This document shows, one piece after another, positions 1-64,000 of a stretch of 64,000 nucleotides of DNA. Source of the DNA: Flagellimonas hymeniacidonis (GTDB lineage: Bacteria; Bacteroidota; Bacteroidia; Flavobacteriales; Flavobacteriaceae). The position numbers were made by a program, and so were the translations under genes. Below the pieces are notes generated by a model. That model was not told the DNA's origin. It ran no database searches and saw only the letters and a program-made list of their open reading frames with translations. The stretch spans positions 930,001 to 994,000 of the forward strand of contig NZ_VRUR01000002.1 in assembly GCF_008040165.1 (NCBI RefSeq), written 5' to 3'. Numbering within the stretch: position 1 is the stretch's first letter; the number at the start of each line of letters is the position of its first letter.

Positions 1-576
1 CGATTGATTTGTCTTAAATGAATTGACGGTTATAGACGTTTTGGTACTATTCTTACCTGTTTGAATGAGTTTATAAATGTGTTTCGTCTGCGTGTCAATA
101 CCTAAAAGAATGGATTTTATCTCAGTATTAGAATCTATTGGGGTCAGTTTTACGTACTGAATTTTTCTTCCACCTACATTTTGTAGGATATCCCATTGAT
201 AATTATGTCCAGATCTATAAAATGTGAGCATTTTTGATGGGGTAACATTATTATCATCCTCGGAAACCTGCTCAATGGTAATCTCTTCGTTTTCGGGAAC
301 AATGGTGTATACTTTTTTACCATCATTAAGTTGTTGTGCGCCTAAATAGTCCAACATATATTTATCACCACTGATGGTCACATTTCCATTGGTTTCTTGT
401 TTTATGTTGGCTTCGGTATTCTCCAAAGTAGACTTAAAATCGATATAGATATTGTCGTAGCTCATTGCTTTGGTGTATACCTCATCCAACAAGGTTTTTG
501 CTTTGGATGAGTTTTGTCCATAGGAGAAGGCCCCTATAGCAAGTGCACCGATAAAAAGTAACTGTTTTTTAAACAT
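1..576 (-). CDS. lolA: LolA-like outer-membrane lipoprotein carrier protein (3' end outside window)
   Basis: The frame is open from an ATG at 576 to the window edge, giving 192 residues without a stop, so the protein is nearly complete for a family of about 200-215 residues. It begins with a Sec signal peptide (MFKKQLLFIGALAIGAFSYG, then Q). The mature part has the LolA pattern: an amphipathic N-terminal helix (KAKTLLDEVYTKAMSYDN), then alternating beta strands with DFKSTLEN, GNVTISGDKYMLDY and a late QYVKLTPID segment. LolA ferries lipoproteins across the periplasm from LolCDE to the outer membrane. The start lies 4 bases after the ftsK stop, so the two are probably co-transcribed. The large number of lipoproteins encoded elsewhere in this window would be clients. 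Confidence 0.85.
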   Translation of the reverse strand, partial: MFKKQLLFIGALAIGAFSYGQNSSKAKTLLDEVYTKAMSYDNIYIDFKSTLENTEANIKQETNGNVTISGDKYMLDYLGAQQLNDGKKVYTIVPENEEITIEQVSEDDNNVTPSKMLTFYRSGHNYQWDILQNVGGRKIQYVKLTPIDSNTEIKSILLGIDTQTKHIYKLIQTGKNSTKTSITVNSFKTNQS

Positions 577-580
577 GATG

Positions 581-2944
581 TTATTTTGTTTCATTTTGTA
601 AAAGTTGCTCTAAGGCATACATGTCTGGAACCAAAACCTGGCGCGCTTTACTTCCTTCAAAAGGCCCTACAATTCCAGCGGCCTCCAGTTGATCAATAAT
701 TCTTCCAGCTCTGTTGTATCCCAATTTTAGTTTTCGTTGAATAAGCGAAGCGGAACCTTGTTGTGCTGTAACAATGACTTCTGCAGCATCTCGGAACATA
801 GCATCTCTATCCGCGATATCATAATCAATCCCCGTGCCAGAATCTTCTCCTACATATTCAGGAAGCAAGTGGGCATCTGGGTATGCGCGTTGAGAACCAA
901 TATACTCTGTTATTTTGGCCACCTCTGGGGTGTCTACAAAGGCACACTGCAAACGGGTAACATCATTTCCTTGTGTATAAAGCATATCACCACGCCCAAT
1001 AAGTTGGTCTGCACCCTGTGCATCAAGAATGGTCCTTGAATCTATTTTTGAAGTCACTCTAAAGGCAATACGTGCTGGGAAATTTGCCTTAATAATTCCG
1101 GTAATGACGTTGACAGAAGGTCGCTGTGTAGCAATAATCAAATGAATTCCAATGGCCCGTGCCAATTGTGCCAATCTGGCAATAGGAGTTTCTACCTCTT
1201 TGCCAGCAGTCATAATTAAATCTGCAAACTCGTCAATAACCAAAATAATATAGGGGAGGAACTTATGCCCATCATTTGGGTTCAATTTTCTTGCCTTGAA
1301 TTTTACATTATATTCTTTGATGTTACGAACCATTGCCAATTTCAGTAATTCGTACCTATTGTCCATTTCAATGCACAAGGAATTCAAGGTGTGAATTACT
1401 TTAGTGTTATCCGTAATAATGGCATCTTCAGAATCTGGAAGTTTGGCCAAGAAATGACGTTCGATTTTATTGTAAAGGGTAAGTTCCACTTTTTTGGGAT
1501 CCACCAAAATAAACTTAACCTCTGCCGGGTGTTTTTTATATAATAAAGAGGTAATGACTGCATTTAACCCGACAGATTTTCCTTGACCTGTTGCCCCAGC
1601 CATAAGCATGTGTGGCATTTTTGCCAAATCTACCACAAAGGTTTCATTGCTGATGGTTTTTCCAAAAGCGATAGGAAGTTCCATCTCTGCCTTTTGAAAT
1701 TTATTGGATGCAATCACCGACCGCATGGATACTATTGTGGCATTTTTATTAGGCACTTCTATACCGATGGTTCCTTTACCTGGAATTGGTGCAATGATTC
1801 GGATGCCTAATGCCGCTAAGGAAAGTGCAATATCGTCTTCAAGATTTTTGATCTTGGATATTCGGATACCCGCTTCGGGAACAATTTCGTAGAGTGTCAC
1901 CGTAGGACCAATGGTTGCCTTGATCTGGGCAATTCCAATTTTATAGTTTTTTAAGGTGCTTACAATCTTGTTCTTATTTTCTTCAAGCTCTTCCTGATTT
2001 ATGGTGATACCACCAGAAGCACCGTGGGGGTCTAGAAGATCAAGAGGAGGGAATTTATAATTACCCAGTTCTAATTTTGGGTCAAATTCTCCAAAATCCT
2101 GAACCAGCTTTTCTGCTTTGATATCTTTTTCTTCTTTTTCCTCAGTAACTTTCTCAACCTTTAAATCAATATCCATTTCTTCCTCCTGTGGAAGGTTTAC
2201 ATCCAACCCAGCTTCTGTCTGAAGGGGTGGAATATCTTTTTTGTGTGTATACGTATCAACCACAACAGGTACATCCGCATCTGTACTTAATTCTATGCTA
2301 TTTTCGCCAGCAACAGAAACTTTAGGGTTGGTCTTCTTAAAATCGGATTTGATGTTTTGTTTTTGTGAACGAAAGAAGCTGGCGATTCCCTCTGGGGTAA
2401 AATTGAAGAGCTGAACCAAAATGACTATCAAAACAAAAATCAATAAAAGAAAAACTCCAATTTTTCCTGTATAGTCTTGAAGGAAATCGTTCATTTCATA
2501 ACCAATCAAACCTCCTAAAAGTGGTTGCTCCACAGCGAAAAAACCCAAAGCTACGGAGACCCAAATAATACCTGTTAAACCCCAAATCCATTTTCCAATA
2601 AGCCCTTTTTTATCCAACCCAAGAAAAAGATATAGTCCTGTAACAGCTAGCAACAAAGGGAAAGCAAAGGAAGCAAGGCCAAAGCCTTTGTACATAAAAA
2701 AATGACTTACACCAGCGCCAAACTTGTTCAGTAGATTACTGGCTTGTGCATTTCTGTCCTTAAACTGGGAGAGCATGCTTTGATCTTCTTGCCAAGTAAA
2801 ATAATACGACATAAACGAGAAGAATAGGGCAATACTGAGTACAATTAATAAACTACCCAAAATGATTTTATTTTGTTTGGATAGTCTTAGCGAAAAACTC
2901 TTTTTGGCGGATGTAGGTTTAGATTTTGTCCTCTTCTTTGCCAT
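581..2944 (-). CDS. ftsK: FtsK/SpoIIIE DNA translocase
   Basis: A 787-residue membrane-anchored DNA pump that moves chromosome ends through the closing septum and activates dimer resolution. About four transmembrane helices lie within residues 27-185. A low-complexity acidic/lysine-rich linker (about 200-285) follows, then the RecA-like motor with Walker A GATGQGKS at residues 450-457 and a Walker B region ILVIDEFADL. The C-terminal winged-helix gamma domain (about 715-775, QQGSASLIQRKLKLGYNRAG) reads polar KOPS-type DNA motifs. The linker is short compared with E. coli FtsK (1329 residues), as is usual in Bacteroidota. The gene sits between dgkA and lolA on the same strand; a 64-base gap separates it from dgkA. 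Confidence 0.96.
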   Translation of the reverse strand: MAKKRTKSKPTSAKKSFSLRLSKQNKIILGSLLIVLSIALFFSFMSYYFTWQEDQSMLSQFKDRNAQASNLLNKFGAGVSHFFMYKGFGLASFAFPLLLAVTGLYLFLGLDKKGLIGKWIWGLTGIIWVSVALGFFAVEQPLLGGLIGYEMNDFLQDYTGKIGVFLLLIFVLIVILVQLFNFTPEGIASFFRSQKQNIKSDFKKTNPKVSVAGENSIELSTDADVPVVVDTYTHKKDIPPLQTEAGLDVNLPQEEEMDIDLKVEKVTEEKEEKDIKAEKLVQDFGEFDPKLELGNYKFPPLDLLDPHGASGGITINQEELEENKNKIVSTLKNYKIGIAQIKATIGPTVTLYEIVPEAGIRISKIKNLEDDIALSLAALGIRIIAPIPGKGTIGIEVPNKNATIVSMRSVIASNKFQKAEMELPIAFGKTISNETFVVDLAKMPHMLMAGATGQGKSVGLNAVITSLLYKKHPAEVKFILVDPKKVELTLYNKIERHFLAKLPDSEDAIITDNTKVIHTLNSLCIEMDNRYELLKLAMVRNIKEYNVKFKARKLNPNDGHKFLPYIILVIDEFADLIMTAGKEVETPIARLAQLARAIGIHLIIATQRPSVNVITGIIKANFPARIAFRVTSKIDSRTILDAQGADQLIGRGDMLYTQGNDVTRLQCAFVDTPEVAKITEYIGSQRAYPDAHLLPEYVGEDSGTGIDYDIADRDAMFRDAAEVIVTAQQGSASLIQRKLKLGYNRAGRIIDQLEAAGIVGPFEGSKARQVLVPDMYALEQLLQNETK

Positions 2945-3008
2945 TCAATTATTTAATAATGGGGCTAATTTACAAATTTACGTTGCTAAAGGTGTTAACA
3001 GATGTTAC

Positions 3009-3374
3009 TCAAACAAATTTTGGCAGATAAATGATGAAACCAATAATGCTTGCGATAATGGATACTATCATAACGGCACCAGCAGAGATATCTTTTATAA
3101 AACCAATTTTTGGGTCGTTATTGGGTTGAATATAATCTGATATTTTTTCAACAGCAGTGTTTAGACCTTCTATGCCCATAACCATACCAATAGCCATTAA
3201 TTGCATCACCCATTCCACATGCGAAATTTCAAAGTAAAAACCAGCACCGGTCATTACTAGCGCAATCACAAATTGAATCTTAATGCTGGATTCGGTTTTC
3301 AAAAGTAGAAACATCCCTTTTAAAGCAAAACCAACACTCTTGATCCTATTTTGTATGAATGATTCTTTAGGCAT
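3009..3374 (-). CDS. dgkA: diacylglycerol/undecaprenol kinase family membrane protein
   Basis: A 121-residue protein with three hydrophobic helices, the usual size of the DgkA/UndPK family. These integral inner-membrane kinases phosphorylate diacylglycerol or undecaprenol. The active-site signature is present as EGLNTAVEKISDYI followed by KDISAGAVM, where the two Glu and the Asp are the family's Mg-ATP and catalytic residues. The ATG lies inside the end of tpx (8-base overlap), implying translational coupling. Whether the lipid substrate is diacylglycerol or undecaprenol cannot be told from sequence; Gram-positive relatives use undecaprenol. Confidence 0.9.
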   Translation of the reverse strand: MPKESFIQNRIKSVGFALKGMFLLLKTESSIKIQFVIALVMTGAGFYFEISHVEWVMQLMAIGMVMGIEGLNTAVEKISDYIQPNNDPKIGFIKDISAGAVMIVSIIASIIGFIIYLPKFV

Positions 3375-3873
3375 TCATCAACGCTTGGAGTGCAGCTTTA
3401 TAATTGGGCTCGTCCGCTGTTTCTTGAACTTGTTCTGTGTGAATAATTTGTCCATCCTGATTCAATACAACAATAGATCTAGAAAGGAGTGATTCAAACG
3501 CGCTGTCTGCAAAAGCAACACCATATTCTTGTCCGAAGCTTCCTGTTTTATAATCGGAAAGCATTTCTACATTTTCAATTCCTTCTGCTCCACAAAAACG
3601 TGTTTGTGCAAAAGGTAGATCTTTGGAGATGCACAAAATTTTTGTGTTTTCCAATTTAGCAGCTTCTTCGTTAAATTGCCGCACCGATTTTGCGCAAGTA
3701 CCTGTATCAACGCTTGGAAAGATGTTTAACACCACTTTTTGTCCGCTGTAATCTGAAAGAGAAACCTCTGAGAGGTCAGATTTTGTAAGTTTAAAATTTG
3801 GTGCAGTCGTATTGATTGATGGTAATTCCCCAACGGTATTTGCTGGATTTCCACCTAGTTTTATTGATGCCAT
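3367..3873 (-). CDS. tpx: thiol peroxidase (Tpx-type peroxiredoxin)
   Basis: A 168-residue atypical 2-Cys peroxiredoxin that reduces hydroperoxides with thioredoxin as electron donor. The peroxidatic cysteine is C60 in FPSVDTGTC and the resolving cysteine is C94 in TRFCGAEG; spacing and positions match the Tpx family (E. coli C61/C95). The N-terminus has the typical AxIKLGGNPxxTxGELP start, which supports the chosen ATG. It has no signal peptide, so it should be cytosolic. It overlaps dgkA by 8 bases and is probably the first gene of the tpx-dgkA-ftsK-lolA run, since 91 bases separate it from the upstream antiporter gene. Confidence 0.95.
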   Translation of the reverse strand: MASIKLGGNPANTVGELPSINTTAPNFKLTKSDLSEVSLSDYSGQKVVLNIFPSVDTGTCAKSVRQFNEEAAKLENTKILCISKDLPFAQTRFCGAEGIENVEMLSDYKTGSFGQEYGVAFADSAFESLLSRSIVVLNQDGQIIHTEQVQETADEPNYKAALQALMNA

Positions 3874-3964
3874 TTTGTTAAAATTTATTTTGGTGTGAAG
3901 GTAAAAATATTACTGTTTGCAAAGATTGTTCTTGTAAAATATTTAACCAGAATTTATAAGACTG

Positions 3965-5458
3965 CTATGATGCTGATTGTGGAGTGGCCAATTGTTTAAT
4001 TTTTATTTGCAAGGCAGCAAACAATAATGTGGTAAAAGGACTCAACCAATTAAAAATAGCATATAGGAAATATTCCCCAACGCCAACACCGAGAACACCA
4101 CTATGATAAGCGCCACAAGTGTTCCAAGGAACCAAAACCGACGTTACCGTTCCTGAATCTTCAAGGGTCCTACTGAGGTTTTCCGGAGCCAAGCCTCGTT
4201 CTTTATATGCCTTAGAGAACATTTTACCAGGCACTACAATCGCTAGATATTGGTCCGATGCGGTCACGTTTAAAGCCAAGCAACTTCCTACGGTGCTTGC
4301 AAAAAGCCCAAAAGTGGTCTTTGCCATGCTTAGCAGTGATTTTGTGATGCGCTGTAGTGCGCCAATACCGTCCATAACGCCCCCAAAAACCATTGCACAA
4401 ACAATTAACCAAATGGTTCCTAGCATACCGGACATGCCTCCTGAGGAAAATAAATCATTTAATGCTGGGTCGTTTGTGGCAATATTGGTGTCCACTGTTA
4501 TGGCATTTAAAATTCCTTTATAACCGGATTCAAAATTTAGGCTTGTGCCTCCGCCAATCGTAGTTACAATTTCTGGTTGAAAAATTAAAGCAAACACACC
4601 CCCGAGTAAAGTTCCGATTAGCAGGGCCAATAGGGGAGGAGCTTTTTTAACAATTAGAAAGATGACAACAACTGGCACTATAAAAAGCCATCCATTGATA
4701 TTGAAGGTAGCACTGATATTTTGCAAAATGGCATCTGTATCGGCAACCCCGGAGGAGTCTAGCGTAAAACCTAAAATAATAAAGACCACAAGGGTCACGG
4801 AAATTGTTGGGATCGTAGTCCAGGCCATATACCGTATATGGGAAAATAAATCACCCCCAGCCATAGCCGGAGCGAGATTTGTTGTATCACTTAAAGGCGA
4901 CATTTTATCTCCAAAGTAAGCTCCAGATAATACTGCACCTGCAGTCATCCCCAAAGAGATGCCCAAAGCTTCTCCTATGCCTATTAAGGCAATACCCACA
5001 GTTGCAGCAGTTGTCCAGCTACTTCCAGTAGCAATAGAAATGATGGCACAAATAATAACACAGGCGGCTAGAAAAATAGTAGGGTTTAGTATTTGCAAGC
5101 CGTAATAAATCATGGCGGGAATAATACCACTGACCAGCCATGTTCCTGAAAGTGCCCCTACCATTAATAATATCAGCAGTGCACCAGTAGTGGACTTCAC
5201 ATTTTCAGCCACTTCGGCTAACATCTGCTTGTAAGAAACTTTATTAAAAAAGCCAACTATGGCTGCTACAGCACCTCCTAATAATAGAATAAATTGGTTA
5301 GAGCCACTTAAGGCGTCATCGCCAAAAACGTATACATTGTATGCCAGCATAGCCACCAATGCAAAAACGGGGATTAACGCCTCCCAAATATTCAGTTCTC
5401 TATTTTCAATGATTTGTTCGTCTTCGCGGTATTTGGCTTTCTTCTTTTTTTCTGACAT
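3965..5458 (-). CDS. nhaC: NhaC-family Na+/H+ antiporter
   Basis: A 497-residue polytopic inner-membrane protein with about 11-12 hydrophobic helices after a charged cytosolic N-terminus (MSEKKKKAKYREDEQ). NhaC-type features include GSSWTTAATVGIALIGIGEA, GAVLSGAYFGDKMSPLSDTT and the conserved APAMAGGDLFSHIRYM loop. Length fits NhaC (about 450-500). The family exchanges Na+ for H+, and some members carry organic acids such as malate/lactate, so the exact substrate is uncertain. It stands apart from its neighbours (91 and 71 bases) and may have its own promoter. Confidence 0.88.
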   Translation of the reverse strand: MSEKKKKAKYREDEQIIENRELNIWEALIPVFALVAMLAYNVYVFGDDALSGSNQFILLLGGAVAAIVGFFNKVSYKQMLAEVAENVKSTTGALLILLMVGALSGTWLVSGIIPAMIYYGLQILNPTIFLAACVIICAIISIATGSSWTTAATVGIALIGIGEALGISLGMTAGAVLSGAYFGDKMSPLSDTTNLAPAMAGGDLFSHIRYMAWTTIPTISVTLVVFIILGFTLDSSGVADTDAILQNISATFNINGWLFIVPVVVIFLIVKKAPPLLALLIGTLLGGVFALIFQPEIVTTIGGGTSLNFESGYKGILNAITVDTNIATNDPALNDLFSSGGMSGMLGTIWLIVCAMVFGGVMDGIGALQRITKSLLSMAKTTFGLFASTVGSCLALNVTASDQYLAIVVPGKMFSKAYKERGLAPENLSRTLEDSGTVTSVLVPWNTCGAYHSGVLGVGVGEYFLYAIFNWLSPFTTLLFAALQIKIKQLATPQSAS

Positions 5459-5529
5459 TAGTTGGAGTTTGGTAAAAGGTAATATTACGATTTTGAACCT
5501 TGTTCTCCAAACAGAGTTTCTAAAGCAAT

Positions 5530-6750
5530 TTAAACCAAGACTGTGCTATTCTCGAGAATATTCAATCTTTCCATACAAGAACGCATTGCTAAATAGGTTC
5601 TGTGGATATCATTATCCAAGCCTATTGAAAAACGTATGAGTCCTTGAGAAAGCCCCAACGCTTCCTGCTCTTCCAAAGGAATTTCTGAGGAAGTGGAGGT
5701 ACCTGGTGCACTAAATAAGGTTTTATAAAAACCAAGACTAACGGCTAGGTAGCCCAATTTTTCTTCTTGCATCAGTTCCATTAGCGCATTTGCTTTGTCC
5801 AAACTGCCAACATCCAAAGTCATTAATCCGCCATAACCATACTCTTTATTCATTTGTGCTGTCATGATTTTATGACCAGAATGATGTTCCAAACCTGGAT
5901 ACACCACTTTAAGACCATCTTTTTGAAACTGTTCCGCCAAATATTGCGCATTTTCACCATGCTTTTTGATTCGGATATGAAGGGTTCGCATGTTTTTAAG
6001 GACCGAAGCTGCCCTTAAGCTATCCATGGTGCTTCCTAAGAGCATACCTGCTCCGTTGTTAACATCTTTCAGGCTTAAACAGAAATCTTTTGAAGCACAT
6101 ACCGCACCTGCAACGCAGTCACTACTTCCATTGATGAATTTGGTTAAGCTATGTACAACAATATCCGCTCCCAATTTGGCTGCATTAATGCTTAGTGGGG
6201 CAAAAGTGTTGTCCACAACCAAAGGGATACTATGTTTTTTTGCAAGTTTGGAGAGCGATTGAATATCTGCTACTTCAAGCAAAGGATTGCTCACAGATTC
6301 GCAATAAATCATTTTAGTATTTGAAGTAATGGATGCAGCTACTGAATCTATATCCGTAATGTCAACAAATGTGGTAGAGATATTAAACTTCTTTAAAAAG
6401 TTTTTGAGAAATGCATAGGTGCCTCCGTAGATGGTTCTACTACAGACAATATGATCGTTTGCATTGCAAAGTTGAAGTATCACAGCACTAATTGCACCCA
6501 TTCCACTAGCATAGACATTGGCCGATTCGGTTCCTTCAAGCTGTGCCATGGCTTCACCCAAATATAAATTTGAAGGGGAAGAATGCCTGCTATAGAGATA
6601 ACAGCCCTCGGTATTGCCCTCAAACGTATCGAACATGGTTTTTGCAGATAAAAAGGTATATGTTGAAGAATCGGAAATGGAAGGATTTACCCCTCCAAAT
6701 TCTCCAAAATATTGTAAGTCTTGGATATTGTCTGATGCTTTATAATTCAT
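5530..6750 (-). CDS. Cys/Met metabolism PLP-dependent enzyme, methionine gamma-lyase-like
   Basis: A 406-residue fold-type I PLP enzyme of the trans-sulfuration family. The Schiff-base lysine is K204 in VVHSLTKFINGSSD. Other family marks are YSRHSSPS (PLP phosphate and substrate binding), MGAISAV, ESVSNPLLEVADI and VVDNTFAP. The family includes methionine gamma-lyase and the cystathionine lyases and synthases. Methionine gamma-lyase is favoured because an Lrp-type regulator is divergently encoded, as with mdeA/mdeR in Pseudomonas putida. The residue corresponding to the P. putida active-site Cys116 appears to be Gly (RTIYGGTYAF, G110), so the exact activity is open. The usual GHSD after the lysine is GSSD here. 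Confidence 0.85.
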   Translation of the reverse strand: MNYKASDNIQDLQYFGEFGGVNPSISDSSTYTFLSAKTMFDTFEGNTEGCYLYSRHSSPSNLYLGEAMAQLEGTESANVYASGMGAISAVILQLCNANDHIVCSRTIYGGTYAFLKNFLKKFNISTTFVDITDIDSVAASITSNTKMIYCESVSNPLLEVADIQSLSKLAKKHSIPLVVDNTFAPLSINAAKLGADIVVHSLTKFINGSSDCVAGAVCASKDFCLSLKDVNNGAGMLLGSTMDSLRAASVLKNMRTLHIRIKKHGENAQYLAEQFQKDGLKVVYPGLEHHSGHKIMTAQMNKEYGYGGLMTLDVGSLDKANALMELMQEEKLGYLAVSLGFYKTLFSAPGTSTSSEIPLEEQEALGLSQGLIRFSIGLDNDIHRTYLAMRSCMERLNILENSTVLV

Positions 6751-6765
6751 TGGAATACTTTTATG

Positions 6766-6796
6766 TAAATGTATTTCGTTATAGTGTTAAAGTCAA
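6766..6796 (-). promoter_or_regulatory. candidate Bacteroidota promoter for the PLP-lyase gene
   Basis: Read on the minus strand there is a TTG (6794-6796), then 20 bases, then TACATTTA (6766-6773). This resembles the Bacteroidota vegetative promoter (TTTG or TTG at -33, TAnnTTTG at -7), with the last base A instead of G. It would start transcription roughly 10 bases before the ATG at 6750. Pattern match only. Confidence 0.35.
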
Positions 6797-6832
6797 TCAT
6801 TATTAATGTTTATAGATTTATTTCCTATATTT

Positions 6833-6847
6833 TTCTAATTATTAGAA
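6833..6847. promoter_or_regulatory. palindrome, candidate Lrp/AsnC operator (distal)
   Basis: TTCTAATTATTAGAA is a perfect 7+1+7 palindrome located between the divergent PLP-lyase and Lrp-family genes. Lrp/AsnC regulators bind AT-rich imperfect palindromes of about 13-15 bases, usually several in a row. It lies upstream of the candidate lyase promoter, an activator-like position. Confidence 0.5.
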
Positions 6848-6866
6848 TATTAAACTAAATTTGATT

Positions 6867-6882
6867 TGATATCTCGATATCA
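6867..6882. promoter_or_regulatory. palindrome, candidate Lrp/AsnC operator (proximal)
   Basis: TGATATC-TC-GATATCA is a perfect 7-bp inverted repeat with a 2-base spacer. It ends 17 bases before the ATG of the Lrp-family gene. Its centre is about 35 bases (some 3.3 helical turns) from the centre of the TTCTAATTATTAGAA palindrome, so both could be on one DNA face. The position suits autoregulation. Confidence 0.5.
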
Positions 6883-6899
6883 GTAGAAAAAACATCAGG

Positions 6900-7358
6900 A
6901 TGAAACTGGATGAAACCGACAAGCAGCTCATAAAATTGCTACAAGAGGATTGTAAAAAGACTACCAAGTATTATGCGGATATTTTGCAACTATCCAAAAC
7001 CGCTGTTTATGAGCGCATTCGACGTCTAGAGCGTAACGGGGTTATTACCAATTATGTGGCCTTGGTTGATAAGGAGAAAGTACATCGAAATTTTACCGTT
7101 TTGTGTCATATTAAATTGGTGCAACATACAAAGGAAAATGTATTGCGGTTTGAACGGGAAATTTTAAAATTGGAAGAGGTTTCTGAATGTTTTCATGTAA
7201 GTGGGGATTACGATTATATCTTAAAAATTAATATGGAGAACATGGAAAGTTATAGGGCTTTTATGGTAACCAAACTTACGGCGATAAGCAATATTGGAAG
7301 CACTCAAAGTTCCTTTTCTATAAGTGAAGTAAAGAATACCCCCTCTGTGCATATTTAG
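6900..7358 (+). CDS. Lrp/AsnC-family transcriptional regulator
   Basis: A 152-residue protein of typical family length. The N-terminal winged helix-turn-helix (about 4-60) begins LDETDKQLIKLLQEDCKKT and contains the recognition helix SKTAVYERIRRLERNGVI. A RAM/AsnC effector-binding domain follows (about 68-145; VALVDKEKV, VSECFHVSGDYDYILKI). These proteins form dimers and octamers and respond to amino acids. Its divergent partner is a methionine/cysteine PLP lyase, so the likely target is that gene, with a sulfur amino acid or 2-oxo acid metabolite as effector (inference). Two palindromes in the shared 149-base intergenic region are candidate operators. Confidence 0.92.
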   Translation: MKLDETDKQLIKLLQEDCKKTTKYYADILQLSKTAVYERIRRLERNGVITNYVALVDKEKVHRNFTVLCHIKLVQHTKENVLRFEREILKLEEVSECFHVSGDYDYILKINMENMESYRAFMVTKLTAISNIGSTQSSFSISEVKNTPSVHI

Positions 7359-7467
7359 CAAAGTTTAACGTAAATCCATGTTAAAAGGGGGTTCGTATTG
7401 GGATGATATTCCTAAATTTTTGGTCACATCAAAAAACGAACAACAATCAAAAAACAACTTTTTAAGC

Positions 7468-7857
7468 ATGAATTTCCGTATTCGAGTTTTGCTCACGATA
7501 CTGGCAACAGTTATTGGAGGGCTATCGCTAGTACTGTATACCACCATTTCACAAGATATACTATTTGATAATTTAAGCTTCTGCACATCCACAAACCAAG
7601 AACTGATTCTTGGGAGTATGGCTTTTTTTACATCCGCTGTCTTGGCAGGCTTTATTGCTACATTAATTGTGGTAAAGGACAATTATTTGCCTCACAGCGT
7701 AATCTCGCTTTTCATTGTAGCAAAAATGTCTTTTGCGGTGCTATGCGGACAATGGCATGGACCGTTATGGTTTGAAACCGGAATACACCTGTCGCTTATT
7801 GGTGGAATTTGGTTAGGAAGATATGGTGCTGTAAAATTTCCGTTGGCGCCGATGTAA
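7468..7857 (+). CDS. small membrane protein of unknown function
   Basis: A 129-residue protein with about four hydrophobic helices: residues 3-24, 49-70, 76-97 and 105-125, the third carrying KMSFAVLCGQWHGPLWF. I do not recognise the family. The frame is open from an ATG at 7378, which would add 30 polar residues. I chose the ATG at 7468 because a membrane segment begins immediately after it (MNFRIRVLLTILATVIGGLS). The end meets the convergent aldo/keto reductase gene with a 7-base gap. Confidence 0.6.
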   Translation: MNFRIRVLLTILATVIGGLSLVLYTTISQDILFDNLSFCTSTNQELILGSMAFFTSAVLAGFIATLIVVKDNYLPHSVISLFIVAKMSFAVLCGQWHGPLWFETGIHLSLIGGIWLGRYGAVKFPLAPM

Positions 7858-7864
7858 ATTGAAA

Positions 7865-8785
7865 TTATAAAGATTTCAGATAAGACAGCATTTTATTTCT
7901 AGTATTACTATCTGGTATTTTGCCAAGTCCGGCACTCATATTATCAATCATATGATGGGGCTTTGACGTTCCTGGGATGACGCAGCCTACATTTTTATTG
8001 GATAGGATAAATTTTAAAAAATATTGCCCCCAGCTGTTTATATCCTGCTCTTTTGCCCATTCTGGCAAAACTTTCCCCCTGGTCAACCTGAATAATGATC
8101 CACTTTCATAAGGTTGATTTATGATGGTTGCGGTTCCATACTTTTCAGCAGTTTCAAATAAGGAGTTTTCAGCATGTCTGGATCGGATGGAATAATTAAA
8201 CTGAACAAAATCGGGTCTTTCTGCCTTAATGATTTTTTCCAACGTGCTATGCGAAGAATCAACATAATGTGTAATGCCCCAATACCGAATCTTTTGCTGC
8301 TCTTTCCATGCCTTAAGTGTTTTCACATGCGTTTGCCAGTCCACTAGATTATGGATCTGTATCAAGTCCATTTTATTTCTTTGCATTTTCTGGAAAGATG
8401 CATCCATTTGACGAATGCCGGCTTGTTCCCCAGATATCCAAACTTTAGTGGCATAAAACAGCTTGTTTCCAAAATCTTGTTTGCTGGTAAGATCTCCAAC
8501 CACTTTTTCCGAACTTCCATACATAGGGGAGGAGTCAATCACAGTTCCACCCATACGGTACATTTCATAAAGAACTTGACTTAAAACCTTGCGTTGTTCT
8601 TCATTATTGCCAACGTCAAAAGTTTGCCAAGTACCCAAGCCAACTACAGGCAATTCCTCACCTGTAGAAGGGATAATTCGTTTAAATATTTTTCTATCAG
8701 AAGGCATAAAAGAATATAGCGAAAGTCCAATTCCCGCTAAAAGTGATAATTTTAAGGTTTCCCTACGGTTATACATTGTTTTCAT
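7865..8785 (-). CDS. Tat-exported aldo/keto reductase
   Basis: A protein of about 306 residues with the AKR fold and tetrad: Asp and Tyr in TVIDSSPMYGSSEKVVGD, Lys in FYATKVW, His in MDLIQIHNLVDW. A later GVGCVIPGTSKP-like segment (NVGCVIPGTSKPHHM) binds the NADP phosphate in this family. The N-terminus carries a twin-arginine motif (NRRETLK) and a hydrophobic stretch (LSLLAGIGLSLYSF), so it is probably exported folded with its cofactor. Possible starts are ATGs at 8797, 8785 and 8776; all keep the RR motif and overlap the end of the upstream transporter gene. The physiological substrate is unknown. Confidence 0.85.
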   Translation of the reverse strand: MKTMYNRRETLKLSLLAGIGLSLYSFMPSDRKIFKRIIPSTGEELPVVGLGTWQTFDVGNNEEQRKVLSQVLYEMYRMGGTVIDSSPMYGSSEKVVGDLTSKQDFGNKLFYATKVWISGEQAGIRQMDASFQKMQRNKMDLIQIHNLVDWQTHVKTLKAWKEQQKIRYWGITHYVDSSHSTLEKIIKAERPDFVQFNYSIRSRHAENSLFETAEKYGTATIINQPYESGSLFRLTRGKVLPEWAKEQDINSWGQYFLKFILSNKNVGCVIPGTSKPHHMIDNMSAGLGKIPDSNTRNKMLSYLKSL

Positions 8786-10037
8786 ATGTCTTGTCATTTA
8801 AAATTAAAACATTCTCTTTTTGTTTTTGGTGTTTTCCCAATGTAAACCCAATGTAACTCCATAAAAATGCAATGGGAATTGCCAAAAAGGCAATTGCACC
8901 CAACCCCCATCCAATGGCAACAAGTCCTGCGAACATCCAGCCAACCAGAGCATCCCCTCCTCGGTATATAGCGGTGTCGATGAAGTTTTTAGCCTTATAC
9001 TTTTCATCAAAAGAGGTTACGGTAAATAAAATTTCTTTTCCAGGACGTAAGAGGACGAAATTCCCAGATCGATGAATAATCATCAGTACAGATATGATAC
9101 TTAGTGATGGGTTAAGCCCCAGAAAGATAAGACCGAGTCCCATGATAAATGGAATAGATGCCATTACTATGGATAACCCAACCATTTTTACAATTTTACT
9201 GGTAAAGAAAAACTGACCAACAATTGCAATGGCATTAACAGTAAAATCGATATTTGAAAAATAACCAATACGTGCTGAAGTACCAGTTAAGGTTTTTTCT
9301 ACAATATGTGCTTGTTCAAAGTAAAGTACGGTGGAAATGGAAGTGTAGAGCACCACAAAACCAACAATTCCCAGCAGATAATAGGATTTGGTAATCATTT
9401 TAACGCCTTCAAACAAATCAATAATAACAATAGAAGAATGTTGAGCTGCCCTGTTGAAATGATTTTTTTTAGGTGATAGGGCCAAAATACTTAGTATACA
9501 GAAGAGTGCCATCAATAAAAATACAGCTGCAAAGAGCAACAATATGCTAATAGAAAATTGAGCACTTAAATACTTTGCAATTACTGGCCCAGTTAGGGCC
9601 CCTAAACTTCCGCCGGAAGCTATGATTCCAAAAAACCGTTTGGAAGATTTACTAGAAAATATATCTGCCATAAAACTCCAGAAAAGCGAGACCACAAACA
9701 GATTAAATACACTGAGCCAAATAAAAAATGAAATGGCCACAATTCGTGTTGACCCAAAAATTTCAAAGAGTGCATAGAACAACAGAATATTTGCCACAAA
9801 AAAGGAATAGGAAAATAGAAGTACGCTTCTAATGGAGTTTTTGGCAATCAAGAGAGCAAAAACAGGTACGACTAGCAGCATAGCGACAAAAGTGCCTGTA
9901 AACAACCATTGCATGTTTATGGCCCCATTTACAATACCCATTTCATCCCGCAAGGGTCTTAGAATAAAATAGGAGCAGAGCAGACAAAAAAAGTAGATGG
10001 ATGACCATGTCACCAGTTTCAGTTCGTTTTTTTTCAT
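8769..10037 (-). CDS. MFS/Tlc-type (nucleotide-transporter-like) membrane protein
   Basis: A 422-residue protein with about 12 transmembrane helices. The first helix and loop (YFFCLLCSYFILRPLRDEMG) match the signature region of the Tlc ATP/ADP translocase family and its bacterial MFS relatives. It is shorter than true energy-parasite Tlc proteins (about 500 residues), and free-living bacteria keep such homologues with unknown substrates, so nucleotide exchange should not be assumed. Its 3' end overlaps the aldo/keto reductase start, so the two form an operon. A 47-base gap separates it from the upstream DUF1579-like gene on the same strand. Confidence 0.75.
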   Translation of the reverse strand: MKKNELKLVTWSSIYFFCLLCSYFILRPLRDEMGIVNGAINMQWLFTGTFVAMLLVVPVFALLIAKNSIRSVLLFSYSFFVANILLFYALFEIFGSTRIVAISFFIWLSVFNLFVVSLFWSFMADIFSSKSSKRFFGIIASGGSLGALTGPVIAKYLSAQFSISILLLFAAVFLLMALFCILSILALSPKKNHFNRAAQHSSIVIIDLFEGVKMITKSYYLLGIVGFVVLYTSISTVLYFEQAHIVEKTLTGTSARIGYFSNIDFTVNAIAIVGQFFFTSKIVKMVGLSIVMASIPFIMGLGLIFLGLNPSLSIISVLMIIHRSGNFVLLRPGKEILFTVTSFDEKYKAKNFIDTAIYRGGDALVGWMFAGLVAIGWGLGAIAFLAIPIAFLWSYIGFTLGKHQKQKENVLILNDKTYENNV

Positions 10038-10084
10038 GGAGTTGTTGCTTCCGTTTAGAGAAATGCCAAACTTCTATTGACGAA

Positions 10085-10684
10085 TCAGTCCTGCTTCTTA
10101 GAAGCAATCTTTTTCCCGGTGCCCTTAACGGTAAGATTGAATTTGGTAATGGGCATATCTGGAAAATTTGCAACATTTTTTCTTGTGTAAGAGGTGTTGC
10201 CTTCATCAAATAGGTATATATCCTCATAGCGCTCTTTCCCATTTCTCACATCCAATTCGCCTTGAATGGTCATAGCGCGGGTTATGGAATCGTAATTCAA
10301 GTATTCTTTTGCCGTTCCAGGCCAGTTACTATAGATTCCTATCCGCTCAAAACCATCAACAAAGTTTCCGTATCTAATGGCTTCTAAAAAAGTTCTCTCT
10401 CTGTCTTTAAACCGGCCGCTATCGCAGGTGACCTCACCCTTGCAAATAATATATTTAGGTTCCCTATTTAAATCAAGATCATAATAGCAGGTTTGGGTGC
10501 CTTTTTCGGTAAACCAAATTCCCTTTTCTGGATGGTAGGTATTGTAGAACTCGAATTGTATCTCCCATGTTCCAATTAAAAAGTCTAGATTTCTGATAGA
10601 AGGCTTGCTTTCCGCTTTTTGAGCAAAAAGAGTACTGGAAAAGAATAATACAGTGAGGAAAGTAAGTAGCTTTTTATATGTCAT
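10085..10684 (-). CDS. secreted DUF1579-like (lipocalin-fold) protein
   Basis: A 199-residue protein with a Sec signal peptide (MTYKKLLTFLTVLFFSSTLFA, then Q). The opening of the mature domain, RNLDFLIGTWEIQFEFYN, is typical of DUF1579/THAP4-like beta barrels, with a later RERTFLEAIRYGNFVDGFERI strand pair and ITKFNLTVKGTGKK near the end. A periplasmic or surface beta-barrel role is inferred; the ligand is unknown. It is probably transcribed ahead of the Tlc-like transporter gene. Confidence 0.55.
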   Translation of the reverse strand: MTYKKLLTFLTVLFFSSTLFAQKAESKPSIRNLDFLIGTWEIQFEFYNTYHPEKGIWFTEKGTQTCYYDLDLNREPKYIICKGEVTCDSGRFKDRERTFLEAIRYGNFVDGFERIGIYSNWPGTAKEYLNYDSITRAMTIQGELDVRNGKERYEDIYLFDEGNTSYTRKNVANFPDMPITKFNLTVKGTGKKIASKKQD

Positions 10685-10787
10685 TTTGAAAAGGAATTTG
10701 AATTAATACTGGAACTAGTTACAAATTCCAAGTCCTTTTCAATGGCGCATTGGTAAATCTATATGAGTGATTTATAAATCAAGGATT

Positions 10788-11828
10788 TTATGAGTGGTTA
10801 TCCCTGAATTTGGACGGTGTGGTATTCTCAGTTTTTTTAAAAAAGCTATTAAAAGAAGAAAGGGAGTTAAAACCACAGTCGTACGCAATGTTGGCAATTT
10901 TAATATGGGCGTAGTCTGGATGCAACAACTTTTGTTTAGCCTCCTCAATTCGATATCCATTCAAAAAATCGGGGAAGCTTTTCCCAATCCCATTATTGAC
11001 AATATAGGACACCAAGTATGAAGGTAGCTTTAGCGCTTTTCCAACTTTGTTTAAGGTGCAATTTGGATCTAAAAATAATTTTTGCTCCTGCATTAAAAGA
11101 TTAAGCTGTTTCACATGCGCATTGAGCTCCCTCTCCGAAAGTTTAATATTCTGATGCTTTTTAGAGGGATTGTATTTTAAAAGTGATGGATTTTTAAAGA
11201 GCAAAAAGGCCAAAAAATAGATAAATGGAAGGTAAATAATGGGGCCTAACAAGTAAGGCGTTATGCCCAAAATATAATTTGAAAAATATAAAAATTGAAA
11301 CACCGCTGTCCCAATCAACAAAGACAATATCCAAATAATGTGGCTATGGGTCAAAGGAGTGGAACGCTTAGAAAAAAAGTGAACCCCTAAAAGAATTAGC
11401 CCTAGAAAGCTATAGCTGATTTGGTGAAACAATAAGGATGTATATCCTCCAGCATACCAAAAGCCATCCAAAGAAAGCGTGGTGATAGACAACAGCAACA
11501 AAACCCCTGGTAGAAAATGCAAAAGGTTGAACCAAGACCATTTTCTAGGAAATAAGAAATGGAGTGCATAAAGAAACAAGGCTGGTCCAGAGACAGCGTG
11601 GGCCATAAAACCGAAATTAATTACCCAGATGGGGGTACTATCCAAATATACCCAGAGAATAGACTTGGCAAGTCGAATGGTTATGGCAACAAAAAAAAGA
11701 CAGAGCAAAAGATTTCTATAATCTTTTTTACGCTCATAAAAACTATAAAAGGCCATCAACAGGCTTTGTGTAGCACCTACTCCGGCAATGAACACTTCCA
11801 ATTCTTTGTTGATCCTGGCTGTTTGCAT
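10788..11828 (-). CDS. membrane-anchored AraC-family transcriptional regulator
   Basis: A 346-residue protein with two halves. Residues about 10-215 hold seven hydrophobic helices (for example AGVGATQSLLMAFYSFYERK and FGFMAHAVSGPALFLYALHF). Residues about 235-346 form an AraC-type double HTH (LNKVGKALKLPSYLVSYIVN, then IANIAYDCGFNSLSSFNSFF and a final TPSKFRDN). This architecture, with DNA-binding domain tethered to a sensor-like membrane domain, is common in Bacteroidota and has no settled ligand. It is divergent from lpdA across 178 bases. Confidence 0.88.
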   Translation of the reverse strand: MQTARINKELEVFIAGVGATQSLLMAFYSFYERKKDYRNLLLCLFFVAITIRLAKSILWVYLDSTPIWVINFGFMAHAVSGPALFLYALHFLFPRKWSWFNLLHFLPGVLLLLSITTLSLDGFWYAGGYTSLLFHQISYSFLGLILLGVHFFSKRSTPLTHSHIIWILSLLIGTAVFQFLYFSNYILGITPYLLGPIIYLPFIYFLAFLLFKNPSLLKYNPSKKHQNIKLSERELNAHVKQLNLLMQEQKLFLDPNCTLNKVGKALKLPSYLVSYIVNNGIGKSFPDFLNGYRIEEAKQKLLHPDYAHIKIANIAYDCGFNSLSSFNSFFKKTENTTPSKFRDNHS

Positions 11829-12006
11829 ATTCTAAATGAAACTCAATTTAAACAAATTTTATGGTAATTAAATGAATGTTTAAATTAAAGATATATACAG
11901 TTCTTCCCTTGATAAAATCAAATCTAAAAAGAAGCACCTCTTTTCACATAAACATTGTTATTTTTGTAGTGATTATCGAACAAAGTAATATCCCTAAGAA
12001 TTAGAT

Positions 12007-13413
12007 ATGAATCAATACGATGTGGCCGTTATTGGCTCTGGACCTGGAGGCTATGTAGCGGCAATTCGCTGTGCGCAATTAGGAATGAAAACAGCAATTA
12101 TAGAAAAGTACAGCACCTTGGGCGGTACCTGTCTAAATGTGGGTTGTATTCCATCAAAAGCACTTTTGGATTCTTCGCATCATTATGAAGATGCCATAAA
12201 ACATTTTGAAGAACACGGAATTGATATTCCTGGAGAAGTCAAAGTGAATTTAAAGCAAATGATCGCTAGAAAACAAGGAGTCGTTGACCAAACAACCAAG
12301 GGTATCGAGTTCTTAATGGATAAAAACAAGATTGATGTATACCAGGGAGTGGGAAGCTTTAAAGATGCCACGCATATTAATATAGATAAGGCCGATGCCA
12401 AAACGGAGACCATTGAGGCAAAGCACATCATTATTGCCACGGGTTCTAAACCATCTAGCCTACCTTTTATAAAAATTGATAAAGAACGGGTCATAACATC
12501 AACAGAAGCTTTGAAGCTCAAGGAAATCCCTAAGCACATGATCGTGATTGGCGGTGGGGTTATTGGCTTAGAACTTGGGCAAGTATACAAGCGTTTAGGT
12601 TCAGAAGTTACCGTAATAGAATTTATGGACCGGATTATTCCTGGAATGGACGGAGGACTTTCCAAAGAATTGATGAGGTCATTAAAAAAGCAAAAAGTAA
12701 AATTCAATCTATCCCATAAGGTAAAATCTGTTGAAAGAAAAGGGAATGAGGTGATTGTAAAGGCAGACGATAAAAAAGGACAAGAAGTCACTTTTACCGG
12801 AGACTATTGTTTGGTTTCTGTTGGGCGAAGACCTTACACAGATGGATTGAATGCCGAAGCCGCTGGAGTGAAATTGGATGATAGGGGTAGAGTAGAAGTC
12901 AATGACCATTTACAGACCAATGTTTCCAACATTTATGCTATTGGTGATGTGGTTCGCGGAGCGATGCTGGCACACAAAGCTGAAGAAGAAGGAACTATGG
13001 TTGCAGAATTGATTGCTGGTCAAAAACCACATATCAATTACAATCTAATTCCTGGAGTTGTGTATACTTGGCCAGAAGTTGCAGCCGTAGGTAAAACCGA
13101 AGAAGAATTGAAAGAAGCAGGTATTGCTTATAAAGTAGGACAGTTTCCCATGCGTGCTTTGGGTCGTGCCAGGGCCAGTATGGATATAGATGGTTTCGTG
13201 AAAATATTAGCGGATAAAGCTACAGATGAGGTACTAGGTGTGCACATGATCGGTGCCCGTTGTGCCGATTTAATTACAGAAGGGGTCACCGCTATGGAAT
13301 TTAGAGCTTCAGCAGAGGATATAGCGCGAATGAGTCATGCGCATCCAACCTATGCTGAGGCTGTAAAAGAGGCTGCTTTGGCTGCCACGGAGGACAGAGC
13401 TCTTCATATCTAA
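12007..13413 (+). CDS. lpdA: dihydrolipoyl dehydrogenase (E3)
   Basis: A 468-residue FAD/NAD flavoprotein that reoxidises dihydrolipoamide for the 2-oxo acid dehydrogenase and glycine cleavage complexes. FAD motif GSGPGGY is at residues 10-16, the redox disulfide is C42/C47 in GTCLNVGC, and the NAD motif is GGGVIGLELG. A second FAD segment is IYAIGDVVRGAMLAHKAEEE, and the C-terminal active-site His-Glu pair lies in HAHPTYAE. Length and all motifs are canonical. A TATTTTTG box at 11959-11966 fits a Bacteroidota -7 element, but I see no good -33 partner. Confidence 0.97.
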   Translation: MNQYDVAVIGSGPGGYVAAIRCAQLGMKTAIIEKYSTLGGTCLNVGCIPSKALLDSSHHYEDAIKHFEEHGIDIPGEVKVNLKQMIARKQGVVDQTTKGIEFLMDKNKIDVYQGVGSFKDATHINIDKADAKTETIEAKHIIIATGSKPSSLPFIKIDKERVITSTEALKLKEIPKHMIVIGGGVIGLELGQVYKRLGSEVTVIEFMDRIIPGMDGGLSKELMRSLKKQKVKFNLSHKVKSVERKGNEVIVKADDKKGQEVTFTGDYCLVSVGRRPYTDGLNAEAAGVKLDDRGRVEVNDHLQTNVSNIYAIGDVVRGAMLAHKAEEEGTMVAELIAGQKPHINYNLIPGVVYTWPEVAAVGKTEEELKEAGIAYKVGQFPMRALGRARASMDIDGFVKILADKATDEVLGVHMIGARCADLITEGVTAMEFRASAEDIARMSHAHPTYAEAVKEAALAATEDRALHI

Positions 13414-13422
13414 ACCGCAGTT

Positions 13423-14148
13423 ATGATAAGGAAATTTTTGTTTTTGGTAGGACTGATTCTGGTTTCCTGTAGTTCAGATGACACTGGTGAGGTGCCCGAT
13501 GGAGATACTCCAGAGCAAACTGGACTTACCGAATTCCAACTCGAATTTATAGAAGAATATCATTACGTTACCTTTAATCTTAGCCCAACCTCTTTTGGTG
13601 GGAATCTTAATGAAAAATGGAGCGAAGAAGTCAAAATCTTTCTAGATGGGGGTGCAGATGCCAGTTACCAAGAATCTGTCGAAAATCAGATTTCTACCCT
13701 AAACGATTATATGACTGATGGAACTACATTGGAAGTTGTAAATGCGCTTTCAGAGGCAAACGTACATTTGTATTTAGGTCCAGCGGTAGATATAGAAAAC
13801 TTATGGCCGGATATGTTCTCATTTCTTTCTCAAGGTAGTTTTCAAGGCTATGCGCTCTATTCAAGTAGTTCATCTAACATCAACTTCGGCCGTATTTGGG
13901 TAAACAATGACGGAATGCCCATATTTACACATGAATTAGGTCATGTTTTAGGCTTTGGCCATGCCAGTGATGCACGTTGCGGCCAAAACTCAAGCTTTAT
14001 GTGCTCAAGTCTATCCAATGGATTCTCAACTTTTGATACAGGCATGATTAAAACACTATATCATCCCGATATCACTGTTGGAAAGACATTTCAACAGCTT
14101 CGGCCTGTTATAGAAGAATTATTGCTATCTGAATCCATTGCACTTTAA
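13423..14148 (+). CDS. lipoprotein zinc metalloprotease (metzincin-like)
   Basis: A 241-residue protein with a lipoprotein signal peptide ending in a lipobox (LVSC, Cys about 16) followed by an acidic S/D/E-rich stretch that suggests surface export. The zinc site HELGHVLGFGH spans residues 170-180 and fits HExxHxxGxxH of metzincins (H170, H174, H180 ligands; E171 base). A downstream SSFMCSS segment is at the place of the Met-turn. The protein is short, with no recognisable propeptide. It starts 9 bases after lpdA, so it may be co-transcribed, though no functional link is evident. Confidence 0.8.
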   Translation: MIRKFLFLVGLILVSCSSDDTGEVPDGDTPEQTGLTEFQLEFIEEYHYVTFNLSPTSFGGNLNEKWSEEVKIFLDGGADASYQESVENQISTLNDYMTDGTTLEVVNALSEANVHLYLGPAVDIENLWPDMFSFLSQGSFQGYALYSSSSSNINFGRIWVNNDGMPIFTHELGHVLGFGHASDARCGQNSSFMCSSLSNGFSTFDTGMIKTLYHPDITVGKTFQQLRPVIEELLLSESIAL

Positions 14149-14231
14149 CCATATATTTCAAAATAGCTCACCTACTTTTTGAAAAGGACTCAAAAATAAT
14201 AGTCGACAATCACCATATTACTTAAAACAAT

Positions 14232-14261
14232 GAGTCCTGACTATCGAAATAGCCAGGACTC
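14232..14261. terminator. hairpin between convergent genes, candidate bidirectional terminator
   Basis: GAGTCCTG and CAGGACTC form a perfect 8-bp stem. An A/C mismatch and a CTAT/ATAG extension follow around a CGAA tetraloop. It lies between the metalloprotease gene and the convergent DUF3179 gene. No strong U-tract follows on either strand, so termination efficiency is uncertain. Confidence 0.55.
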
Positions 14262-14281
14262 TCCTCCTCATCATAGCAACC

Positions 14282-15691
14282 CTACTTTATTAATGTTACC
14301 TCTGGAAAAGCAGCCTTATAGCCAAACCAAAAGGCATTATGGGAAGGAAAACGTTCTAATTTTGTTCCATTGGAATTGAACAATCCATTTTCTTTGAGAC
14401 TCCATGCAATTCCGTTTTCATCAATGACCTTACTGCCTCGGTCATAATCTTTAAATTTTAAACCTTTGGTTTTAAACACGCGATGTGCACTTGTTTTATC
14501 TGTAAACACCGTAAATGCGACTGTGCCTATTTTATTTTGATAGATAGGATGCTTTCTTAAAAAGTTACTGCTAATGGCTAAATTTTCATTAGATACATCT
14601 GGCAATCTTAGTGCAAGAATTTCATCTTTGTTTTTTAAGCTGCTGTCAATTTTGGGAACAGTAAACATTAAGTCATCGGTGGAAAAGTAATCCTTATAGG
14701 CAACACCCTCTCTATAGTCCCTTCGGTGCCCTGTATCCAAGGATAACACTTTGGTGTCTGGATGTCTTTTCTGCCATTCACCCCAAGTAGTGGTCACCAC
14801 GCTTAAATAATCAAGTTTTATTCCCTTACCTACCAGAGGCCCAATAACAGGCTCACCTTCCAAAGTACTCCAAAGCGATTGGGTGGCCTTGTCATACATC
14901 AATTTATTAGAACGATATAAAAACCCACTAGTGCCCAATTCATGATTGGTGCCTTCGTGTTTTGTTTTATATAAAATAACCGTACCACATAAGGTGCAAT
15001 ACACTCCTGCAACATCAATTCCACCAACTTGGTCCACAAACATTTCATGCCAAGCCAAGATTTGTTTTGGATAGGCTCTGGCATCTCCATTCACTTCAAT
15101 ACCAAAAACGGTGGCACTATCGCTTAGGTACGTTGCTTCCAAAGGACTTATCATTTTAGGGTTGCGCAATGGTGGAATACCATCTTGAAGCACACCTCCC
15201 CAACGCACTTCATCCAACCGTATCAAAGATTGCTTGCTTCTATTTGAAAAGTATTTTTTAAATTTTGGATCAATATATTCGTGCAGTTCTCCTTTAAATT
15301 GATAGTACTCTTCTGAATAGGTTGCATTCTTATTCCATAACCATTGAAACCATTTGTCGTAATCGAAACCAAACTGTTTATTTGTCTTTTGCTCCAATAA
15401 TTTGAGAAGTTTATTTGAATGAGCGGTGGATCTAGAAAAATATATGGATTCCAAAAGCATGATTTCATAACTCTCCTCCCAATTAGAAGCTATAAAACTT
15501 AATGCTCTGGCTGTTGCATCTGAATCACTTTCGTTCAGTAAATCCAAAAAATAGGAGGTAATTTCTTTTTGGTTAGCCATAGCCTCACTCTCCATTTTAG
15601 GTCCAGAATTATTTTGGAAATAGTATAGGGATGCCACGGAAAGGTAAACAGAGAAAAACAAAAAACTTTTAAGCTTGAATGCTGTTAACAT
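14282..15691 (-). CDS. DUF3179 domain protein, membrane-anchored or secreted
   Basis: A 469-residue protein with an N-terminal hydrophobic segment (SFLFFSVYLSVASLYYF). The DUF3179 core occupies about residues 165-460, with YLSDSATVFGIEVNGDARAYP, GVYCTLCGTVILY (a Cys pair), GTSGFLYRSNKLMYD and SLWSTLEGEPVIGPL. DUF3179 proteins are widespread in marine bacteria and remain functionally unassigned. The CTLC motif could bind metal or form a disulfide. The N-terminal ~150 residues are helical and not recognised. It appears monocistronic. Confidence 0.75.
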   Translation of the reverse strand: MLTAFKLKSFLFFSVYLSVASLYYFQNNSGPKMESEAMANQKEITSYFLDLLNESDSDATARALSFIASNWEESYEIMLLESIYFSRSTAHSNKLLKLLEQKTNKQFGFDYDKWFQWLWNKNATYSEEYYQFKGELHEYIDPKFKKYFSNRSKQSLIRLDEVRWGGVLQDGIPPLRNPKMISPLEATYLSDSATVFGIEVNGDARAYPKQILAWHEMFVDQVGGIDVAGVYCTLCGTVILYKTKHEGTNHELGTSGFLYRSNKLMYDKATQSLWSTLEGEPVIGPLVGKGIKLDYLSVVTTTWGEWQKRHPDTKVLSLDTGHRRDYREGVAYKDYFSTDDLMFTVPKIDSSLKNKDEILALRLPDVSNENLAISSNFLRKHPIYQNKIGTVAFTVFTDKTSAHRVFKTKGLKFKDYDRGSKVIDENGIAWSLKENGLFNSNGTKLERFPSHNAFWFGYKAAFPEVTLIK

Positions 15692-15771
15692 AAATATGCA
15701 TTTATGCTAGTTCAGTCGATTTAAAGGCCTAGAAATCTTGTATTTAACTCTTTTTTATGAGAAGAATAGGT

Positions 15772-16971
15772 TTACTGGTTTTTGGCCAAACCAAAAATAC
15801 GATGCAGAAAAACTCTTGTTTTAAGGTATATTTCTTTGCGGATGGGTTTGCTAGCCTTATATAAATCGACACTTTGATTTTTGGCATAATCCAATCCCCA
15901 GGCAATGTTACCCTTAATTTCAGATTCATACTTGTTGTACCTCAATGCAAGAAATGTGCAGGCAAGCATAAATACCAATGTTGTTGGAATTACTACTGAC
16001 GGTGTTACTATATGGTTAAAGAATCTATACAAGCCCAAGCCAGTAAAGCTACCATATAGAATTATAAAATGGATGACATAAATAGATAAAGTGTTGGCAC
16101 CAATGCTTAGCACTGTTTTATTCGTCATGAACTTACGAAACAGCATAAAAACCGCGAACGCAAGGAGCACATCTCCTAACCTGATGAACAAGTAATTGTT
16201 AAAGAAGATGTCTGCAAAAAGTTGCACACCAGTCAATCTATGTATAAACAGAAATACATCTGACGAGGTAAAAATTAGCAAACAACCCACAGCAAGTGCC
16301 GTACTTATGGCAACATCATACAAATACTTATAGTCTTTAAATCTGTTAAACAGGATGGATATAAACCCTCCTAATGTGGCATAACCCAACCAAGGGATTA
16401 TTGTGAATACAGAACCGTTGGCCTTAGTAAAATAATTGGCTATCGCATCTGGCAAAAATGAAAATGACCATTGTTTATAGGTTGGTTCAAAAAGAAATAA
16501 AACCAAAGTAATCCCTATAAGCAAAGATGGGAAAAGGTATTTTTTCTTTTCAGCCGAAAAAAGATAAATCCCGATTAAGGCCAAAATGGAAAGCCCTATA
16601 CAATGTAAAACATCGACCAAATAGAAGGAGTCATAAATTTCCCCATTAAAAATCCCAAAAAGATTCATGCGCAACAGATAGCCTATCAACAATAATTGTA
16701 GACCTCGTCTAATTCCTTTTTTCACTCTTGGATTTTCGAACCCTTTTTGAGGGACTTTAATGAGCAGGTAGGTGAAAATAAAACCAGAAACCGTGAAGAA
16801 AACGGGAGCGGTTATACCTCTAAAATAAAGCCAAACGGTAAAAATAATGTTCTCCCTGTCCCTAAAAACAGGGTCTAGCAAACCATCTATAAAATGCCCT
16901 TGAAGCATCATTAGAATAGCCCATGCACGCATGGCATCTATAAAAAATAACCTGTTGGTTTTGGCTTTCAT
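15772..16971 (-). CDS. acyltransferase-like / DUF1624-type multi-pass membrane protein
   Basis: A 399-residue protein with about ten transmembrane helices. The first helix region (RLFFIDAMRAWAILMMLQGH) has the R-x-x-x-(I/L)D-xxRA-xA...H arrangement shared by heparan-glucosaminide N-acetyltransferase-like (DUF1624/DUF418) and acyltransferase-3 proteins. TAPVFFTVSGFIFTYLLIK forms the next conserved helix. Such proteins typically acylate cell-envelope glycans using cytosolic acyl donors; the acceptor is unknown here. It is divergent from the FMN reductase gene. Confidence 0.7.
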   Translation of the reverse strand: MKAKTNRLFFIDAMRAWAILMMLQGHFIDGLLDPVFRDRENIIFTVWLYFRGITAPVFFTVSGFIFTYLLIKVPQKGFENPRVKKGIRRGLQLLLIGYLLRMNLFGIFNGEIYDSFYLVDVLHCIGLSILALIGIYLFSAEKKKYLFPSLLIGITLVLFLFEPTYKQWSFSFLPDAIANYFTKANGSVFTIIPWLGYATLGGFISILFNRFKDYKYLYDVAISTALAVGCLLIFTSSDVFLFIHRLTGVQLFADIFFNNYLFIRLGDVLLAFAVFMLFRKFMTNKTVLSIGANTLSIYVIHFIILYGSFTGLGLYRFFNHIVTPSVVIPTTLVFMLACTFLALRYNKYESEIKGNIAWGLDYAKNQSVDLYKASKPIRKEIYLKTRVFLHRIFGLAKNQ

Positions 16972-16990
16972 TGGTAAACTATTATCCTAT

Positions 16991-17056
16991 ATACTTGCCT
17001 AACAGCTAGTTTGGACGTTTCGCGATGCGAAATTAGACAAAATACTCGCAAGTATT
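16991..17056. promoter_or_regulatory. inverted repeats in a divergent intergenic region
   Basis: Three symmetrical elements lie between the acyltransferase-like and FMN reductase genes. TTTCGC-GAT-GCGAAA is at 17018-17032, AATACT-CGCA-AGTATT at 17041-17056, and ATACTTGC at 16991-16998 mirrors GCAAGTAT at 17048-17055. They could be operators or alternative RNA folds; no regulator is encoded next to them. Confidence 0.3.
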
Positions 17057-17100
17057 ACCCAATTGAGGTATTTTAGCGAAACAAACAACATTTTCTATAT

Positions 17101-17634
17101 ATGGCTGCAATTTTGGCATTAGCAGGAAGCAATTCTTCAACTTCTATCAATTTTAAACTCGTGCGGCATACCGCTGCACTGATACAAAACCATGAAGTTC
17201 AGATGCTAAACATGTCAAGATATCCTTTCCCTATATTTAGCGAGGATGAGGAAAAACAAAAGGGCTATTCCAATTCTTTAATTGAACTAAAAAATGATAT
17301 CGCCAACGCAAATGCGTTGATACTTTCTGTAAACGAGCACAATGGCAATCCCTCCGCGTATTTTAAAAATGTATTGGATTGGTTGTCAAGATTGGAACGA
17401 AAGTTTTTGTTGGATACAAAGGTGCTGTTAATGTCTACGGCTCCAGGAAAAAGAGGAGGAATTGGTGCATTGGAGGTAATCCAAAACTTGTTACCTAGGT
17501 TTGGTGCCGAAATTGCATCTACATTTTCTCTGCCCTCTTTCCATGAGAATTTTAATGAAAATGGAATAAGCGACGAAACCCTAAAAAAACAACATCAGGT
17601 AGCCTTGGATGTGTTTTTGGAAACCATTAAGTAA
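17101..17634 (+). CDS. NADPH-dependent FMN reductase family flavoprotein
   Basis: A 177-residue flavodoxin-like protein. The N-terminal LALAGSNSSTSINFKLV is the FMN-phosphate loop of the NADPH-dependent FMN reductase family (ChrR/YieF/SsuE-like), and LSVNEHNGNPSAYFKNVLDW corresponds to the family's P-E-Y-N-x-S-xP-xxLKNxxDW segment. It reduces flavins, quinones or similar acceptors in the cytosol. It sits 6 bases before pabB, so co-transcription is likely. Confidence 0.85.
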   Translation: MAAILALAGSNSSTSINFKLVRHTAALIQNHEVQMLNMSRYPFPIFSEDEEKQKGYSNSLIELKNDIANANALILSVNEHNGNPSAYFKNVLDWLSRLERKFLLDTKVLLMSTAPGKRGGIGALEVIQNLLPRFGAEIASTFSLPSFHENFNENGISDETLKKQHQVALDVFLETIK

Positions 17635-17640
17635 ATTTCA

Positions 17641-18942
17641 TTGCGTAGCCATCGTTCCTTTTCAACGCCCTCTCATTTAGCATATAAAAACGCTTTGTTG
17701 GAATGGTCAAAATCATATGATAAAATTGTATGGTTAGACAGTAATGAGCATGTGAACAAGTACACCTCTTTTGATGCAATTCTTGCCATTGACGGACAGA
17801 CCGATAAGTCTAAAAAATGCTTTAAAAACACCGATGAAGTAATAGATTTTATCGATAATGAGAATGATTGGCTGTTTGGTTATCTTTCATATGATTTAAA
17901 AAACGAGTGGGAAGACTTGGTTTCGAAGAATTATGATGGCCTGGATTTTCCTGAAATCCACTTTTTTCAGCCAGATAAAATTATAACCGTAAAGGAGAAA
18001 AAAATCACCTTTTTATATCTGGATAGCATTTCTGATGAAATAGAGAAGGACTATAAGGAAATTCTGGAAATTGTACAGTCAAAAGAAAAAAAGAACACGC
18101 ATTTTCAATCTATCCGTATAAAACTCAGAATCCATAAAGATGCCTATTTTGAGAAAATAAAAAGAATGCTATGGCACATTCACAGAGGAGACATTTATGA
18201 GGCCAATTTTTGCCAGGAGTTTTATTCGGAAAATACCAATATTGACCCATGGGAGACTTATCGACATTTAAATATGATTTCTACTCCTCCCTTTGCTACT
18301 TTTCTTCGGTTGGAGGATAAATACCTACTATGTGCGTCACCAGAACGCTATTTAAAAAAAATAGATCAAATGGTTGTATCACAGCCCATTAAAGGCACAT
18401 CGGCTAGAGGAGAAAATGAAAAGGAAGATGAAGAATTTAAAATTGCGTTGCAAAATGATGCTAAGGAAAGGGCAGAAAATATTATGATTACGGATTTGGT
18501 TAGAAATGACCTTTCTAAAAGTGCATTAAAAGGTAGTGTAACAGTAGAGGAATTATGCAAGGTGTATACCTTTGAGCAAGTTCATCAAATGATTTCTACG
18601 GTTGTTTCAAAAGTGCCAAAGGGTAAAAACCCATTTGAACTGATTAAAGAAACCTTTCCTATGGGTAGTATGACGGGAGCTCCTAAGATTTCAGCAATGA
18701 AAATAATAGAGGAGTTGGAAGAAACCAAAAGAGGACTTTATAGCGGAGCGGTTGGTTATTTTGATCCTAAAGGAAACTTTGATTTTAATGTGGTGATACG
18801 GAGTATTTTATATAATGCTTCCAGAAAATATGTTTCCTTTTCGGTAGGTAGCGCCATAACGGCAAAATCGGATACAGAAAAGGAGTACCAGGAATGTTTG
18901 CTCAAAGCCAAGGCCATGAGAAGTGTTTTGGAGCAGCGCTGA
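17641..18942 (+). CDS. pabB: aminodeoxychorismate synthase component I-type protein
   Basis: A 433-residue chorismate-binding enzyme that aminates chorismate for p-aminobenzoate and folate synthesis with a PabA glutaminase partner. C-terminal chorismate-binding motifs are clear: GDIYEANFCQEF, LLCASPERYLK, SQPIKGTSARG (with the catalytic Lys of the PIKGT type characteristic of PabB), ITDLVRNDLS and FPMGSMTGAPKISAM. The only plausible start is TTG at 17641; no early in-frame ATG exists and the first residues already resemble flavobacterial homologues. Adjacency to tilS is common in Flavobacteriia. The PIKGT lysine favours PabB over TrpE. Confidence 0.88.
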   Translation: MRSHRSFSTPSHLAYKNALLEWSKSYDKIVWLDSNEHVNKYTSFDAILAIDGQTDKSKKCFKNTDEVIDFIDNENDWLFGYLSYDLKNEWEDLVSKNYDGLDFPEIHFFQPDKIITVKEKKITFLYLDSISDEIEKDYKEILEIVQSKEKKNTHFQSIRIKLRIHKDAYFEKIKRMLWHIHRGDIYEANFCQEFYSENTNIDPWETYRHLNMISTPPFATFLRLEDKYLLCASPERYLKKIDQMVVSQPIKGTSARGENEKEDEEFKIALQNDAKERAENIMITDLVRNDLSKSALKGSVTVEELCKVYTFEQVHQMISTVVSKVPKGKNPFELIKETFPMGSMTGAPKISAMKIIEELEETKRGLYSGAVGYFDPKGNFDFNVVIRSILYNASRKYVSFSVGSAITAKSDTEKEYQECLLKAKAMRSVLEQR

Positions 18943-18964
18943 TGTTTATTAGTATTTTAGCCAA

Positions 18965-20272
18965 GTGTTAGAAGAGTTCAATAAGGAAATAAAAGACCGT
19001 TTTTCTTTTTTGCAAAAAGCGAGCCTGCTCGTGGCGTGTAGTGGAGGAGTGGACAGCGTGGTCTTGACTCATTTATGCGTCAAATCCGGATTTAAAATTA
19101 TTTTGGTACACTGTAATTTTAATCTGCGGGGTAAGGAGAGCGATGAAGATGAGCAGTTTGTGCGTAGGCTTGCGAATCAATTTAAGGTTGAGGTATTAGT
19201 AAAATCTTTTGATACCAAACACTATACTCAAAACCATAAGGGGTCCATTCAAATGGCGGCAAGAACACTGCGATATGAGTGGTTCGCGCAACTAGCAGCA
19301 GAAAGGAAAATTGACTACATTTTAACCGCACATCATTTAGATGATAGTTTGGAAACCTTCTTGATCAATCTCTCAAGGGGTACGGGAATCGATGGTCTCT
19401 CAGGCATTCCAGCCCAAAATGATAAAATAGTTCGACCACTTATTGGTTTTTCAAGAGCTGAGATTCTTCAGTATGCCAAAAACGAAAATTTTAGTTGGAG
19501 GGAGGACAGCAGCAATATGGAAAGCAAGTATTTGCGCAACAAAATTCGCTTGGAAATTGCACCTAAACTTAAAGAACTTCAGCCTGCTTTTTTAAAGAAC
19601 TTTAAACAAACACAGGTTCATCTAGAGCAAACTAATTCCTTGATTAAAAATCATATCAACCAAGTAAAGGAAAATCTGTTCAAGGAAAAAAATGGTGTAA
19701 TTTCTATTGATATCGAAGCACTATCAGCGCTAAAACCACAAAAAGCATATTTGTACCAGCTTTTTAAGGAATATGGATTTAAAGAATGGGATGATGTGTA
19801 CGGACTTTTAACAGCAATGAGTGGGAAAGAGATACACTCCACAACCCATAGATTGGTAAAGGACAGAACGGATTTAATTTTGTCAACAAAAGAAACAAAA
19901 TCCCGACAGACATTTCTAATCGAAAAAGATGAATTAAAAACTACAATACCTATTCCTTTGACTATTGAAGAAGTCGAAATCATGGAAAAAGGAGCACCAA
20001 ATGTGGTTTTTTTGGATAAGGAAAAGTTAAACTATCCGTTAATATTAAGGAATTGGCAAAAAGGCGACTATTTTTATCCATCTGGAATGAAGGGGAAAAA
20101 GAAGTTGTCAAAATTCTTTAAAGATGAGAAAGTTGATGTGCTTTCCAAAGAAAAACAGTGGTTGTTATGCTCAGGCGAGCATATTGTTTGGGTAATAGGC
20201 AGAAGGTCAGATGAGCGATATAAGGTTGATGATTCAACTAAGAATATTTTAAAAATTACATGTTCTGTATGA
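18965..20272 (+). CDS. tilS: tRNA(Ile)-lysidine synthase
   Basis: A 435-residue cytosolic enzyme that converts C34 of the AUA-reading tRNA-Ile to lysidine. The PP-loop ATPase motif SGGVDS is at residues 26-31, with HCNFNLRGKESDEDE and LTAHHLDDSLETFLINLSRG downstream, then the EDSSNMESKYLRNKIR segment. A C-terminal TilS substrate-binding domain (about 355-430; LRNWQKGDYFYPSGMKGKKK) completes the full-length architecture. Translation starts at GTG (18965). The stop overlaps the dsbD start (ATGA). Confidence 0.94.
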   Translation: MLEEFNKEIKDRFSFLQKASLLVACSGGVDSVVLTHLCVKSGFKIILVHCNFNLRGKESDEDEQFVRRLANQFKVEVLVKSFDTKHYTQNHKGSIQMAARTLRYEWFAQLAAERKIDYILTAHHLDDSLETFLINLSRGTGIDGLSGIPAQNDKIVRPLIGFSRAEILQYAKNENFSWREDSSNMESKYLRNKIRLEIAPKLKELQPAFLKNFKQTQVHLEQTNSLIKNHINQVKENLFKEKNGVISIDIEALSALKPQKAYLYQLFKEYGFKEWDDVYGLLTAMSGKEIHSTTHRLVKDRTDLILSTKETKSRQTFLIEKDELKTTIPIPLTIEEVEIMEKGAPNVVFLDKEKLNYPLILRNWQKGDYFYPSGMKGKKKLSKFFKDEKVDVLSKEKQWLLCSGEHIVWVIGRRSDERYKVDDSTKNILKITCSV

Positions 20273-22248
20273 GGTATTTGTTACTACTCTTAGGTTTCTT
20301 TTTTGCATGCTCTACTGTTCAAGCACAATCTGATGATGACCCTGCTCTTTGGTCGCATGAAGTGAAGCAGCTATCAGACACGGAATACGAACTTGTCTTT
20401 AAAGGGAAGATTTTTGAAGGATGGCACGTCTATTCCCAGTATACGGCTGAGGGCGGTTCTTTACCAAGTGAGTTTACTTTTGAAAAAGCAGGAGAAGAAT
20501 ATGAATTACTTGGAAAAACTGAAGAGAGCGAGACGATTACGGAATACAGCGACGTTTTTGAAGTTGACGAAACTTTTTTCAAGAAAGAAGCCATTTTTAC
20601 TCAAAGAATTAAGCTCTTAAGTCCAGAGGTTTCACAGATATCTGTTAACCTATTCTATCAAATATGTAAAGAAGTTTGTATTCCAAAGGATGAGCTATTT
20701 CAAATTTCGTTAGATGGAAATGCTTTTGTTGCCGCAGAACAGACTGTGGATGAACGCAGTCTTATCCTTGGGTCATCATTAAAGTTGGATTTAAAGAACA
20801 AAGCACTTTTAAATCAAGGTGATTTTGAAAATTTAAAAGGGGGGTCCAATCTCTGGATGATTTTTGGTCTGGGCTTTTTAGGGGGGCTTATCGCGTTATT
20901 GACACCATGTGTTTTTCCAATGATCCCACTTACAGTATCTTTCTTCACTAAGCAAACCCAACAAAAGTCGAAGGGAATAGGGAATGCCATATTATATGGC
21001 TTCTTTATTGTATTGATTTATTTTTTATTGAGTTTGCCCTTTCATTTGTTCGATTCTGTAGATTCTCAAATTCTAAATACCATTGCCACCAACATCTGGC
21101 TTAATATAGTCTTCTTTGTCATTTTTGTGTTTTTTGCTTTTTCCTTCTTTGGGTATTATGAGTTGACCTTACCAAGCTCATGGGCCAATAAAATGGATGC
21201 GGCATCTTCCAAAGTGGGAGGAGAGTTAGGAATATTCTTTATGGCGTTGACGCTTGCCATTGTTTCCTTTTCATGCACAGGACCCATTTTAGGAGGTCTT
21301 TTAGGAAGCACCACCTTGGCGGAAGGCAATGTGGCCATAAATCTTTCAGCGGGAATGGTAGGCTTTGGATTGGCTTTGGCGCTTCCATTTGCCTTATTTG
21401 CGCTATTTCCTGCATGGCTAAATTCCTTGCCAAAATCTGGAGGTTGGATGACCACAGTGAAGGTCGTTTTAGGATTTTTAGAATTGGCACTAGCATTTAA
21501 ATTTCTTTCAAATGCAGATTTGGTTGGAAACTGGGGTATATTCAAAAGAGAAATATTTTTGGGCATTTGGATTGTATTGTTTGTATTGTTGGCACTTTAT
21601 CTTTTCGGTGTATTCAGATTTCCGCATGATGGTCCAAAGCAAAAACTTTCACCCACCCGAAAATTTATCGGATTGTTAAGCGTAGCTTTTTCTGCATATT
21701 TAATATTAGGGCTGCTTAACATTACCAACTTGAAATTGCTAAGCGGCTTTCCTCCACCAGATTTTTATAGTGTAAAAGAAACAAAGAGTGACTGTCCATT
21801 AGGCCTGGATTGTTTCAAGGACTTTGAAGAGGGGGTGGCCTATGCACAAGAAGTAAATAAGCCGATTCTTTTAGATTTTACAGGTTGGGCTTGCGTAAAC
21901 TGCAGAAAAATGGAAGAAAACGTATGGAGCGATTCCAAAATATATCCATTGCTTAAGGATGAATACGTGCTTATTTCATTATATGTAGATGATAGGAAGG
22001 AACTTCCTGAGCGGGAGAAGTTTGATTTTAAATACGATTCCGGAAGAATAAAGACTATAGAGACCGTTGGTCAAAAATGGGGAACTTTTCAAACCATAAA
22101 CTTCAATGCAGCCTCCCAGCCATACTACGTGTTACTTTCACCTAATCTAGAAATTTTGAATGATGCTGTACAGTACGTGGACACAGAAGTGTATGAAGCA
22201 TGGCTTAAATCCGGTTTGGAAAAGTATCATCTTTCCATGAATAAATAG
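20269..22248 (+). CDS. dsbD: thiol:disulfide interchange protein DsbD
   Basis: A 659-residue protein that carries electrons from cytosolic thioredoxin to the periplasm. A Sec signal peptide (MRYLLLLLGFFFACSTVQAQ) is followed by an N-terminal immunoglobulin-like DsbD domain (about 25-150). Eight membrane helices (about 195-490) carry the paired cysteines in LTPCVFPMIP and SCTGPILGG. A C-terminal thioredoxin-like domain has C542-V-N-C545 in TGWACVNCRKMEE. The frame is open 9 bases further up, but the ATG at 20269 is preferred because it gives a clean signal peptide and an ATGA overlap with tilS. Confidence 0.93.
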   Translation: MRYLLLLLGFFFACSTVQAQSDDDPALWSHEVKQLSDTEYELVFKGKIFEGWHVYSQYTAEGGSLPSEFTFEKAGEEYELLGKTEESETITEYSDVFEVDETFFKKEAIFTQRIKLLSPEVSQISVNLFYQICKEVCIPKDELFQISLDGNAFVAAEQTVDERSLILGSSLKLDLKNKALLNQGDFENLKGGSNLWMIFGLGFLGGLIALLTPCVFPMIPLTVSFFTKQTQQKSKGIGNAILYGFFIVLIYFLLSLPFHLFDSVDSQILNTIATNIWLNIVFFVIFVFFAFSFFGYYELTLPSSWANKMDAASSKVGGELGIFFMALTLAIVSFSCTGPILGGLLGSTTLAEGNVAINLSAGMVGFGLALALPFALFALFPAWLNSLPKSGGWMTTVKVVLGFLELALAFKFLSNADLVGNWGIFKREIFLGIWIVLFVLLALYLFGVFRFPHDGPKQKLSPTRKFIGLLSVAFSAYLILGLLNITNLKLLSGFPPPDFYSVKETKSDCPLGLDCFKDFEEGVAYAQEVNKPILLDFTGWACVNCRKMEENVWSDSKIYPLLKDEYVLISLYVDDRKELPEREKFDFKYDSGRIKTIETVGQKWGTFQTINFNAASQPYYVLLSPNLEILNDAVQYVDTEVYEAWLKSGLEKYHLSMNK

Positions 22249-22332
22249 GTTTGGATTACTTGATCTAGAGATTCACCCTTTTTGGAAAAAAGCTTAACTT
22301 AGTTCCGCTAAATTAACTTAACCAAACACCCC

Positions 22333-24726
22333 GTGAAGAAGTTCAAGAAAGTACTTATAGTACTTGCCGTTTTGTTACTTGTTATAATCTTTGGTGCCTT
22401 TTTGTTTGTCAGTGGTTTAAAACCTGACTATGAAGGACAAAAAACCTTGCCTGGACTCCAGAGTGAAACGACTGTTTTTTTTGACACATATGGAATTCCC
22501 CATATCTATTCAGATAATGAAGCTGATGCTTTTCGTGCACTGGGCTACGTCCACGCCCAAGAACGTCTGTGGCAAATGGAGCTGTTAAGACGAGTTGCAA
22601 AAGGAGGGCTTTCCGAAGTATTTGGAAAAGACTTGATAGAAACAGATAAGTTTTTCCTTTCGCTTGGAATAGATGATTATACAACCGAAACGGTTTCTAA
22701 ATTAGATATGGATAGTGAAACGATCATGCTTTCCAATGCCTATTTAGATGGAGTAAATGAGTTTATAAAAGAAGGGCCAACCCCAATAGAGTTTTACCTT
22801 ACTGGATTGGAGAAAACCTCTTTTTCTCTTGAAGACGTTTATAATGCCGTTGGTTATATGGCTTTTAGTTTTGCAATGGCCCATAAAACAGACCCGTTGT
22901 TGACCAACATAAAAAATCAATTGGGAGAGGATTACGTAAATGATTTGGCTGTTGATTCGGATACCTCTACCACTTGGATTAAAACATTTAAGAATTCCGG
23001 TTTAGATTCCATTGATGTTAATATCACTGCCAGTGTCTCTCGTGCTTTGGAAAAACTTCCTGTGCCTCAATTTATTGGAAGTAATAGTTGGGTGTTGGCC
23101 CCAGAGAAGACCAAAAGCGGAAAAGTTATTTTGGCAAACGACCCTCATATTGGTTTTGCCCAACCTTCAGTTTGGTATGAGGCCCATATGAGTACCCCTA
23201 GTTATGAGAAATATGGCTATCATTTTGCTGGGGTGCCATTTCCAGTATTGGGCCATGATAGAAATTTAGCATTTGGGCTGACCATGTTTGAAAATGATGA
23301 TATTGACTTTTATTTTGAAGAAACCCACCCATCCGACAGCACAAAATATAAAACCGAAGAAGGTTGGAAAGCGTATGAGTTTGTAAACAAGAACATCAAA
23401 GTAAAAGATGGAGACGATATTGCTTTTACCTATAAAAAAACCAGGCACGGACCAGTATTAAATAATATTGCAAAAGAAATAAAAGGAGAACGTCCCATTG
23501 CCATGTCATGGATTTATACTCAAGTTAAGAATCAAGTGGTGGATGCCTTGTATGGTATTGGCCATGCAGAAAATATGAACGAGTTTGAAGCAGAACTACC
23601 TAAAATTCATGCACCTGGATTAAACGTAATGTATGGTGATGCAGCTGGGAATGTGGCCTGGTGGGCTACTGCAAAATTGTACCAAATGCCAGATAGCCTA
23701 TCTACCAAATTTGTACTGGATGGAACAACAGGGGAACAAGAACGTTTGGGTTATTTTGATTTTTCTGAGAACCCAAGTGCTGTGAACCCTCCATGGAACT
23801 ATGTGTATTCCGCCAACAATCAGCCCGACTCTATTGCTGGAATGTTATATCCCGGGTATTATTTACCTGAGAACCGTGCCATGAGAATTGTGCAATTGTT
23901 AGACTCAAAAAATGATTGGGATAAGGAATCAACCTCAGAAATGATTCTCGACGTTACTTCAACAGTAAACCCTGCTTTGGTAACAGAACTGATCAAACTG
24001 CTTGATGTGACCCACTTATCCGAAGAGCAGTTGGTACAAATAGATGCACTCAAGAATTGGAATGGGGAGTATACGCTGGAAAATACAAATGCAGTACTAT
24101 ATCATAGGTGCGAATATTATGTTTTGAAAAATACATTTGAAGATGAATTGGGTCCTGAGCAGTTTAATCAGTTTTTAAGCACGCACCTGCTAAAGCGTCA
24201 TATTGCCAAAGGCACTGGTATGTCATCTGGCAAATGGTGGGATAATGTTCACACAACCGATAAAATTGAAACCAGGGATGATATTGTATTAAAATCTTTT
24301 GCAGATGCATGGCAATCATTGATCAATGATTTTGGTACCGATTTCAGCCAATGGACATGGGACAGGGTGCATACGTTGGAACATCAACACCCTATAGGCA
24401 GCGTAGCGTCTCTACGTTCGTTTTTTAATGTGGGCCCATATCCTGTTAAAGGAACCAAAGAAGTAATCAATAATATGGCTTTTCCCTATGACAGTACGGG
24501 CTTTTATAAAGTTAATTCTGGCCCCTCAACACGTAGGATCATTGACTTTTCTGATATAGAAAATAGCATTAGTATTTTACCTACTGGACAATCTGGGAAT
24601 CCATTTAGCAAACATTACAAGGATCAAGCAGAACTTTTTGTAAACGGAGAGTTTAGAAAGATGATGATGAATAGGCAGGAAATTGAAAGCAAGGCAGAAT
24701 CCATTTTGACATTTTCCAAAGAATAG
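22333..24726 (+). CDS. penicillin acylase family Ntn-hydrolase
   Basis: A 797-residue precursor that self-cleaves into two chains. A hydrophobic N-terminal anchor or signal (VLIVLAVLLLVIIFGAFLF) precedes the alpha region with YGIPHIY and the ALGYVHAQERLWQMELLRR motif. The nucleophile is S250 in IGSNSW, after the G249 processing site. Beta-chain marks include LANDPHIGF and DRNLAFGLT. The family hydrolyses amide bonds in penicillins, acyl-homoserine lactones or peptides; the natural substrate is unknown. Translation starts at GTG (22333). A strong terminator follows the gene. Confidence 0.92.
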   Translation: MKKFKKVLIVLAVLLLVIIFGAFLFVSGLKPDYEGQKTLPGLQSETTVFFDTYGIPHIYSDNEADAFRALGYVHAQERLWQMELLRRVAKGGLSEVFGKDLIETDKFFLSLGIDDYTTETVSKLDMDSETIMLSNAYLDGVNEFIKEGPTPIEFYLTGLEKTSFSLEDVYNAVGYMAFSFAMAHKTDPLLTNIKNQLGEDYVNDLAVDSDTSTTWIKTFKNSGLDSIDVNITASVSRALEKLPVPQFIGSNSWVLAPEKTKSGKVILANDPHIGFAQPSVWYEAHMSTPSYEKYGYHFAGVPFPVLGHDRNLAFGLTMFENDDIDFYFEETHPSDSTKYKTEEGWKAYEFVNKNIKVKDGDDIAFTYKKTRHGPVLNNIAKEIKGERPIAMSWIYTQVKNQVVDALYGIGHAENMNEFEAELPKIHAPGLNVMYGDAAGNVAWWATAKLYQMPDSLSTKFVLDGTTGEQERLGYFDFSENPSAVNPPWNYVYSANNQPDSIAGMLYPGYYLPENRAMRIVQLLDSKNDWDKESTSEMILDVTSTVNPALVTELIKLLDVTHLSEEQLVQIDALKNWNGEYTLENTNAVLYHRCEYYVLKNTFEDELGPEQFNQFLSTHLLKRHIAKGTGMSSGKWWDNVHTTDKIETRDDIVLKSFADAWQSLINDFGTDFSQWTWDRVHTLEHQHPIGSVASLRSFFNVGPYPVKGTKEVINNMAFPYDSTGFYKVNSGPSTRRIIDFSDIENSISILPTGQSGNPFSKHYKDQAELFVNGEFRKMMMNRQEIESKAESILTFSKE

Positions 24727-24782
24727 CCCAATTCGCACAAGATGTTTAAGAACTATATCTCATATGTTCTTTATGATAGTAG

Positions 24783-24829
24783 AATCATCAAGATTTTATG
24801 TTAATTCTTGATGATTATTTATTTTTTTG
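24783..24829 (+). terminator. intrinsic terminator after the penicillin acylase gene
   Basis: AATCATCAAGA (24783-24793) and TCTTGATGATT (24806-24816) form a perfect 11-bp stem with a 12-base loop. It is followed by a T-rich tract (ATTTATTTTTTT). It ends the acylase transcript and insulates the surface-protein cluster that begins at 24923. Confidence 0.75.
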
Positions 24830-24922
24830 ACACTTGTTAAGTTTAATGATTATAAATAGTATTTTAGACTTAGCTAGTTTGAATAAGAATCGCCCTACCC
24901 CAAGCGGAAACCTAACATAAGT

Positions 24923-25672
24923 ATGATTTATTTTTTCAAGAAGTATTTAGCGCCAATATGTAGCTTTGGCTTTTTTTTATTGACCTATGCTCAAGAAGAT
25001 TCTCAAGAAAAGCACTACAACTTTTTTGATGATCAAGTGGGTATTGAGAACACTGGATTATATAGGGGTATTGTTTATGCGGAAAAATACAGAACCATAA
25101 ACGAGAACACACAATTCTTCCAAACTCGAGATTTTCAAAAAGGGAGTGTCTGTTATGATGGTCAGTGTTATTATGATCTTGATCTTAGGTATGACGTATA
25201 TGAAGATGAAGTTTTATTAAGACTTATCACCAAAGCGGGTGGTGGCACCTTAAAATTACTGAAAGAGCATATTGAGCGTTTTCAAATCACAGACAATAAG
25301 TTTATCCAAATTCAACCCGAGGAAGCCCCTTTGCTCAACAATCATGGTTTTTACGAAGTTGCATATGAAAGTGCCGTTTTTTCATTGTATACAAAATACC
25401 TAAAGAAAAGCTTTGAACGAAAAGATAGGAAATCACTTTACTACGAGTTTTTAGACGGAGCCAGTGAAAATGTACTCAAGTACAAAGGCAGCTATACCAC
25501 ATTTAATACCAAAAAGGAGATAGTAACCCTGTTCCCTGAATTTAAAAGAGAAATAGACAAATTTTACAATGTAGCAAGAGGCTTAAGAAAATCTAATCCA
25601 GATGGCTTCAAAATTAGTCTTGTAAAACGCATTGAAATACTACTATCTCAAACCGCAAACCAATCAAAATAA
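24923..25672 (+). CDS. secreted protein of unknown family, first gene of surface module A
   Basis: A 249-residue protein with an N-terminal hydrophobic signal (ICSFGFFLLTYAQ). I do not recognise the family. It is a clear paralogue of the protein encoded at 40009: shared stretches include the IENT-x-LY-x-GI segment, EKYR-INE, F-x-G-S-V-YDGQ-Y, KKSLYYEF and a FPEFK-EI-x-Y block near residue 215. Each copy directly precedes a TonB-dependent receptor gene; here the stop and the receptor ATG overlap (TAATG). A periplasmic or outer-membrane partner of the receptor is inferred from the conserved pairing only. Confidence 0.8.
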   Translation: MIYFFKKYLAPICSFGFFLLTYAQEDSQEKHYNFFDDQVGIENTGLYRGIVYAEKYRTINENTQFFQTRDFQKGSVCYDGQCYYDLDLRYDVYEDEVLLRLITKAGGGTLKLLKEHIERFQITDNKFIQIQPEEAPLLNNHGFYEVAYESAVFSLYTKYLKKSFERKDRKSLYYEFLDGASENVLKYKGSYTTFNTKKEIVTLFPEFKREIDKFYNVARGLRKSNPDGFKISLVKRIEILLSQTANQSK

Positions 25673-28443
25673 TGAAAAAGGCTTTAATCACGCTCGTACT
25701 TTTTATGGGCATGCAATATATTGTTGCTCAGGAGAGTATTCCTAGAATTTCGGTTTCGTTCACTAATGTGGATGTATCGGATGCACTGGATATGATAGAA
25801 AGTAGAACAGAATACAAATTCTTTTATTTAGATGAATGGCTTCAAAATATTAAAGTAACTGGCAATTATGAAGATATGCAGGTGAGTCTGATACTTGATG
25901 ATTTATTTAAGGACACGGTATTGAACTTCTATATTTCGGATGATCAAAAAATATTTCTCTTACAGAACAATCAGATCTACGATGCCTTACCTGATGATTT
26001 TTTTGGGGAAGAAGAAGAGTTAGTAGAGGACGAGATAGGGTATGAAGAGTTGAATGATTTAGGTCCACTATTTGTAAATTCAGATGACAATAGTGCTACA
26101 CGCGGGCTGCAAGTGGTTAAGATTGGGAAAGAGAATAGAAACAACAGGAGAAGGACATTTACCCTAACCGGAAAAGCGGTTAACGCCAAAGGACAGCCTA
26201 TTCCAGATTTAGCGATTATTGCCCAAGGAAAAGATATTGGAACCTCTACAGATGCTGGGGGAAATTATAGTATGACCCTTCCTGTTGGTGAAAACATTAT
26301 TGAAACCAGAGGACTGGGAATTCAAGGTTCCAGAACTAAGGTGATTCTGTATAATGACGGTTCTTACAATTTTCAATTGAATGAGAGTTTTGAAGTTTTG
26401 GATGAGGTGGTTGTGCAAGGAAACAGGGATAGAAATGTTGAGACAGCGCTAACGGGAGTTACACTAATTGAAGTTGAAAAAATAAAGAATATTCCTTTGG
26501 TATTGGGAGAACGGGATATTCTCAAGGCAGCAATTACGTTACCTGGTATCACCACTGCTGGTGAAGGAGCCGCTGGTTATAACGTAAGGGGAGGAAGAAC
26601 AGATCAGAACCTAATCTTATTGGATAATGGGGTTATTTACAATCCATCCCACTTTTTCGGAATCTTTTCTGCCATTAACCCATTTAGCACAGGAACTGCG
26701 GAAATATATAAAGGAAATGTCCCTGCAGAATTTGGGGGAAGACTTTCCTCCGTTTTTGATATTACCACCAAAGATGGCAATACAGAGAAATTTTCAGGTG
26801 AAGCTTCCATTGGCCCCGTTACAAGTAATATAGTGCTTGAAACACCAATAGTTAAAGATAAATCGGCATTGCTTGTTGGGGGTAGAGCTACCTACTCCGA
26901 TTGGATTTTGCGCTCTTTGGACGATGAGCAACTCAACAATAGTACCGCTTCCTTTTTCGATGTGGTCGCCAAATACAATCATACCATAAATGAGAACAAC
27001 GAGATAAAAGCAACTGGATATTTTAGTCGTGATGAATTTAGCATTACATCAGATTCAATATTCGATTACAGCAACAGATTGGTTTCTTTAAAATGGGATC
27101 ATAAGTTTAGCGAAAAAACAACTGGAAGTTTGATCCTCTCCAATAGTGAATATAAGTTCGGAATAGAGTTCGATGGAGAATCTAACGATGATTTTGATTT
27201 AGGCTACAAAAACAATGAAACGGAGTTCAAAATAAAAATGAAATACCTCCATAGCGACAAACACAAGTTTGATTATGGAATATCGAGTAAACTATATGTA
27301 GTAAACCCGGGAGATATTGTTCCATTGGATTCTGGATCAGACGTTTCTTCCTTGACCATTCCTGAAGAACGGGGGCTGGAATCTGCTGTTTTTTTATCGG
27401 ATAGTTATAAGGTAAACGACAAGTTGTTGATAGATATGGGACTCAGGTTTTCCTTCTATGCCGCACTTGGAGCTTCTGCACAGCGAATCTATCAGGACAA
27501 TGCACCCAGAAATAGTGGCACTCTGGTAGAAACACAAGAATTTGATAAAAACGAGGTAATTGAAACCTATGGAGGACCAGAATTACGTCTTTCGGCGCGT
27601 TACTTTATCAAGCCAGACTTTTCAATTAAGGCGAGTCTTAACAATGCCTACCAATATATTCATACCCTATCCAATAACACAACGGTTTCCCCAACGGATA
27701 CCTGGAAGCTTTCAGACTTAAATATTGAACCGCAGGAGGCATATCAAGCATCGCTGGGACTCTATAAGAATTTTGAAGGGAATAAGTATGAGGTAAGTCT
27801 TGAAGGCTATTACAAACAACAAAAGAACCTTCTTGACTACAAAGTAGGCGCACAGTTGCTGCTTAATGAAGCTATTGAAACAGAAGTATTACAGGGAGAC
27901 GGAAAGGCATACGGTGTGGAGTTCCTTGTAAAGAAAAACGAAGGAAAACTAAACGGTTGGCTGGGATACACGTACTCACGATCATTTGTAAAACTGGATA
28001 GTGAGTTTAGTGAAGAACGCGTAAACAATGGAGATTTTTTCCCATCCAATTTTGACAAACCACATGACATAAGCTTGGTTGCCAACTATAAATTTACCAG
28101 AAGATTTAGCGCTTCGGCAAACTTTGTATATCAAACCGGTAGGCCAGTGACTTTTCCAATAGGAAGTTTTGCCTTCAACAATTCTGAATTTGTTTTTTAT
28201 AGTGATAGAAATAAGTTTAGAATTCCAGATTATTATCGATTGGATTTAAGCTTCAATATGGAAGGGAATCATAAGATCAAAAAATTTGCCCATAGTTTTT
28301 GGAGTTTTTCCATCTATAATGTTTTAGGAAGAAACAATCCTTACTCTGTATTTTTTGTTACCGAAGATGGTGATATAAAAGCATTTCAAAGCTCAATTTT
28401 CGCCATTCCTGTTCCTACCATAACATATAACTTTAAGTTTTAA
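25672..28443 (+). CDS. STN-containing TonB-dependent receptor, module A
   Basis: A 923-residue outer-membrane transporter. Order: signal peptide (1-19, ending IVAQ); STN domain (about 24-105, SVSFTNVDVSDALDMIESRT); an acidic linker (DDFFGEEEELVEDE); a carboxypeptidase-regulatory-like domain (about 163-245, TLTGKAVNAKGQPIPDLAI); the plug (about 255-385, containing GYNVRGGRTDQNLILLDN and AEFGGRLSSVFDITTKDGN); then a 22-strand-type barrel ending in an aromatic-rich strand (TITYNFKF). It uses TonB/ExbBD energy to import a ligand. No SusD gene follows; DUF4249 lipoproteins do. STN domains usually signal to FecR-type anti-sigma factors, but none is encoded nearby. Highly similar to the receptor at 40779. 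Confidence 0.93.
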   Translation: MKKALITLVLFMGMQYIVAQESIPRISVSFTNVDVSDALDMIESRTEYKFFYLDEWLQNIKVTGNYEDMQVSLILDDLFKDTVLNFYISDDQKIFLLQNNQIYDALPDDFFGEEEELVEDEIGYEELNDLGPLFVNSDDNSATRGLQVVKIGKENRNNRRRTFTLTGKAVNAKGQPIPDLAIIAQGKDIGTSTDAGGNYSMTLPVGENIIETRGLGIQGSRTKVILYNDGSYNFQLNESFEVLDEVVVQGNRDRNVETALTGVTLIEVEKIKNIPLVLGERDILKAAITLPGITTAGEGAAGYNVRGGRTDQNLILLDNGVIYNPSHFFGIFSAINPFSTGTAEIYKGNVPAEFGGRLSSVFDITTKDGNTEKFSGEASIGPVTSNIVLETPIVKDKSALLVGGRATYSDWILRSLDDEQLNNSTASFFDVVAKYNHTINENNEIKATGYFSRDEFSITSDSIFDYSNRLVSLKWDHKFSEKTTGSLILSNSEYKFGIEFDGESNDDFDLGYKNNETEFKIKMKYLHSDKHKFDYGISSKLYVVNPGDIVPLDSGSDVSSLTIPEERGLESAVFLSDSYKVNDKLLIDMGLRFSFYAALGASAQRIYQDNAPRNSGTLVETQEFDKNEVIETYGGPELRLSARYFIKPDFSIKASLNNAYQYIHTLSNNTTVSPTDTWKLSDLNIEPQEAYQASLGLYKNFEGNKYEVSLEGYYKQQKNLLDYKVGAQLLLNEAIETEVLQGDGKAYGVEFLVKKNEGKLNGWLGYTYSRSFVKLDSEFSEERVNNGDFFPSNFDKPHDISLVANYKFTRRFSASANFVYQTGRPVTFPIGSFAFNNSEFVFYSDRNKFRIPDYYRLDLSFNMEGNHKIKKFAHSFWSFSIYNVLGRNNPYSVFFVTEDGDIKAFQSSIFAIPVPTITYNFKF

Positions 28444-28447
28444 GGGA

Positions 28448-29674
28448 ATGGTGCTACTAAAAAAACATTTTTACTTTTTGGTAGCATTGGTTACCTCCTC
28501 ATTATTTGTAGGATGTATTGAAGAATTCACTCCAAAGACTGAAGAGTTTAGCGATTTTCTTGTGGTAGAAGCTACGATTACCAATGAAATGAAGCATCAA
28601 AAGATTTATCTAAATAGAACCTATGCTTTTGAAGACGAAACCCCGCTTCCAGAAACAAATGCCCAAGTAATGGTACTGGATGGAGCCAGTAATCAGCACA
28701 CTTTTGTGGAGTCGGAACCTGGAGTGTACACCTCTACTCAACCTTTTAATGCTGTTTCGGCAGCGGATTATCAACTCAACATTACTACACAAAGTGGAGA
28801 GTCCTTCAGTTCTAATAGAATGGAGCTGCCAAAAGGTTCTGCCATAGACAGTTTGTACGTAGAACGTATCGTAACAGATTTGGGTGAAGAAGGCGTAGGT
28901 ATTTTTGTGGACAACTTCAATGATCAGGACGCCTCTAAAAACTATAGATATGAATATGTGGAGACCTACAAAATAATAGCCCCCGATTGGAACGCTACTA
29001 CCTTGATTAATATTCCTGATATTATATGTCCAAGAACAATTAAGGTTGGCAGGGAGCGGGAGGAAAGAACTTGTTACACATCCAAAAGTTCTAATGATAT
29101 CATTTTGGCAAGTGCTGAAAATTTTGATGAAAATAGGATTAGGCGCTTCCTTGTTCGATTTATAAATAGAGAGAACTATATCCTGTCGCATCGGTACAGT
29201 ATTTTGGTTCGGCAACACGTAGAATCAAATCAAGCATTTTCGTTTTATAGTGCCCTTAAGGAATTTTCAAGTTCAGAAAGTGTGTTTTCCGAAACGCAAC
29301 CTGGATTTTTGGAGGGAAACCTATATTCAAACTCAGATACAAGTAATAAAGTCTTGGGCTATTTTGATGTGTCTAAAATTTCTGAAAAGAGAATTTTTTT
29401 CAATTATGAAGACCTTTTTCCAGGTGAGGATTTACCTCCTTATGCCGACCCATGTGTAAAGGCGGCCCCAAAAATAGCTGAGGGCCATGGAGCAGACCCA
29501 AGATGTATATTGGCATCACTTGTAGATTTGGATTTAATACGATATGTAACCGACAATCCCGGTTATACAGGCCCGCAAGGGGAGGGAGGCCCGTTTTTAA
29601 CAGTTCCAAGAATATGTGGTGACTGTACGGTTTTAGGAACAACAGAAGTTCCAGAATTTTGGACGGAACAATGA
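28448..29674 (+). CDS. DUF4249 surface lipoprotein A1
   Basis: A 408-residue lipoprotein with lipobox LFVGC followed by IEEFTPKTEEF; acidic residues after the Cys resemble Bacteroidota lipoprotein export signals, suggesting surface exposure. Scaffold blocks seen in all eleven paralogues are present: an N-terminal beta domain (LVVEATITNEMKHQKIYLNR), YRYEYVETYKIIAPDW, ILSHRYSILVRQHV, ESVFSETQPGFLEGN, KISEKRIFFNYEDLFPGE and the end CGDCTVLG...FW. DUF4249 has no established function. It starts 4 bases after the receptor stop, the position a SusD gene would take in a polysaccharide locus, so it is probably the receptor's original partner. Confidence 0.88.
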   Translation: MVLLKKHFYFLVALVTSSLFVGCIEEFTPKTEEFSDFLVVEATITNEMKHQKIYLNRTYAFEDETPLPETNAQVMVLDGASNQHTFVESEPGVYTSTQPFNAVSAADYQLNITTQSGESFSSNRMELPKGSAIDSLYVERIVTDLGEEGVGIFVDNFNDQDASKNYRYEYVETYKIIAPDWNATTLINIPDIICPRTIKVGREREERTCYTSKSSNDIILASAENFDENRIRRFLVRFINRENYILSHRYSILVRQHVESNQAFSFYSALKEFSSSESVFSETQPGFLEGNLYSNSDTSNKVLGYFDVSKISEKRIFFNYEDLFPGEDLPPYADPCVKAAPKIAEGHGADPRCILASLVDLDLIRYVTDNPGYTGPQGEGGPFLTVPRICGDCTVLGTTEVPEFWTEQ

Positions 29675-29677
29675 TTT

Positions 29678-30880
29678 ATGAAGGCGATTCTTGAAGAAAA
29701 AAAAAGTTGGTTGATCATTATAACGATAGTGCACATGCATAGTTGCGTGGAACCTTTTGATGCTAAAACAGGTGAATTCTTAAGCGCTTTGGTGGTCGAT
29801 GCAACGATTACGGATGAGCAAAAAAATCAACAAGTTTTCCTTTCAAGAACTTTTAAGTTTGAAGAAGAATCGCCTACCGCAGTAACTGGGGCTCAAATAA
29901 TGGTAGTGGATGGTATGGGCAATACTTTTGATTTTGAAGAAGTTTCTGCAGGAATGTATCAGTCCACAGCGACCTTTGCTGCTGTGCCTGGTAGAACTTA
30001 TACTTTGTCCATTACAACACCAGATGGAAAGTCTTATCAATCCAATGCAGCTCAACTGCCAGAACCTGTTGCCATAGACGATGTTTACGCCGAACGTATT
30101 GTAGATGATTTTGGAGAAGATGGAATTGCTATTCTTGTGGATAGTTTTGACGCTACAGGAAATTCACAAAACTTTCGGTACGAGTATAATGAAACCTATA
30201 AAATCATAGCCCCAGAATGGAACGCTTTTGATTTAAAAAGCAACGGTATAGATTGTGGAGTGGATGTTATTCCCAAAACAGTTCAAAATCAGGTTTGTTT
30301 TGGAAACGCAGTATCCAACAACATTATTTTGACCAGTACAGCCAATTTTGATGAAAATAGAATAAGCAAGTTCATGGTCAGGTTTATTAACCGGAACAAT
30401 TACATTATTTCCCATCGATATAGCATTGAAGTCACTCAATACACCCAATCCAATGAGGCATTTGCTTTTTTTGATGCCTTAAACGAGTTTTCAAGTGCGG
30501 AAAGTGTTTTTTCGGAGAGCCAACCAGGATTTTTGGTCGGCAACGTATTTTCCGAGGATGATCCCAACGAAAAAATACTGGGCTATTTTGATGTGAGTTC
30601 CGTATCTAGAAAACGATTTTTCTTTAATTACGATGATTTATATCCAGGAGAACCTTTGCCTCCTTATGTGAATAATTGTATGGAAATAGCTCCTAAATTG
30701 ATTAGTCAAGGTGGTGCCAGATGTGTATTGAGCGCTATGGTAGAAGCAAATCAAGTAAGTTATTTAAATGTTAATGATGACCCACCATTTGAAGAAGGCC
30801 CATATCTAGTGACAGCAAGAGAATGTGGAGATTGTGAAGTTTTAGGGAGTAATATACAACCGAGTTTTTGGACAGAATGA
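29678..30880 (+). CDS. DUF4249 surface lipoprotein A2
   Basis: A 400-residue paralogue of A1. The lipobox is less hydrophobic than usual (IVHMHSC) and is followed by VEPFDAKTGEF. The scaffold includes FRYEYNETYKIIAPEW, IISHRYSIEVTQYTQSNEAF, PGFLVGNVF, ILGYFDVSSVSRKRFFFNYD and the terminal ECGDCEVLGSNIQPSFW. Its variable loop between IIAPEW and the downstream Cys (residues about 187-210) differs from A1 in length and sequence. The start is 3 bases after the A1 stop; its own stop overlaps the next ATG. Confidence 0.86.
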   Translation: MKAILEEKKSWLIIITIVHMHSCVEPFDAKTGEFLSALVVDATITDEQKNQQVFLSRTFKFEEESPTAVTGAQIMVVDGMGNTFDFEEVSAGMYQSTATFAAVPGRTYTLSITTPDGKSYQSNAAQLPEPVAIDDVYAERIVDDFGEDGIAILVDSFDATGNSQNFRYEYNETYKIIAPEWNAFDLKSNGIDCGVDVIPKTVQNQVCFGNAVSNNIILTSTANFDENRISKFMVRFINRNNYIISHRYSIEVTQYTQSNEAFAFFDALNEFSSAESVFSESQPGFLVGNVFSEDDPNEKILGYFDVSSVSRKRFFFNYDDLYPGEPLPPYVNNCMEIAPKLISQGGARCVLSAMVEANQVSYLNVNDDPPFEEGPYLVTARECGDCEVLGSNIQPSFWTE

Positions 30881-32088
30881 GTAAAGGATACAAGATATTC
30901 ATGCTGATGATTACCCCATTCTTAATGATGGTTATGTGTTCTTGTATAGAGGCTTTTGATACTAAGTTTGAAGATTTTGAAAGTGCTGTTGTGTTTGAAG
31001 CCGTAATCACAGATGAGCTTAAGCAACATGAAGTCAGACTTACCAGAACCTATGAGTTCGAAGATGATGGACCGGAAGCAGAGTCCAATGCTGATATTCA
31101 AATTGTGGATGGGGCGGGAAACACTTTTAGTTTTCAGGAAACGGTTCCTGGTACCTATGTATCCAACCAATCTTTTGCTGCCCAAGCAGGAAGAACATAT
31201 CAATTGAAGGTAACAACCAATGATGGTAGATCATATAGCTCCACAATAATGGAGATGAGTGAAAGGACAACTATCGATGAAGTAACGGCACAGCGTATTA
31301 TAAACGATGAAGGGATAGAAGGAATGGCGATTTTTGTTGATAGTTTTGACCCTTCAGGTAACTCAGTGAATTATAGGTATGAATATGAAGAAACCTATAA
31401 AATAATTGCACCACTGCATAATAAAAATACTTTGGAGATTGTATTTTCCGACTTTCCTGATTGTGAAGCTAGAATTGTGCCTAGAGAAGTTGAAGAACGT
31501 GTTTGTTTTGCCACCAACTTATCCAATAGAATTATTCAAACAACAACCAGTGAATTGGAAGAAGATAGGGTGGATAAGTTTCTTGTTCGTTTTATCCCAA
31601 GTGATGACTTTATACTATCACATCGATACAGCATTTTGGTAAGGCAGTATGTTCAATCCAGTATTGCCTATTCCTTTTATGAGACCCTTAACGAATTATC
31701 GGGCAATGAGAGCCTTTTTTCAGAAACACAACCCGGATTTTTAATAGGGAACATTTCTTCCGATAGTAGTAAAAATGAAAAGGTTTTGGGATACTTTGAT
31801 GTTTGTGCCACCAATGAAAAACGCATTTTTTTTGATTATAAGGATTTTTATCCAGATGAACCGCTTCCTCCATATATCGTCCCCTGTGTGGAAAATTCCC
31901 CATTAGTAATTAATTTCCCTCCAGGCACTTGTCCATTGATTAGACAATTAGAATTGGACATAGTGGAATTAATTGGAGAGAATGAGGGACAATTTCCACT
32001 TGGAGGACCATTCATAATTGTTCCCAGAGAATGCGGAGATTGTACAGCACTCGGCAGTAACATAAAACCCAGTTTTTGGACGGAATGA
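30877..32088 (+). CDS. DUF4249 surface lipoprotein A3
   Basis: A 403-residue paralogue. The ATG at 30877 overlaps the A2 stop (ATGA), giving a signal peptide ending MVMCSC then IEAFDTKFEDF. Scaffold blocks: YRYEYEETYKIIAP, ILSHRYSILVRQYVQSSIAY, SLFSETQPGFLIGNISS, KVLGYFDV, and ECGDCTALGSNIKPSFW. One local departure is CATNEKRIFFDYKDFYPDE, with an extra Cys where paralogues have SSV. The variable loop (NKNTLEIVFSDFPDCEARIV) carries another extra Cys. Confidence 0.86.
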   Translation: MSKGYKIFMLMITPFLMMVMCSCIEAFDTKFEDFESAVVFEAVITDELKQHEVRLTRTYEFEDDGPEAESNADIQIVDGAGNTFSFQETVPGTYVSNQSFAAQAGRTYQLKVTTNDGRSYSSTIMEMSERTTIDEVTAQRIINDEGIEGMAIFVDSFDPSGNSVNYRYEYEETYKIIAPLHNKNTLEIVFSDFPDCEARIVPREVEERVCFATNLSNRIIQTTTSELEEDRVDKFLVRFIPSDDFILSHRYSILVRQYVQSSIAYSFYETLNELSGNESLFSETQPGFLIGNISSDSSKNEKVLGYFDVCATNEKRIFFDYKDFYPDEPLPPYIVPCVENSPLVINFPPGTCPLIRQLELDIVELIGENEGQFPLGGPFIIVPRECGDCTALGSNIKPSFWTE

Positions 32089-33266
32089 GTAAAGGAAACG
32101 AGATATACATGCCAGTGGTTGCATCATTTTCAATAATGTCTATGTGCTCTTGCATAGAACCTTTCGATGTTGAGTTTGAAGATTTTGAAAGTGTTATCGT
32201 GTTGGAAGCAACTATTACAGATGCGCAAGAGCAACAACGTGTATTTTTGACCAGAACATTTGAGTTTAAAGATGATGGTCCTTTTCCCGAGAGCAATGCG
32301 GATGTAAGGGTTGTGGATGGAGCAGAGAACACTTTTGTATTCGAGGAAACCATACCAGGGGTTTATATTTCTAATCAAGCATTCGCTGCCCATCCTAATA
32401 CAGATTATCAACTACATGTTGAAACACAGGATGGAAGATTCTATAGTTCAGATGTAATGACGTTGACTCAAGCCACACAAATAGATCAACTTCGGGCTGA
32501 AAGAGTTACTAATGATTTGGGAGAAGATGGAGTGGCTATTTTGGTAGACAGTTTTGATTCTACTGGAAATTCTGTGAACTACCGTTACCAATATGAAGAA
32601 ACATATAAAATTATAGCACCAGATTGGGCTCGGTTAGACTATGTAATTCAAAATCAGAATGGCGCAGAAACATTGGAATTGGTACCAAGAAGCCTTGACG
32701 AGCGGATTTGTTACAGCACCGATATCTCAAACATAATCTTACTTACTAGTACTGTAGATTTAAATGAAGATAGAGTATCAGAATACATGGTAAGGTTTAT
32801 AAACAAGGACAACTTCATTCTATCTCACAGATACAGTATTTTGGTTAAGCAATTTGTGCTATCTAACGCAGCTTATACCTTTTATGAACGACTAAACCAA
32901 TTTTCTCAAAGCGAAAGCTTGTTTTCCGAGAATCAACCTGGTTTTTTAGAAGGCAATATTTTCCCAGAAGACAAAGAAGAAAAAGTATTGGGTTTTTTTA
33001 GTGTAAGCAGCGTGACAGAAAAAAGGATATTCTTCAATTACGAAGATTTGTTTCCCGATGAAAGATTGCCGGATTATGTGGACCCGTGCAGACCTACAGG
33101 GATTAATAGTGGTTTGTTGGAGCAGGTAAGGGCTGATGTCGTAAAATATTTTGGAACAATTATAGATAATGTTACAGGTGAAGAAGAAACTGCTGTAGTG
33201 CCACGGGTTTGTGGCGATTGTACTGTTTTAGGCTCTTCAGAAATACCAGATTTTTGGATAGAATGA
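32085..33266 (+). CDS. DUF4249 surface lipoprotein A4
   Basis: A 393-residue paralogue, ATGA-coupled to A3. It shares its opening codons (MSKG) with A3, a relic of tandem duplication. Signal peptide ends MSMCSC then IEPFDVEFEDF. Blocks: YRYQYEETYKIIAPDW, FILSHRYSILVKQFVLSNAAY, PGFLEGNIF, KVLGFFSVSSVTEKRIFFNY and VCGDCTVLGSSEIPDFW. The variable loop (RLDYVIQNQNGAETLELV) has no Cys, unlike A3. The C-terminal pre-CGDC insert is also unique (RADVVKYFGTIIDN). Confidence 0.86.
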   Translation: MSKGNEIYMPVVASFSIMSMCSCIEPFDVEFEDFESVIVLEATITDAQEQQRVFLTRTFEFKDDGPFPESNADVRVVDGAENTFVFEETIPGVYISNQAFAAHPNTDYQLHVETQDGRFYSSDVMTLTQATQIDQLRAERVTNDLGEDGVAILVDSFDSTGNSVNYRYQYEETYKIIAPDWARLDYVIQNQNGAETLELVPRSLDERICYSTDISNIILLTSTVDLNEDRVSEYMVRFINKDNFILSHRYSILVKQFVLSNAAYTFYERLNQFSQSESLFSENQPGFLEGNIFPEDKEEKVLGFFSVSSVTEKRIFFNYEDLFPDERLPDYVDPCRPTGINSGLLEQVRADVVKYFGTIIDNVTGEEETAVVPRVCGDCTVLGSSEIPDFWIE

Positions 33267-34480
33267 ATAGATCAAAAAACAAATACAAAATCATATTTGC
33301 TGCATTGTTAACAATGTTGACATCTTCCTGTATTGAGACTTTTGAAGCCACTTTTGAGGATTTTGAAAGCGCCATCGTGGTAGAAGCCACCCTCACTAAT
33401 ATGATGGAGCAACAAACGGTTTTCATCACAAGGACATTTAAGTTTGAAGAAGATGGTCCTTCAGTGGAAACCAATGCCAATGTCCAGATAGTAGGTGGTG
33501 GCAATACGTATTTGTTTCAGGAAAATGAACCAGGATTATATGTTTCAGAGCAAACCTTTGCTGCGCAACCCAATACAACATATCAACTGTTAATCACAAC
33601 CCAAGATGGGCGTTCATACAGTTCAGATGAACAGACGTTTACCACAACCACTCAAATAGATAATGTACGAGCGGAAAGAATCACAAATGATGATGGGGAG
33701 GATGGTGTCGCTATTTTGGTTGATAGTTTTGATGCTAGCGGCAATTCCCTAAACTACCGTTATGAGTATGAGGAAACGTTTAAAATAATAGCTCCTTTCT
33801 GGTCGCCTCTATCCTTAGAAAGGACCCCATTAGATGTAGCCACCCAAATATGTGAGGTTAGTGTTGTTCCAGATGATAAATCTGAGGAGACCTGTTTTGC
33901 AAGTGATTTTTCAAATGCCATAATCCAGACCAGTACGTTGGATTTGGGTGAAGACCGCGTGGATAATTTTATGGTCCGTTTTATAAGCAGGGACAACTAT
34001 ATCATCTCCCATAGGTATAGCATTTTGGTGCGCCAATATGTGCAATCCAATAGTGCTTTTACCTTTTATGAGACCCTTAATGAATTTTCAGGAAGCGAAA
34101 GTTTGTTTTCCGAGACCCAGCCAGGCTTTTTGGAAGGTAATATTAGATCAGATTCAAGTGATGATGAAAAAGTGCTGGGCTTTTTTGATGTGGCATCTGT
34201 AGTGGAACGGCGCATTTTCTTTAATTACGAAGACCTCTTTCCAGGAGAGCCACTTCCACCTTATATAGATCCTTGTGAATTAAGTTCTCCGGTACTAAGT
34301 ACACCAGGAATGCCACCCAAATGTGTGCTTGCAGTTCAAACAGACCTTAATTTGGTCAGTTATGCGGGAAATAATGACAGCAGCGATCAAACTGAAGGAC
34401 CCTATTTTGTAGTACCTACTGTTTGCGGAGATTGCCAGGAAATTGGAAAAGTGCAACCTCCAGATTTTTGGATAGAATGA
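33263..34480 (+). CDS. DUF4249 surface lipoprotein A5
   Basis: A 405-residue paralogue, ATGA-coupled to A4; a longer upstream reading in this frame lies inside A4 and is rejected. Signal peptide ends MLTSSC then IETFEATFEDF. Compared with most paralogues, a residue or two are missing in NVQIVGGGNTYLF. It is a recent sister of A6: 109 bases spanning the start (33246-33354) are identical to 34460-34568. The end is VCGDCQEIGKVQPPDFW, with QEIG replacing TVLG. Confidence 0.86.
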   Translation: MNRSKNKYKIIFAALLTMLTSSCIETFEATFEDFESAIVVEATLTNMMEQQTVFITRTFKFEEDGPSVETNANVQIVGGGNTYLFQENEPGLYVSEQTFAAQPNTTYQLLITTQDGRSYSSDEQTFTTTTQIDNVRAERITNDDGEDGVAILVDSFDASGNSLNYRYEYEETFKIIAPFWSPLSLERTPLDVATQICEVSVVPDDKSEETCFASDFSNAIIQTSTLDLGEDRVDNFMVRFISRDNYIISHRYSILVRQYVQSNSAFTFYETLNEFSGSESLFSETQPGFLEGNIRSDSSDDEKVLGFFDVASVVERRIFFNYEDLFPGEPLPPYIDPCELSSPVLSTPGMPPKCVLAVQTDLNLVSYAGNNDSSDQTEGPYFVVPTVCGDCQEIGKVQPPDFWIE

Positions 34481-35694
34481 ATAGATCAAAAAACAAATAC
34501 AAAATCATATTTGCTGCATTGTTAACAATGTTGACATCTTCCTGTATTGAGACTTTTGAAGCCACTTTCGAGGATTTTGAAAGCGCTGTGGTTATTGAGG
34601 CAACGCTTACCAACATAATGGAACAACAAACGGTTTTCATTACAAGGACATTTGAGTTTGAAGAGGATGGTCCTTCAGCGGAAACCAATGCCAATGTGCA
34701 AATCGTAGGTGGTGGCAATACGTATTTGTTTCAGGAAAATGAACCAGGACTATATGTTTCAGAGCAGGCTTTTGCCGCGCAGCCCAATACAACCTATCAA
34801 TTATTGGTCGCAACCCAAGATGGGCGTTCATACAGTTCAGATGAACAAGCGTTTACCACCACCACTCAAATAGATGATGTACGAGCGGAAAGAATCACAA
34901 ATGATAATGGGGAGGAAGGCGTGGCCATTTTTGTTGATAGTTTTGATGCTAGCGGCAGTTCCCTAAACTACCGTTATGAGTATGAGGAAACGTTTATAAT
35001 AATAGCTCCTTTCTGGTCTACTAGGGGACTGGAAAGAACCCCGCCAGACCAAGCCACCCAAATTTGTGATGTTCGTATTATCCCTGATGAAGAATCCGTA
35101 GAGACCTGCTTTGCAAGCAATTTCTCAAATGCCATAATCCAGACCAGTACGTTGGATTTGGCTGAAGACCGTGTGGACAATTTCAGGGTCCATTTTATAA
35201 GTAGTGAGAACTACATCATCTCTCATAGGTATAGTATTTTGGTGCGCCAATATGTACAATCCAATAGTGCTTTTACCTTTTATGAGACCCTGAAGGAATT
35301 TTCAGGGAACGAAAGTTTTTTTTCCGAGACCCAGCCAGGCTTTTTAGAAGGTAATATTTCATCAGATTCAAGTGATGATGAAAAAGTGCTGGGCTTTTTT
35401 GATGTGGCATCTGCAGTGGAACGACGTATTTTCTTTAATTACGAGGACCTCTTTCCGGGAGAGGAACTCCCACCATATATTGACCCCTGCAGATTAAATT
35501 CCCCACCTCTTAGTACTGGGGTTCCCCCAAGGTGTGTTTTGGCTAGTCAGGTGGACCTTAACTTAGTCAGTTACGCAGGAAATAATGATAGTAGCAATCA
35601 AAGTGAAGGGCCTTATTTTGTAGTGCCCAATGTTTGTGCTGATTGCCGAGAAATAGGAGAAGTGCAACCACCAGATTTTTGGATAGAAGAGTAA
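34477..35694 (+). CDS. DUF4249 surface lipoprotein A6
   Basis: A 405-residue protein, the closest paralogue of A5 (same length, 1214-base period between starts). Differences from A5 concentrate in the segment after IIAPFWS (residues about 190-225) and in the C-terminal insert before the last Cys pair. The terminal signature is degraded to VCADCREIGEVQPPDFW, with Ala in place of the Gly found in every other copy. It is ATGA-coupled to A5, and its TAA overlaps the A7 start (TAATG). Confidence 0.86.
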   Translation: MNRSKNKYKIIFAALLTMLTSSCIETFEATFEDFESAVVIEATLTNIMEQQTVFITRTFEFEEDGPSAETNANVQIVGGGNTYLFQENEPGLYVSEQAFAAQPNTTYQLLVATQDGRSYSSDEQAFTTTTQIDDVRAERITNDNGEEGVAIFVDSFDASGSSLNYRYEYEETFIIIAPFWSTRGLERTPPDQATQICDVRIIPDEESVETCFASNFSNAIIQTSTLDLAEDRVDNFRVHFISSENYIISHRYSILVRQYVQSNSAFTFYETLKEFSGNESFFSETQPGFLEGNISSDSSDDEKVLGFFDVASAVERRIFFNYEDLFPGEELPPYIDPCRLNSPPLSTGVPPRCVLASQVDLNLVSYAGNNDSSNQSEGPYFVVPNVCADCREIGEVQPPDFWIEE

Positions 35695-36914
35695 TGATAT
35701 TGGAAAGAAGAATGATAAAATTATCGCCCATTTTACCTAGAAAAATTATGATTGCCTTAGCTGGAATCTTTCTTTATGGTTGCATAGAACCCTTTGAAGG
35801 GACCTTTGAAGACTTTGAAAGTGCATTGGTGATAGAGGCCACAATAACTAATGAGATGCAACAGCAGGAAATTTTACTCACCAGAACCTATGAGTTTGAA
35901 GCTGATGGTCCTTCTGCGGAGCCAAATGCCATGGTCAATGTGAGTGATGATACCGGAAACGTTTTTGCTTTTGAAGATACAGGAGAAGGAGTTTATCTTT
36001 CCACACAACCTTTCGCAGCACAAGCAGGTAGGGCGTATCAACTTTCAATAACCACGCAAGATGGTAGAAGTTATGGCTCAAATATGGCGCAATTGACCGC
36101 TGAAACATCAATTGATGAAGTGATTGCAGAACGTATAGTCAATGATAATGGGCAAGATGGGATGGCCTTACTGGTAAATAGCTTTGACCCTACAGGCAAT
36201 TCCAAAAATTATAGATATCAATACGAAGAAACCTTTCGCATTATTGCTCCTGAATGGACCCCAACCTCTTTAATAGGAGACCCGGCGGGAGGTTGTGCAG
36301 TACTTAAAGTACCAAACACGACGGATATAGAAGTTTGCTATGGCACGGACAGTTCCAATACCATAATACTTACTTCTACAGAAGATTTAGAGGAGGATAG
36401 AGTCAACAGGTTCATGGTGCGTTTTATAGCAAGGGACAACTATATTATTTCGCATAGATATAGCATCTTGGTAAAGCAATTTGTGCAGTCCAATGAAGCA
36501 TTTACCTTCTTTGAAACCTTGAATGAACTTTCAGGTTCTGAAAGTTTGTTTTCTCAGACCCAACCTGGTTTTTTACAAGGAAATGTATTTTCCAATGATA
36601 ATAGAGATGAACGTGTATTGGGGTTTTTCGATGTTAGTTCCGTTTCTCAAGAACGCATTTTTTTCAATTACTCGGATTTTTATCCAGATGAACCATTACC
36701 ACCATATATAGAAGAATGTAGACCCAGCTCACCTCCAATTGCCTCCCCAGGTGGTTGCGTACTAAGACCTATTCTTGAAAGCGGTGCGGGCATATATGCA
36801 GGGGACAACGGAGAACCAATGGATGGCGAGGGTCCTTTCTTTATAGTGTCACGTGCATGTGGAGATTGTAAAGTCCTAGGGGCATCAGAAGTACCAGATT
36901 TTTGGATTGAATGA
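35694..36914 (+). CDS. DUF4249 surface lipoprotein A7
   Basis: A 406-residue paralogue. Starts at 35694 (TAATG overlap with A6) or 35712 are both possible; either yields the signal peptide IMIALAGIFLYGC followed by IEPFEGTFEDF. Blocks: YRYQYEETFRIIAPEW, IISHRYSILVKQFVQSNEAF, SLFSQTQPGFLQGNVF, ERIFFNYSDFYPDE and ACGDCKVLGASEVPDFW. The variable loop holds a Gly-Gly-Cys (GDPAGGCAVLKV). Confidence 0.85.
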   Translation: MILERRMIKLSPILPRKIMIALAGIFLYGCIEPFEGTFEDFESALVIEATITNEMQQQEILLTRTYEFEADGPSAEPNAMVNVSDDTGNVFAFEDTGEGVYLSTQPFAAQAGRAYQLSITTQDGRSYGSNMAQLTAETSIDEVIAERIVNDNGQDGMALLVNSFDPTGNSKNYRYQYEETFRIIAPEWTPTSLIGDPAGGCAVLKVPNTTDIEVCYGTDSSNTIILTSTEDLEEDRVNRFMVRFIARDNYIISHRYSILVKQFVQSNEAFTFFETLNELSGSESLFSQTQPGFLQGNVFSNDNRDERVLGFFDVSSVSQERIFFNYSDFYPDEPLPPYIEECRPSSPPIASPGGCVLRPILESGAGIYAGDNGEPMDGEGPFFIVSRACGDCKVLGASEVPDFWIE

Positions 36915-38095
36915 TAAAATTAGTAGACACATACCGCCTTTTATTGCCCATTTTTGTGGGATGGCTCCTTTGCAGCTGCATAGAACCTTTTGAAACGGAG
37001 TTTGAAGATTTTGAAGACGCCTTTGTAGTAGATGCAACTATAACAAATGAAATGAAACGGCAAGAAATCATATTGACCAGAACATTCAAGTTTCAAGATG
37101 AGGAAGTGCCCACTGAAGTTGGTGCTAGGATTATGGTGAAAACTGATACAGGAGAGGAATTTATTTTTGAAGAGACCGACTTTGGGAAATACATTTCCAA
37201 TGTTTCTTTTTCGGCAGTTCCAGATAAGGACTACCAATTATTGATTGCATCTAGAAATGGCGAAGAATATTCTTCAGAACCAATGAGATTGCCGCAAGCC
37301 TCAACTATAGATACTTTGTATGCCAACCGGGTAACGAGTGATTTTGGTGAGGAAGGAATAGGTGTTTTTATAAATACGTCGAATCCTTCAGAAGATTCAA
37401 ACTTTTACAGATACGAATACGAGGAGACCTATAAAGTAATTGCTCCAAGATGGAATCCTAAAGAATTAGAAGTTGTGGAGGGGGTCTTTACAGATAGCAT
37501 AATAATAGTTCCTAGATCATTGGACGAAAGGGTCTGCTATCCAACAAATGTTTCAAATCGCTTTATCCTAACAGATACAGATGACTTTGATACAGGGATA
37601 GTAACTAATTTTATGGTTAAGTTTATAGAGCAGAACAATTTTATAACTACACATCGCTATAGTATTTTGGTGCGTCAGTTTGTACATTCAATGGAAACAT
37701 ATAATTTTTTGGAAACCTTAAATGAGTTCTCAATATCTGAAAGTGTGTTTTCTGAGACACAACCCGGTTTTTTGGAGGGGAATATTACAGCTGAGGACAA
37801 CCCTTCTGAAAAAGTATTGGGCTTCTTTGATGTAGCTGCAGTTTCAGAGAAACGCATTTTTTTTGGATATCGCGATTTTTTTCCAACGGAAAGACTACCA
37901 GAGTATATTGAACCCTGCGTTGAGAATGCCCCAGCTATAGGACTTGTAGATTTGATTAGATGGGATTTAGTAAAGTATATTGAAGTTAATGATGGAATTA
38001 TTCCAGGAGGAGGTCCGTTTATCACTGTACCCGAAGTATGCGGGGATTGTACGGTATTGGGAACTTCGGTGGTTCCAGATTTTTGGATAGAATAA
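36911..38095 (+). CDS. DUF4249 surface lipoprotein A8
   Basis: A 394-residue paralogue, ATGA-coupled to A7 and the last of the eight-gene run. Signal peptide ends GWLLCSC then IEPFETEFEDF. It is somewhat diverged: FITTHRYSILVRQFVHSMETY replaces the usual LSHRYSI block, and the loop after IAPRW reads NPKELEVVEGVFTDSII. It ends VCGDCTVLGTSVVPDFW. Ten bases separate it from the macroglobulin-like gene, so the whole run from 24923 may be one transcript. Confidence 0.86.
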   Translation: MIKLVDTYRLLLPIFVGWLLCSCIEPFETEFEDFEDAFVVDATITNEMKRQEIILTRTFKFQDEEVPTEVGARIMVKTDTGEEFIFEETDFGKYISNVSFSAVPDKDYQLLIASRNGEEYSSEPMRLPQASTIDTLYANRVTSDFGEEGIGVFINTSNPSEDSNFYRYEYEETYKVIAPRWNPKELEVVEGVFTDSIIIVPRSLDERVCYPTNVSNRFILTDTDDFDTGIVTNFMVKFIEQNNFITTHRYSILVRQFVHSMETYNFLETLNEFSISESVFSETQPGFLEGNITAEDNPSEKVLGFFDVAAVSEKRIFFGYRDFFPTERLPEYIEPCVENAPAIGLVDLIRWDLVKYIEVNDGIIPGGGPFITVPEVCGDCTVLGTSVVPDFWIE

Positions 38096-38105
38096 ACTTA
38101 GAATT

Positions 38106-39857
38106 ATGAAAAAACAAAAAAGTACATTTATTTTATTAGTGTTGATGGCTTTGTCGCTAAATGCGCAGAACAATGCTATTACCAGCATTCCGCAAGAAAG
38201 TGTATACTTACAGTACAACGAATCTTTGTTGTTTTCTGGAGAGCATTTAAAATACAAGATCTATTGCCTTGATAAATCAAAGCGAACACTTACCCGTGTT
38301 AGTAAAATGGGATATGTTTCGTTGATCAACAAGACTGGTGAAGTGGTATTTGTTCATAAGATAAAGCTAACCGATGGTTCAGGGTATGGAGATTTCTTTG
38401 TTCCAACCTCTGTGCCTACGGGCAGCTACAAACTACTGGGTTACTCAGAATGGATGAAGAACTTTGGAAGAGAAGATTTTTTTCAATCGGACATTCATAT
38501 CATAAATCCATACCAAGTTACGGAGGAAGCTTATTTGGAGCAGCCTATGGATTCTCTTAATCCCGTAGCAACCCGTAGCATTAAACAACCCATAACTAAC
38601 GGAAATAGGAACCTGAATAAAAATTCTTTATTGCGTTTGGCCTTGGACAAGGCAATCTCCGGAAAACGGGAAAAAGTGGCATTGACTATATCTGGGACTG
38701 ATGCATCTACCTTTACAGGAGACTACAATATATCTATCCGAAAAATGGATTCAATTTCTTCACCCCCCCAGATAAGTGCAGAATTCTTTTTTAGCGAAAT
38801 GCTTAAAAGAGGAAAAAATGCGAGTACGCCAAATGGAGTTGTCAATTTACCAGAATTAAGAGGTGAAATAATATCAGGAGTTATAACAACCAAGGATTCG
38901 AACCTGCCTGCTGAAAATTTAAGAATTTCATTGTCCTTGCCAGGGGATAAATATCTGTTTAAAGTAGCTACCTCTGATAGTGAAGGTAAGTTTAGATTTA
39001 TCCTGGATAGGGAATATGATAATTTGAGTGGAGCGCTGCAAATATTGTCAGACGATTTGGACAAGTATGAGGTTACAATGGATACTCAAAAGATTGACCG
39101 TTCAGGCATTCAGTTTACAGATTTTGTGCTTACAAAAAGATTGAAGGATTATATCTTGGAAAAAAGTATTCAAAATCAAATTGAAAATGCGTATCGCGCA
39201 ACCAAATCAGACTCTATTGTTCCTGCAAATCATGTGGCACCTTTTTACAGAAAATTCACTACATCCTATGATTTGGATGATTACACCAGATTTAATAGTC
39301 TGCAAGAAACCATTGTGGAAGTTGTAGATCAGGTAGGAATTAGAAAATTGAGTAACGGAGACCAGGTTTTTGAAGTAAGACCGGAAATTGGCTATACCGA
39401 CAATAGCCTGTTACCTATGGTATTTGTTGACGGTCTTTTTATTAAAAAGCACCAGGATTTTATGGATTATAGTTCAAAAAAGATAAAGACGATAAGTTTC
39501 TCAAGAGACAAAGTCATTGTTGGCTCACAAGTATTTCAGGGTGTTATTTTGTTTGAGACAATCGATGGTGGTTTTTACAATGATTTTTATACGCCACACA
39601 TTTTAAATGTTGATTTGTTTAAACCACAGTCTAGAAAAGACTATTACATACAGCAGTATTCTGATAATGCTGCACAGAAACGCATCCCAGATTTTAGGCA
39701 GCAATTGCTTTGGGAACCAGACTTGGACTTATCGGCTGGTGAAAAGGAAGTTGTTTTTTATACATCAGATATTCCAGGTCAATATGAAGTTGTTTTGGAA
39801 GGGTTTACTTCTCTTGGCAGACCAGTGTCTGTTAAAGAAAAATTTGTTGTGGAATAG
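38106..39857 (+). CDS. macroglobulin (MG)-like secreted protein with plug-like C-terminus, module A
   Basis: A 583-residue protein with a Sec signal peptide (ILLVLMALSLNAQ). Residues about 30-135 resemble an MG2-type beta domain of alpha-2-macroglobulins (VYLQYNESLLFSGEHLKYKI, then GDFFVPTSVPTGSYKLLGYS). A second beta region is at about 200-320 (EIISGVITTKDSNLPAENLR). Residues about 435-500 recall a TonB-receptor plug motif (MVFVDGLFIKKHQDF, IKTISFSRDKVIVG, FQGVILFETIDGG), and the protein ends in an Ig-like strand pair (SDIPGQYEVVLEGF). There is no thioester motif. Paralogue at 44746. Its place in the module suggests it acts with the receptor at the outer membrane; the role is unknown. Confidence 0.75.
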   Translation: MKKQKSTFILLVLMALSLNAQNNAITSIPQESVYLQYNESLLFSGEHLKYKIYCLDKSKRTLTRVSKMGYVSLINKTGEVVFVHKIKLTDGSGYGDFFVPTSVPTGSYKLLGYSEWMKNFGREDFFQSDIHIINPYQVTEEAYLEQPMDSLNPVATRSIKQPITNGNRNLNKNSLLRLALDKAISGKREKVALTISGTDASTFTGDYNISIRKMDSISSPPQISAEFFFSEMLKRGKNASTPNGVVNLPELRGEIISGVITTKDSNLPAENLRISLSLPGDKYLFKVATSDSEGKFRFILDREYDNLSGALQILSDDLDKYEVTMDTQKIDRSGIQFTDFVLTKRLKDYILEKSIQNQIENAYRATKSDSIVPANHVAPFYRKFTTSYDLDDYTRFNSLQETIVEVVDQVGIRKLSNGDQVFEVRPEIGYTDNSLLPMVFVDGLFIKKHQDFMDYSSKKIKTISFSRDKVIVGSQVFQGVILFETIDGGFYNDFYTPHILNVDLFKPQSRKDYYIQQYSDNAAQKRIPDFRQQLLWEPDLDLSAGEKEVVFYTSDIPGQYEVVLEGFTSLGRPVSVKEKFVVE

Positions 39858-40008
39858 GGTAATATCCATTTAATCCCGATTAAAACCATAGGCTTTACCT
39901 ATAAAATTATGTAGAACTCACCCTCTGGGCAGTTGTTGGTATAAATTATTATCCAAAGGCTGATAAGATAGTTATATTTAGAAATAAGGATAATTCAATG
40001 TTATAGTT

Positions 40009-40782
40009 ATGTCCTTTTTCAAAAACTATCCAATAATATCACTTCCAAAAATCAAGGTGGTAATCCTTACCGTACTTGCATCATTTTCATGGAATGCAAA
40101 ACTAGTTGCCCAAGTTGAGCAAAATGATATAGCATATTATAAATGGTTTGATGAGTTAATCGGCATCGAAAATACTTCACTTTACAATGGTATTGGCGCT
40201 GTTGAAAAATACAGGGTCATTAACGAACACCATAAGTTTTATAAAACGACCGATTTTTTATCTGGTTCTATAGTATATGACGGCCAATACTATAGCGGGT
40301 TGGAGATGAAGTATGATTTGGATGAAGATGTAGTTTTGTTGAACCAACAGAGCGGATTACGGATTGTGCTTTTACAACTTATTAAAAACAAAACAGAGCA
40401 GTTTGCCATAGACAATCATACTTTTATTAATATCAATGACAGCCTTTCTAGGGCTAATGGTATTTTGGGATTTCATGAGGTGCTTTTGCAAAATCCAAGG
40501 CTTAAATTGCTTGAAAAGCACACAAAAAAGAGATTCAAACGCCAAGGCAAAAAATCACTTTACTATGAATTTAAAAGTAGGAATTTTAATCTCCTATTCT
40601 ATAAAGACAGATATTATACCGTAGGTAACAGAAAGGATTTTATCAAGATTTTCCCCGAATTTAAAAAGGAAATTGAAGCCTATTCCAGAAAAACCTTCCC
40701 CAAATCGAATTACCGCCAACATTTAATAGCGCTTACCAAAAGAATCGATGAATTGTTACAACAAAACGTTAACGGCAGATGA
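40009..40782 (+). CDS. secreted protein of unknown family, first gene of surface module B
   Basis: A 257-residue paralogue of the protein at 24923, with a signal-like N-terminus (VVILTVLASFSWNAKLVAQ). Shared features are IGIENTSLYNGIGAVEKYR, VINEHHKFYKT, GSIVYDGQYYSGL, KKSLYYEFK and FPEFKKEIEAY. Family unknown. Its stop overlaps the receptor ATG (ATGA). The 151-base upstream gap holds no convincing terminator, only a 5-bp stem at 39888-39902, so module B could be transcribed with module A or from its own promoter. Confidence 0.8.
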   Translation: MSFFKNYPIISLPKIKVVILTVLASFSWNAKLVAQVEQNDIAYYKWFDELIGIENTSLYNGIGAVEKYRVINEHHKFYKTTDFLSGSIVYDGQYYSGLEMKYDLDEDVVLLNQQSGLRIVLLQLIKNKTEQFAIDNHTFININDSLSRANGILGFHEVLLQNPRLKLLEKHTKKRFKRQGKKSLYYEFKSRNFNLLFYKDRYYTVGNRKDFIKIFPEFKKEIEAYSRKTFPKSNYRQHLIALTKRIDELLQQNVNGR

Positions 40783-43544
40783 GACTATTACTTACAATCA
40801 TATTGCTGCTAAGTTTTAAATTGATTATTGCTCAAAATGACACCATTGGGGTTACGATTTCTTTTAAAGATGCTCAAGTCACCGATGTTTTAAATGAAAT
40901 AGAAACCTTAACGGAATATCGATTTTACTATGTAAAGGACTGGTTGGGCACTACACCTGTCTCTGGGAATTATCAAAACGCAGGAATCCAGGATGTATTA
41001 CAAGATATTTTTAACGGAACTGTCATTAACTACTACATTCTAAAGGATAAGAAGATAGCACTAAATAGGAATAACATTATATATGATGAACTGCCACCAG
41101 GGTTTTTTGGGCATCTTGAAAAAACGGAGGAAGTAGAAGACCAAGAAAATACAATAGCAAACAACGCGATTTTTGTGGACAAGGATGATGTTTCAGAAAG
41201 GAATGAAGTGGAAACTGTTCGAATTGGAAAAGCGCATATTTCCACACGGAACAGATTTACGCTTACAGGATATGTTCAAAACAAGAAATCTGGAGAACCT
41301 ATTGCAAATCTGTCTATTGTTGCTAAAAACAGTAAAATTGGAACGGTTACGGATGCTTCAGGATTTTATACAATTGAATTACCTTCTGGATTAAATGTTC
41401 TAGAGACAAGTTCCTTAGGTATTGAATCTATGCGCAAGAATGTCATCATATACAATGATGGACGACTAGATTTTCTACTTAATGAAAGCGTTGAACGATT
41501 GGAAGAAGTCGTTGTTAGGGCCGATATTGCCAAAAACGTGGAGGAGGTCGCTATGGGAACAACAGAGATCTCATCCGAAGAGACCAAGAATGTCCCTGTG
41601 GTACTTGGAGAGCGTAATATTTTAAAAATAGCAACCACTTTACCCGGCATTAGTTCGGTGGGTGAGGGAGCTACTGGATTCAATGTGCGTGGTGGAAATG
41701 CTGATCAAAACCTGGTCATCATGGATAATGCCGTGATTTATAATCCAACCCATTTTTTTGGCATTTTTCAGGCAATAAACCCGTTTACTGCTGAGGACCT
41801 CAAGATATACAAAGGAAGTATTCCTGCGGAATACGGCGGAAGACTATCTTCGGTTTTTGAGATTACCAATAAGGACGGCAACACGGATAAATTTGCTGGG
41901 GAAGCCTCAGTGGGACCAGTCACCAATAATGTAGCACTTGAAATACCCCTTGTTAAAGAAAAATCAGCACTTATTGTTGGAGGCAGAAGCTCGTATTCAG
42001 ATTGGATATTAAGGTCATTGGATGAAGAGTCTCTAAAGAACAGTCAGGCCTCATTTTACGATGCAATCCTAAAATACAACCATAAAATCAATGATAATAA
42101 TGAGATAAGGGCAACAGGTTATTATAGCCGGGATGCTTTTAGCATAACATCAGACTCCCTATATAATTACAGCAACAGACTATTTTCTCTAAGATGGAGT
42201 CATAAATTCAATGACCAAAATAGTGCTGACCTAATATTGGCCAATAGTCAGTACAAATTTAATATTGACTTTGATGGTGAAACCAATACAGATTTTGGCT
42301 TTGGATATAAGGTGAATGAGACACATTTGAAGTATAGAATGAGATACCTGCTTAATGAAAAACATAAATTTGATTATGGTATTTCTTCCAAACTCTATGC
42401 GGTAAATCCAGGTGATATTGATCCTGAAGGGAATGAATCTATTATTGAACCCCAAAGTATCCCCAAAGAGAGGGCTTTGGAAACTGCCTTGTTTTTTTCA
42501 GATACTTACGAGTTTAGCGAACGATTATTACTGGATCTAGGTTTTAGATACTCAGCCTATTTTGCTTTGGGTGCTTCTGTACAGCGTGTTTATGAAGATG
42601 GGTTGCCAAAAGAGGAGGGGACTTTGGTGGAGAGTGTTGAATATGATAACAATGAAATAATCAAAACCTATACTGGACCTGAGGTTCGTGTTTCGGGACG
42701 GTATTTTTTGGGAAAGGATTTTTCGATAAAGGGCAGCTTCAACAGTACCTATCAATATATTCATACGTTGTCTAATAATACAACAGTATCTCCCATAGAC
42801 ACATGGAAGCTATCGGACCTAAATATTGAACCCCAAAGAGCGAATCAGTTTTCATTGGGTTTATATAAAAATTTTGACGATCATAACTTCGAATTAAGTC
42901 TGGAAGGCTACTATAAAAGGTCTAAAAACAATTTGGATTTTAAGGTAGCAGCAGAGCTTTTACTCAATGAAACTATCGAAACTGAGGTGTTGCAGGGAGA
43001 AGGGAAGGCCTATGGTGTGGAGTTTTTACTTAAAAAAAACAGAGGCAAATTTAACGGCTGGCTAGGATATACTTACTCAAGGTCATTCATTAAATTGGAC
43101 AGTGAGTTTGCTGAAGAATTGGTAAATGATGGAGCATATTTCCCATCTAATTTTGACAAACCGCATGATTTAAGTCTTGTGGCAAACTATAAATTCACAA
43201 AACGTTTTAGCCTCTCAACAAACTTTGTATACCAAACGGGTAGGCCTGTAACATATCCTATTGGAAATTACACGTTTAGAGGTGCGGATTACGCTTTCTA
43301 TAGTGATAGAAATAAATTTAGAATTCCGAATTATTATCGGCTGGATTTAAGTTTTAATGTAGAAGGAAACCATAAATTGGAAAAACTTGCCCATAGTTTC
43401 TGGAATATTTCAATATATAATGTACTGGGCAGGAACAACCCTTATTCTGTTTTTTTTATCACAGAAAGCGGAGAAATTGAAGCCTATAAAAGTTCAATTT
43501 TTTCAATCCCGATACCAACGATTACCTATAATTTTAAATTTTAA
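40779..43544 (+). CDS. STN-containing TonB-dependent receptor, module B
   Basis: A 921-residue outer-membrane receptor, a full-length paralogue of that at 25672 with the same order: signal (ending LIIAQ), STN (about 24-105, VTISFKDAQVTDVLNEIETL), acidic linker, carboxypeptidase-regulatory-like domain (TLTGYVQNKKSGEPIANLSI), plug (GFNVRGGNADQNLVIMDNAV; EYGGRLSSVFEITNKDGN) and a barrel ending TITYNFKF. Long barrel stretches are near-identical between copies (for example IHTLSNNTTVSP and GYTYSRSF.KLDSEF), while the segment after VNPGDI differs, as expected for surface loops. No FecI/FecR or SusD gene is adjacent. Confidence 0.93.
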   Translation: MRLLLTIILLLSFKLIIAQNDTIGVTISFKDAQVTDVLNEIETLTEYRFYYVKDWLGTTPVSGNYQNAGIQDVLQDIFNGTVINYYILKDKKIALNRNNIIYDELPPGFFGHLEKTEEVEDQENTIANNAIFVDKDDVSERNEVETVRIGKAHISTRNRFTLTGYVQNKKSGEPIANLSIVAKNSKIGTVTDASGFYTIELPSGLNVLETSSLGIESMRKNVIIYNDGRLDFLLNESVERLEEVVVRADIAKNVEEVAMGTTEISSEETKNVPVVLGERNILKIATTLPGISSVGEGATGFNVRGGNADQNLVIMDNAVIYNPTHFFGIFQAINPFTAEDLKIYKGSIPAEYGGRLSSVFEITNKDGNTDKFAGEASVGPVTNNVALEIPLVKEKSALIVGGRSSYSDWILRSLDEESLKNSQASFYDAILKYNHKINDNNEIRATGYYSRDAFSITSDSLYNYSNRLFSLRWSHKFNDQNSADLILANSQYKFNIDFDGETNTDFGFGYKVNETHLKYRMRYLLNEKHKFDYGISSKLYAVNPGDIDPEGNESIIEPQSIPKERALETALFFSDTYEFSERLLLDLGFRYSAYFALGASVQRVYEDGLPKEEGTLVESVEYDNNEIIKTYTGPEVRVSGRYFLGKDFSIKGSFNSTYQYIHTLSNNTTVSPIDTWKLSDLNIEPQRANQFSLGLYKNFDDHNFELSLEGYYKRSKNNLDFKVAAELLLNETIETEVLQGEGKAYGVEFLLKKNRGKFNGWLGYTYSRSFIKLDSEFAEELVNDGAYFPSNFDKPHDLSLVANYKFTKRFSLSTNFVYQTGRPVTYPIGNYTFRGADYAFYSDRNKFRIPNYYRLDLSFNVEGNHKLEKLAHSFWNISIYNVLGRNNPYSVFFITESGEIEAYKSSIFSIPIPTITYNFKF

Positions 43545-43564
43545 AAACAACAAGATTCTAGCAG

Positions 43565-44743
43565 ATGCACAAACGTCTATTCCATATCACTTTTCTCATC
43601 CTGCTAACAAATATGCTTAGTGGTTGTGTAGAGTCTTTTGATGCCGCTACCGAAGATTTTGAAAGCGTTTTGGTTATAGATGCCCTAATAACCAATGAGG
43701 TAAAGCATCAAGAAATAAACCTCAGTCGCACATTCCGCTTTGAAGAGGAAAAGGCTGGAAGTGAAAGTAATGCTCTTGTTAAGGTTGTGGATGATATGCA
43801 AAATGAGTTCATCTTTGAAGAGAACAACCCGGGACAATACGTATCGGTAAGTATGTTTGCCGCGCAACCCAATGTAAATTACCAATTATCCATCACCACG
43901 AGTGAGGGTAGTATCTATGAATCCACCCCGGAAGTACTTCCCAAGAACACCCCTATAGATGATTTGTATGCATCTATGGAAACCAATGATCAAAACGTGG
44001 AGGGTGTGGCCATTTTGGTGGATACCTATGATCCAGAAGGGGAATCCCAATATTACAGGTTTGATTATGAGGAGACCTATAAGATCGTCGCACCTTTTTG
44101 GAATCCGCTTGAATTGATTATTGAAAATGAAGAACGTTTATTTATTAGACCGGTTCCAAGGGCCCAAGAAGAGCAAGTATGCTATAATACTGTGAATTCC
44201 GTCAACATAATCTTAGGAGATACCAGCGGATTTAGTGAGGATAGATTAAACCGTTTTGAGGTTAGATTTTTGGCAAGGGATAATTATATTATTGGCCATA
44301 GGTACAGCATTTTGGTAAGGCAGTATGTCATATCCAGAGAGGCCCATATCTATTACGAAACCCTTAATGAATTTTCGGGATTGGAAAGTATATTTTCCGA
44401 AAACCAACCAGGCTTTTTTAATGGAAATATAAGCCCGAAGAACGATTCGAAGGAAAAAGTTGTCGGATTTTTTGATGTGTCATCAGTTGATGAAAAAAGG
44501 ATATTCTTTGATCATAAGGATTTTTTCCCAGAAGATCTAGTTCCTGCATTTCCTTTTGATTGTCCAATAACCACTCCTACAGGAATTGAGTTTATAAATG
44601 GAGTAAGATTTGAGACAACAGAATATTGGGCAAACCACTCTCCAGAAGATGCTTCTGAAGGGTTTTTTAAAGTAGTCCCAAGAATTTGTGGGGATTGTAC
44701 AGTACTGGGCAGTAATATTGTTCCCGATTTTTGGATAGAATAA
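43565..44743 (+). CDS. DUF4249 surface lipoprotein B1
   Basis: A 392-residue paralogue following the module-B receptor by 20 bases. Signal peptide ends NMLSGC then VESFDAATEDFESVLVIDA. Blocks: FDYEETYKIVAPFW, IIGHRYSILVRQYVISREAH, SIFSENQPGFFNGNIS, EKVVGFFDVSSVDEKRIFFDH, and the end ICGDCTVLGSNIVPDFW. The PPY-x-x-PC block before the C-terminal insert is altered to VPAFPFDC, retaining the Cys. Confidence 0.86.
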   Translation: MHKRLFHITFLILLTNMLSGCVESFDAATEDFESVLVIDALITNEVKHQEINLSRTFRFEEEKAGSESNALVKVVDDMQNEFIFEENNPGQYVSVSMFAAQPNVNYQLSITTSEGSIYESTPEVLPKNTPIDDLYASMETNDQNVEGVAILVDTYDPEGESQYYRFDYEETYKIVAPFWNPLELIIENEERLFIRPVPRAQEEQVCYNTVNSVNIILGDTSGFSEDRLNRFEVRFLARDNYIIGHRYSILVRQYVISREAHIYYETLNEFSGLESIFSENQPGFFNGNISPKNDSKEKVVGFFDVSSVDEKRIFFDHKDFFPEDLVPAFPFDCPITTPTGIEFINGVRFETTEYWANHSPEDASEGFFKVVPRICGDCTVLGSNIVPDFWIE

Positions 44744-44745
44744 TT

Positions 44746-46530
44746 ATGAGACTTATAAATAAAAATATTCAAAATGTTATAGTAATTCTTTTTGTAGGAA
44801 CACTAAGCCTATTCGGGCAATCCATAAAATCAGATAAAAACGGGCGTAAAATCCCCAATGAAAAGATTTTTGTACACTACAATAGCACTTTATTATTTGC
44901 TGGGGAATATTTGCTCTACAAAGTGTATAACCTTAATCATAAAGGATTAAGCAACCTTAGTAAAATTGCCTATGTGGAATTGGTAGGAGAGGACATGGAG
45001 ATTGTATTTAAGCATAAAGTGCGTTTAGAAAATAGTGCTGGACAGGGAGATTTTTTTATTCCGTCCACGGTAAAATCAGGAAATTACAAACTCATCGCTT
45101 ATACCAAATGGATGAGGAATGGGAGCGAAAACGATTTTTTTCAGGGAGAAATAGCGATAATCAACCCCTACCAAAGTGACCAAAAGAATATCCTTAAAGA
45201 CAGTAGTAATATTTCTACTAGAAGTGTAGCCCTAAATCCAAATAAGAAAAAACTATCAATACCAGAAGTTGGTAATAGCAGTGTTAAAATACACTTTGAA
45301 CAAGATGCTTTTAAACGAAGGGCCAAAGTTTCTTTAAGAATTGAGGATGTATCAGATTTATATACCAATGGTTCATATTCCATTTCAGTAAGGAATATGG
45401 ATACCATAAAAAAACCGCAACCCCTTAGTTCAGAAACATTTAAAGAATCTTGGGGCGAAGAGCATGAAACCTCAAATACTAAAATTGAAAACCTAATGTA
45501 TCTCCCAGAGTATAGGGGAGAGTACATTTCTGGTAGAATTTATTCAGAGGATTCCACCATGTCTGTTGAAAGTGAAAAAGTAGCAATCTCCATTCCAGAG
45601 GAGAACGGATATGTTTTGAAAGTAGTGGCAACAGATAAAAATGGTATGTTTTCCACAAATTTGGAAAAGGAGTATAGTGGCACAAAAATGGTTGTGCAGG
45701 TTTTGGGTGAAAACAGAAAAAAGTACAAAATAGCGTTGGATGGGGAAACTGCCTTGGATTACTCCGATTTAGTTTTCAATAGATTTAAAATTACTCCTAA
45801 GATAAAGGATATGATTGTTGAAAGAAGCGTCCATAACCAGATTGAGAATGGCTATTTTTCAATAAAACCTGACTCTATAAAACCTATTCACGCTATAGTT
45901 CCTAACTACCAAGGTATGTTGTATACGTATAATTTGGATGATTATACTCGATTTTCAACAGTTGGTGAGACCTTGGTAGAAGTAGTTGAGTTGGTATGGG
46001 CCAAAAGGATTGGACAGGATGAATATACGTTTCAAATAAAAGAGAATGATTACGATTTTTATACGAGTCCAGACTTTCCTCCTTTAATTATTGTTGATGG
46101 AATTCTTGTTCAAAACCACACCCATCTTTTACAATATAATGCCAGAAATGTAAAAAGTATTAGCTTCTTGCGGGATAAATATATAGTTGGGCCCAAAATT
46201 TTTCAAGGTGTTTTGGTTGTTGAAACCATAGACAAAGATTATGTTTCTCCATACGGCGGTGAGCATAGAACAAGTATGGAACTGTTTAGACCTTTACCCA
46301 AGAAGAGTTATTATTATCAGGAATATGGTAATGAAACCGATTTAACCTCAGATAGAATTTTGGATTTTAGATACCAATTGTACTGGGATCCCAATCTTAC
46401 TTTATCTGATTCTCAAAATGAGGTGATTTTTTATACTTCAGACATACCGGGTGAATATGAAATGGTTCTGGAGGGCTTTTCATCAAGTGGAAATCCTGTA
46501 TCGGTTAAGCGGAGATTTATGGTGGAATAA
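44746..46530 (+). CDS. macroglobulin (MG)-like secreted protein with plug-like C-terminus, module B
   Basis: A 594-residue paralogue of the protein at 38106. The ATG at 44746 (2 bases after the B1 stop) gives a signal peptide ending TLSLFGQ; the frame is open slightly further upstream inside B1, which is rejected. MG2-like region: IFVHYNSTLLFAGEYLLYKV and GDFFIPSTVKSGNYKLIAYT. Plug-like region: PLIIVDGILVQNHTHLL, SISFLRDKYIVG and FQGVLVVETIDKD. C-terminal strands: TSDIPGEYEMVLEGF. Here it lies between DUF4249 genes rather than after all of them. Confidence 0.75.
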   Translation: MRLINKNIQNVIVILFVGTLSLFGQSIKSDKNGRKIPNEKIFVHYNSTLLFAGEYLLYKVYNLNHKGLSNLSKIAYVELVGEDMEIVFKHKVRLENSAGQGDFFIPSTVKSGNYKLIAYTKWMRNGSENDFFQGEIAIINPYQSDQKNILKDSSNISTRSVALNPNKKKLSIPEVGNSSVKIHFEQDAFKRRAKVSLRIEDVSDLYTNGSYSISVRNMDTIKKPQPLSSETFKESWGEEHETSNTKIENLMYLPEYRGEYISGRIYSEDSTMSVESEKVAISIPEENGYVLKVVATDKNGMFSTNLEKEYSGTKMVVQVLGENRKKYKIALDGETALDYSDLVFNRFKITPKIKDMIVERSVHNQIENGYFSIKPDSIKPIHAIVPNYQGMLYTYNLDDYTRFSTVGETLVEVVELVWAKRIGQDEYTFQIKENDYDFYTSPDFPPLIIVDGILVQNHTHLLQYNARNVKSISFLRDKYIVGPKIFQGVLVVETIDKDYVSPYGGEHRTSMELFRPLPKKSYYYQEYGNETDLTSDRILDFRYQLYWDPNLTLSDSQNEVIFYTSDIPGEYEMVLEGFSSSGNPVSVKRRFMVE

Positions 46531-46569
46531 AATTTAGTATATTAAGGTAATTGATCTCAAAGAACTTCT

Positions 46570-47769
46570 ATGAGACGAAGATATACCTTTTCACTTCTTT
46601 TTTTGCTTCTTCTTCTAAGTTGCATAGACCCATATGAGCCAAAAACAATAACTTTTGAAGACATTTTGGTCGTGGAAGCACTTCTTACGGATGAATACAA
46701 ACATCAAGAGGTAATTCTAAGTAGATCCTATGAGTTTGAGAGAGAAGCTCCCTATCCAGAAACAGATGCTTTAGTGCGGATAATCAATGATTTTGGCACC
46801 GTCTACGAATTTACCGAGGCTGAGCCTGGAAGATATGTTTCCGTCACCCTTTTCAAAGCTGAAACCAACTATGAGTATACACTTTCTATCATAGCCAGTA
46901 ACGGAACGTCATACAGTTCAACACCAGAACAGCTAAATGGCACATCGATAATAGAAGATTTGTATGGCAATAGGGTAGTGGATGATTTTGGTGAAGACGG
47001 AATTGCAATACAACTTGATAATTCCAATATTTCAGATACCCCAAGTTTTTTTAGATATGAATATGAAGAAACGTACAAGATTATTGCACCACGCTGGCTA
47101 TCCTATGATTTTGCGTTGGTAAGCTCTAATTCAGTAGGGAGCCAAACGCAGGTTTTCGCAACTAACGGCTTAGAGAGTGTAATATTGGTTCCTAAGGAAC
47201 AAGAGGAAAGAATTTGTTATGGCACAAACCGGTCCAAGAACATCATTATAGGTACTACGGAAGAACTGGAAGAAAATAGGTTGTTAGGGTTTAAGGTGCG
47301 GTTTGTGAATAGCGATGATTTTATACTCTCCCATAGGTACAGCATATTGGTGAAACAATATGTAACCTCATTTGAAGCGTATACCTACTACAAAACCCTT
47401 AAGGAAATATCAAGTTCTGAAAGCCTGTTTTCTGAAAACCAACCTGGTTTTTTTATAGGGAACATTAAGTCAGAAAAAAATAGGGATGAAAAAATAATCG
47501 GCTTTTTTGATGTATCCGCAGTTACTGAAGAGAGATTATTTTTTAATTACTCCGATTTTTATCCGGGAGAGCGTCTTCCTCCCTATGTGAACGCGTGTAG
47601 GTCCATTAAGCCAATTACCTTATTGGAACAGGTCCGACTGGATATTGTTCATTACAATGACCCTGGAGCATATGAGGATGAAGATGATGCACAAATTGCG
47701 ATTCCTCGTGAGTGTGGCGATTGTACCGCTTTGGGTAGCAATGTTAAACCTTCTTTTTGGCAAGATTAG
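46570..47769 (+). CDS. DUF4249 surface lipoprotein B2
   Basis: A 399-residue paralogue with a short signal peptide (SLLFLLLLLSC) followed by IDPYEPKTITFEDILVVEA. Closest to B3 (shared EAPYPETDA and ITLLEQVRLDIVHY-type stretches). Blocks: FRYEYEETYKIIAPRW, ILSHRYSILVKQYVTSFEAY, PGFFIGNI, EERLFFNYSDFYPGERLPPY and ECGDCTALGSNVKPSFW. The loop after APRW is long (about residues 176-205). It is separated by 39 bases from the MG-like gene, in contrast to the tight packing of module A. Confidence 0.86.
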   Translation: MRRRYTFSLLFLLLLLSCIDPYEPKTITFEDILVVEALLTDEYKHQEVILSRSYEFEREAPYPETDALVRIINDFGTVYEFTEAEPGRYVSVTLFKAETNYEYTLSIIASNGTSYSSTPEQLNGTSIIEDLYGNRVVDDFGEDGIAIQLDNSNISDTPSFFRYEYEETYKIIAPRWLSYDFALVSSNSVGSQTQVFATNGLESVILVPKEQEERICYGTNRSKNIIIGTTEELEENRLLGFKVRFVNSDDFILSHRYSILVKQYVTSFEAYTYYKTLKEISSSESLFSENQPGFFIGNIKSEKNRDEKIIGFFDVSAVTEERLFFNYSDFYPGERLPPYVNACRSIKPITLLEQVRLDIVHYNDPGAYEDEDDAQIAIPRECGDCTALGSNVKPSFWQD

Positions 47770-47820
47770 AAAGGTATTTCTTTCCATTACTTCATAGTCA
47801 ATAAACCATCTATCGATTAT

Positions 47821-47849
47821 AAAGTGATATACATCAAATTAAAACCCAG
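47821..47849 (+). repeat. duplicated 3' flank of DUF4249 genes, copy 1
   Basis: AAAGTG-x5-ACATCAAATTAAAACCCAG downstream of B2 matches 49154-49182 downstream of B3 with only three or so differences over 29 bases. Noncoding; no hairpin seen. It marks the boundary of the duplicated unit. Confidence 0.6.
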
Positions 47850-47921
47850 TATCCGTCAAACAGAACTTCTTTGTTGAGTAGAACTTAATAAATTATAGGT
47901 TCTAAGTATCAAAGAACTTAA

Positions 47922-49109
47922 ATGAAATGGCCTTCTATTTTTTTCCTTTTTCATCTTTTTCTAAGTTGCGTGGACCCATACGAGCCAAAAACAATAACCT
48001 TTGAGGACATTTTGGTGGTAGAAGCGATTCTAACGGATGAATACAAACACCAAGAAGTAATTCTAAGCAGATCCTATGAATTTGAGAGGGAAGCCCCCTA
48101 TCCAGAAACAGATGCTTCAGTCCAGATAACAAATGATTCTGGAAAAGTATATGAATTTACCGAAATGGATCCAGGAAGATATATTTCAGTTGTTCCATTC
48201 AAGGCAGAAAAAGGTTATGAATATTCACTTTCTATTAAATCCAGTACAGGAAAGACTTATGGTTCCACGGCCGAACAGCTGCATCAACCTGTAAAAATGG
48301 ATAGTCTTTATGCAAAGAGGATCAATGATGATTTTGAAAATAATGGAATGGCGATATCCATAGATAATTCAGATCCAACAGGTCGGTCTAGGTATTTTAG
48401 ATATGAATATGAAGAAACCTATAAGATCATAGCTCCTTATTGGCTGTCCTATGATTACAAGATTGTTAATGCCGGGTCCGTACATGAAATGGATATAGTT
48501 TTTACCTCTAATGGATTTGAAAGCGTTATTTTGGCCCCGAAGGAAGAAGAAGAGCTTATTTGTTACGGAACAAATGCTTCTACAAGAATTATCGTAGAAA
48601 CCACCGAAGGCTTGGATAAAAGTGAGCTTACCAATTTTCAGGTTCACTTTATTGAAAGTGATGATTATATACTTTCACACAGATACAGTATTCTGGTAAG
48701 GCAATTTGTGACTTCCTTTAATGCCTACAACTATTACAAGATCCTTAGGGATATTGCGAGCTCTGAAAGCCTTTTTTCTGAAAATCAACCAGGTTTTATC
48801 GTGGGGAATATTAGTGTTGTCAATAATCCAAACGAAAAAGTCATTGGCTTTTTTGATGTATCATCTGTTTCCGAGAGGCGACTTTTTTTCAATTACAAAG
48901 ATTATTACCCTAAAGAAAGGCTTCCACCTTATGCTAGTCCGTGTCATCCACAAAAATCAATAACCCTAATGGAACAGGTTAGATTAGATTTTGTACATTA
49001 TATTGAGCCAAATCCTTTGGATAACCCTCCCTTGAATGCTATTCCTAGAGAATGTGGGGATTGCACTGCTTTAGGTAGTAATGTTAAACCTTCTTTTTGG
49101 AAAGATTAG
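47922..49109 (+). CDS. DUF4249 surface lipoprotein B3
   Basis: A 395-residue near-sister of B2. Signal peptide ends FHLFLSC then VDPYEPKTITFEDILVVEA. Blocks: FRYEYEETYKIIAPYW, ILSHRYSILVRQFVTSFNAY, PGFIVGNIS, EKVIGFFDVSSVSERRLFFNY and ECGDCTALGSNVKPSFW. Unlike the A genes it has a 152-base upstream gap. B2 and B3 share matching sequence just before their ATGs (TCAAAGAACTT) and in their 3' flanks, showing that the duplicated unit included flanking DNA. Confidence 0.86.
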   Translation: MKWPSIFFLFHLFLSCVDPYEPKTITFEDILVVEAILTDEYKHQEVILSRSYEFEREAPYPETDASVQITNDSGKVYEFTEMDPGRYISVVPFKAEKGYEYSLSIKSSTGKTYGSTAEQLHQPVKMDSLYAKRINDDFENNGMAISIDNSDPTGRSRYFRYEYEETYKIIAPYWLSYDYKIVNAGSVHEMDIVFTSNGFESVILAPKEEEELICYGTNASTRIIVETTEGLDKSELTNFQVHFIESDDYILSHRYSILVRQFVTSFNAYNYYKILRDIASSESLFSENQPGFIVGNISVVNNPNEKVIGFFDVSSVSERRLFFNYKDYYPKERLPPYASPCHPQKSITLMEQVRLDFVHYIEPNPLDNPPLNAIPRECGDCTALGSNVKPSFWKD

Positions 49110-49153
49110 AATACGGGAAAGTTTCTTCCAGTAAAGAGTCATTCATTAACTAT

Positions 49154-49182
49154 AAAGTGGCCTACATCAAATTAAAACCCAG
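49154..49182 (+). repeat. duplicated 3' flank of DUF4249 genes, copy 2
   Basis: Second copy of the 29-base noncoding flank at 47821-47849, lying after B3 and before comM. A shared tail ACATCAAATTAAAACCCAG is exact in both. Confidence 0.6.
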
Positions 49183-49260
49183 CATTGATCAAAGAGAAAT
49201 TTATTGTTAGGTGAGATTACCTACATTTCCATCCTGATCAACATGATTCTCTTTTCGTAA

Positions 49261-50796
49261 ATGTTAACAAAAGTATACGGTAGTGCAGTTTTTGGAGTTG
49301 AAGCACAAATCATTGTTGTTGAAGTAAATGTTGACAAAGGAATTGGTTACCACTTGGTGGGACTACCAGACAATGCCGTAAAGGAAAGTAACTACCGTAT
49401 AGCCGCCGCACTACAGAACAACGGATATAAGATTCCAGGAAAGAAAATCACCATTAATATGGCACCGGCCGACTTGCGAAAAGAAGGCTCTGCCTATGAT
49501 CTTACTTTAGCGTTGGGAATACTCGCTGCGTCCAATCAAATAGAGCATAAATCAATCGGAAAGTACTTGATTATGGGAGAACTTTCATTGGATGGGGATT
49601 TGCAACCCATAAAAGGAGCTTTACCTATTGCTATAAAGGCACAGGAAGAGGGTTTTAAAGGATTTATACTTCCCGAAGAAAATGCCAAGGAAGCTGCAGT
49701 TGTGGGCGATTTGGAAGTATACGGTGTGAAAAATTTAAAAGAGGTCATAGATTATTTTGATAAAAAAAAGCCGCTCCGACAAATAAAAATCAATACTAGA
49801 AAGGAATTTCTTCAAAAAGCAGATTTTCCAGAATTTGATTTTTCAGATGTAAAAGGTCAGGAAAGTATAAAACGTTGTATGGAAATCGCAGCCGCTGGTG
49901 GACATAATATTATTTTAATTGGACCTCCGGGCTCTGGCAAGACGATGCTAGCTAAAAGATTACCTTCTATTTTACCACCAATGACCTTGCATGAAGCATT
50001 GGAGACCACAAAAATTCATAGTGTTGTAGGGAAAGTGAAAAGCAATGGGTTAATGAGCCAACGCCCTTTTAGAAATCCACATCACACCATAAGCAGTGCC
50101 GCATTGGTCGGTGGGGGAAGTTATCCGCAACCAGGTGAAATCTCATTATCCCATAATGGAGTTCTGTTTTTGGACGAACTCCCTGAATTTGAACGAAGGG
50201 TGTTGGAGGTGATGCGACAACCTATGGAAGATAGGGAAGTAACCATTGCAAGAGCAAAATTCACTGTAACCTATCCAAGCAGTTTTATGCTGGTAGCTAG
50301 CATGAACCCCAGCCCTGGAGGTTACTTTAATGACCCAGATGCTCCGGTGACTTCTTCTCCAATGGAAATGCAACGGTATTTGGGTAAAATTTCAGGACCA
50401 TTATTGGATAGGATTGATATTCACATTGAAGTTGCTCCGGTTCTGTTTGAAAAACTATCCGAAGAACGAAAAGGAGAAAGTAGTATTGAAATTCGAAAAA
50501 GGGTCATTGGAGCGAGGGATATTCAAACCAGAAGATTTTCAAATTTAGAACAGGTGCATTATAATGCACAAATGAATACCAAGCAGATTAGGGAGTTTTG
50601 TGTTTTGGATGATGCTTCCAAAGTACTACTTAAAAGTGCTGTGGAACGGTTGAACTTATCGGCACGAGCTTATGACAGGATTTTAAAAGTAGCTAGAACA
50701 ATTGCGGATTTGCAGAATGTGCAAAATATTTCAACCCTTCACATTTCGGAAGCTATTCAATACAGAAGTTTGGATAGGGAGGGATGGTTGGGATAA
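49261..50796 (+). CDS. comM: YifB/ComM-family Mg-chelatase-like AAA+ ATPase
   Basis: A 511-residue cytosolic protein of standard length. Order: N-terminal Lon-protease-like ChlI domain (about 20-140; VGLPDNAVKESNYRIAAAL), AAA+ core with Walker A GPPGSGKT at 221-228 and Walker B LFLDELPEF, then a Mg-chelatase C-terminal domain (about 405-500; LNLSARAYDRILKVARTIAD). In Vibrio ComM is a hexameric branch-migration helicase for natural transformation; homologues occur in many non-competent bacteria. The upstream 151 bases contain only the duplicated DUF4249 flank. Confidence 0.93.
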   Translation: MLTKVYGSAVFGVEAQIIVVEVNVDKGIGYHLVGLPDNAVKESNYRIAAALQNNGYKIPGKKITINMAPADLRKEGSAYDLTLALGILAASNQIEHKSIGKYLIMGELSLDGDLQPIKGALPIAIKAQEEGFKGFILPEENAKEAAVVGDLEVYGVKNLKEVIDYFDKKKPLRQIKINTRKEFLQKADFPEFDFSDVKGQESIKRCMEIAAAGGHNIILIGPPGSGKTMLAKRLPSILPPMTLHEALETTKIHSVVGKVKSNGLMSQRPFRNPHHTISSAALVGGGSYPQPGEISLSHNGVLFLDELPEFERRVLEVMRQPMEDREVTIARAKFTVTYPSSFMLVASMNPSPGGYFNDPDAPVTSSPMEMQRYLGKISGPLLDRIDIHIEVAPVLFEKLSEERKGESSIEIRKRVIGARDIQTRRFSNLEQVHYNAQMNTKQIREFCVLDDASKVLLKSAVERLNLSARAYDRILKVARTIADLQNVQNISTLHISEAIQYRSLDREGWLG

Positions 50797-50799
50797 TCA

Positions 50800-51444
50800 T
50801 CAATTGGAGTAATCCTTGATTTTAATCGTTCTATGGTATTTTTTGAATAATAGAATAGCAAAGTAAAGAGTCAATGGCCTGGCATTTAACTTTTCTTTGA
50901 ACTTTTGAGAAGATTTATTAAAATAATCAGTAATACTATATATGTTCTCAACCCCTTCTTTTTTAAGTAGTTGATAGCTATGATATCTCAAGTACGGAGC
51001 TAAGTTTTTACCCCTATAAGATTGATAAGTGTACATATTTAATAAATAAGCTTCATTTAACTCTAATTTAAATTGTTTCTTTCTATAATTAAAGCCGTTG
51101 TATTCTATAGACATAAATGCAGTTATGTCCCCACTATGTTTTAATCCAATACATTTTAATCCATTGTCAAAACGTTCTATAAGAGTCTCAGTATTTACAA
51201 AGGAAATATTTTTAAGTTTTTTTATATCGCTAAGTGTTAAAAAACCAATTTCAAAATCTTCTTTGTTGCCTTTAATAACTGGCTCAATATAAATATTAAC
51301 TCCTTCTTTAACCCAATAATATGCTCCAATGTCCAAACCTATTCGGGTAAGAAAATTTCTAAGAGTCATAAGAAAAAGACCATGCTTAATTCTTATAAAG
51401 AATAATCTAAATTTATAAAACTTACTCCCCTCCTTTGCTCTCAT
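50800..51444 (-). CDS. GNAT-like acetyltransferase domain protein
   Basis: A protein of about 214 residues. The C-terminal half resembles a GNAT fold: ELNEAYLLNMYTYQSYRGKNLAPYLRYHSYQLLKK contains the acetyl-CoA loop (Y-R-G-K-N-L-A, from QSYRGKNL) and a following helix, then a GVENIYSITD strand. The substrate is unknown. The frame is open to 51489, inside the upstream BKACE gene; I chose the ATG at 51444, just after the BKACE stop at 51449, because the extra residues merely overlap that gene. The acyl-CoA-linked chemistry of both proteins may be related. Convergent with comM (3-base gap). Confidence 0.6.
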   Translation of the reverse strand: MRAKEGSKFYKFRLFFIRIKHGLFLMTLRNFLTRIGLDIGAYYWVKEGVNIYIEPVIKGNKEDFEIGFLTLSDIKKLKNISFVNTETLIERFDNGLKCIGLKHSGDITAFMSIEYNGFNYRKKQFKLELNEAYLLNMYTYQSYRGKNLAPYLRYHSYQLLKKEGVENIYSITDYFNKSSQKFKEKLNARPLTLYFAILLFKKYHRTIKIKDYSN

Positions 51445-51448
51445 AAGC

Positions 51449-52324
51449 TTAATGGTTAATTGGTAGTCTACCATATTCGCCATTACCACTCTTTAATCCC
51501 ATTCTAAGTCTAAATTCTTTAGAAGACATTATTGTTCTTTCATTCGCTTCTGCAATAGTATGTATTCTATTTATGAAATCAAGATTAGAGGCTAGTTTAG
51601 TGCGTTTACTATCATACCATATGTTATCTTCAATTCCAACTCGCACACCACCACCAGTTGCAATACCAATAGAGTTCATTTTTAATTGCGCAGTTCCAAT
51701 ACCAGCCAAACTCCAAAAAGAATTTTTTGGTAAATCATTTATCATAATACCAGTGTTGAGCAGGTTTGCTTGGGCACATGCAATATTCCCCAATATAAGA
51801 TTGAAATAATATGGTGGCTCAATCAATCCTTTTCTCTCGAGATATTTAGCATAATTAATCATTCCAATATCAAAGGCTTCCAACTCAGGAACAATTCCAT
51901 TTTCTAACATTGTTCTTGCTAAATCTTGAATCATTTTTGGAGAATTCTGACTAGCAGTAGCGTTAAAATTAAGAGAACTCAAAGTTAAACTGCCCATATC
52001 TGGTTTTAAAGCACCTTCAAGAAAAAGAGGATCTGCTCTTTTTTCAAATTCTGAATAATCCCTTCCACTCAATGACACACATAGTACTAAACTTGAATTG
52101 TATTTTCTGATATCTTCTATTATTTTACCGTATGTATCCCTCTTATAGGTTGGATTTCCGTTTACAGCATCCCGTGCGTGAAGGTGTACCATGGTAATGC
52201 CAATTTCGGAGGCTTTTAGCACATCCTCTACAATCTCTGATACACTTATCGGTACATGAGGTGTCATTTCCTTTGTGGGAATCATTCCGGTTGGGGTGAA
52301 ATTGACAATTAGCTTTTCTGACAT
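51449..52324 (-). CDS. BKACE (DUF849) beta-keto acid cleavage enzyme
   Basis: A 291-residue TIM-barrel enzyme. The family cleaves a beta-keto acid with acetyl-CoA to give acetoacetate and a CoA ester; the type member is 3-keto-5-aminohexanoate cleavage enzyme of lysine fermentation. The Zn-binding histidines are H47 and H49 in MVHLHARD, and GGGVRVGIEDN near residue 230 supplies the Glu and CoA-side loop. N-terminal VNFTPTGMIP is typical. The substrate cannot be read from sequence; no other lysine-fermentation genes are nearby, so carnitine or another keto acid is equally possible. Confidence 0.9.
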   Translation of the reverse strand: MSEKLIVNFTPTGMIPTKEMTPHVPISVSEIVEDVLKASEIGITMVHLHARDAVNGNPTYKRDTYGKIIEDIRKYNSSLVLCVSLSGRDYSEFEKRADPLFLEGALKPDMGSLTLSSLNFNATASQNSPKMIQDLARTMLENGIVPELEAFDIGMINYAKYLERKGLIEPPYYFNLILGNIACAQANLLNTGIMINDLPKNSFWSLAGIGTAQLKMNSIGIATGGGVRVGIEDNIWYDSKRTKLASNLDFINRIHTIAEANERTIMSSKEFRLRMGLKSGNGEYGRLPINH

Positions 52325-52437
52325 AAGTGGGAGTATAATTGAATTTGAAAATGGAAATTATTTTCGAAAATATAGATACGAATCGTTTTTGCAAATTTTC
52401 TCAGATAGGATTACAATATATTAGCTGTCATGCATGA

Positions 52438-52510
52438 GTAATACATAAATGAATTTCTTAACCTTTTCGCTTTCAATTTCTTAAGTAAATCGTAAAAAAT
52501 GATGTATTAC
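52438..52510. promoter_or_regulatory. spaced inverted repeat in a divergent intergenic region
   Basis: GTAATACAT (52438-52446) and ATGTATTAC (52502-52510) are exact reverse complements 55 bases apart, in the 271-base gap between the BKACE and cupin-like genes. They could be paired operator half-sites or a long hairpin. Nothing else is recognisable in this gap. Confidence 0.3.
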
Positions 52511-52595
52511 ATAAAAAAATAAGTTAATTCTACTCATTTTCAATCTTTTAAACTTGATTCTGAAGTATTTTTGCGCCCGTTTTAAAATAGTAGTC

Positions 52596-53006
52596 ATGCA
52601 ATGTGTAGAATTGAATCCCGTTGGCAACTTTGATCCATGGGAACAAGAAAAGATAGATGAATTATTGCATCAAGAAATATCACAATCCCTTGGAGATCGT
52701 TTGGTTTTTGAAAATGAAAGTGTTAAACTTTGGGATTTACGCCTAGATCCAGGTGAGCGCATACCTTTTAGGAACCATAACACCAATTATAGTTGGGTTT
52801 GCACAACAGGTGGCTTAGCATTGACTCGCCATGGTGATGGCAAAATTAACATGATTAAACTTGAACCAGGAGATACCGAATATTGCAAAAACATTGGTAA
52901 AAATTACACCAATGATTTAGAGAACATAGGTGAAAATACTATTGCTATTAATATTTTGGAATATAAGGAGAGCAATGTTGGAAAACAGTTATTGTTCACT
53001 GATTAA
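52596..53006 (+). CDS. cupin-like small protein
   Basis: A 136-residue protein. Beta-rich segments KLWDLRLDPGERIPFRNHNT, YSWVCTTGGLALTRHGDGK and IKLEPGDTEYCKN follow the order of a single-domain cupin (metal-type motif G-x-x-x-x-x-HxH replaced by PGERIPFRNHN; second motif LEPGDTEY). Only some metal ligands are evident, so metal binding is uncertain. An upstream TTG (52554) is in frame, but the ATG at 52596 is preferred. Its stop overlaps the stop of the convergent gene by 3 bases. Substrate unknown; divergence from BKACE may indicate a shared catabolic role. Confidence 0.6.
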   Translation: MQCVELNPVGNFDPWEQEKIDELLHQEISQSLGDRLVFENESVKLWDLRLDPGERIPFRNHNTNYSWVCTTGGLALTRHGDGKINMIKLEPGDTEYCKNIGKNYTNDLENIGENTIAINILEYKESNVGKQLLFTD

Positions 53007-53446
53007 ATCACTTTTATATTCGCTTTCAACCCTTCAATAATACCAAGGATGTTTTGCACGGTATCTTCCATGTAATACTTCACTGCCAAGTGCGGAATAC
53101 GAACCGTAGTAAAACCATTCTTAAAAGAATGCATAGCTTGCTCTAAATCACTTATTGCTTGTTCATGGGTTATCATATTGTAATCCTTATCAATTTCAAT
53201 ATTGAGTTTAACCCTTGAAATGGCAATGTCCACAGATTTTTTGCCATCCCACCATTCTAACATGGGATGGGCTCCAGCTTCTTTTAGAGCATAAAATAGT
53301 TGTATGGCCTCTAGAGGGGTATTATTGTCTAGAATAATCTTTTTGATAAGTCGGGTATGTCGTTCACAGAGTTCCACTCCTAAAGAATCCATAGATTCCT
53401 TATGTTCGTGGTACCCGATATTTTTGTCACAATCCTTACATGTCAT
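53003..53446 (-). CDS. small protein with Cys-His motif and DUF559/Vsr-like nuclease fold
   Basis: A 147-residue protein. The N-terminus has CxxC and a later His/Cys (TCKDCDKNIGYHEHKES... ELCERH), suggesting a small zinc-binding module. Residues about 62-140 resemble the DUF559/very-short-patch-repair endonuclease fold: MLEWWDGKKSVDIAISRVKL, then NIEIDKDYNMITHEQAISDL and TTVRIPHLAV. The D in SVDIAI and the E/D in NIEID would be PD-(D/E)xK residues. No methyltransferase or toxin-antitoxin partner is adjacent. Nuclease activity is an inference. Confidence 0.55.
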   Translation of the reverse strand: MTCKDCDKNIGYHEHKESMDSLGVELCERHTRLIKKIILDNNTPLEAIQLFYALKEAGAHPMLEWWDGKKSVDIAISRVKLNIEIDKDYNMITHEQAISDLEQAMHSFKNGFTTVRIPHLAVKYYMEDTVQNILGIIEGLKANIKVI

Positions 53447-53544
53447 GAGTATCGGTCAAGTTTAGGTCAATTATACAATTTGGGACTATTATAACTTTTG
53501 CATTTTCATATTCGTATAAAAAATCGATGTATAACATGGCACTT

Positions 53545-53577
53545 TTAGATGAAATGCACTTTCTTAGATGAAATGCA
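53545..53577 (+). promoter_or_regulatory. direct repeat upstream of the NRAMP-pxpABC operon
   Basis: TTAGATGAAATGCA occurs exactly twice (53545-53558 and 53564-53577) with a 19-base period, about two helical turns. It ends 46 bases before the NRAMP-like start. Likely a regulator-binding site; the regulator is not encoded nearby. Confidence 0.45.
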
Positions 53578-53623
53578 TAGATTAGGGCAAAACTTTTTAA
53601 ATTAATGACAGAAAAAGAGACAT

Positions 53624-54820
53624 ATGTTTAAAAAAATAGGGCCGGGAGTCTTGGTGGCAGCGGCTTTCGTTGGTCCAGGGACAATAACGGTATGTACATT
53701 AGCGGGGGTTCGTTTTGGATACACCCTCGTTTGGGCTGTTCTTCTATCCATCTTGGCGACTATAATACTTCAAGAAATGGCAGGGAGAATTGGTGTAATT
53801 TCTCAAAATGGGCTTGTTGATGTAATAAAGGAAGAACTCAAAATAAAGTGGATAAAAAATACTGTCATTGGAATTGTATTGGGAGCCATACTTATTGGCA
53901 ATGCTGCATATGAAGCTGGTAACATAGGCGGCGCAACTCTTGGACTTGAGGGTTTATTGGGCGAAACCGTTCTAAGTACTTTTTTCCCCGCTATTATAGG
54001 TTTTTTTGCTTTTCTACTATTATGGTTTAGTAGTTACAAAACACTAGAAAAGATATTTGTTGGACTAGTTGGTATTATGGGAGTATGTTTTGTGGTCTCT
54101 GCCATTATCACCAAACCATCTTTAATTGCCATTGCCAAAGGAATGTTTGTCCCCAAACTTCCAGAAGGGAGTTTATTAATGGTAATTGCTTTGGTAGGGA
54201 CAACCGTGGTCCCGTACAATCTGTTTTTGCATGCCTCTTTGGCCAAAGAAAAATGGAAGTCCAAAGACCAATTAAGTGCTGTTAAATGGGATACTGTTAT
54301 TTCAATTGCTTTAGGCGGAATTGTTTCAATAGCAATAGTAATTACAGCTAGCGCTGCACCAATACAAGAAGTTGGCAATGTAATGGATATGGCAAAAGGT
54401 TTAGAGCCTTTATTTGGAAAAGGAGCTATTTATTTTATGGGGATAGGTCTTTTGGCCGCAGGAATAACTTCAGCTATAACAGCCCCATTGGCCGCCGCTT
54501 TTGTAGCGAGCAGCTGTTTTGGCTGGGATGGCGGTATGAAAAGTAAAAAGTTTAAACTTACCTGGTTCATAGTGTTGTTTTTGGGAGTTTTCTTTTTGTC
54601 TTTCGATATAAAACCAATCCAGGTAATACAGTTTGCCCAAGTTGCCAATGGTATATTGCTACCTGTGATGGCTATGTTATTGCTGTGGATAGTCAATAAA
54701 AAATCTGTAATGGGAGAATTTAAGAATACATTATTGCAAAATATTTTTGGAGTACTGATTGTTGGGTTTGCCATATTTTTGGGAGCGAAAAGCATTTTAA
54801 AAGTAATCGGCTGGTTCTAG
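53624..54820 (+). CDS. NRAMP-family transporter lacking the metal-binding motifs
   Basis: A 398-residue protein with about 11 transmembrane helices and the NRAMP fold. Helix 1 reads FVGPGTITVCTLAGVRFGY: the canonical DPGN metal motif is GPGT (residues 17-20). Helix 6 reads GTTVVPYNLFLHASL: canonical M-P-H is V196-P197-Y198. With Asp, Asn, Met and His all replaced, Mn/Fe transport is unlikely. It is one base upstream of pxpA and heads the 5-oxoprolinase operon, like ycsG in the ycsF-kipI-kipA cluster of Bacillus subtilis. Uptake of 5-oxoproline or another organic solute is inferred, not shown. Confidence 0.85.
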   Translation: MFKKIGPGVLVAAAFVGPGTITVCTLAGVRFGYTLVWAVLLSILATIILQEMAGRIGVISQNGLVDVIKEELKIKWIKNTVIGIVLGAILIGNAAYEAGNIGGATLGLEGLLGETVLSTFFPAIIGFFAFLLLWFSSYKTLEKIFVGLVGIMGVCFVVSAIITKPSLIAIAKGMFVPKLPEGSLLMVIALVGTTVVPYNLFLHASLAKEKWKSKDQLSAVKWDTVISIALGGIVSIAIVITASAAPIQEVGNVMDMAKGLEPLFGKGAIYFMGIGLLAAGITSAITAPLAAAFVASSCFGWDGGMKSKKFKLTWFIVLFLGVFFLSFDIKPIQVIQFAQVANGILLPVMAMLLLWIVNKKSVMGEFKNTLLQNIFGVLIVGFAIFLGAKSILKVIGWF

Positions 54821-55564
54821 ATGAAAGAATTTAGTATTGATATCAATTGTGATGTTGGGGAAGGTATTGGGAACGAGTCTGAACTTCTTCCTTTAATAAG
54901 TTCATGCAACATAGCCTGCGGAGGACATGCAGGAGACATTTCAAGCATTACTGAGGTAGTCAAACTGGCAAAATTGCATAAGGTAAAGATTGGTGCACAT
55001 CCTTCATATCCTGACAAAGCTAATTTTGGTAGAGAAATAATGAATATTCCATACTCAAAATTAAAGGAGAGTCTCAAAGACCAACTTAAGACTTTTGAAG
55101 ATGTGCTTCAACAGGAGAAAGCTAAGTTCAGTCATATAAAAGCCCATGGTGCTCTGTATAACCAAACAGCAAAAGATAGCGAATTGGCCTTTCATTATTT
55201 AGAGGTCATACAGCAGTATAAAGATTTCGCTTCATTATATGTTCCATATGGTTCGAAGATTGCAAAACAAGCTTTGGATGCAGGATTCAAAATAATGTAT
55301 GAGGCGTTTGGAGATAGAAACTACACAGATAACTTAAGTCTGGTTTCTCGAAAACACGATAATGCTCTTATACAAAATCCTCAGAAAGTATTGAAACATA
55401 TTCTTTCTATTATAAAAGAAGGTAAGGTAATTACCAATAGCGGAAGAAAAATCGAAATACATGCTGAAACAATTTGTATTCATGGGGATACTTCCTCAGC
55501 ATTGGAAATATTGATGTATCTTTCAAATGAATTACCCAATCACAGCGTACAGCTACAAAAGTGA
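54821..55564 (+). CDS. pxpA: 5-oxoprolinase subunit A (LamB/YcsF family)
   Basis: A 247-residue protein. PxpA with PxpB and PxpC hydrolyses 5-oxoproline to glutamate with ATP, clearing damaged glutamine/glutamate by-products. Signature: DINCDVGEGIGNE at the N-terminus, CNIACGGHAGD, KIGAHPSYPDKANFGR and VKAHGALYN-type HIKAHGALYN, with a terminal ICIHGDTSSALEI. All are canonical YcsF residues and the length is standard. The start follows the NRAMP-like stop directly, and the end overlaps pxpB (GTGA). Confidence 0.94.
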   Translation: MKEFSIDINCDVGEGIGNESELLPLISSCNIACGGHAGDISSITEVVKLAKLHKVKIGAHPSYPDKANFGREIMNIPYSKLKESLKDQLKTFEDVLQQEKAKFSHIKAHGALYNQTAKDSELAFHYLEVIQQYKDFASLYVPYGSKIAKQALDAGFKIMYEAFGDRNYTDNLSLVSRKHDNALIQNPQKVLKHILSIIKEGKVITNSGRKIEIHAETICIHGDTSSALEILMYLSNELPNHSVQLQK

Positions 55565-56295
55565 AGAGTTACCCCATAAGAATAAGACCATATGGTAAGC
55601 ATGCCGTTCTAGTAGAATGGCCAAATTTGGTAGACAAATCTATTTTAGAAGATATTCTTGCGTTTGTGGACTGTTTTAAAAGTCTGAATTTACCAGGATG
55701 GGAAATGTCAGCTGCCTATAATTCATTAACCATGGTCAATCACTTAGGAGAAATTGACTATGGGCACATCAAGAAATTGATTGATGAGTGCCATTCCAAA
55801 AAAACAAAAACTAGTAACAGAACAGAGCGGTATTTATGGCGAATACCAGTTTGTTATGATTTGGATTTTGGGATTGATATCGAAGAAACAAGTGCAACTT
55901 TGGGTCTATCTGTAAAAAAACTGATAGAATTGCATACTTCTTTTGAATATACGGTTTATGGAATTGGATTTTTACCTGGATTTATGTACTTAGGAGGATT
56001 ACCTGAAGACTTAGAAATTCCAAGGCGAAAAGAACCCAGATTAAACGTAGCCAAGGGTTCTGTTGGGTTGGCTGGAAAACAAACAGGGATATATCCTCAA
56101 GACTCCCCTGGAGGTTGGAATATTATTGGAAGCTGCCCCGTTTCAATATTTAATCCTGATTTGGAAAAACCATGTTTTGTAAATGTTGGGGACAAAATCC
56201 AATTTTATAAAATATCCAGTGCCGAGTACGATTTACGAAAAATAGAAGGTGAGGTTGGTATTTACAAGCCAGAAAAAACAATACTGAATGCTTAA
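55561..56295 (+). CDS. pxpB: 5-oxoprolinase subunit B (KipI family)
   Basis: A 244-residue protein with the allophanate-hydrolase-subunit-1/KipI fold. Key stretches are IRPYGKHAVLVEW, the proline-containing IPVCYDLDFGID segment, YGIGFLPGFMYLGGLPEDL, PRRKEPRLNVAKGSVGLAG and TGIYPQDSPGGWNIIG. It starts with GTG overlapping the pxpA stop. In B. subtilis the homologue was first described as the kinase A inhibitor KipI; the enzymatic role in 5-oxoprolinase is the better-supported one. The 3' end overlaps pxpC by 8 bases. Confidence 0.93.
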   Translation: MKSYPIRIRPYGKHAVLVEWPNLVDKSILEDILAFVDCFKSLNLPGWEMSAAYNSLTMVNHLGEIDYGHIKKLIDECHSKKTKTSNRTERYLWRIPVCYDLDFGIDIEETSATLGLSVKKLIELHTSFEYTVYGIGFLPGFMYLGGLPEDLEIPRRKEPRLNVAKGSVGLAGKQTGIYPQDSPGGWNIIGSCPVSIFNPDLEKPCFVNVGDKIQFYKISSAEYDLRKIEGEVGIYKPEKTILNA

Positions 56296-57127
56296 AGTAC
56301 TAAAATCTGGTTTTTTTGTGACCATCCAAGATTTGGGGCGATTTGGATATAGAGATATAGGTGTTCCAGTTTCTGGGGTCATGGATCAAATTTCCGTTAA
56401 AAAAGCCAATAAGCTTTTAGACAATAAGCCAGAAGCTGCCGTAATGGAAATAGCCATGACGGGTCCTACTTTGCTATTTGAATCTCCAACATATATTTGT
56501 TTATCCGGAGCATATCTCTCCCCTGCACTAAACAATAAGCCCATTGAAAACAATAAGGTTATCAAAGTTTTAAAAAGCGATGTTTTGTCTTATGGGCGAC
56601 TTGAAGAAGGATTTAGAAGCTACTTGGCCGTTAAAGGAGGTTTTAAAACAAAGAAGGTTTTAGGAAGCTATTCCCAGTATTTTCCAGTTACAGAAAATAA
56701 GTGCCTTGAAGATGGTAACGAAGTGCTCTTTGATGAGACCGTTTCTTTTAATCCGTTGTTGTCGGGTATTAAGATGGAAAACCACTTAAAGTTAGCCGAT
56801 TTGGAAGTATATAGAGGGCCTGAATTTGAACTTTTGACGGATCAACAGCTGGCATCACTTTTTTCAAAACCTTTTACAGTTTCAAAAGCCAACAATCGTA
56901 TGGCATATCAACTGTCAGAGCTTATAGCGGGACATAAAGAGTCTATGTTGACCTCTGGGACATTGCCTGGAACAGTGCAACTTACCCCAGCGGGGAGGTT
57001 AATAATTTTAATGAAAGACGGACAAACAACAGGGGGTTACCCGCGGATACTTCAACTATCTGAAACTTCAATTTGTGTATTGGCTCAAAAAAAGTTCGGA
57101 GATTCTATTTCATTTACGCTGCAATAA
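56288..57127 (+). CDS. pxpC: 5-oxoprolinase subunit C (KipA family)
   Basis: A 279-residue protein, a little shorter than many PxpC proteins (about 290-330). Signature: the biotin-dependent-carboxylase-like N-terminus VLKSGFFVTIQDLGRFGYRD, then GVPVSGVMDQISVKKAN, LSGAYLSP, YLAVKGGF and the C-terminal TSGTLPGTVQLTPAGRLIIL and TTGGYPRILQL. Final subunit of the PxpABC complex; the gene ends the operon and is convergent with a nitroreductase gene 7 bases away. Confidence 0.93.
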   Translation: MLKVLKSGFFVTIQDLGRFGYRDIGVPVSGVMDQISVKKANKLLDNKPEAAVMEIAMTGPTLLFESPTYICLSGAYLSPALNNKPIENNKVIKVLKSDVLSYGRLEEGFRSYLAVKGGFKTKKVLGSYSQYFPVTENKCLEDGNEVLFDETVSFNPLLSGIKMENHLKLADLEVYRGPEFELLTDQQLASLFSKPFTVSKANNRMAYQLSELIAGHKESMLTSGTLPGTVQLTPAGRLIILMKDGQTTGGYPRILQLSETSICVLAQKKFGDSISFTLQ

Positions 57128-57134
57128 AGGAAGA

Positions 57135-57863
57135 TTATATTTTCTTGTATACCTCTTCAAATGGTATTCTAAAACGGGGGCCGTAAATCCCTTTTTCATC
57201 ACGAATCCCACATCCTATGACCATATTGATTTCGGCGCCAATCGGTAAATCCAATATTCGTCTTATTCTCAAGGTATCACTGCCTTCCATAGGGCAGGTA
57301 TCATAACCAATCGCTGCCATGCTAATCATAAAGTTTTCTGCTGCCAATCCTGCGCTTTTATGTGCCACTATACGCATATCCGAATTTCGTACTTGTCGAT
57401 AAACAGGTTTAAAAATTCCCAAAATTTGAAAAACAGCGTATTTCATCCACCCAAGCAGCCCAAAAAAGTCAAAATAAACAGTAGGGATAAGTTTGCGGTA
57501 ATAATTAAGGGCAAACTTTTCTCTTGAGGTATAAGAATCTTTAGGTTTCTTTCCATAGGCCGATTCCAGAAAATCAAGATTATGCTTCGCTCTTTTACGC
57601 CATAAGTCCTTACGGGAAATCACTACGACCATTTGTTGTGCTGTTTTGGCAGCATTTTGACCCAGACAGGCTTTTGTCATTTTTGCTAAAATAGCTTTGT
57701 CAATAACATGGTAGAATTCCCATAATTGCATATTACTGCTAGTGGGTGCCAAGACGGCATTTTCAATACATTGTCTTACTTTTTCAATATCCAGTATGGT
57801 GTCATTTTTAAAAACACGAACAGAACGTCGATATTGAATTGCTTGGGTAACGGTTTTTTCCAT
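57135..57863 (-). CDS. nitroreductase family flavoprotein
   Basis: A 242-residue FMN-dependent oxidoreductase. The N-terminal QAIQYRRSVRVFKND holds the FMN-phosphate arginines (RRSVR), followed by NAVLAPTSSNMQLWEFYHV (APTSSNxQ-W-F). Later AENFMISMAAIGYDTCPMEG and LDLPIGAEINMVIGCGI are also typical. It reduces quinones, flavins or nitro compounds with NAD(P)H in the cytosol; the physiological acceptor is unknown. A family-atypical central insert (about 95-150, KPKDSYTSREKFALNYYRKL...) is somewhat hydrophobic. Divergent from the ilv leader. Confidence 0.85.
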   Translation of the reverse strand: MEKTVTQAIQYRRSVRVFKNDTILDIEKVRQCIENAVLAPTSSNMQLWEFYHVIDKAILAKMTKACLGQNAAKTAQQMVVVISRKDLWRKRAKHNLDFLESAYGKKPKDSYTSREKFALNYYRKLIPTVYFDFFGLLGWMKYAVFQILGIFKPVYRQVRNSDMRIVAHKSAGLAAENFMISMAAIGYDTCPMEGSDTLRIRRILDLPIGAEINMVIGCGIRDEKGIYGPRFRIPFEEVYKKI

Positions 57864-57915
57864 ATTGCTAAAGATACCTAATGTGGTTTTATAATTTTTT
57901 TTGTACTATTGAATT

Positions 57916-57972
57916 GTGAAAGCAAAAAATCTGATTAATAGTGTGGTCATTATTGTTCCTCTTTGGGAGTGA
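57916..57972 (+). CDS. ilv operon leader peptide (attenuation)
   Basis: A short GTG-initiated frame encodes MKAKNLINSVVIIVPLWE and then TGA. The run Val-Val-Ile-Ile-Val followed by Pro-Leu is what a branched-chain amino-acid attenuator leader contains; with the earlier Leu-Ile, eight of 18 residues are Leu, Ile or Val. An in-frame TGA just upstream (57910-57912) leaves the GTG as the only usual start codon. It lies in the only stretch over 300 bases without a protein-length gene (57864-58222), 19 bases before a perfect terminator hairpin and 250 bases before ilvD. Charged-tRNA shortage for Val/Ile would stall ribosomes here. Confidence 0.8.
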   Translation: MKAKNLINSVVIIVPLWE

Positions 57973-58008
57973 TACAGATTTGCTATTAATCAAAAAAAGC
58001 CTGTATCA
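57970..58008 (+). promoter_or_regulatory. antiterminator of the ilv attenuator
   Basis: TGATACAG (57970-57977) overlaps the leader stop codon and pairs perfectly with CTGTATCA (58001-58008), the 5' arm of the terminator. The two folds exclude each other. A ribosome stalled on the Val/Ile codons leaves 57970-57977 free, so the antiterminator forms; a ribosome that reaches the stop codon covers it, allowing termination. Confidence 0.75.
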
Positions 58009-58031
58009 AGCAAATGATACAGGCTTTTTTT
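57992..58031 (+). terminator. intrinsic terminator of the ilv attenuator
   Basis: Seven A then GCCTGTATCA (57992-58008), loop AGCAAA, then TGATACAGGC and seven T (58015-58031). The stem is a perfect 17 bp including the A/U tract. It sits between divergent genes, where an ordinary gene-end terminator has no role; this supports attenuation in the ilv leader RNA. Confidence 0.88.
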
Positions 58032-58222
58032 ATGCTCCACAAAATAAATGAATATGGGATTTTAAATTGATTTAAATATTTGAATATCAATTAGATATAT
58101 CAATATTAATTTAAATGAATTTAGAACCTGTATAACTGTTAAAATTATTGAGTTTTGGAAACATCTATCTTTGGTTATTGGAGTAAATTCAACAAAAACC
58201 TGGATTTGAAAGAAATGTATTA

Positions 58223-59899
58223 ATGGAATTGAACAAGTATAGTAAAAATGTAACCCAAGACCCAACACAACCAGCCGCACAGGCCATGTTGTACGCTATT
58301 GGATTAACAGAAGAGGACCTTAAAAAGCCTTTAATCGGAATTGGAAGTACAGGCTACGAGGGCAATCCTTGTAATATGCACTTGAATGAATTGTCCACTT
58401 ATGTAAAAGAGGGAACGCAACAAGGTGATTTAGTCGGGTTAATATTTAATACTATTGGAGTTAGTGATGGCATTTCTATGGGAACATATGGTATGCGTTA
58501 TTCCCTTCCATCTCGAGATATCATAGCAGATTCTATGGAAACCGTGGTTCAAGCAATGAACTATGATGGTTTAGCAACGGTTGTTGGATGCGATAAAAAT
58601 ATGCCAGGAGCTTTAATGGCTATGATTCGTTTAGATAGGCCTTCAATCTTGGTATACGGAGGAACGATTGCATCTGGCTGTTTGAAGGATAAAAAATTGG
58701 ATGTCGTATCTGCATTTGAAGCTTGGGGACAGAAAGTCGCAGGTACTTTGAATGAAACTGATTATAAAAGCGTGATTCAAAATGCGTGCCCTGGGGCTGG
58801 AGCCTGTGGGGGCATGTACACAGCAAACACTATGGCCTCTGCTATTGAAGCGTTGGGTATGGCACTGCCCTATAATTCATCCAACCCAGCCGTTGGAGAT
58901 AGAAAAAAACAGGATTGTATTGCCTCAGGTAAGGCATTAAAACATTTACTGGAGCATGATATCAAACCAAGTGATATCATTACCAAAAAATCTTTGGAAA
59001 ACGCTGTTAGGCTAATAACCATTTTAGGTGGCTCAACAAATGCAGTACTTCATTTCTTGGCCATTGCCAAAGCTGCTGAAATTGAATTTGGATTAGAAGA
59101 TTTTCAACGAATTAGTGATACCACTCCATTCTTGGCAGATTTAAAACCAAGTGGGAAGTACCTCATGGAAGATTTACATAGCGTAGGAGGAGTTCCAGCA
59201 GTAATGAAATTTATGCTTAAGCATAATATGTTGCATGGCGATTGTCTTACCGTTACTGGAAAGACCATAGCCGAAAATTTGGCAGAAGTAGCTGATTTAA
59301 CAGAAGGGCAGAAGGTGGTTATGGGCCTTAACAACCCGATTAAAGATACTGGCCATCTTAGAATACTTTATGGTAATCTAGCTATCGAAGGAGCTGTTGC
59401 TAAGATTACGGGTAAAGAAGGATTGCATTTCTCAGGACCGGCAAAAGTTTTTGAAGGTGAATTTGATGCCAATGACGGTATACGTGATGGATTGGTGAAA
59501 AAAGGTGATGTGGTGGTAATTCGCTATGAAGGACCAAAAGGAGGTCCTGGTATGCCAGAAATGCTGAAGCCAACAGCGGCCATAATGGGAGCTGGTTTAG
59601 GAAAAGACGTAGCCTTGATTACCGATGGAAGATTTTCTGGGGGGACACATGGCTTTGTTGTAGGGCATATAGCTCCGGAAGCTCAAGACGGAGGAGCTAT
59701 TGGATTAATACAAGATGGCGATATCATTACCATTGATGCCGAAGCAAATAGCATTTCTGTCGATATTTCAGATGAAGAATTAGCGAGCAGAAAAGCAAAA
59801 TGGGTACAACCACCCTTAAAGGTGAAAAAAGGAAGTCTATACAAATACGCCAAAACAGTTTCTTCGGCCTCCCAAGGTTGTGTTACTGATTTGATTTAA
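58223..59899 (+). CDS. ilvD: dihydroxy-acid dehydratase
   Basis: A 558-residue iron-sulfur enzyme that dehydrates 2,3-dihydroxy-3-methyl acids, the third step of valine and isoleucine synthesis. The cluster cysteines lie in [24 protein letters not shown] and [21 protein letters not shown]-terminal catalytic segments include [12 protein letters not shown] and [17 protein letters not shown], whose Ser is the catalytic base in the family. First structural gene of the operon. The 191 bases between the attenuator and the ATG contain a TATCTTTG box (58166-58173) but no clear -33 element. Confidence 0.96.
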
Positions 59900-59951
59900 C
59901 AATATAGTCCCAGAGGGATGGGGGTTTCACTACTCCAAAAATTGGACGCAT

Positions 59952-61685
59952 ATGGAAACATTGAGAGCACAAAAAAAGGAAAGTAAAAAGAAAACCCCAA
60001 TAAGAATAAGTGGGGCAGAAGCCATAATACATTGCTTGTTGGCAGAGGGTGTGGATTTGATTTATGGATATCCTGGAGGGGCCATTATGCCTGTGTATGA
60101 TGAACTTTATAAGTTCCAGGACAAGTTAACGCACATCCTTACAAGACATGAACAAGGCGCTACGCATGCTGCTCAAGGCTATGCTCGTGTAAGTGGAAAA
60201 GTTGGAGTGGCCATGGCGACCTCGGGGCCTGGTGCTACAAATCTAGTTACGGGAATTGCAGATGCTCAGATAGACTCAACACCTATGGTATGCATTACGG
60301 GACAGGTACCAAGACATTTGTTGGGCTCAGATGCTTTTCAGGAAACTGATATTGTTGGAATTTCCACACCCGTTACCAAATGGAACTACCAAATTACAAA
60401 GGCTAGCGAGATTCCAGAAATAATGGCTAAAGCATTTTATATTGCAAGGTCAGGTAGGCCAGGCCCGGTCCTAATTGATATTACTAAAAATGCTCAGTTT
60501 GATGAATTAGACTTCGCCTATGAAAAATGCACTGGGGTACGTAGTTACAAACCTGTTCCAGAACCAGACTTAAAGGCCATTGAAGCTGCGGCATCATTGA
60601 TCAATAATGCTAAAAAACCTTATATCGTATTTGGACAGGGGGTAATATTGGGCGAAGCAGAGGCAGAACTCAAAGCTTTAGTAGAGAAAGCCGGTATTCC
60701 AGCAGCATGGACTATTTTGGGACTTTCTGCAATGGATACAGATCACCCCTTAAATGTAGGAATGGTAGGTATGCATGGCAACTATGGGCCAAACGTATTG
60801 ACCAATGAATGTGATGTGCTTGTTGCTATTGGGATGCGTTTTGATGATAGGGTTACGGGGAGTTTGGATACCTATGCCAAACAAGCTAAGGTAATTCATC
60901 TTGAGATTGACCCAGCCGAAATCAATAAAAATGTAAAAGCTGATGTGGCAATTTTAGGAGATGCTAAGCAGACACTGGATTTATTATTACCACTTGTTAA
61001 AAAGAATGACCATAGCGAATGGAAAAATGAGTTTGATAAAAAATATCAGATTGAATATGACACCGTCATTAAAAATGATATAACCCCTACTAAGGAGGGA
61101 CTTACTATGGGGGAGGTCATTGAACAAATCAATATTGCATCAGAACACAAGGCAGTAATTGTAACCGATGTAGGACAACACCAAATGATTGCTTGTAGGT
61201 ATGCCAAGTTCAAACAATCCAAAAGCAATATTACCTCCGGAGGGCTAGGAACTATGGGTTTTGCTTTACCAGCAGCTATTGGTGCTAAAATGGGAGCTAT
61301 GGATAGAGAAGTGGTTGCTATTGCAGGTGACGGAGGGTATCAAATGACCATTCAAGAACTTGGAGTCATCTTTCAGCATAATGTGCCAGTTAAAATAGTC
61401 GTTTTAAATAATGACCATTTAGGAATGGTGCGTCAATGGCAAGAACTTTTCTTTGAAAGCAGATACGCTTCTACCGTAATGACAAACCCTGACTTTGTAA
61501 AGATTGCAGAGGGGTACCATATTAAATCTAGAAGGGTAGTGGAGCGCTCAGATTTGAAGGATGCCGTTACAGAGATGATTGCTTCCAAAGATCCATACTT
61601 TTTAGAAGTTAAGGTTGAAAAAGAAGATAATGTATTCCCAATGATTCCTTCAGGAGCATCGGTTTCAGATATCAGGCTCAAATAA
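59952..61685 (+). CDS. ilvB: acetolactate synthase large subunit
   Basis: A 577-residue thiamine-diphosphate enzyme that forms acetolactate or acetohydroxybutyrate, the committed step. The N-terminal Pyr domain holds the catalytic glutamate E67 in LTRHEQGATHAAQGYAR. The central FAD-type domain follows (about 200-340), and the C-terminal PP domain binds TPP-Mg through IAGDGGYQMTIQELGVIFQHN and VVLNNDHLGMVRQWQE. A lysine-rich start (AQKKESKKK) precedes the fold. It lies 52 bases after ilvD and ends one base before the methyltransferase gene. Confidence 0.95.
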   Translation: METLRAQKKESKKKTPIRISGAEAIIHCLLAEGVDLIYGYPGGAIMPVYDELYKFQDKLTHILTRHEQGATHAAQGYARVSGKVGVAMATSGPGATNLVTGIADAQIDSTPMVCITGQVPRHLLGSDAFQETDIVGISTPVTKWNYQITKASEIPEIMAKAFYIARSGRPGPVLIDITKNAQFDELDFAYEKCTGVRSYKPVPEPDLKAIEAAASLINNAKKPYIVFGQGVILGEAEAELKALVEKAGIPAAWTILGLSAMDTDHPLNVGMVGMHGNYGPNVLTNECDVLVAIGMRFDDRVTGSLDTYAKQAKVIHLEIDPAEINKNVKADVAILGDAKQTLDLLLPLVKKNDHSEWKNEFDKKYQIEYDTVIKNDITPTKEGLTMGEVIEQINIASEHKAVIVTDVGQHQMIACRYAKFKQSKSNITSGGLGTMGFALPAAIGAKMGAMDREVVAIAGDGGYQMTIQELGVIFQHNVPVKIVVLNNDHLGMVRQWQELFFESRYASTVMTNPDFVKIAEGYHIKSRRVVERSDLKDAVTEMIASKDPYFLEVKVEKEDNVFPMIPSGASVSDIRLK

Positions 61686-61686
61686 G

Positions 61687-62268
61687 ATGGATCAGACCAA
61701 TATTTTAGATGCACCAAGTGTGTATCCAAAACTACTAATCAAGTCACAAGAGACTGGGTTTTCTATGCCTTCCGATGTATATATTGGAACGCTGTTGAAA
61801 ACATTGATAGCCTCCAAACCCAAAGGAAAATTTCTGGAATTGGGTACAGGCATTGGACTTTCCCTTTCATGGATGCTAGAAGGGATGGATGAAGATTCCC
61901 AGATAATAAGTGTAGATAACGATGAGAAGCTGATAGCAATAGCGCAAGACTTCTTTGGAGAAGAAAAAAGACTTTGCTTGGTATGTGATGATGGCGAAGC
62001 TTGGTTGTCCCAAAATCAAGATGAACGATTTGATTTGATTTTTGCGGATGCATGGCCAGGAAAGTATAGTTGTTTAAATAAGGTGTTGTCCTTGGTTAAA
62101 CCCGGAGGCTTCTATGTGATTGATGACATGGTAGCACAACCCAATTGGCCAGATGGACATGAAGAAAAGGCGATTGAACTGGTTAAAATATTAGAGGAAA
62201 AAGAAAATTTTACGATAACTAAAATGAACTGGTCTACAGGAGTACTGGTTGCGGTTAAAACAAAATAG
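61687..62268 (+). CDS. class I SAM-dependent O-methyltransferase-like protein
   Basis: A 193-residue protein with a Rossmann methyltransferase fold of the O-methyltransferase type. The SAM motif I is GKFLELGTGIGLSLSWMLEG, acidic motif II is IISVDNDEKL, and the post-I region has FDLIFADAWPGKY and a VKPGGFYVIDDM segment. It is packed between ilvB and ilvN (1- and 2-base gaps), splitting two subunits of one enzyme, so it is surely co-transcribed. The substrate is unknown; a role linked to branched-chain keto acid metabolism is speculation. Confidence 0.8.
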   Translation: MDQTNILDAPSVYPKLLIKSQETGFSMPSDVYIGTLLKTLIASKPKGKFLELGTGIGLSLSWMLEGMDEDSQIISVDNDEKLIAIAQDFFGEEKRLCLVCDDGEAWLSQNQDERFDLIFADAWPGKYSCLNKVLSLVKPGGFYVIDDMVAQPNWPDGHEEKAIELVKILEEKENFTITKMNWSTGVLVAVKTK

Positions 62269-62270
62269 AC

Positions 62271-62798
62271 ATGGAAAATCAATGGTATACCATTTCGGTT
62301 TATTCAGAAAATAATATTGGATTGCTCAATAGAATATCTGGAATATTCTTAAAGAGACACATTAACATAGAAAGCCTAAACGTCTCTAAATCAGAAATTG
62401 AGGATGTTTCAAAATTTACTATTGTAATTTTCGCCACTGAAAATTGGGCAAGAAAGATTGTACAACAAATAGAGAAGCAAGTTGAGGTAATAAAAGCATA
62501 TTATCATACAGATGATGAGACCATTTATCAAGAGTCCGCTTTGTTTAAAATAGCGTCCAATTTACTGTTTGATGAACGACAGATTCAAAACATTATCAAG
62601 GAAAGTAACTCGCAAATTGTTACAGTGGCCAGAGACTTTTTCGTGTTGTCCAAAACCGGGCGCCGGCATGAGATAGATGAAATGCACGATGCTCTGGAGC
62701 CATATGGCATTATGCAGTTTGTACGCTCAGGAAGGATTGCAGTCAGCAAGGCTACAATGCCCATTACCAATATTTTAGCAGAATTTCAAAATCAATAA
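62271..62798 (+). CDS. ilvN: acetolactate synthase small (regulatory) subunit
   Basis: A 175-residue subunit. The N-terminal ACT domain (about 4-78) contains TISVYSENNIGLLNRISGIF and INIESLNVSKSEIEDVSKFT, the site where valine usually binds for feedback inhibition. The C-terminal domain (about 90-165; VTVARDFFVLSKTGRRHEID, GIMQFVRSGRIAV) contacts the large subunit. Length is typical. It activates IlvB and confers valine sensitivity. Confidence 0.94.
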   Translation: MENQWYTISVYSENNIGLLNRISGIFLKRHINIESLNVSKSEIEDVSKFTIVIFATENWARKIVQQIEKQVEVIKAYYHTDDETIYQESALFKIASNLLFDERQIQNIIKESNSQIVTVARDFFVLSKTGRRHEIDEMHDALEPYGIMQFVRSGRIAVSKATMPITNILAEFQNQ

Positions 62799-62822
62799 AT
62801 AGCACAAAATCAAAAACTAAAA

Positions 62823-64000
62823 ATGACAAATTACTTTAATACACTGTCGCTGCGTGATAAACTGACACAACTTGGGAAATGTAGATTTATGGATTCCAAT
62901 GAATTCGCTGATGGCGTCGCGGCACTAAAAGGGAAAAAGATTGTAATTGTTGGATGTGGGGCACAAGGTCTAAATCAAGGATTGAACATGAGAGATTCTG
63001 GATTGGATATTTCGTATACCCTTCGGGAATCGGCCATTAAAGAGCAGCGTCAATCCTTTAAAAACGCCAAAGAGAACAATTTTAATGTGGGTACCTATGA
63101 AGAACTAATCCCTACCGCGGATTTGGTTATCAACCTTACCCCAGATAAGCAGCATACCAATGTGGTGAGCACTGTGATGCCCTTGATGAAAAAAGGAGCT
63201 ACGCTTTCCTATTCCCATGGCTTTAATATTGTGGAAGAAGGAATGCAGATTCGAAAAGATTTAACCGTAATAATGGTAGCACCTAAAAGTCCAGGTTCGG
63301 AAGTACGGGAAGAGTACAAAAGAGGCTTTGGTGTACCGACGCTAATTGCTGTGCATCCTGAGAATGATCCTGAAGGAAAAGGTTTGGAGCAAGCAAAAGC
63401 TTATGCAGCCGGTACCGGTGGACACAAAGCAGGAGTTTTGGAATCATCTTTTGTGGCTGAAGTAAAATCAGATTTAATGGGAGAGCAAACCATTCTTTGT
63501 GGATTGTTACAGACGGGTTCCATCTTATCTTTTAACAAAATGCTGGAAAAAGGTATTGATGCTGGTTATGCTTCCAAATTAATTCAGTACGGATGGGAAA
63601 CCATTACCGAAGGATTAAAACAAGGTGGAATAACCAACATGATGGATAGACTTTCCAATCCTGCTAAAATTAAAGCATTCGATTTGGCTGAAGAACTAAA
63701 AGGTATTATGCGTCCACTGTTTCAAAAGCATATGGATGATATTATGAGCGGACATTTTTCTAAAACCATGATGGAAGATTGGGCTAATGCAGATAAGAAC
63801 CTATTGGATTGGCGTGCAGCAACTGGCGAGACTTCTTTTGAAAAGACTCCAGCCGGGAGCAATGAAATTTCTGAGCAGGAATACTATGACAATGGTGTTT
63901 TGATGGTAGCTTTTGTAAAATCTGGAGTTGAACTAGCCTTTGAAACCATGACAGAATCAGGAATCATTGGAGAGTCTGCATATTATGAATCGTTACATGA
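62823..64000 (+). CDS. ilvC: ketol-acid reductoisomerase (3' end outside window)
   Basis: The frame opens at ATG 62823 and runs to the window edge without a stop (392 codons). It isomerises and reduces acetolactate with NADPH, the second step of the pathway. The nucleotide-binding loop is [20 protein letters not shown], followed by [45 protein letters not shown] and the metal-binding [15 protein letters not shown]. The length so far and the second helical domain indicate the long class II form (about 490 residues). It starts 24 bases after ilvN and completes the ilvD-B-N-C set. Confidence 0.95.

Follow-up and report, generated by a model that had tools for sequence, protein, structure and literature searches.

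A probable ribosome-mediated attenuator and a predicted second promoter upstream of the ilvD-first operon of Flagellimonas hymeniacidonis

Introduction

Does a ribosome translating a short leader peptide decide whether RNA polymerase enters the ilv operon of Flagellimonas hymeniacidonis? The ilvGMEDA and ilvBN operons of E. coli have leader-peptide attenuators. Bacteroidota lack Shine-Dalgarno sequences, so that ribosomes of Flavobacteriaceae and some neighbours begin translation independently of them, and these bacteria also have an unusual primary sigma factor. The question is raised whether ribosomes can be loaded fast enough for attenuation under such conditions; a leaderless leader would be a testable answer. 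The locus considered here lies in a 64,000-nucleotide stretch of the genome (the window), and an original prediction, made from the letters alone, had placed a complete attenuator of the enterobacterial kind in front of ilvD.

Transcript maps of F. psychrophilum are reported to hint strongly at leader-peptide attenuation ahead of amino-acid operons (PMC9723704, section 19). As leader-peptide attenuation has already been inferred in flavobacteria, the attenuator described here is a known kind of system. F. psychrophilum belongs to the same family and the same mechanism was inferred there, with structured elements before hisG and pheA being named; in the accessible portion of that account, however, 'ilv' is absent from the main text and neither a three-strand switch nor leaderless leaders are described (PMC9723704). 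Leader-like sORFs are also mentioned in Bacteroides 5' UTRs in the accessible part of another report (PMC7366714). No description of a Bacteroidota ilv attenuator was recognised in the literature searched, most subscription journals lying outside its coverage. The earlier comparative surveys of Vitreschak (2004) and Lopatovskaya (2010) may already include such an attenuator.

Materials and Methods

For comparison, 234 ilvD upstream sequences, each at most 700 nt long, were collected: 80 named loci (the best 80 of at least 594 relatives), 30 from a search of 59 relatives, 29 from a search of 149 family genomes and 95 further ones from both searches. L081 is the window itself, L003/L120 and L006/L128 are apparent duplicates, L180 comprises 36 bases and was unused, and L195, L089 and L076 have less than 600 nt upstream. 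The attenuator detector looked for a terminator together with a short ORF having at least 5 I/L/V in 7 residues, the ORF stop lying at most 75 nt before the stem or inside its 5' arm. The 28 same-genus genomes with an attenuator, the window among them, form alignment A1. The model of the operator-like block was built from the ilvD copies of alignment A2, which comprises 66 of 69 block sequences, L015, L203 and L219 having been dropped as poor matches. Stalled ribosomes were modelled with assumed footprints of -16 and +11, +13 or +15 nt (+13 in the window-only model), and the antiterminator was scored as formed when at least 5 of 7 pairs were present in the nascent fold.

Results

The leader ORF, its Val-Val-Ile-Ile-Val codons and the segments able to form an antiterminator lie where the original prediction had placed them (Table 1). 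The GTG-started ORF encodes MKAKNLINSVVIIVPLWE; TGATACAG includes its UGA stop and can pair with CTGTATCA. As claimed, the hairpin is situated between divergent genes, namely a nitroreductase-family gene (57135-57863, minus strand) and ilvD. The terminator called for one correction: the 17-bp stem is present but the 'seven-T tail' is not a tail, T7 being the 3' end of the stem itself. The stem consists of a 10-bp GCCTGTATCA core extended by A7/T7, with arms at 57992-58008 and 58015-58031 and a 6-nt loop, AGCAAA. The marks of an attenuator are thus found together at the locus: (i) tandem Val/Ile codons, (ii) a terminator before ilvD and (iii) a mutually exclusive antiterminator sharing a strand with it.

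When perfect arms of 9-13 bp, a loop of 3-8 nt and at least 6 adjoining T were required, the locus hairpin was the sole one of its kind in the window, at the same place on both strands. The fold of 57916-58040 reaches -44.9 kcal/mol against -21.9 +/- 3.4 in shuffles (z = -6.9). Five consecutive I/L/V codons occur in 17 of the 2367 short ORFs of the window (10-31 codons, nested starts counted separately). A terminator scan gave 2 sites against 0.8 expected, one of them an overlapping 5-bp minus-strand hairpin; the plus-strand hairpin, whose stem includes the T run, was unlisted.

The genes that follow ilvD on the same strand would make up an ilvDBNC operon with ilvA (Table 1), and leuA-leuB sit elsewhere in the genome, apart from it. 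Some kb beyond ilvA, a second leuB-like gene and a citramalate-synthase-like gene are found on the opposite strand (L321:12348-15022). On the other side of the locus, 53624-57127 holds an Nramp-type transporter gene and then the 5-oxoprolinase genes pxpA, pxpB and pxpC.

Table 1. Predicted control elements and genes of the ilv locus (window positions, unless another stretch is named)
Feature	Position	Strand	Remarks
P1, predicted -7 box TACTATTG	57904..57911	+	predicted start 57916, first base of leader start codon
Leader peptide ORF MKAKNLINSVVIIVPLWE	57916..57972	+	GTG start; 18 codons
Control codons Val-Val-Ile-Ile-Val (codons 10-14)	57943..57957	+	modelled stalls leave antiterminator formed
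1:2 hairpin (anti-antiterminator)	57932..57992	+	fold -20.6 kcal/mol; inner helix 57951-57974
Antiterminator strand 2, TGATACAG	57970..57977	+	overlaps stop codon of leader
Strand 3, CTGTATCA	58001..58008	+	common to antiterminator and terminator
Intrinsic terminator	57992..58031	+	10-bp core and A7/T7; -22.2 kcal/mol for 57990-58031
Operator-like block, TTGAAYATSATA ~N13 TTAAAnAnyTGATAAnCAG family	58047..58093	+	predicted, between terminator and P2
P2, predicted -7 box TATCTTTG	58166..58173	+	downstream of terminator; predicted start near 58178
ilvD, dihydroxy-acid dehydratase	58223..59899	+	NCBIfam TIGR00110, 739.8 bits, over cut-off
ilvB, acetolactate synthase large subunit	59952..61685	+	TIGR00118, 719.4 bits
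O-methyltransferase-like ORF between ilvB and ilvN	61687..62268	+	Pfam PF01596, 45.3 bits
ilvN, acetolactate synthase small subunit	62271..62798	+	TIGR00119, 105.4 bits
ilvC	62823..63998	+	runs off window; TIGR00465, 399.4 bits
ilvA	L321:336-1601	same as ilv genes	next in same genome; TIGR02079, 630.5 bits
Block copy	L315:5240-5276		conserved block common to ilvD P2 and leuA

The leader Ile/Val codons, the terminator and the alternative pairing are kept in relatives, as the original prediction had expected of a working attenuator. The detector was positive in 121 of the 234 ilvD upstream regions, compared with 5 of the 234 reverse complements and 3 of the 702 dinucleotide shuffles; the 121 include L021, L044, L056, L094, L144 and L195, where the ORF it picked was wrong or doubtful. 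Among the named loci, the best 80 of at least 594 relatives, 30 were positive; they include Flavobacteriaceae, Saprospiraceae, Elizabethkingia, a Segetibacter MAG and one Ignavibacteriae MAG, binning errors being possible in the MAGs. A culturable relative, Arenibacter latericius DSM 15913 (L023), has the element with its terminator at a distance from ilvD. The attenuator was undetected in 113 of the 234 regions, including those of 7 of the 35 genus genomes; in some negative regions, coding sequence extends up to ilvD, as judged by eye. In the genus, the leader has 18 codons in 27 of the 28 genomes and 19 in one, through a 3-nt in-frame insertion. In the leaders of 115 of the 121 loci, Ile makes up 28% of the residues, Val 15.5% and Leu 6.2%, a composition that fits an operon of ilvDBNC and ilvA, with leuA-leuB located elsewhere.

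Base-pair conservation differs between the three helices. In the 28 genomes, the 13 counted terminator pairs are paired in 100% of cells and two of them switch between A-U and G-C; cells changed on both sides number 17 against 5.2 in shuffles, and the count of pairs changed on both sides is in no excess (2 against a shuffled mean of 1.9). The inner 1:2 helix is paired in 96.4% of cells, with 10 both-side-changed cells against 2.3 and, again, no excess of pairs so changed (2 against 1.5). Because the genus sequences are related, these shuffles overstate significance. Seven of the eight antiterminator pairs are kept in 28 of 28 genomes and the eighth in 13 of 27, with no compensatory change in the 28 genus genomes and an uninformative shuffle control, so that this conservation is by itself neutral. 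The covarying arms that had been anticipated are thus found, to a modest degree, in the terminator and the 1:2 helix but not in the antiterminator.

Since the terminator arms differ between lineages, arms were permuted among loci rather than placed in one cross-lineage alignment, using 112 of the 121 loci (the six loci with a wrong or doubtful ORF being left out together with three more that were duplicate or too short). The segment at the stop codon matches the arm class of its own locus: the summed pairing with own arms was 1594.5 against 1304.6 +/- 26.1, and none of 5000 permutations scored as high. In the arm class of the window, this segment fits arms of its own class but not those from other lineages. 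The preference is mainly driven by the CCTGTATC arm class (16.8 with its own class, 9.2-10.3 with others); in the CCTTCC class it is weak (12.2 with its own class, 10.5-11.6 with others), and the small classes CTCCC (5 loci) and CTTTC (7 loci) do not show it. It holds between classes only, same-class arms of other loci giving 14.6 and own arms 14.2.

In a midpoint-rooted ilvD tree of 37 tips, shown without support values and covering 29 of the 35 genus genomes, the attenuator-less sequences form two groups, the second of which encloses one carrier, L113. Provided that this tree is correct, the attenuator was lost at least twice, or lost and regained.

Modelling of stalled ribosomes reproduced in silico the classic logic of stalling and antitermination claimed for this leader. 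On the window RNA, a masked ribosome (-16/+13) with its A site at any of codons 10-14 left the antiterminator as the nascent fold, and from codon 15 onwards the antiterminator was lost. When the model was applied to the 28 genomes, a ribosome stalled 9 to 5 codons ahead of the stop, where the codons are mostly Val/Ile, let the antiterminator form in 26-28 of them with each of the three footprints; a ribosome on the stop or on either of the last two codons did so in 0 of 28. Many stalls from 13 to 10 codons ahead of the stop likewise freed it (13-28 of 28), and for the Pro codon, 4 codons ahead of the stop, the outcome depended on the footprint (26, 21 or 0 of 28). In the model, then, a stall at the control codons frees the antiterminator and a ribosome at the stop codon blocks it. 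The antiterminator is the weaker structure (-10.1 against -22.2 kcal/mol), and on the window RNA the terminator wins in every modelled stall once the RNA extends to 58031. The choice of the antiterminator must therefore be kinetic, the terminator prevailing as soon as its 3' arm exists.

How would the leader be transcribed and translated? In 27 of the 28 genus genomes, exactly 4 nt separate the end of a TAnnNTTG box (P1) from the start codon of the leader; the 4 spacer bases vary and the start codon is ATG in 21 and GTG in 7. The sigma-A box occupies -12 to -5 in F. psychrophilum, according to the accessible part of its transcript maps (PMC9723704), so the start is predicted on the first base of the start codon. 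By this spacing, the leader transcript is probably leaderless; leaderless mRNAs are given as 5.5% in F. psychrophilum (PMC9723704). P1 is off consensus at one base in the window, a -33 element is absent by eye, and a sigma-70 scan was uninformative (6 found, 5.0 expected). Of 90 leaders outside the genus, 4 have such a box at a distance of 4 nt and 7 at a distance of 5 nt. A survey of 118 of the 121 loci showed that other clades have 5-of-6 box matches at 8-12 nt upstream of the leader, or full matches at 18-22 nt. The leaderless reading is thus a prediction limited to this genus and a few others.

Downstream of the terminator, TATCTTTG is an exact match to the TAnnTTTG consensus and marks a second predicted promoter, P2. 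All 35 genus genomes, including the 7 that lack an attenuator, have an exact TAnnTTTG ending 20-70 nt before ilvD. In the whole set of loci, the box is present in 48 of the 104 whose terminator is distant, where two control intervals gave 3 and 2, and in 36 of the 113 without a detected attenuator, against 6 and 2 in controls. It is present in 2 of 17 loci whose terminator is close to ilvD, where the terminator fills that interval and the attenuator may serve alone. A transcription start downstream of 58031, which the original prediction had counted against itself, is therefore a live possibility in the form of a second promoter, and the attenuator would stand unrefuted beside it as one of two routes.

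Between the terminator and P2 lies a predicted operator-like block, which we treat as a DNA element because 0 RNA pairs are predicted in it. In the window the block is degenerate, and its position comes from the model match (27 bits). A strict pattern for the first part of the block matches 63 of the 234 regions within the last 260 nt before ilvD; as controls, the opposite strand gave 1 of 234, shuffles 4 of 702 and sequence lying further upstream 0 of 231. The pattern occurs in 33 of the 121 loci with an attenuator and in 30 of the 113 without. All 9 genus genomes searched have a copy of the block before leuA, at a distance of 113-162 nt (E 2.2e-5 to 0.017); outside the genus, a copy precedes leuA in one other genus (G151, E = 5.2e-4). 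It was not established upstream of leuA in four of six further genomes searched (G084, G123, G195 and G204), of which G123 had no ilvD match at the threshold used for the 149 family genomes. The model yields 21-33 matches per genome at E up to 1, so many of these must be due to chance; five other stretches with block matches (L316, L317, L319, L320 and L322) contained no leuA, leuB or ilvD by tblastn.

Discussion

Comparative conservation and stall modelling support the interpretation given in the original prediction: we consider it highly probable that the region upstream of ilvD is a ribosome-mediated transcription attenuator. A predicted second promoter would bypass it. RNA polymerase would start at P1, at or beside 57916, and a ribosome would translate the 18-codon leader. 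When charged Val- or Ile-tRNA is short, the ribosome would stall on codons 10-14 and cover strand 1; strand 2 (57970-57977) could then pair with strand 3 (58001-58008), the terminator would not form in time, and the polymerase would read into ilvD-ilvB-(methyltransferase)-ilvN-ilvC-ilvA. When charged tRNA is plentiful, the ribosome would reach the stop codon and cover strand 2, allowing the 3:4 terminator to form. If the leader is not translated, 1:2 and 3:4 would form and transcription would likewise stop. P2, with the operator-like block it has in common with leuA, would provide transcription independent of attenuation, and the ilv operon very likely has two inputs.

The weight of each input can be read in another way. 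The attenuator may be real but minor, most ilv transcription coming from P2 under a DNA-binding regulator shared with leuA and P1 adding a starvation-induced increment. The exact P2 box throughout the genus, its enrichment over control intervals, its persistence in the 7 of 35 genus genomes devoid of an attenuator and the occurrence of the strict block pattern in loci with and without an attenuator all point this way; the retention of leader frame and helices in 28 genus genomes and the near absence of the exact P2 box from near-terminator loci speak against it. On balance, we regard a minor attenuator as a possible reading, though somewhat doubtful.

In addition, the leader transcript that would end near 58031 might have a function in trans, either as a small RNA or as a small peptide. 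There is a precedent in rnTrpL and peTrpL of S. meliloti, made from a leaderless leader mRNA (PMC7298713, as far as its accessible part goes), but in the 28 genus genomes the leader peptide varies except in the Val/Ile run and the last codons, and a role in trans seems improbable. That the hairpin is a plain premature terminator or a bidirectional one, the short ORF being coincidental, would agree with its being readable on both strands; this is hardly credible in view of the detector controls, the constant 18-codon frame whose sole length change is in frame, and the lack of any plus-strand gene of at least 80 codons between 57127 and 58223. Equally hard to sustain is a ligand-binding riboswitch, T-box or protein-binding attenuator with an incidental ORF, which an intrinsic terminator within a structured 5' region could suggest: no T-box or ppGpp riboswitch is among the 12 cmscan matches in 57000-59000 at E up to 1, and the arms diverge between lineages while the Ile/Val codons remain. 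None of these 12 Rfam matches attains its gathering score, Thr_leader giving 29.8 bits on the plus strand (57941-58033) and 31.0 bits on the minus strand for a gathering score of 55.

The ribosome-mediated attenuator preferred here resembles E. coli ilvGMEDA and ilvBN in its consecutive Ile/Val codons, in a stop codon next to the antiterminator strand and in a terminator before the first gene. It differs from them in the distance of 4 nt between the predicted -7 box and the start codon, too short for a 5' UTR with a Shine-Dalgarno sequence, in having few Leu codons, in an ilvD-first operon and in a predicted second promoter past the terminator. The Corynebacterium ilvB leader (ilvB-II motif) likewise combines a uORF rich in branched-chain amino acid (BCAA) codons, a terminator and an antiterminator before an ilv operon, and in C. 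diphtheriae transcription starts at the leader start position, making it leaderless, as described in the accessible parts of three reports (PMC10272879, PMC5784534, PMC11857589); Corynebacterium, however, belongs to another phylum, its sequence is different and ilvB comes first. In Sinorhizobium meliloti trpL, the 5' end of the attenuator RNA is the ATG of the leader ORF, but there it serves the tryptophan operon and encodes a 14-aa peptide with a role in trans (PMC7298713, accessible part).

On comparative evidence that reaches the level of base pairs, these results extend a textbook switch to ilv operons in Flavobacteriaceae and some neighbouring groups. The newer parts are predicted ones, namely the leaderless start and the block shared by ilvD and leuA, the latter offering a concrete handle on a BCAA regulator in Bacteroidota. 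It is tempting to combine them in a single scheme, which in our estimate stands at even chances: a leaderless, promoter-locked attenuator would be followed by P2 under an undescribed DNA-binding regulator that also controls leuA-leuB, and ribosomal sensing of Ile/Val and a separate BCAA regulon would meet within about 300 bp, each being gained or lost independently. At leuA itself, reading of the upstream sequences of 14 loci revealed no leader-terminator pair in an attenuator layout; a weak hairpin is seen in 2 of the 14, and short ORFs with 4-6 I/L/V of 7 exist.

Leader peptides seem to be a general device in the genus, since they also precede hisG and thrA. A His-run leader and a terminator are found before hisG in 14 of 14 same-genus loci (15 genomes searched, one without a hisG match), and a Thr-rich leader before thrA in 14 of 14 (11 of the 14 recovered by pattern).

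Some details of these leaders are worth recording. In the hisG loci (L239 and 13 others, L236-L249), the His leader reads MRNNNTHHHHFYTCTQAR in the window's genome and the terminator is CCCGTTTGAGAAATCAARCGGG in 14 of 14; by eye, a -7 box lies about 7-8 nt before the ATG, which would give a very short 5' UTR. Near the thrA leaders (L264-L277, including L269), no ordinary terminator was seen. The leader ends in TTPLG* in 14 of 14 loci, ACCCCTTTGGGGTA lies over the stop in the 11 displayed, and in many loci pairing would be possible between AAACGGA, ahead of the ORF, and TCCGTTT, behind it, an unusual layout.
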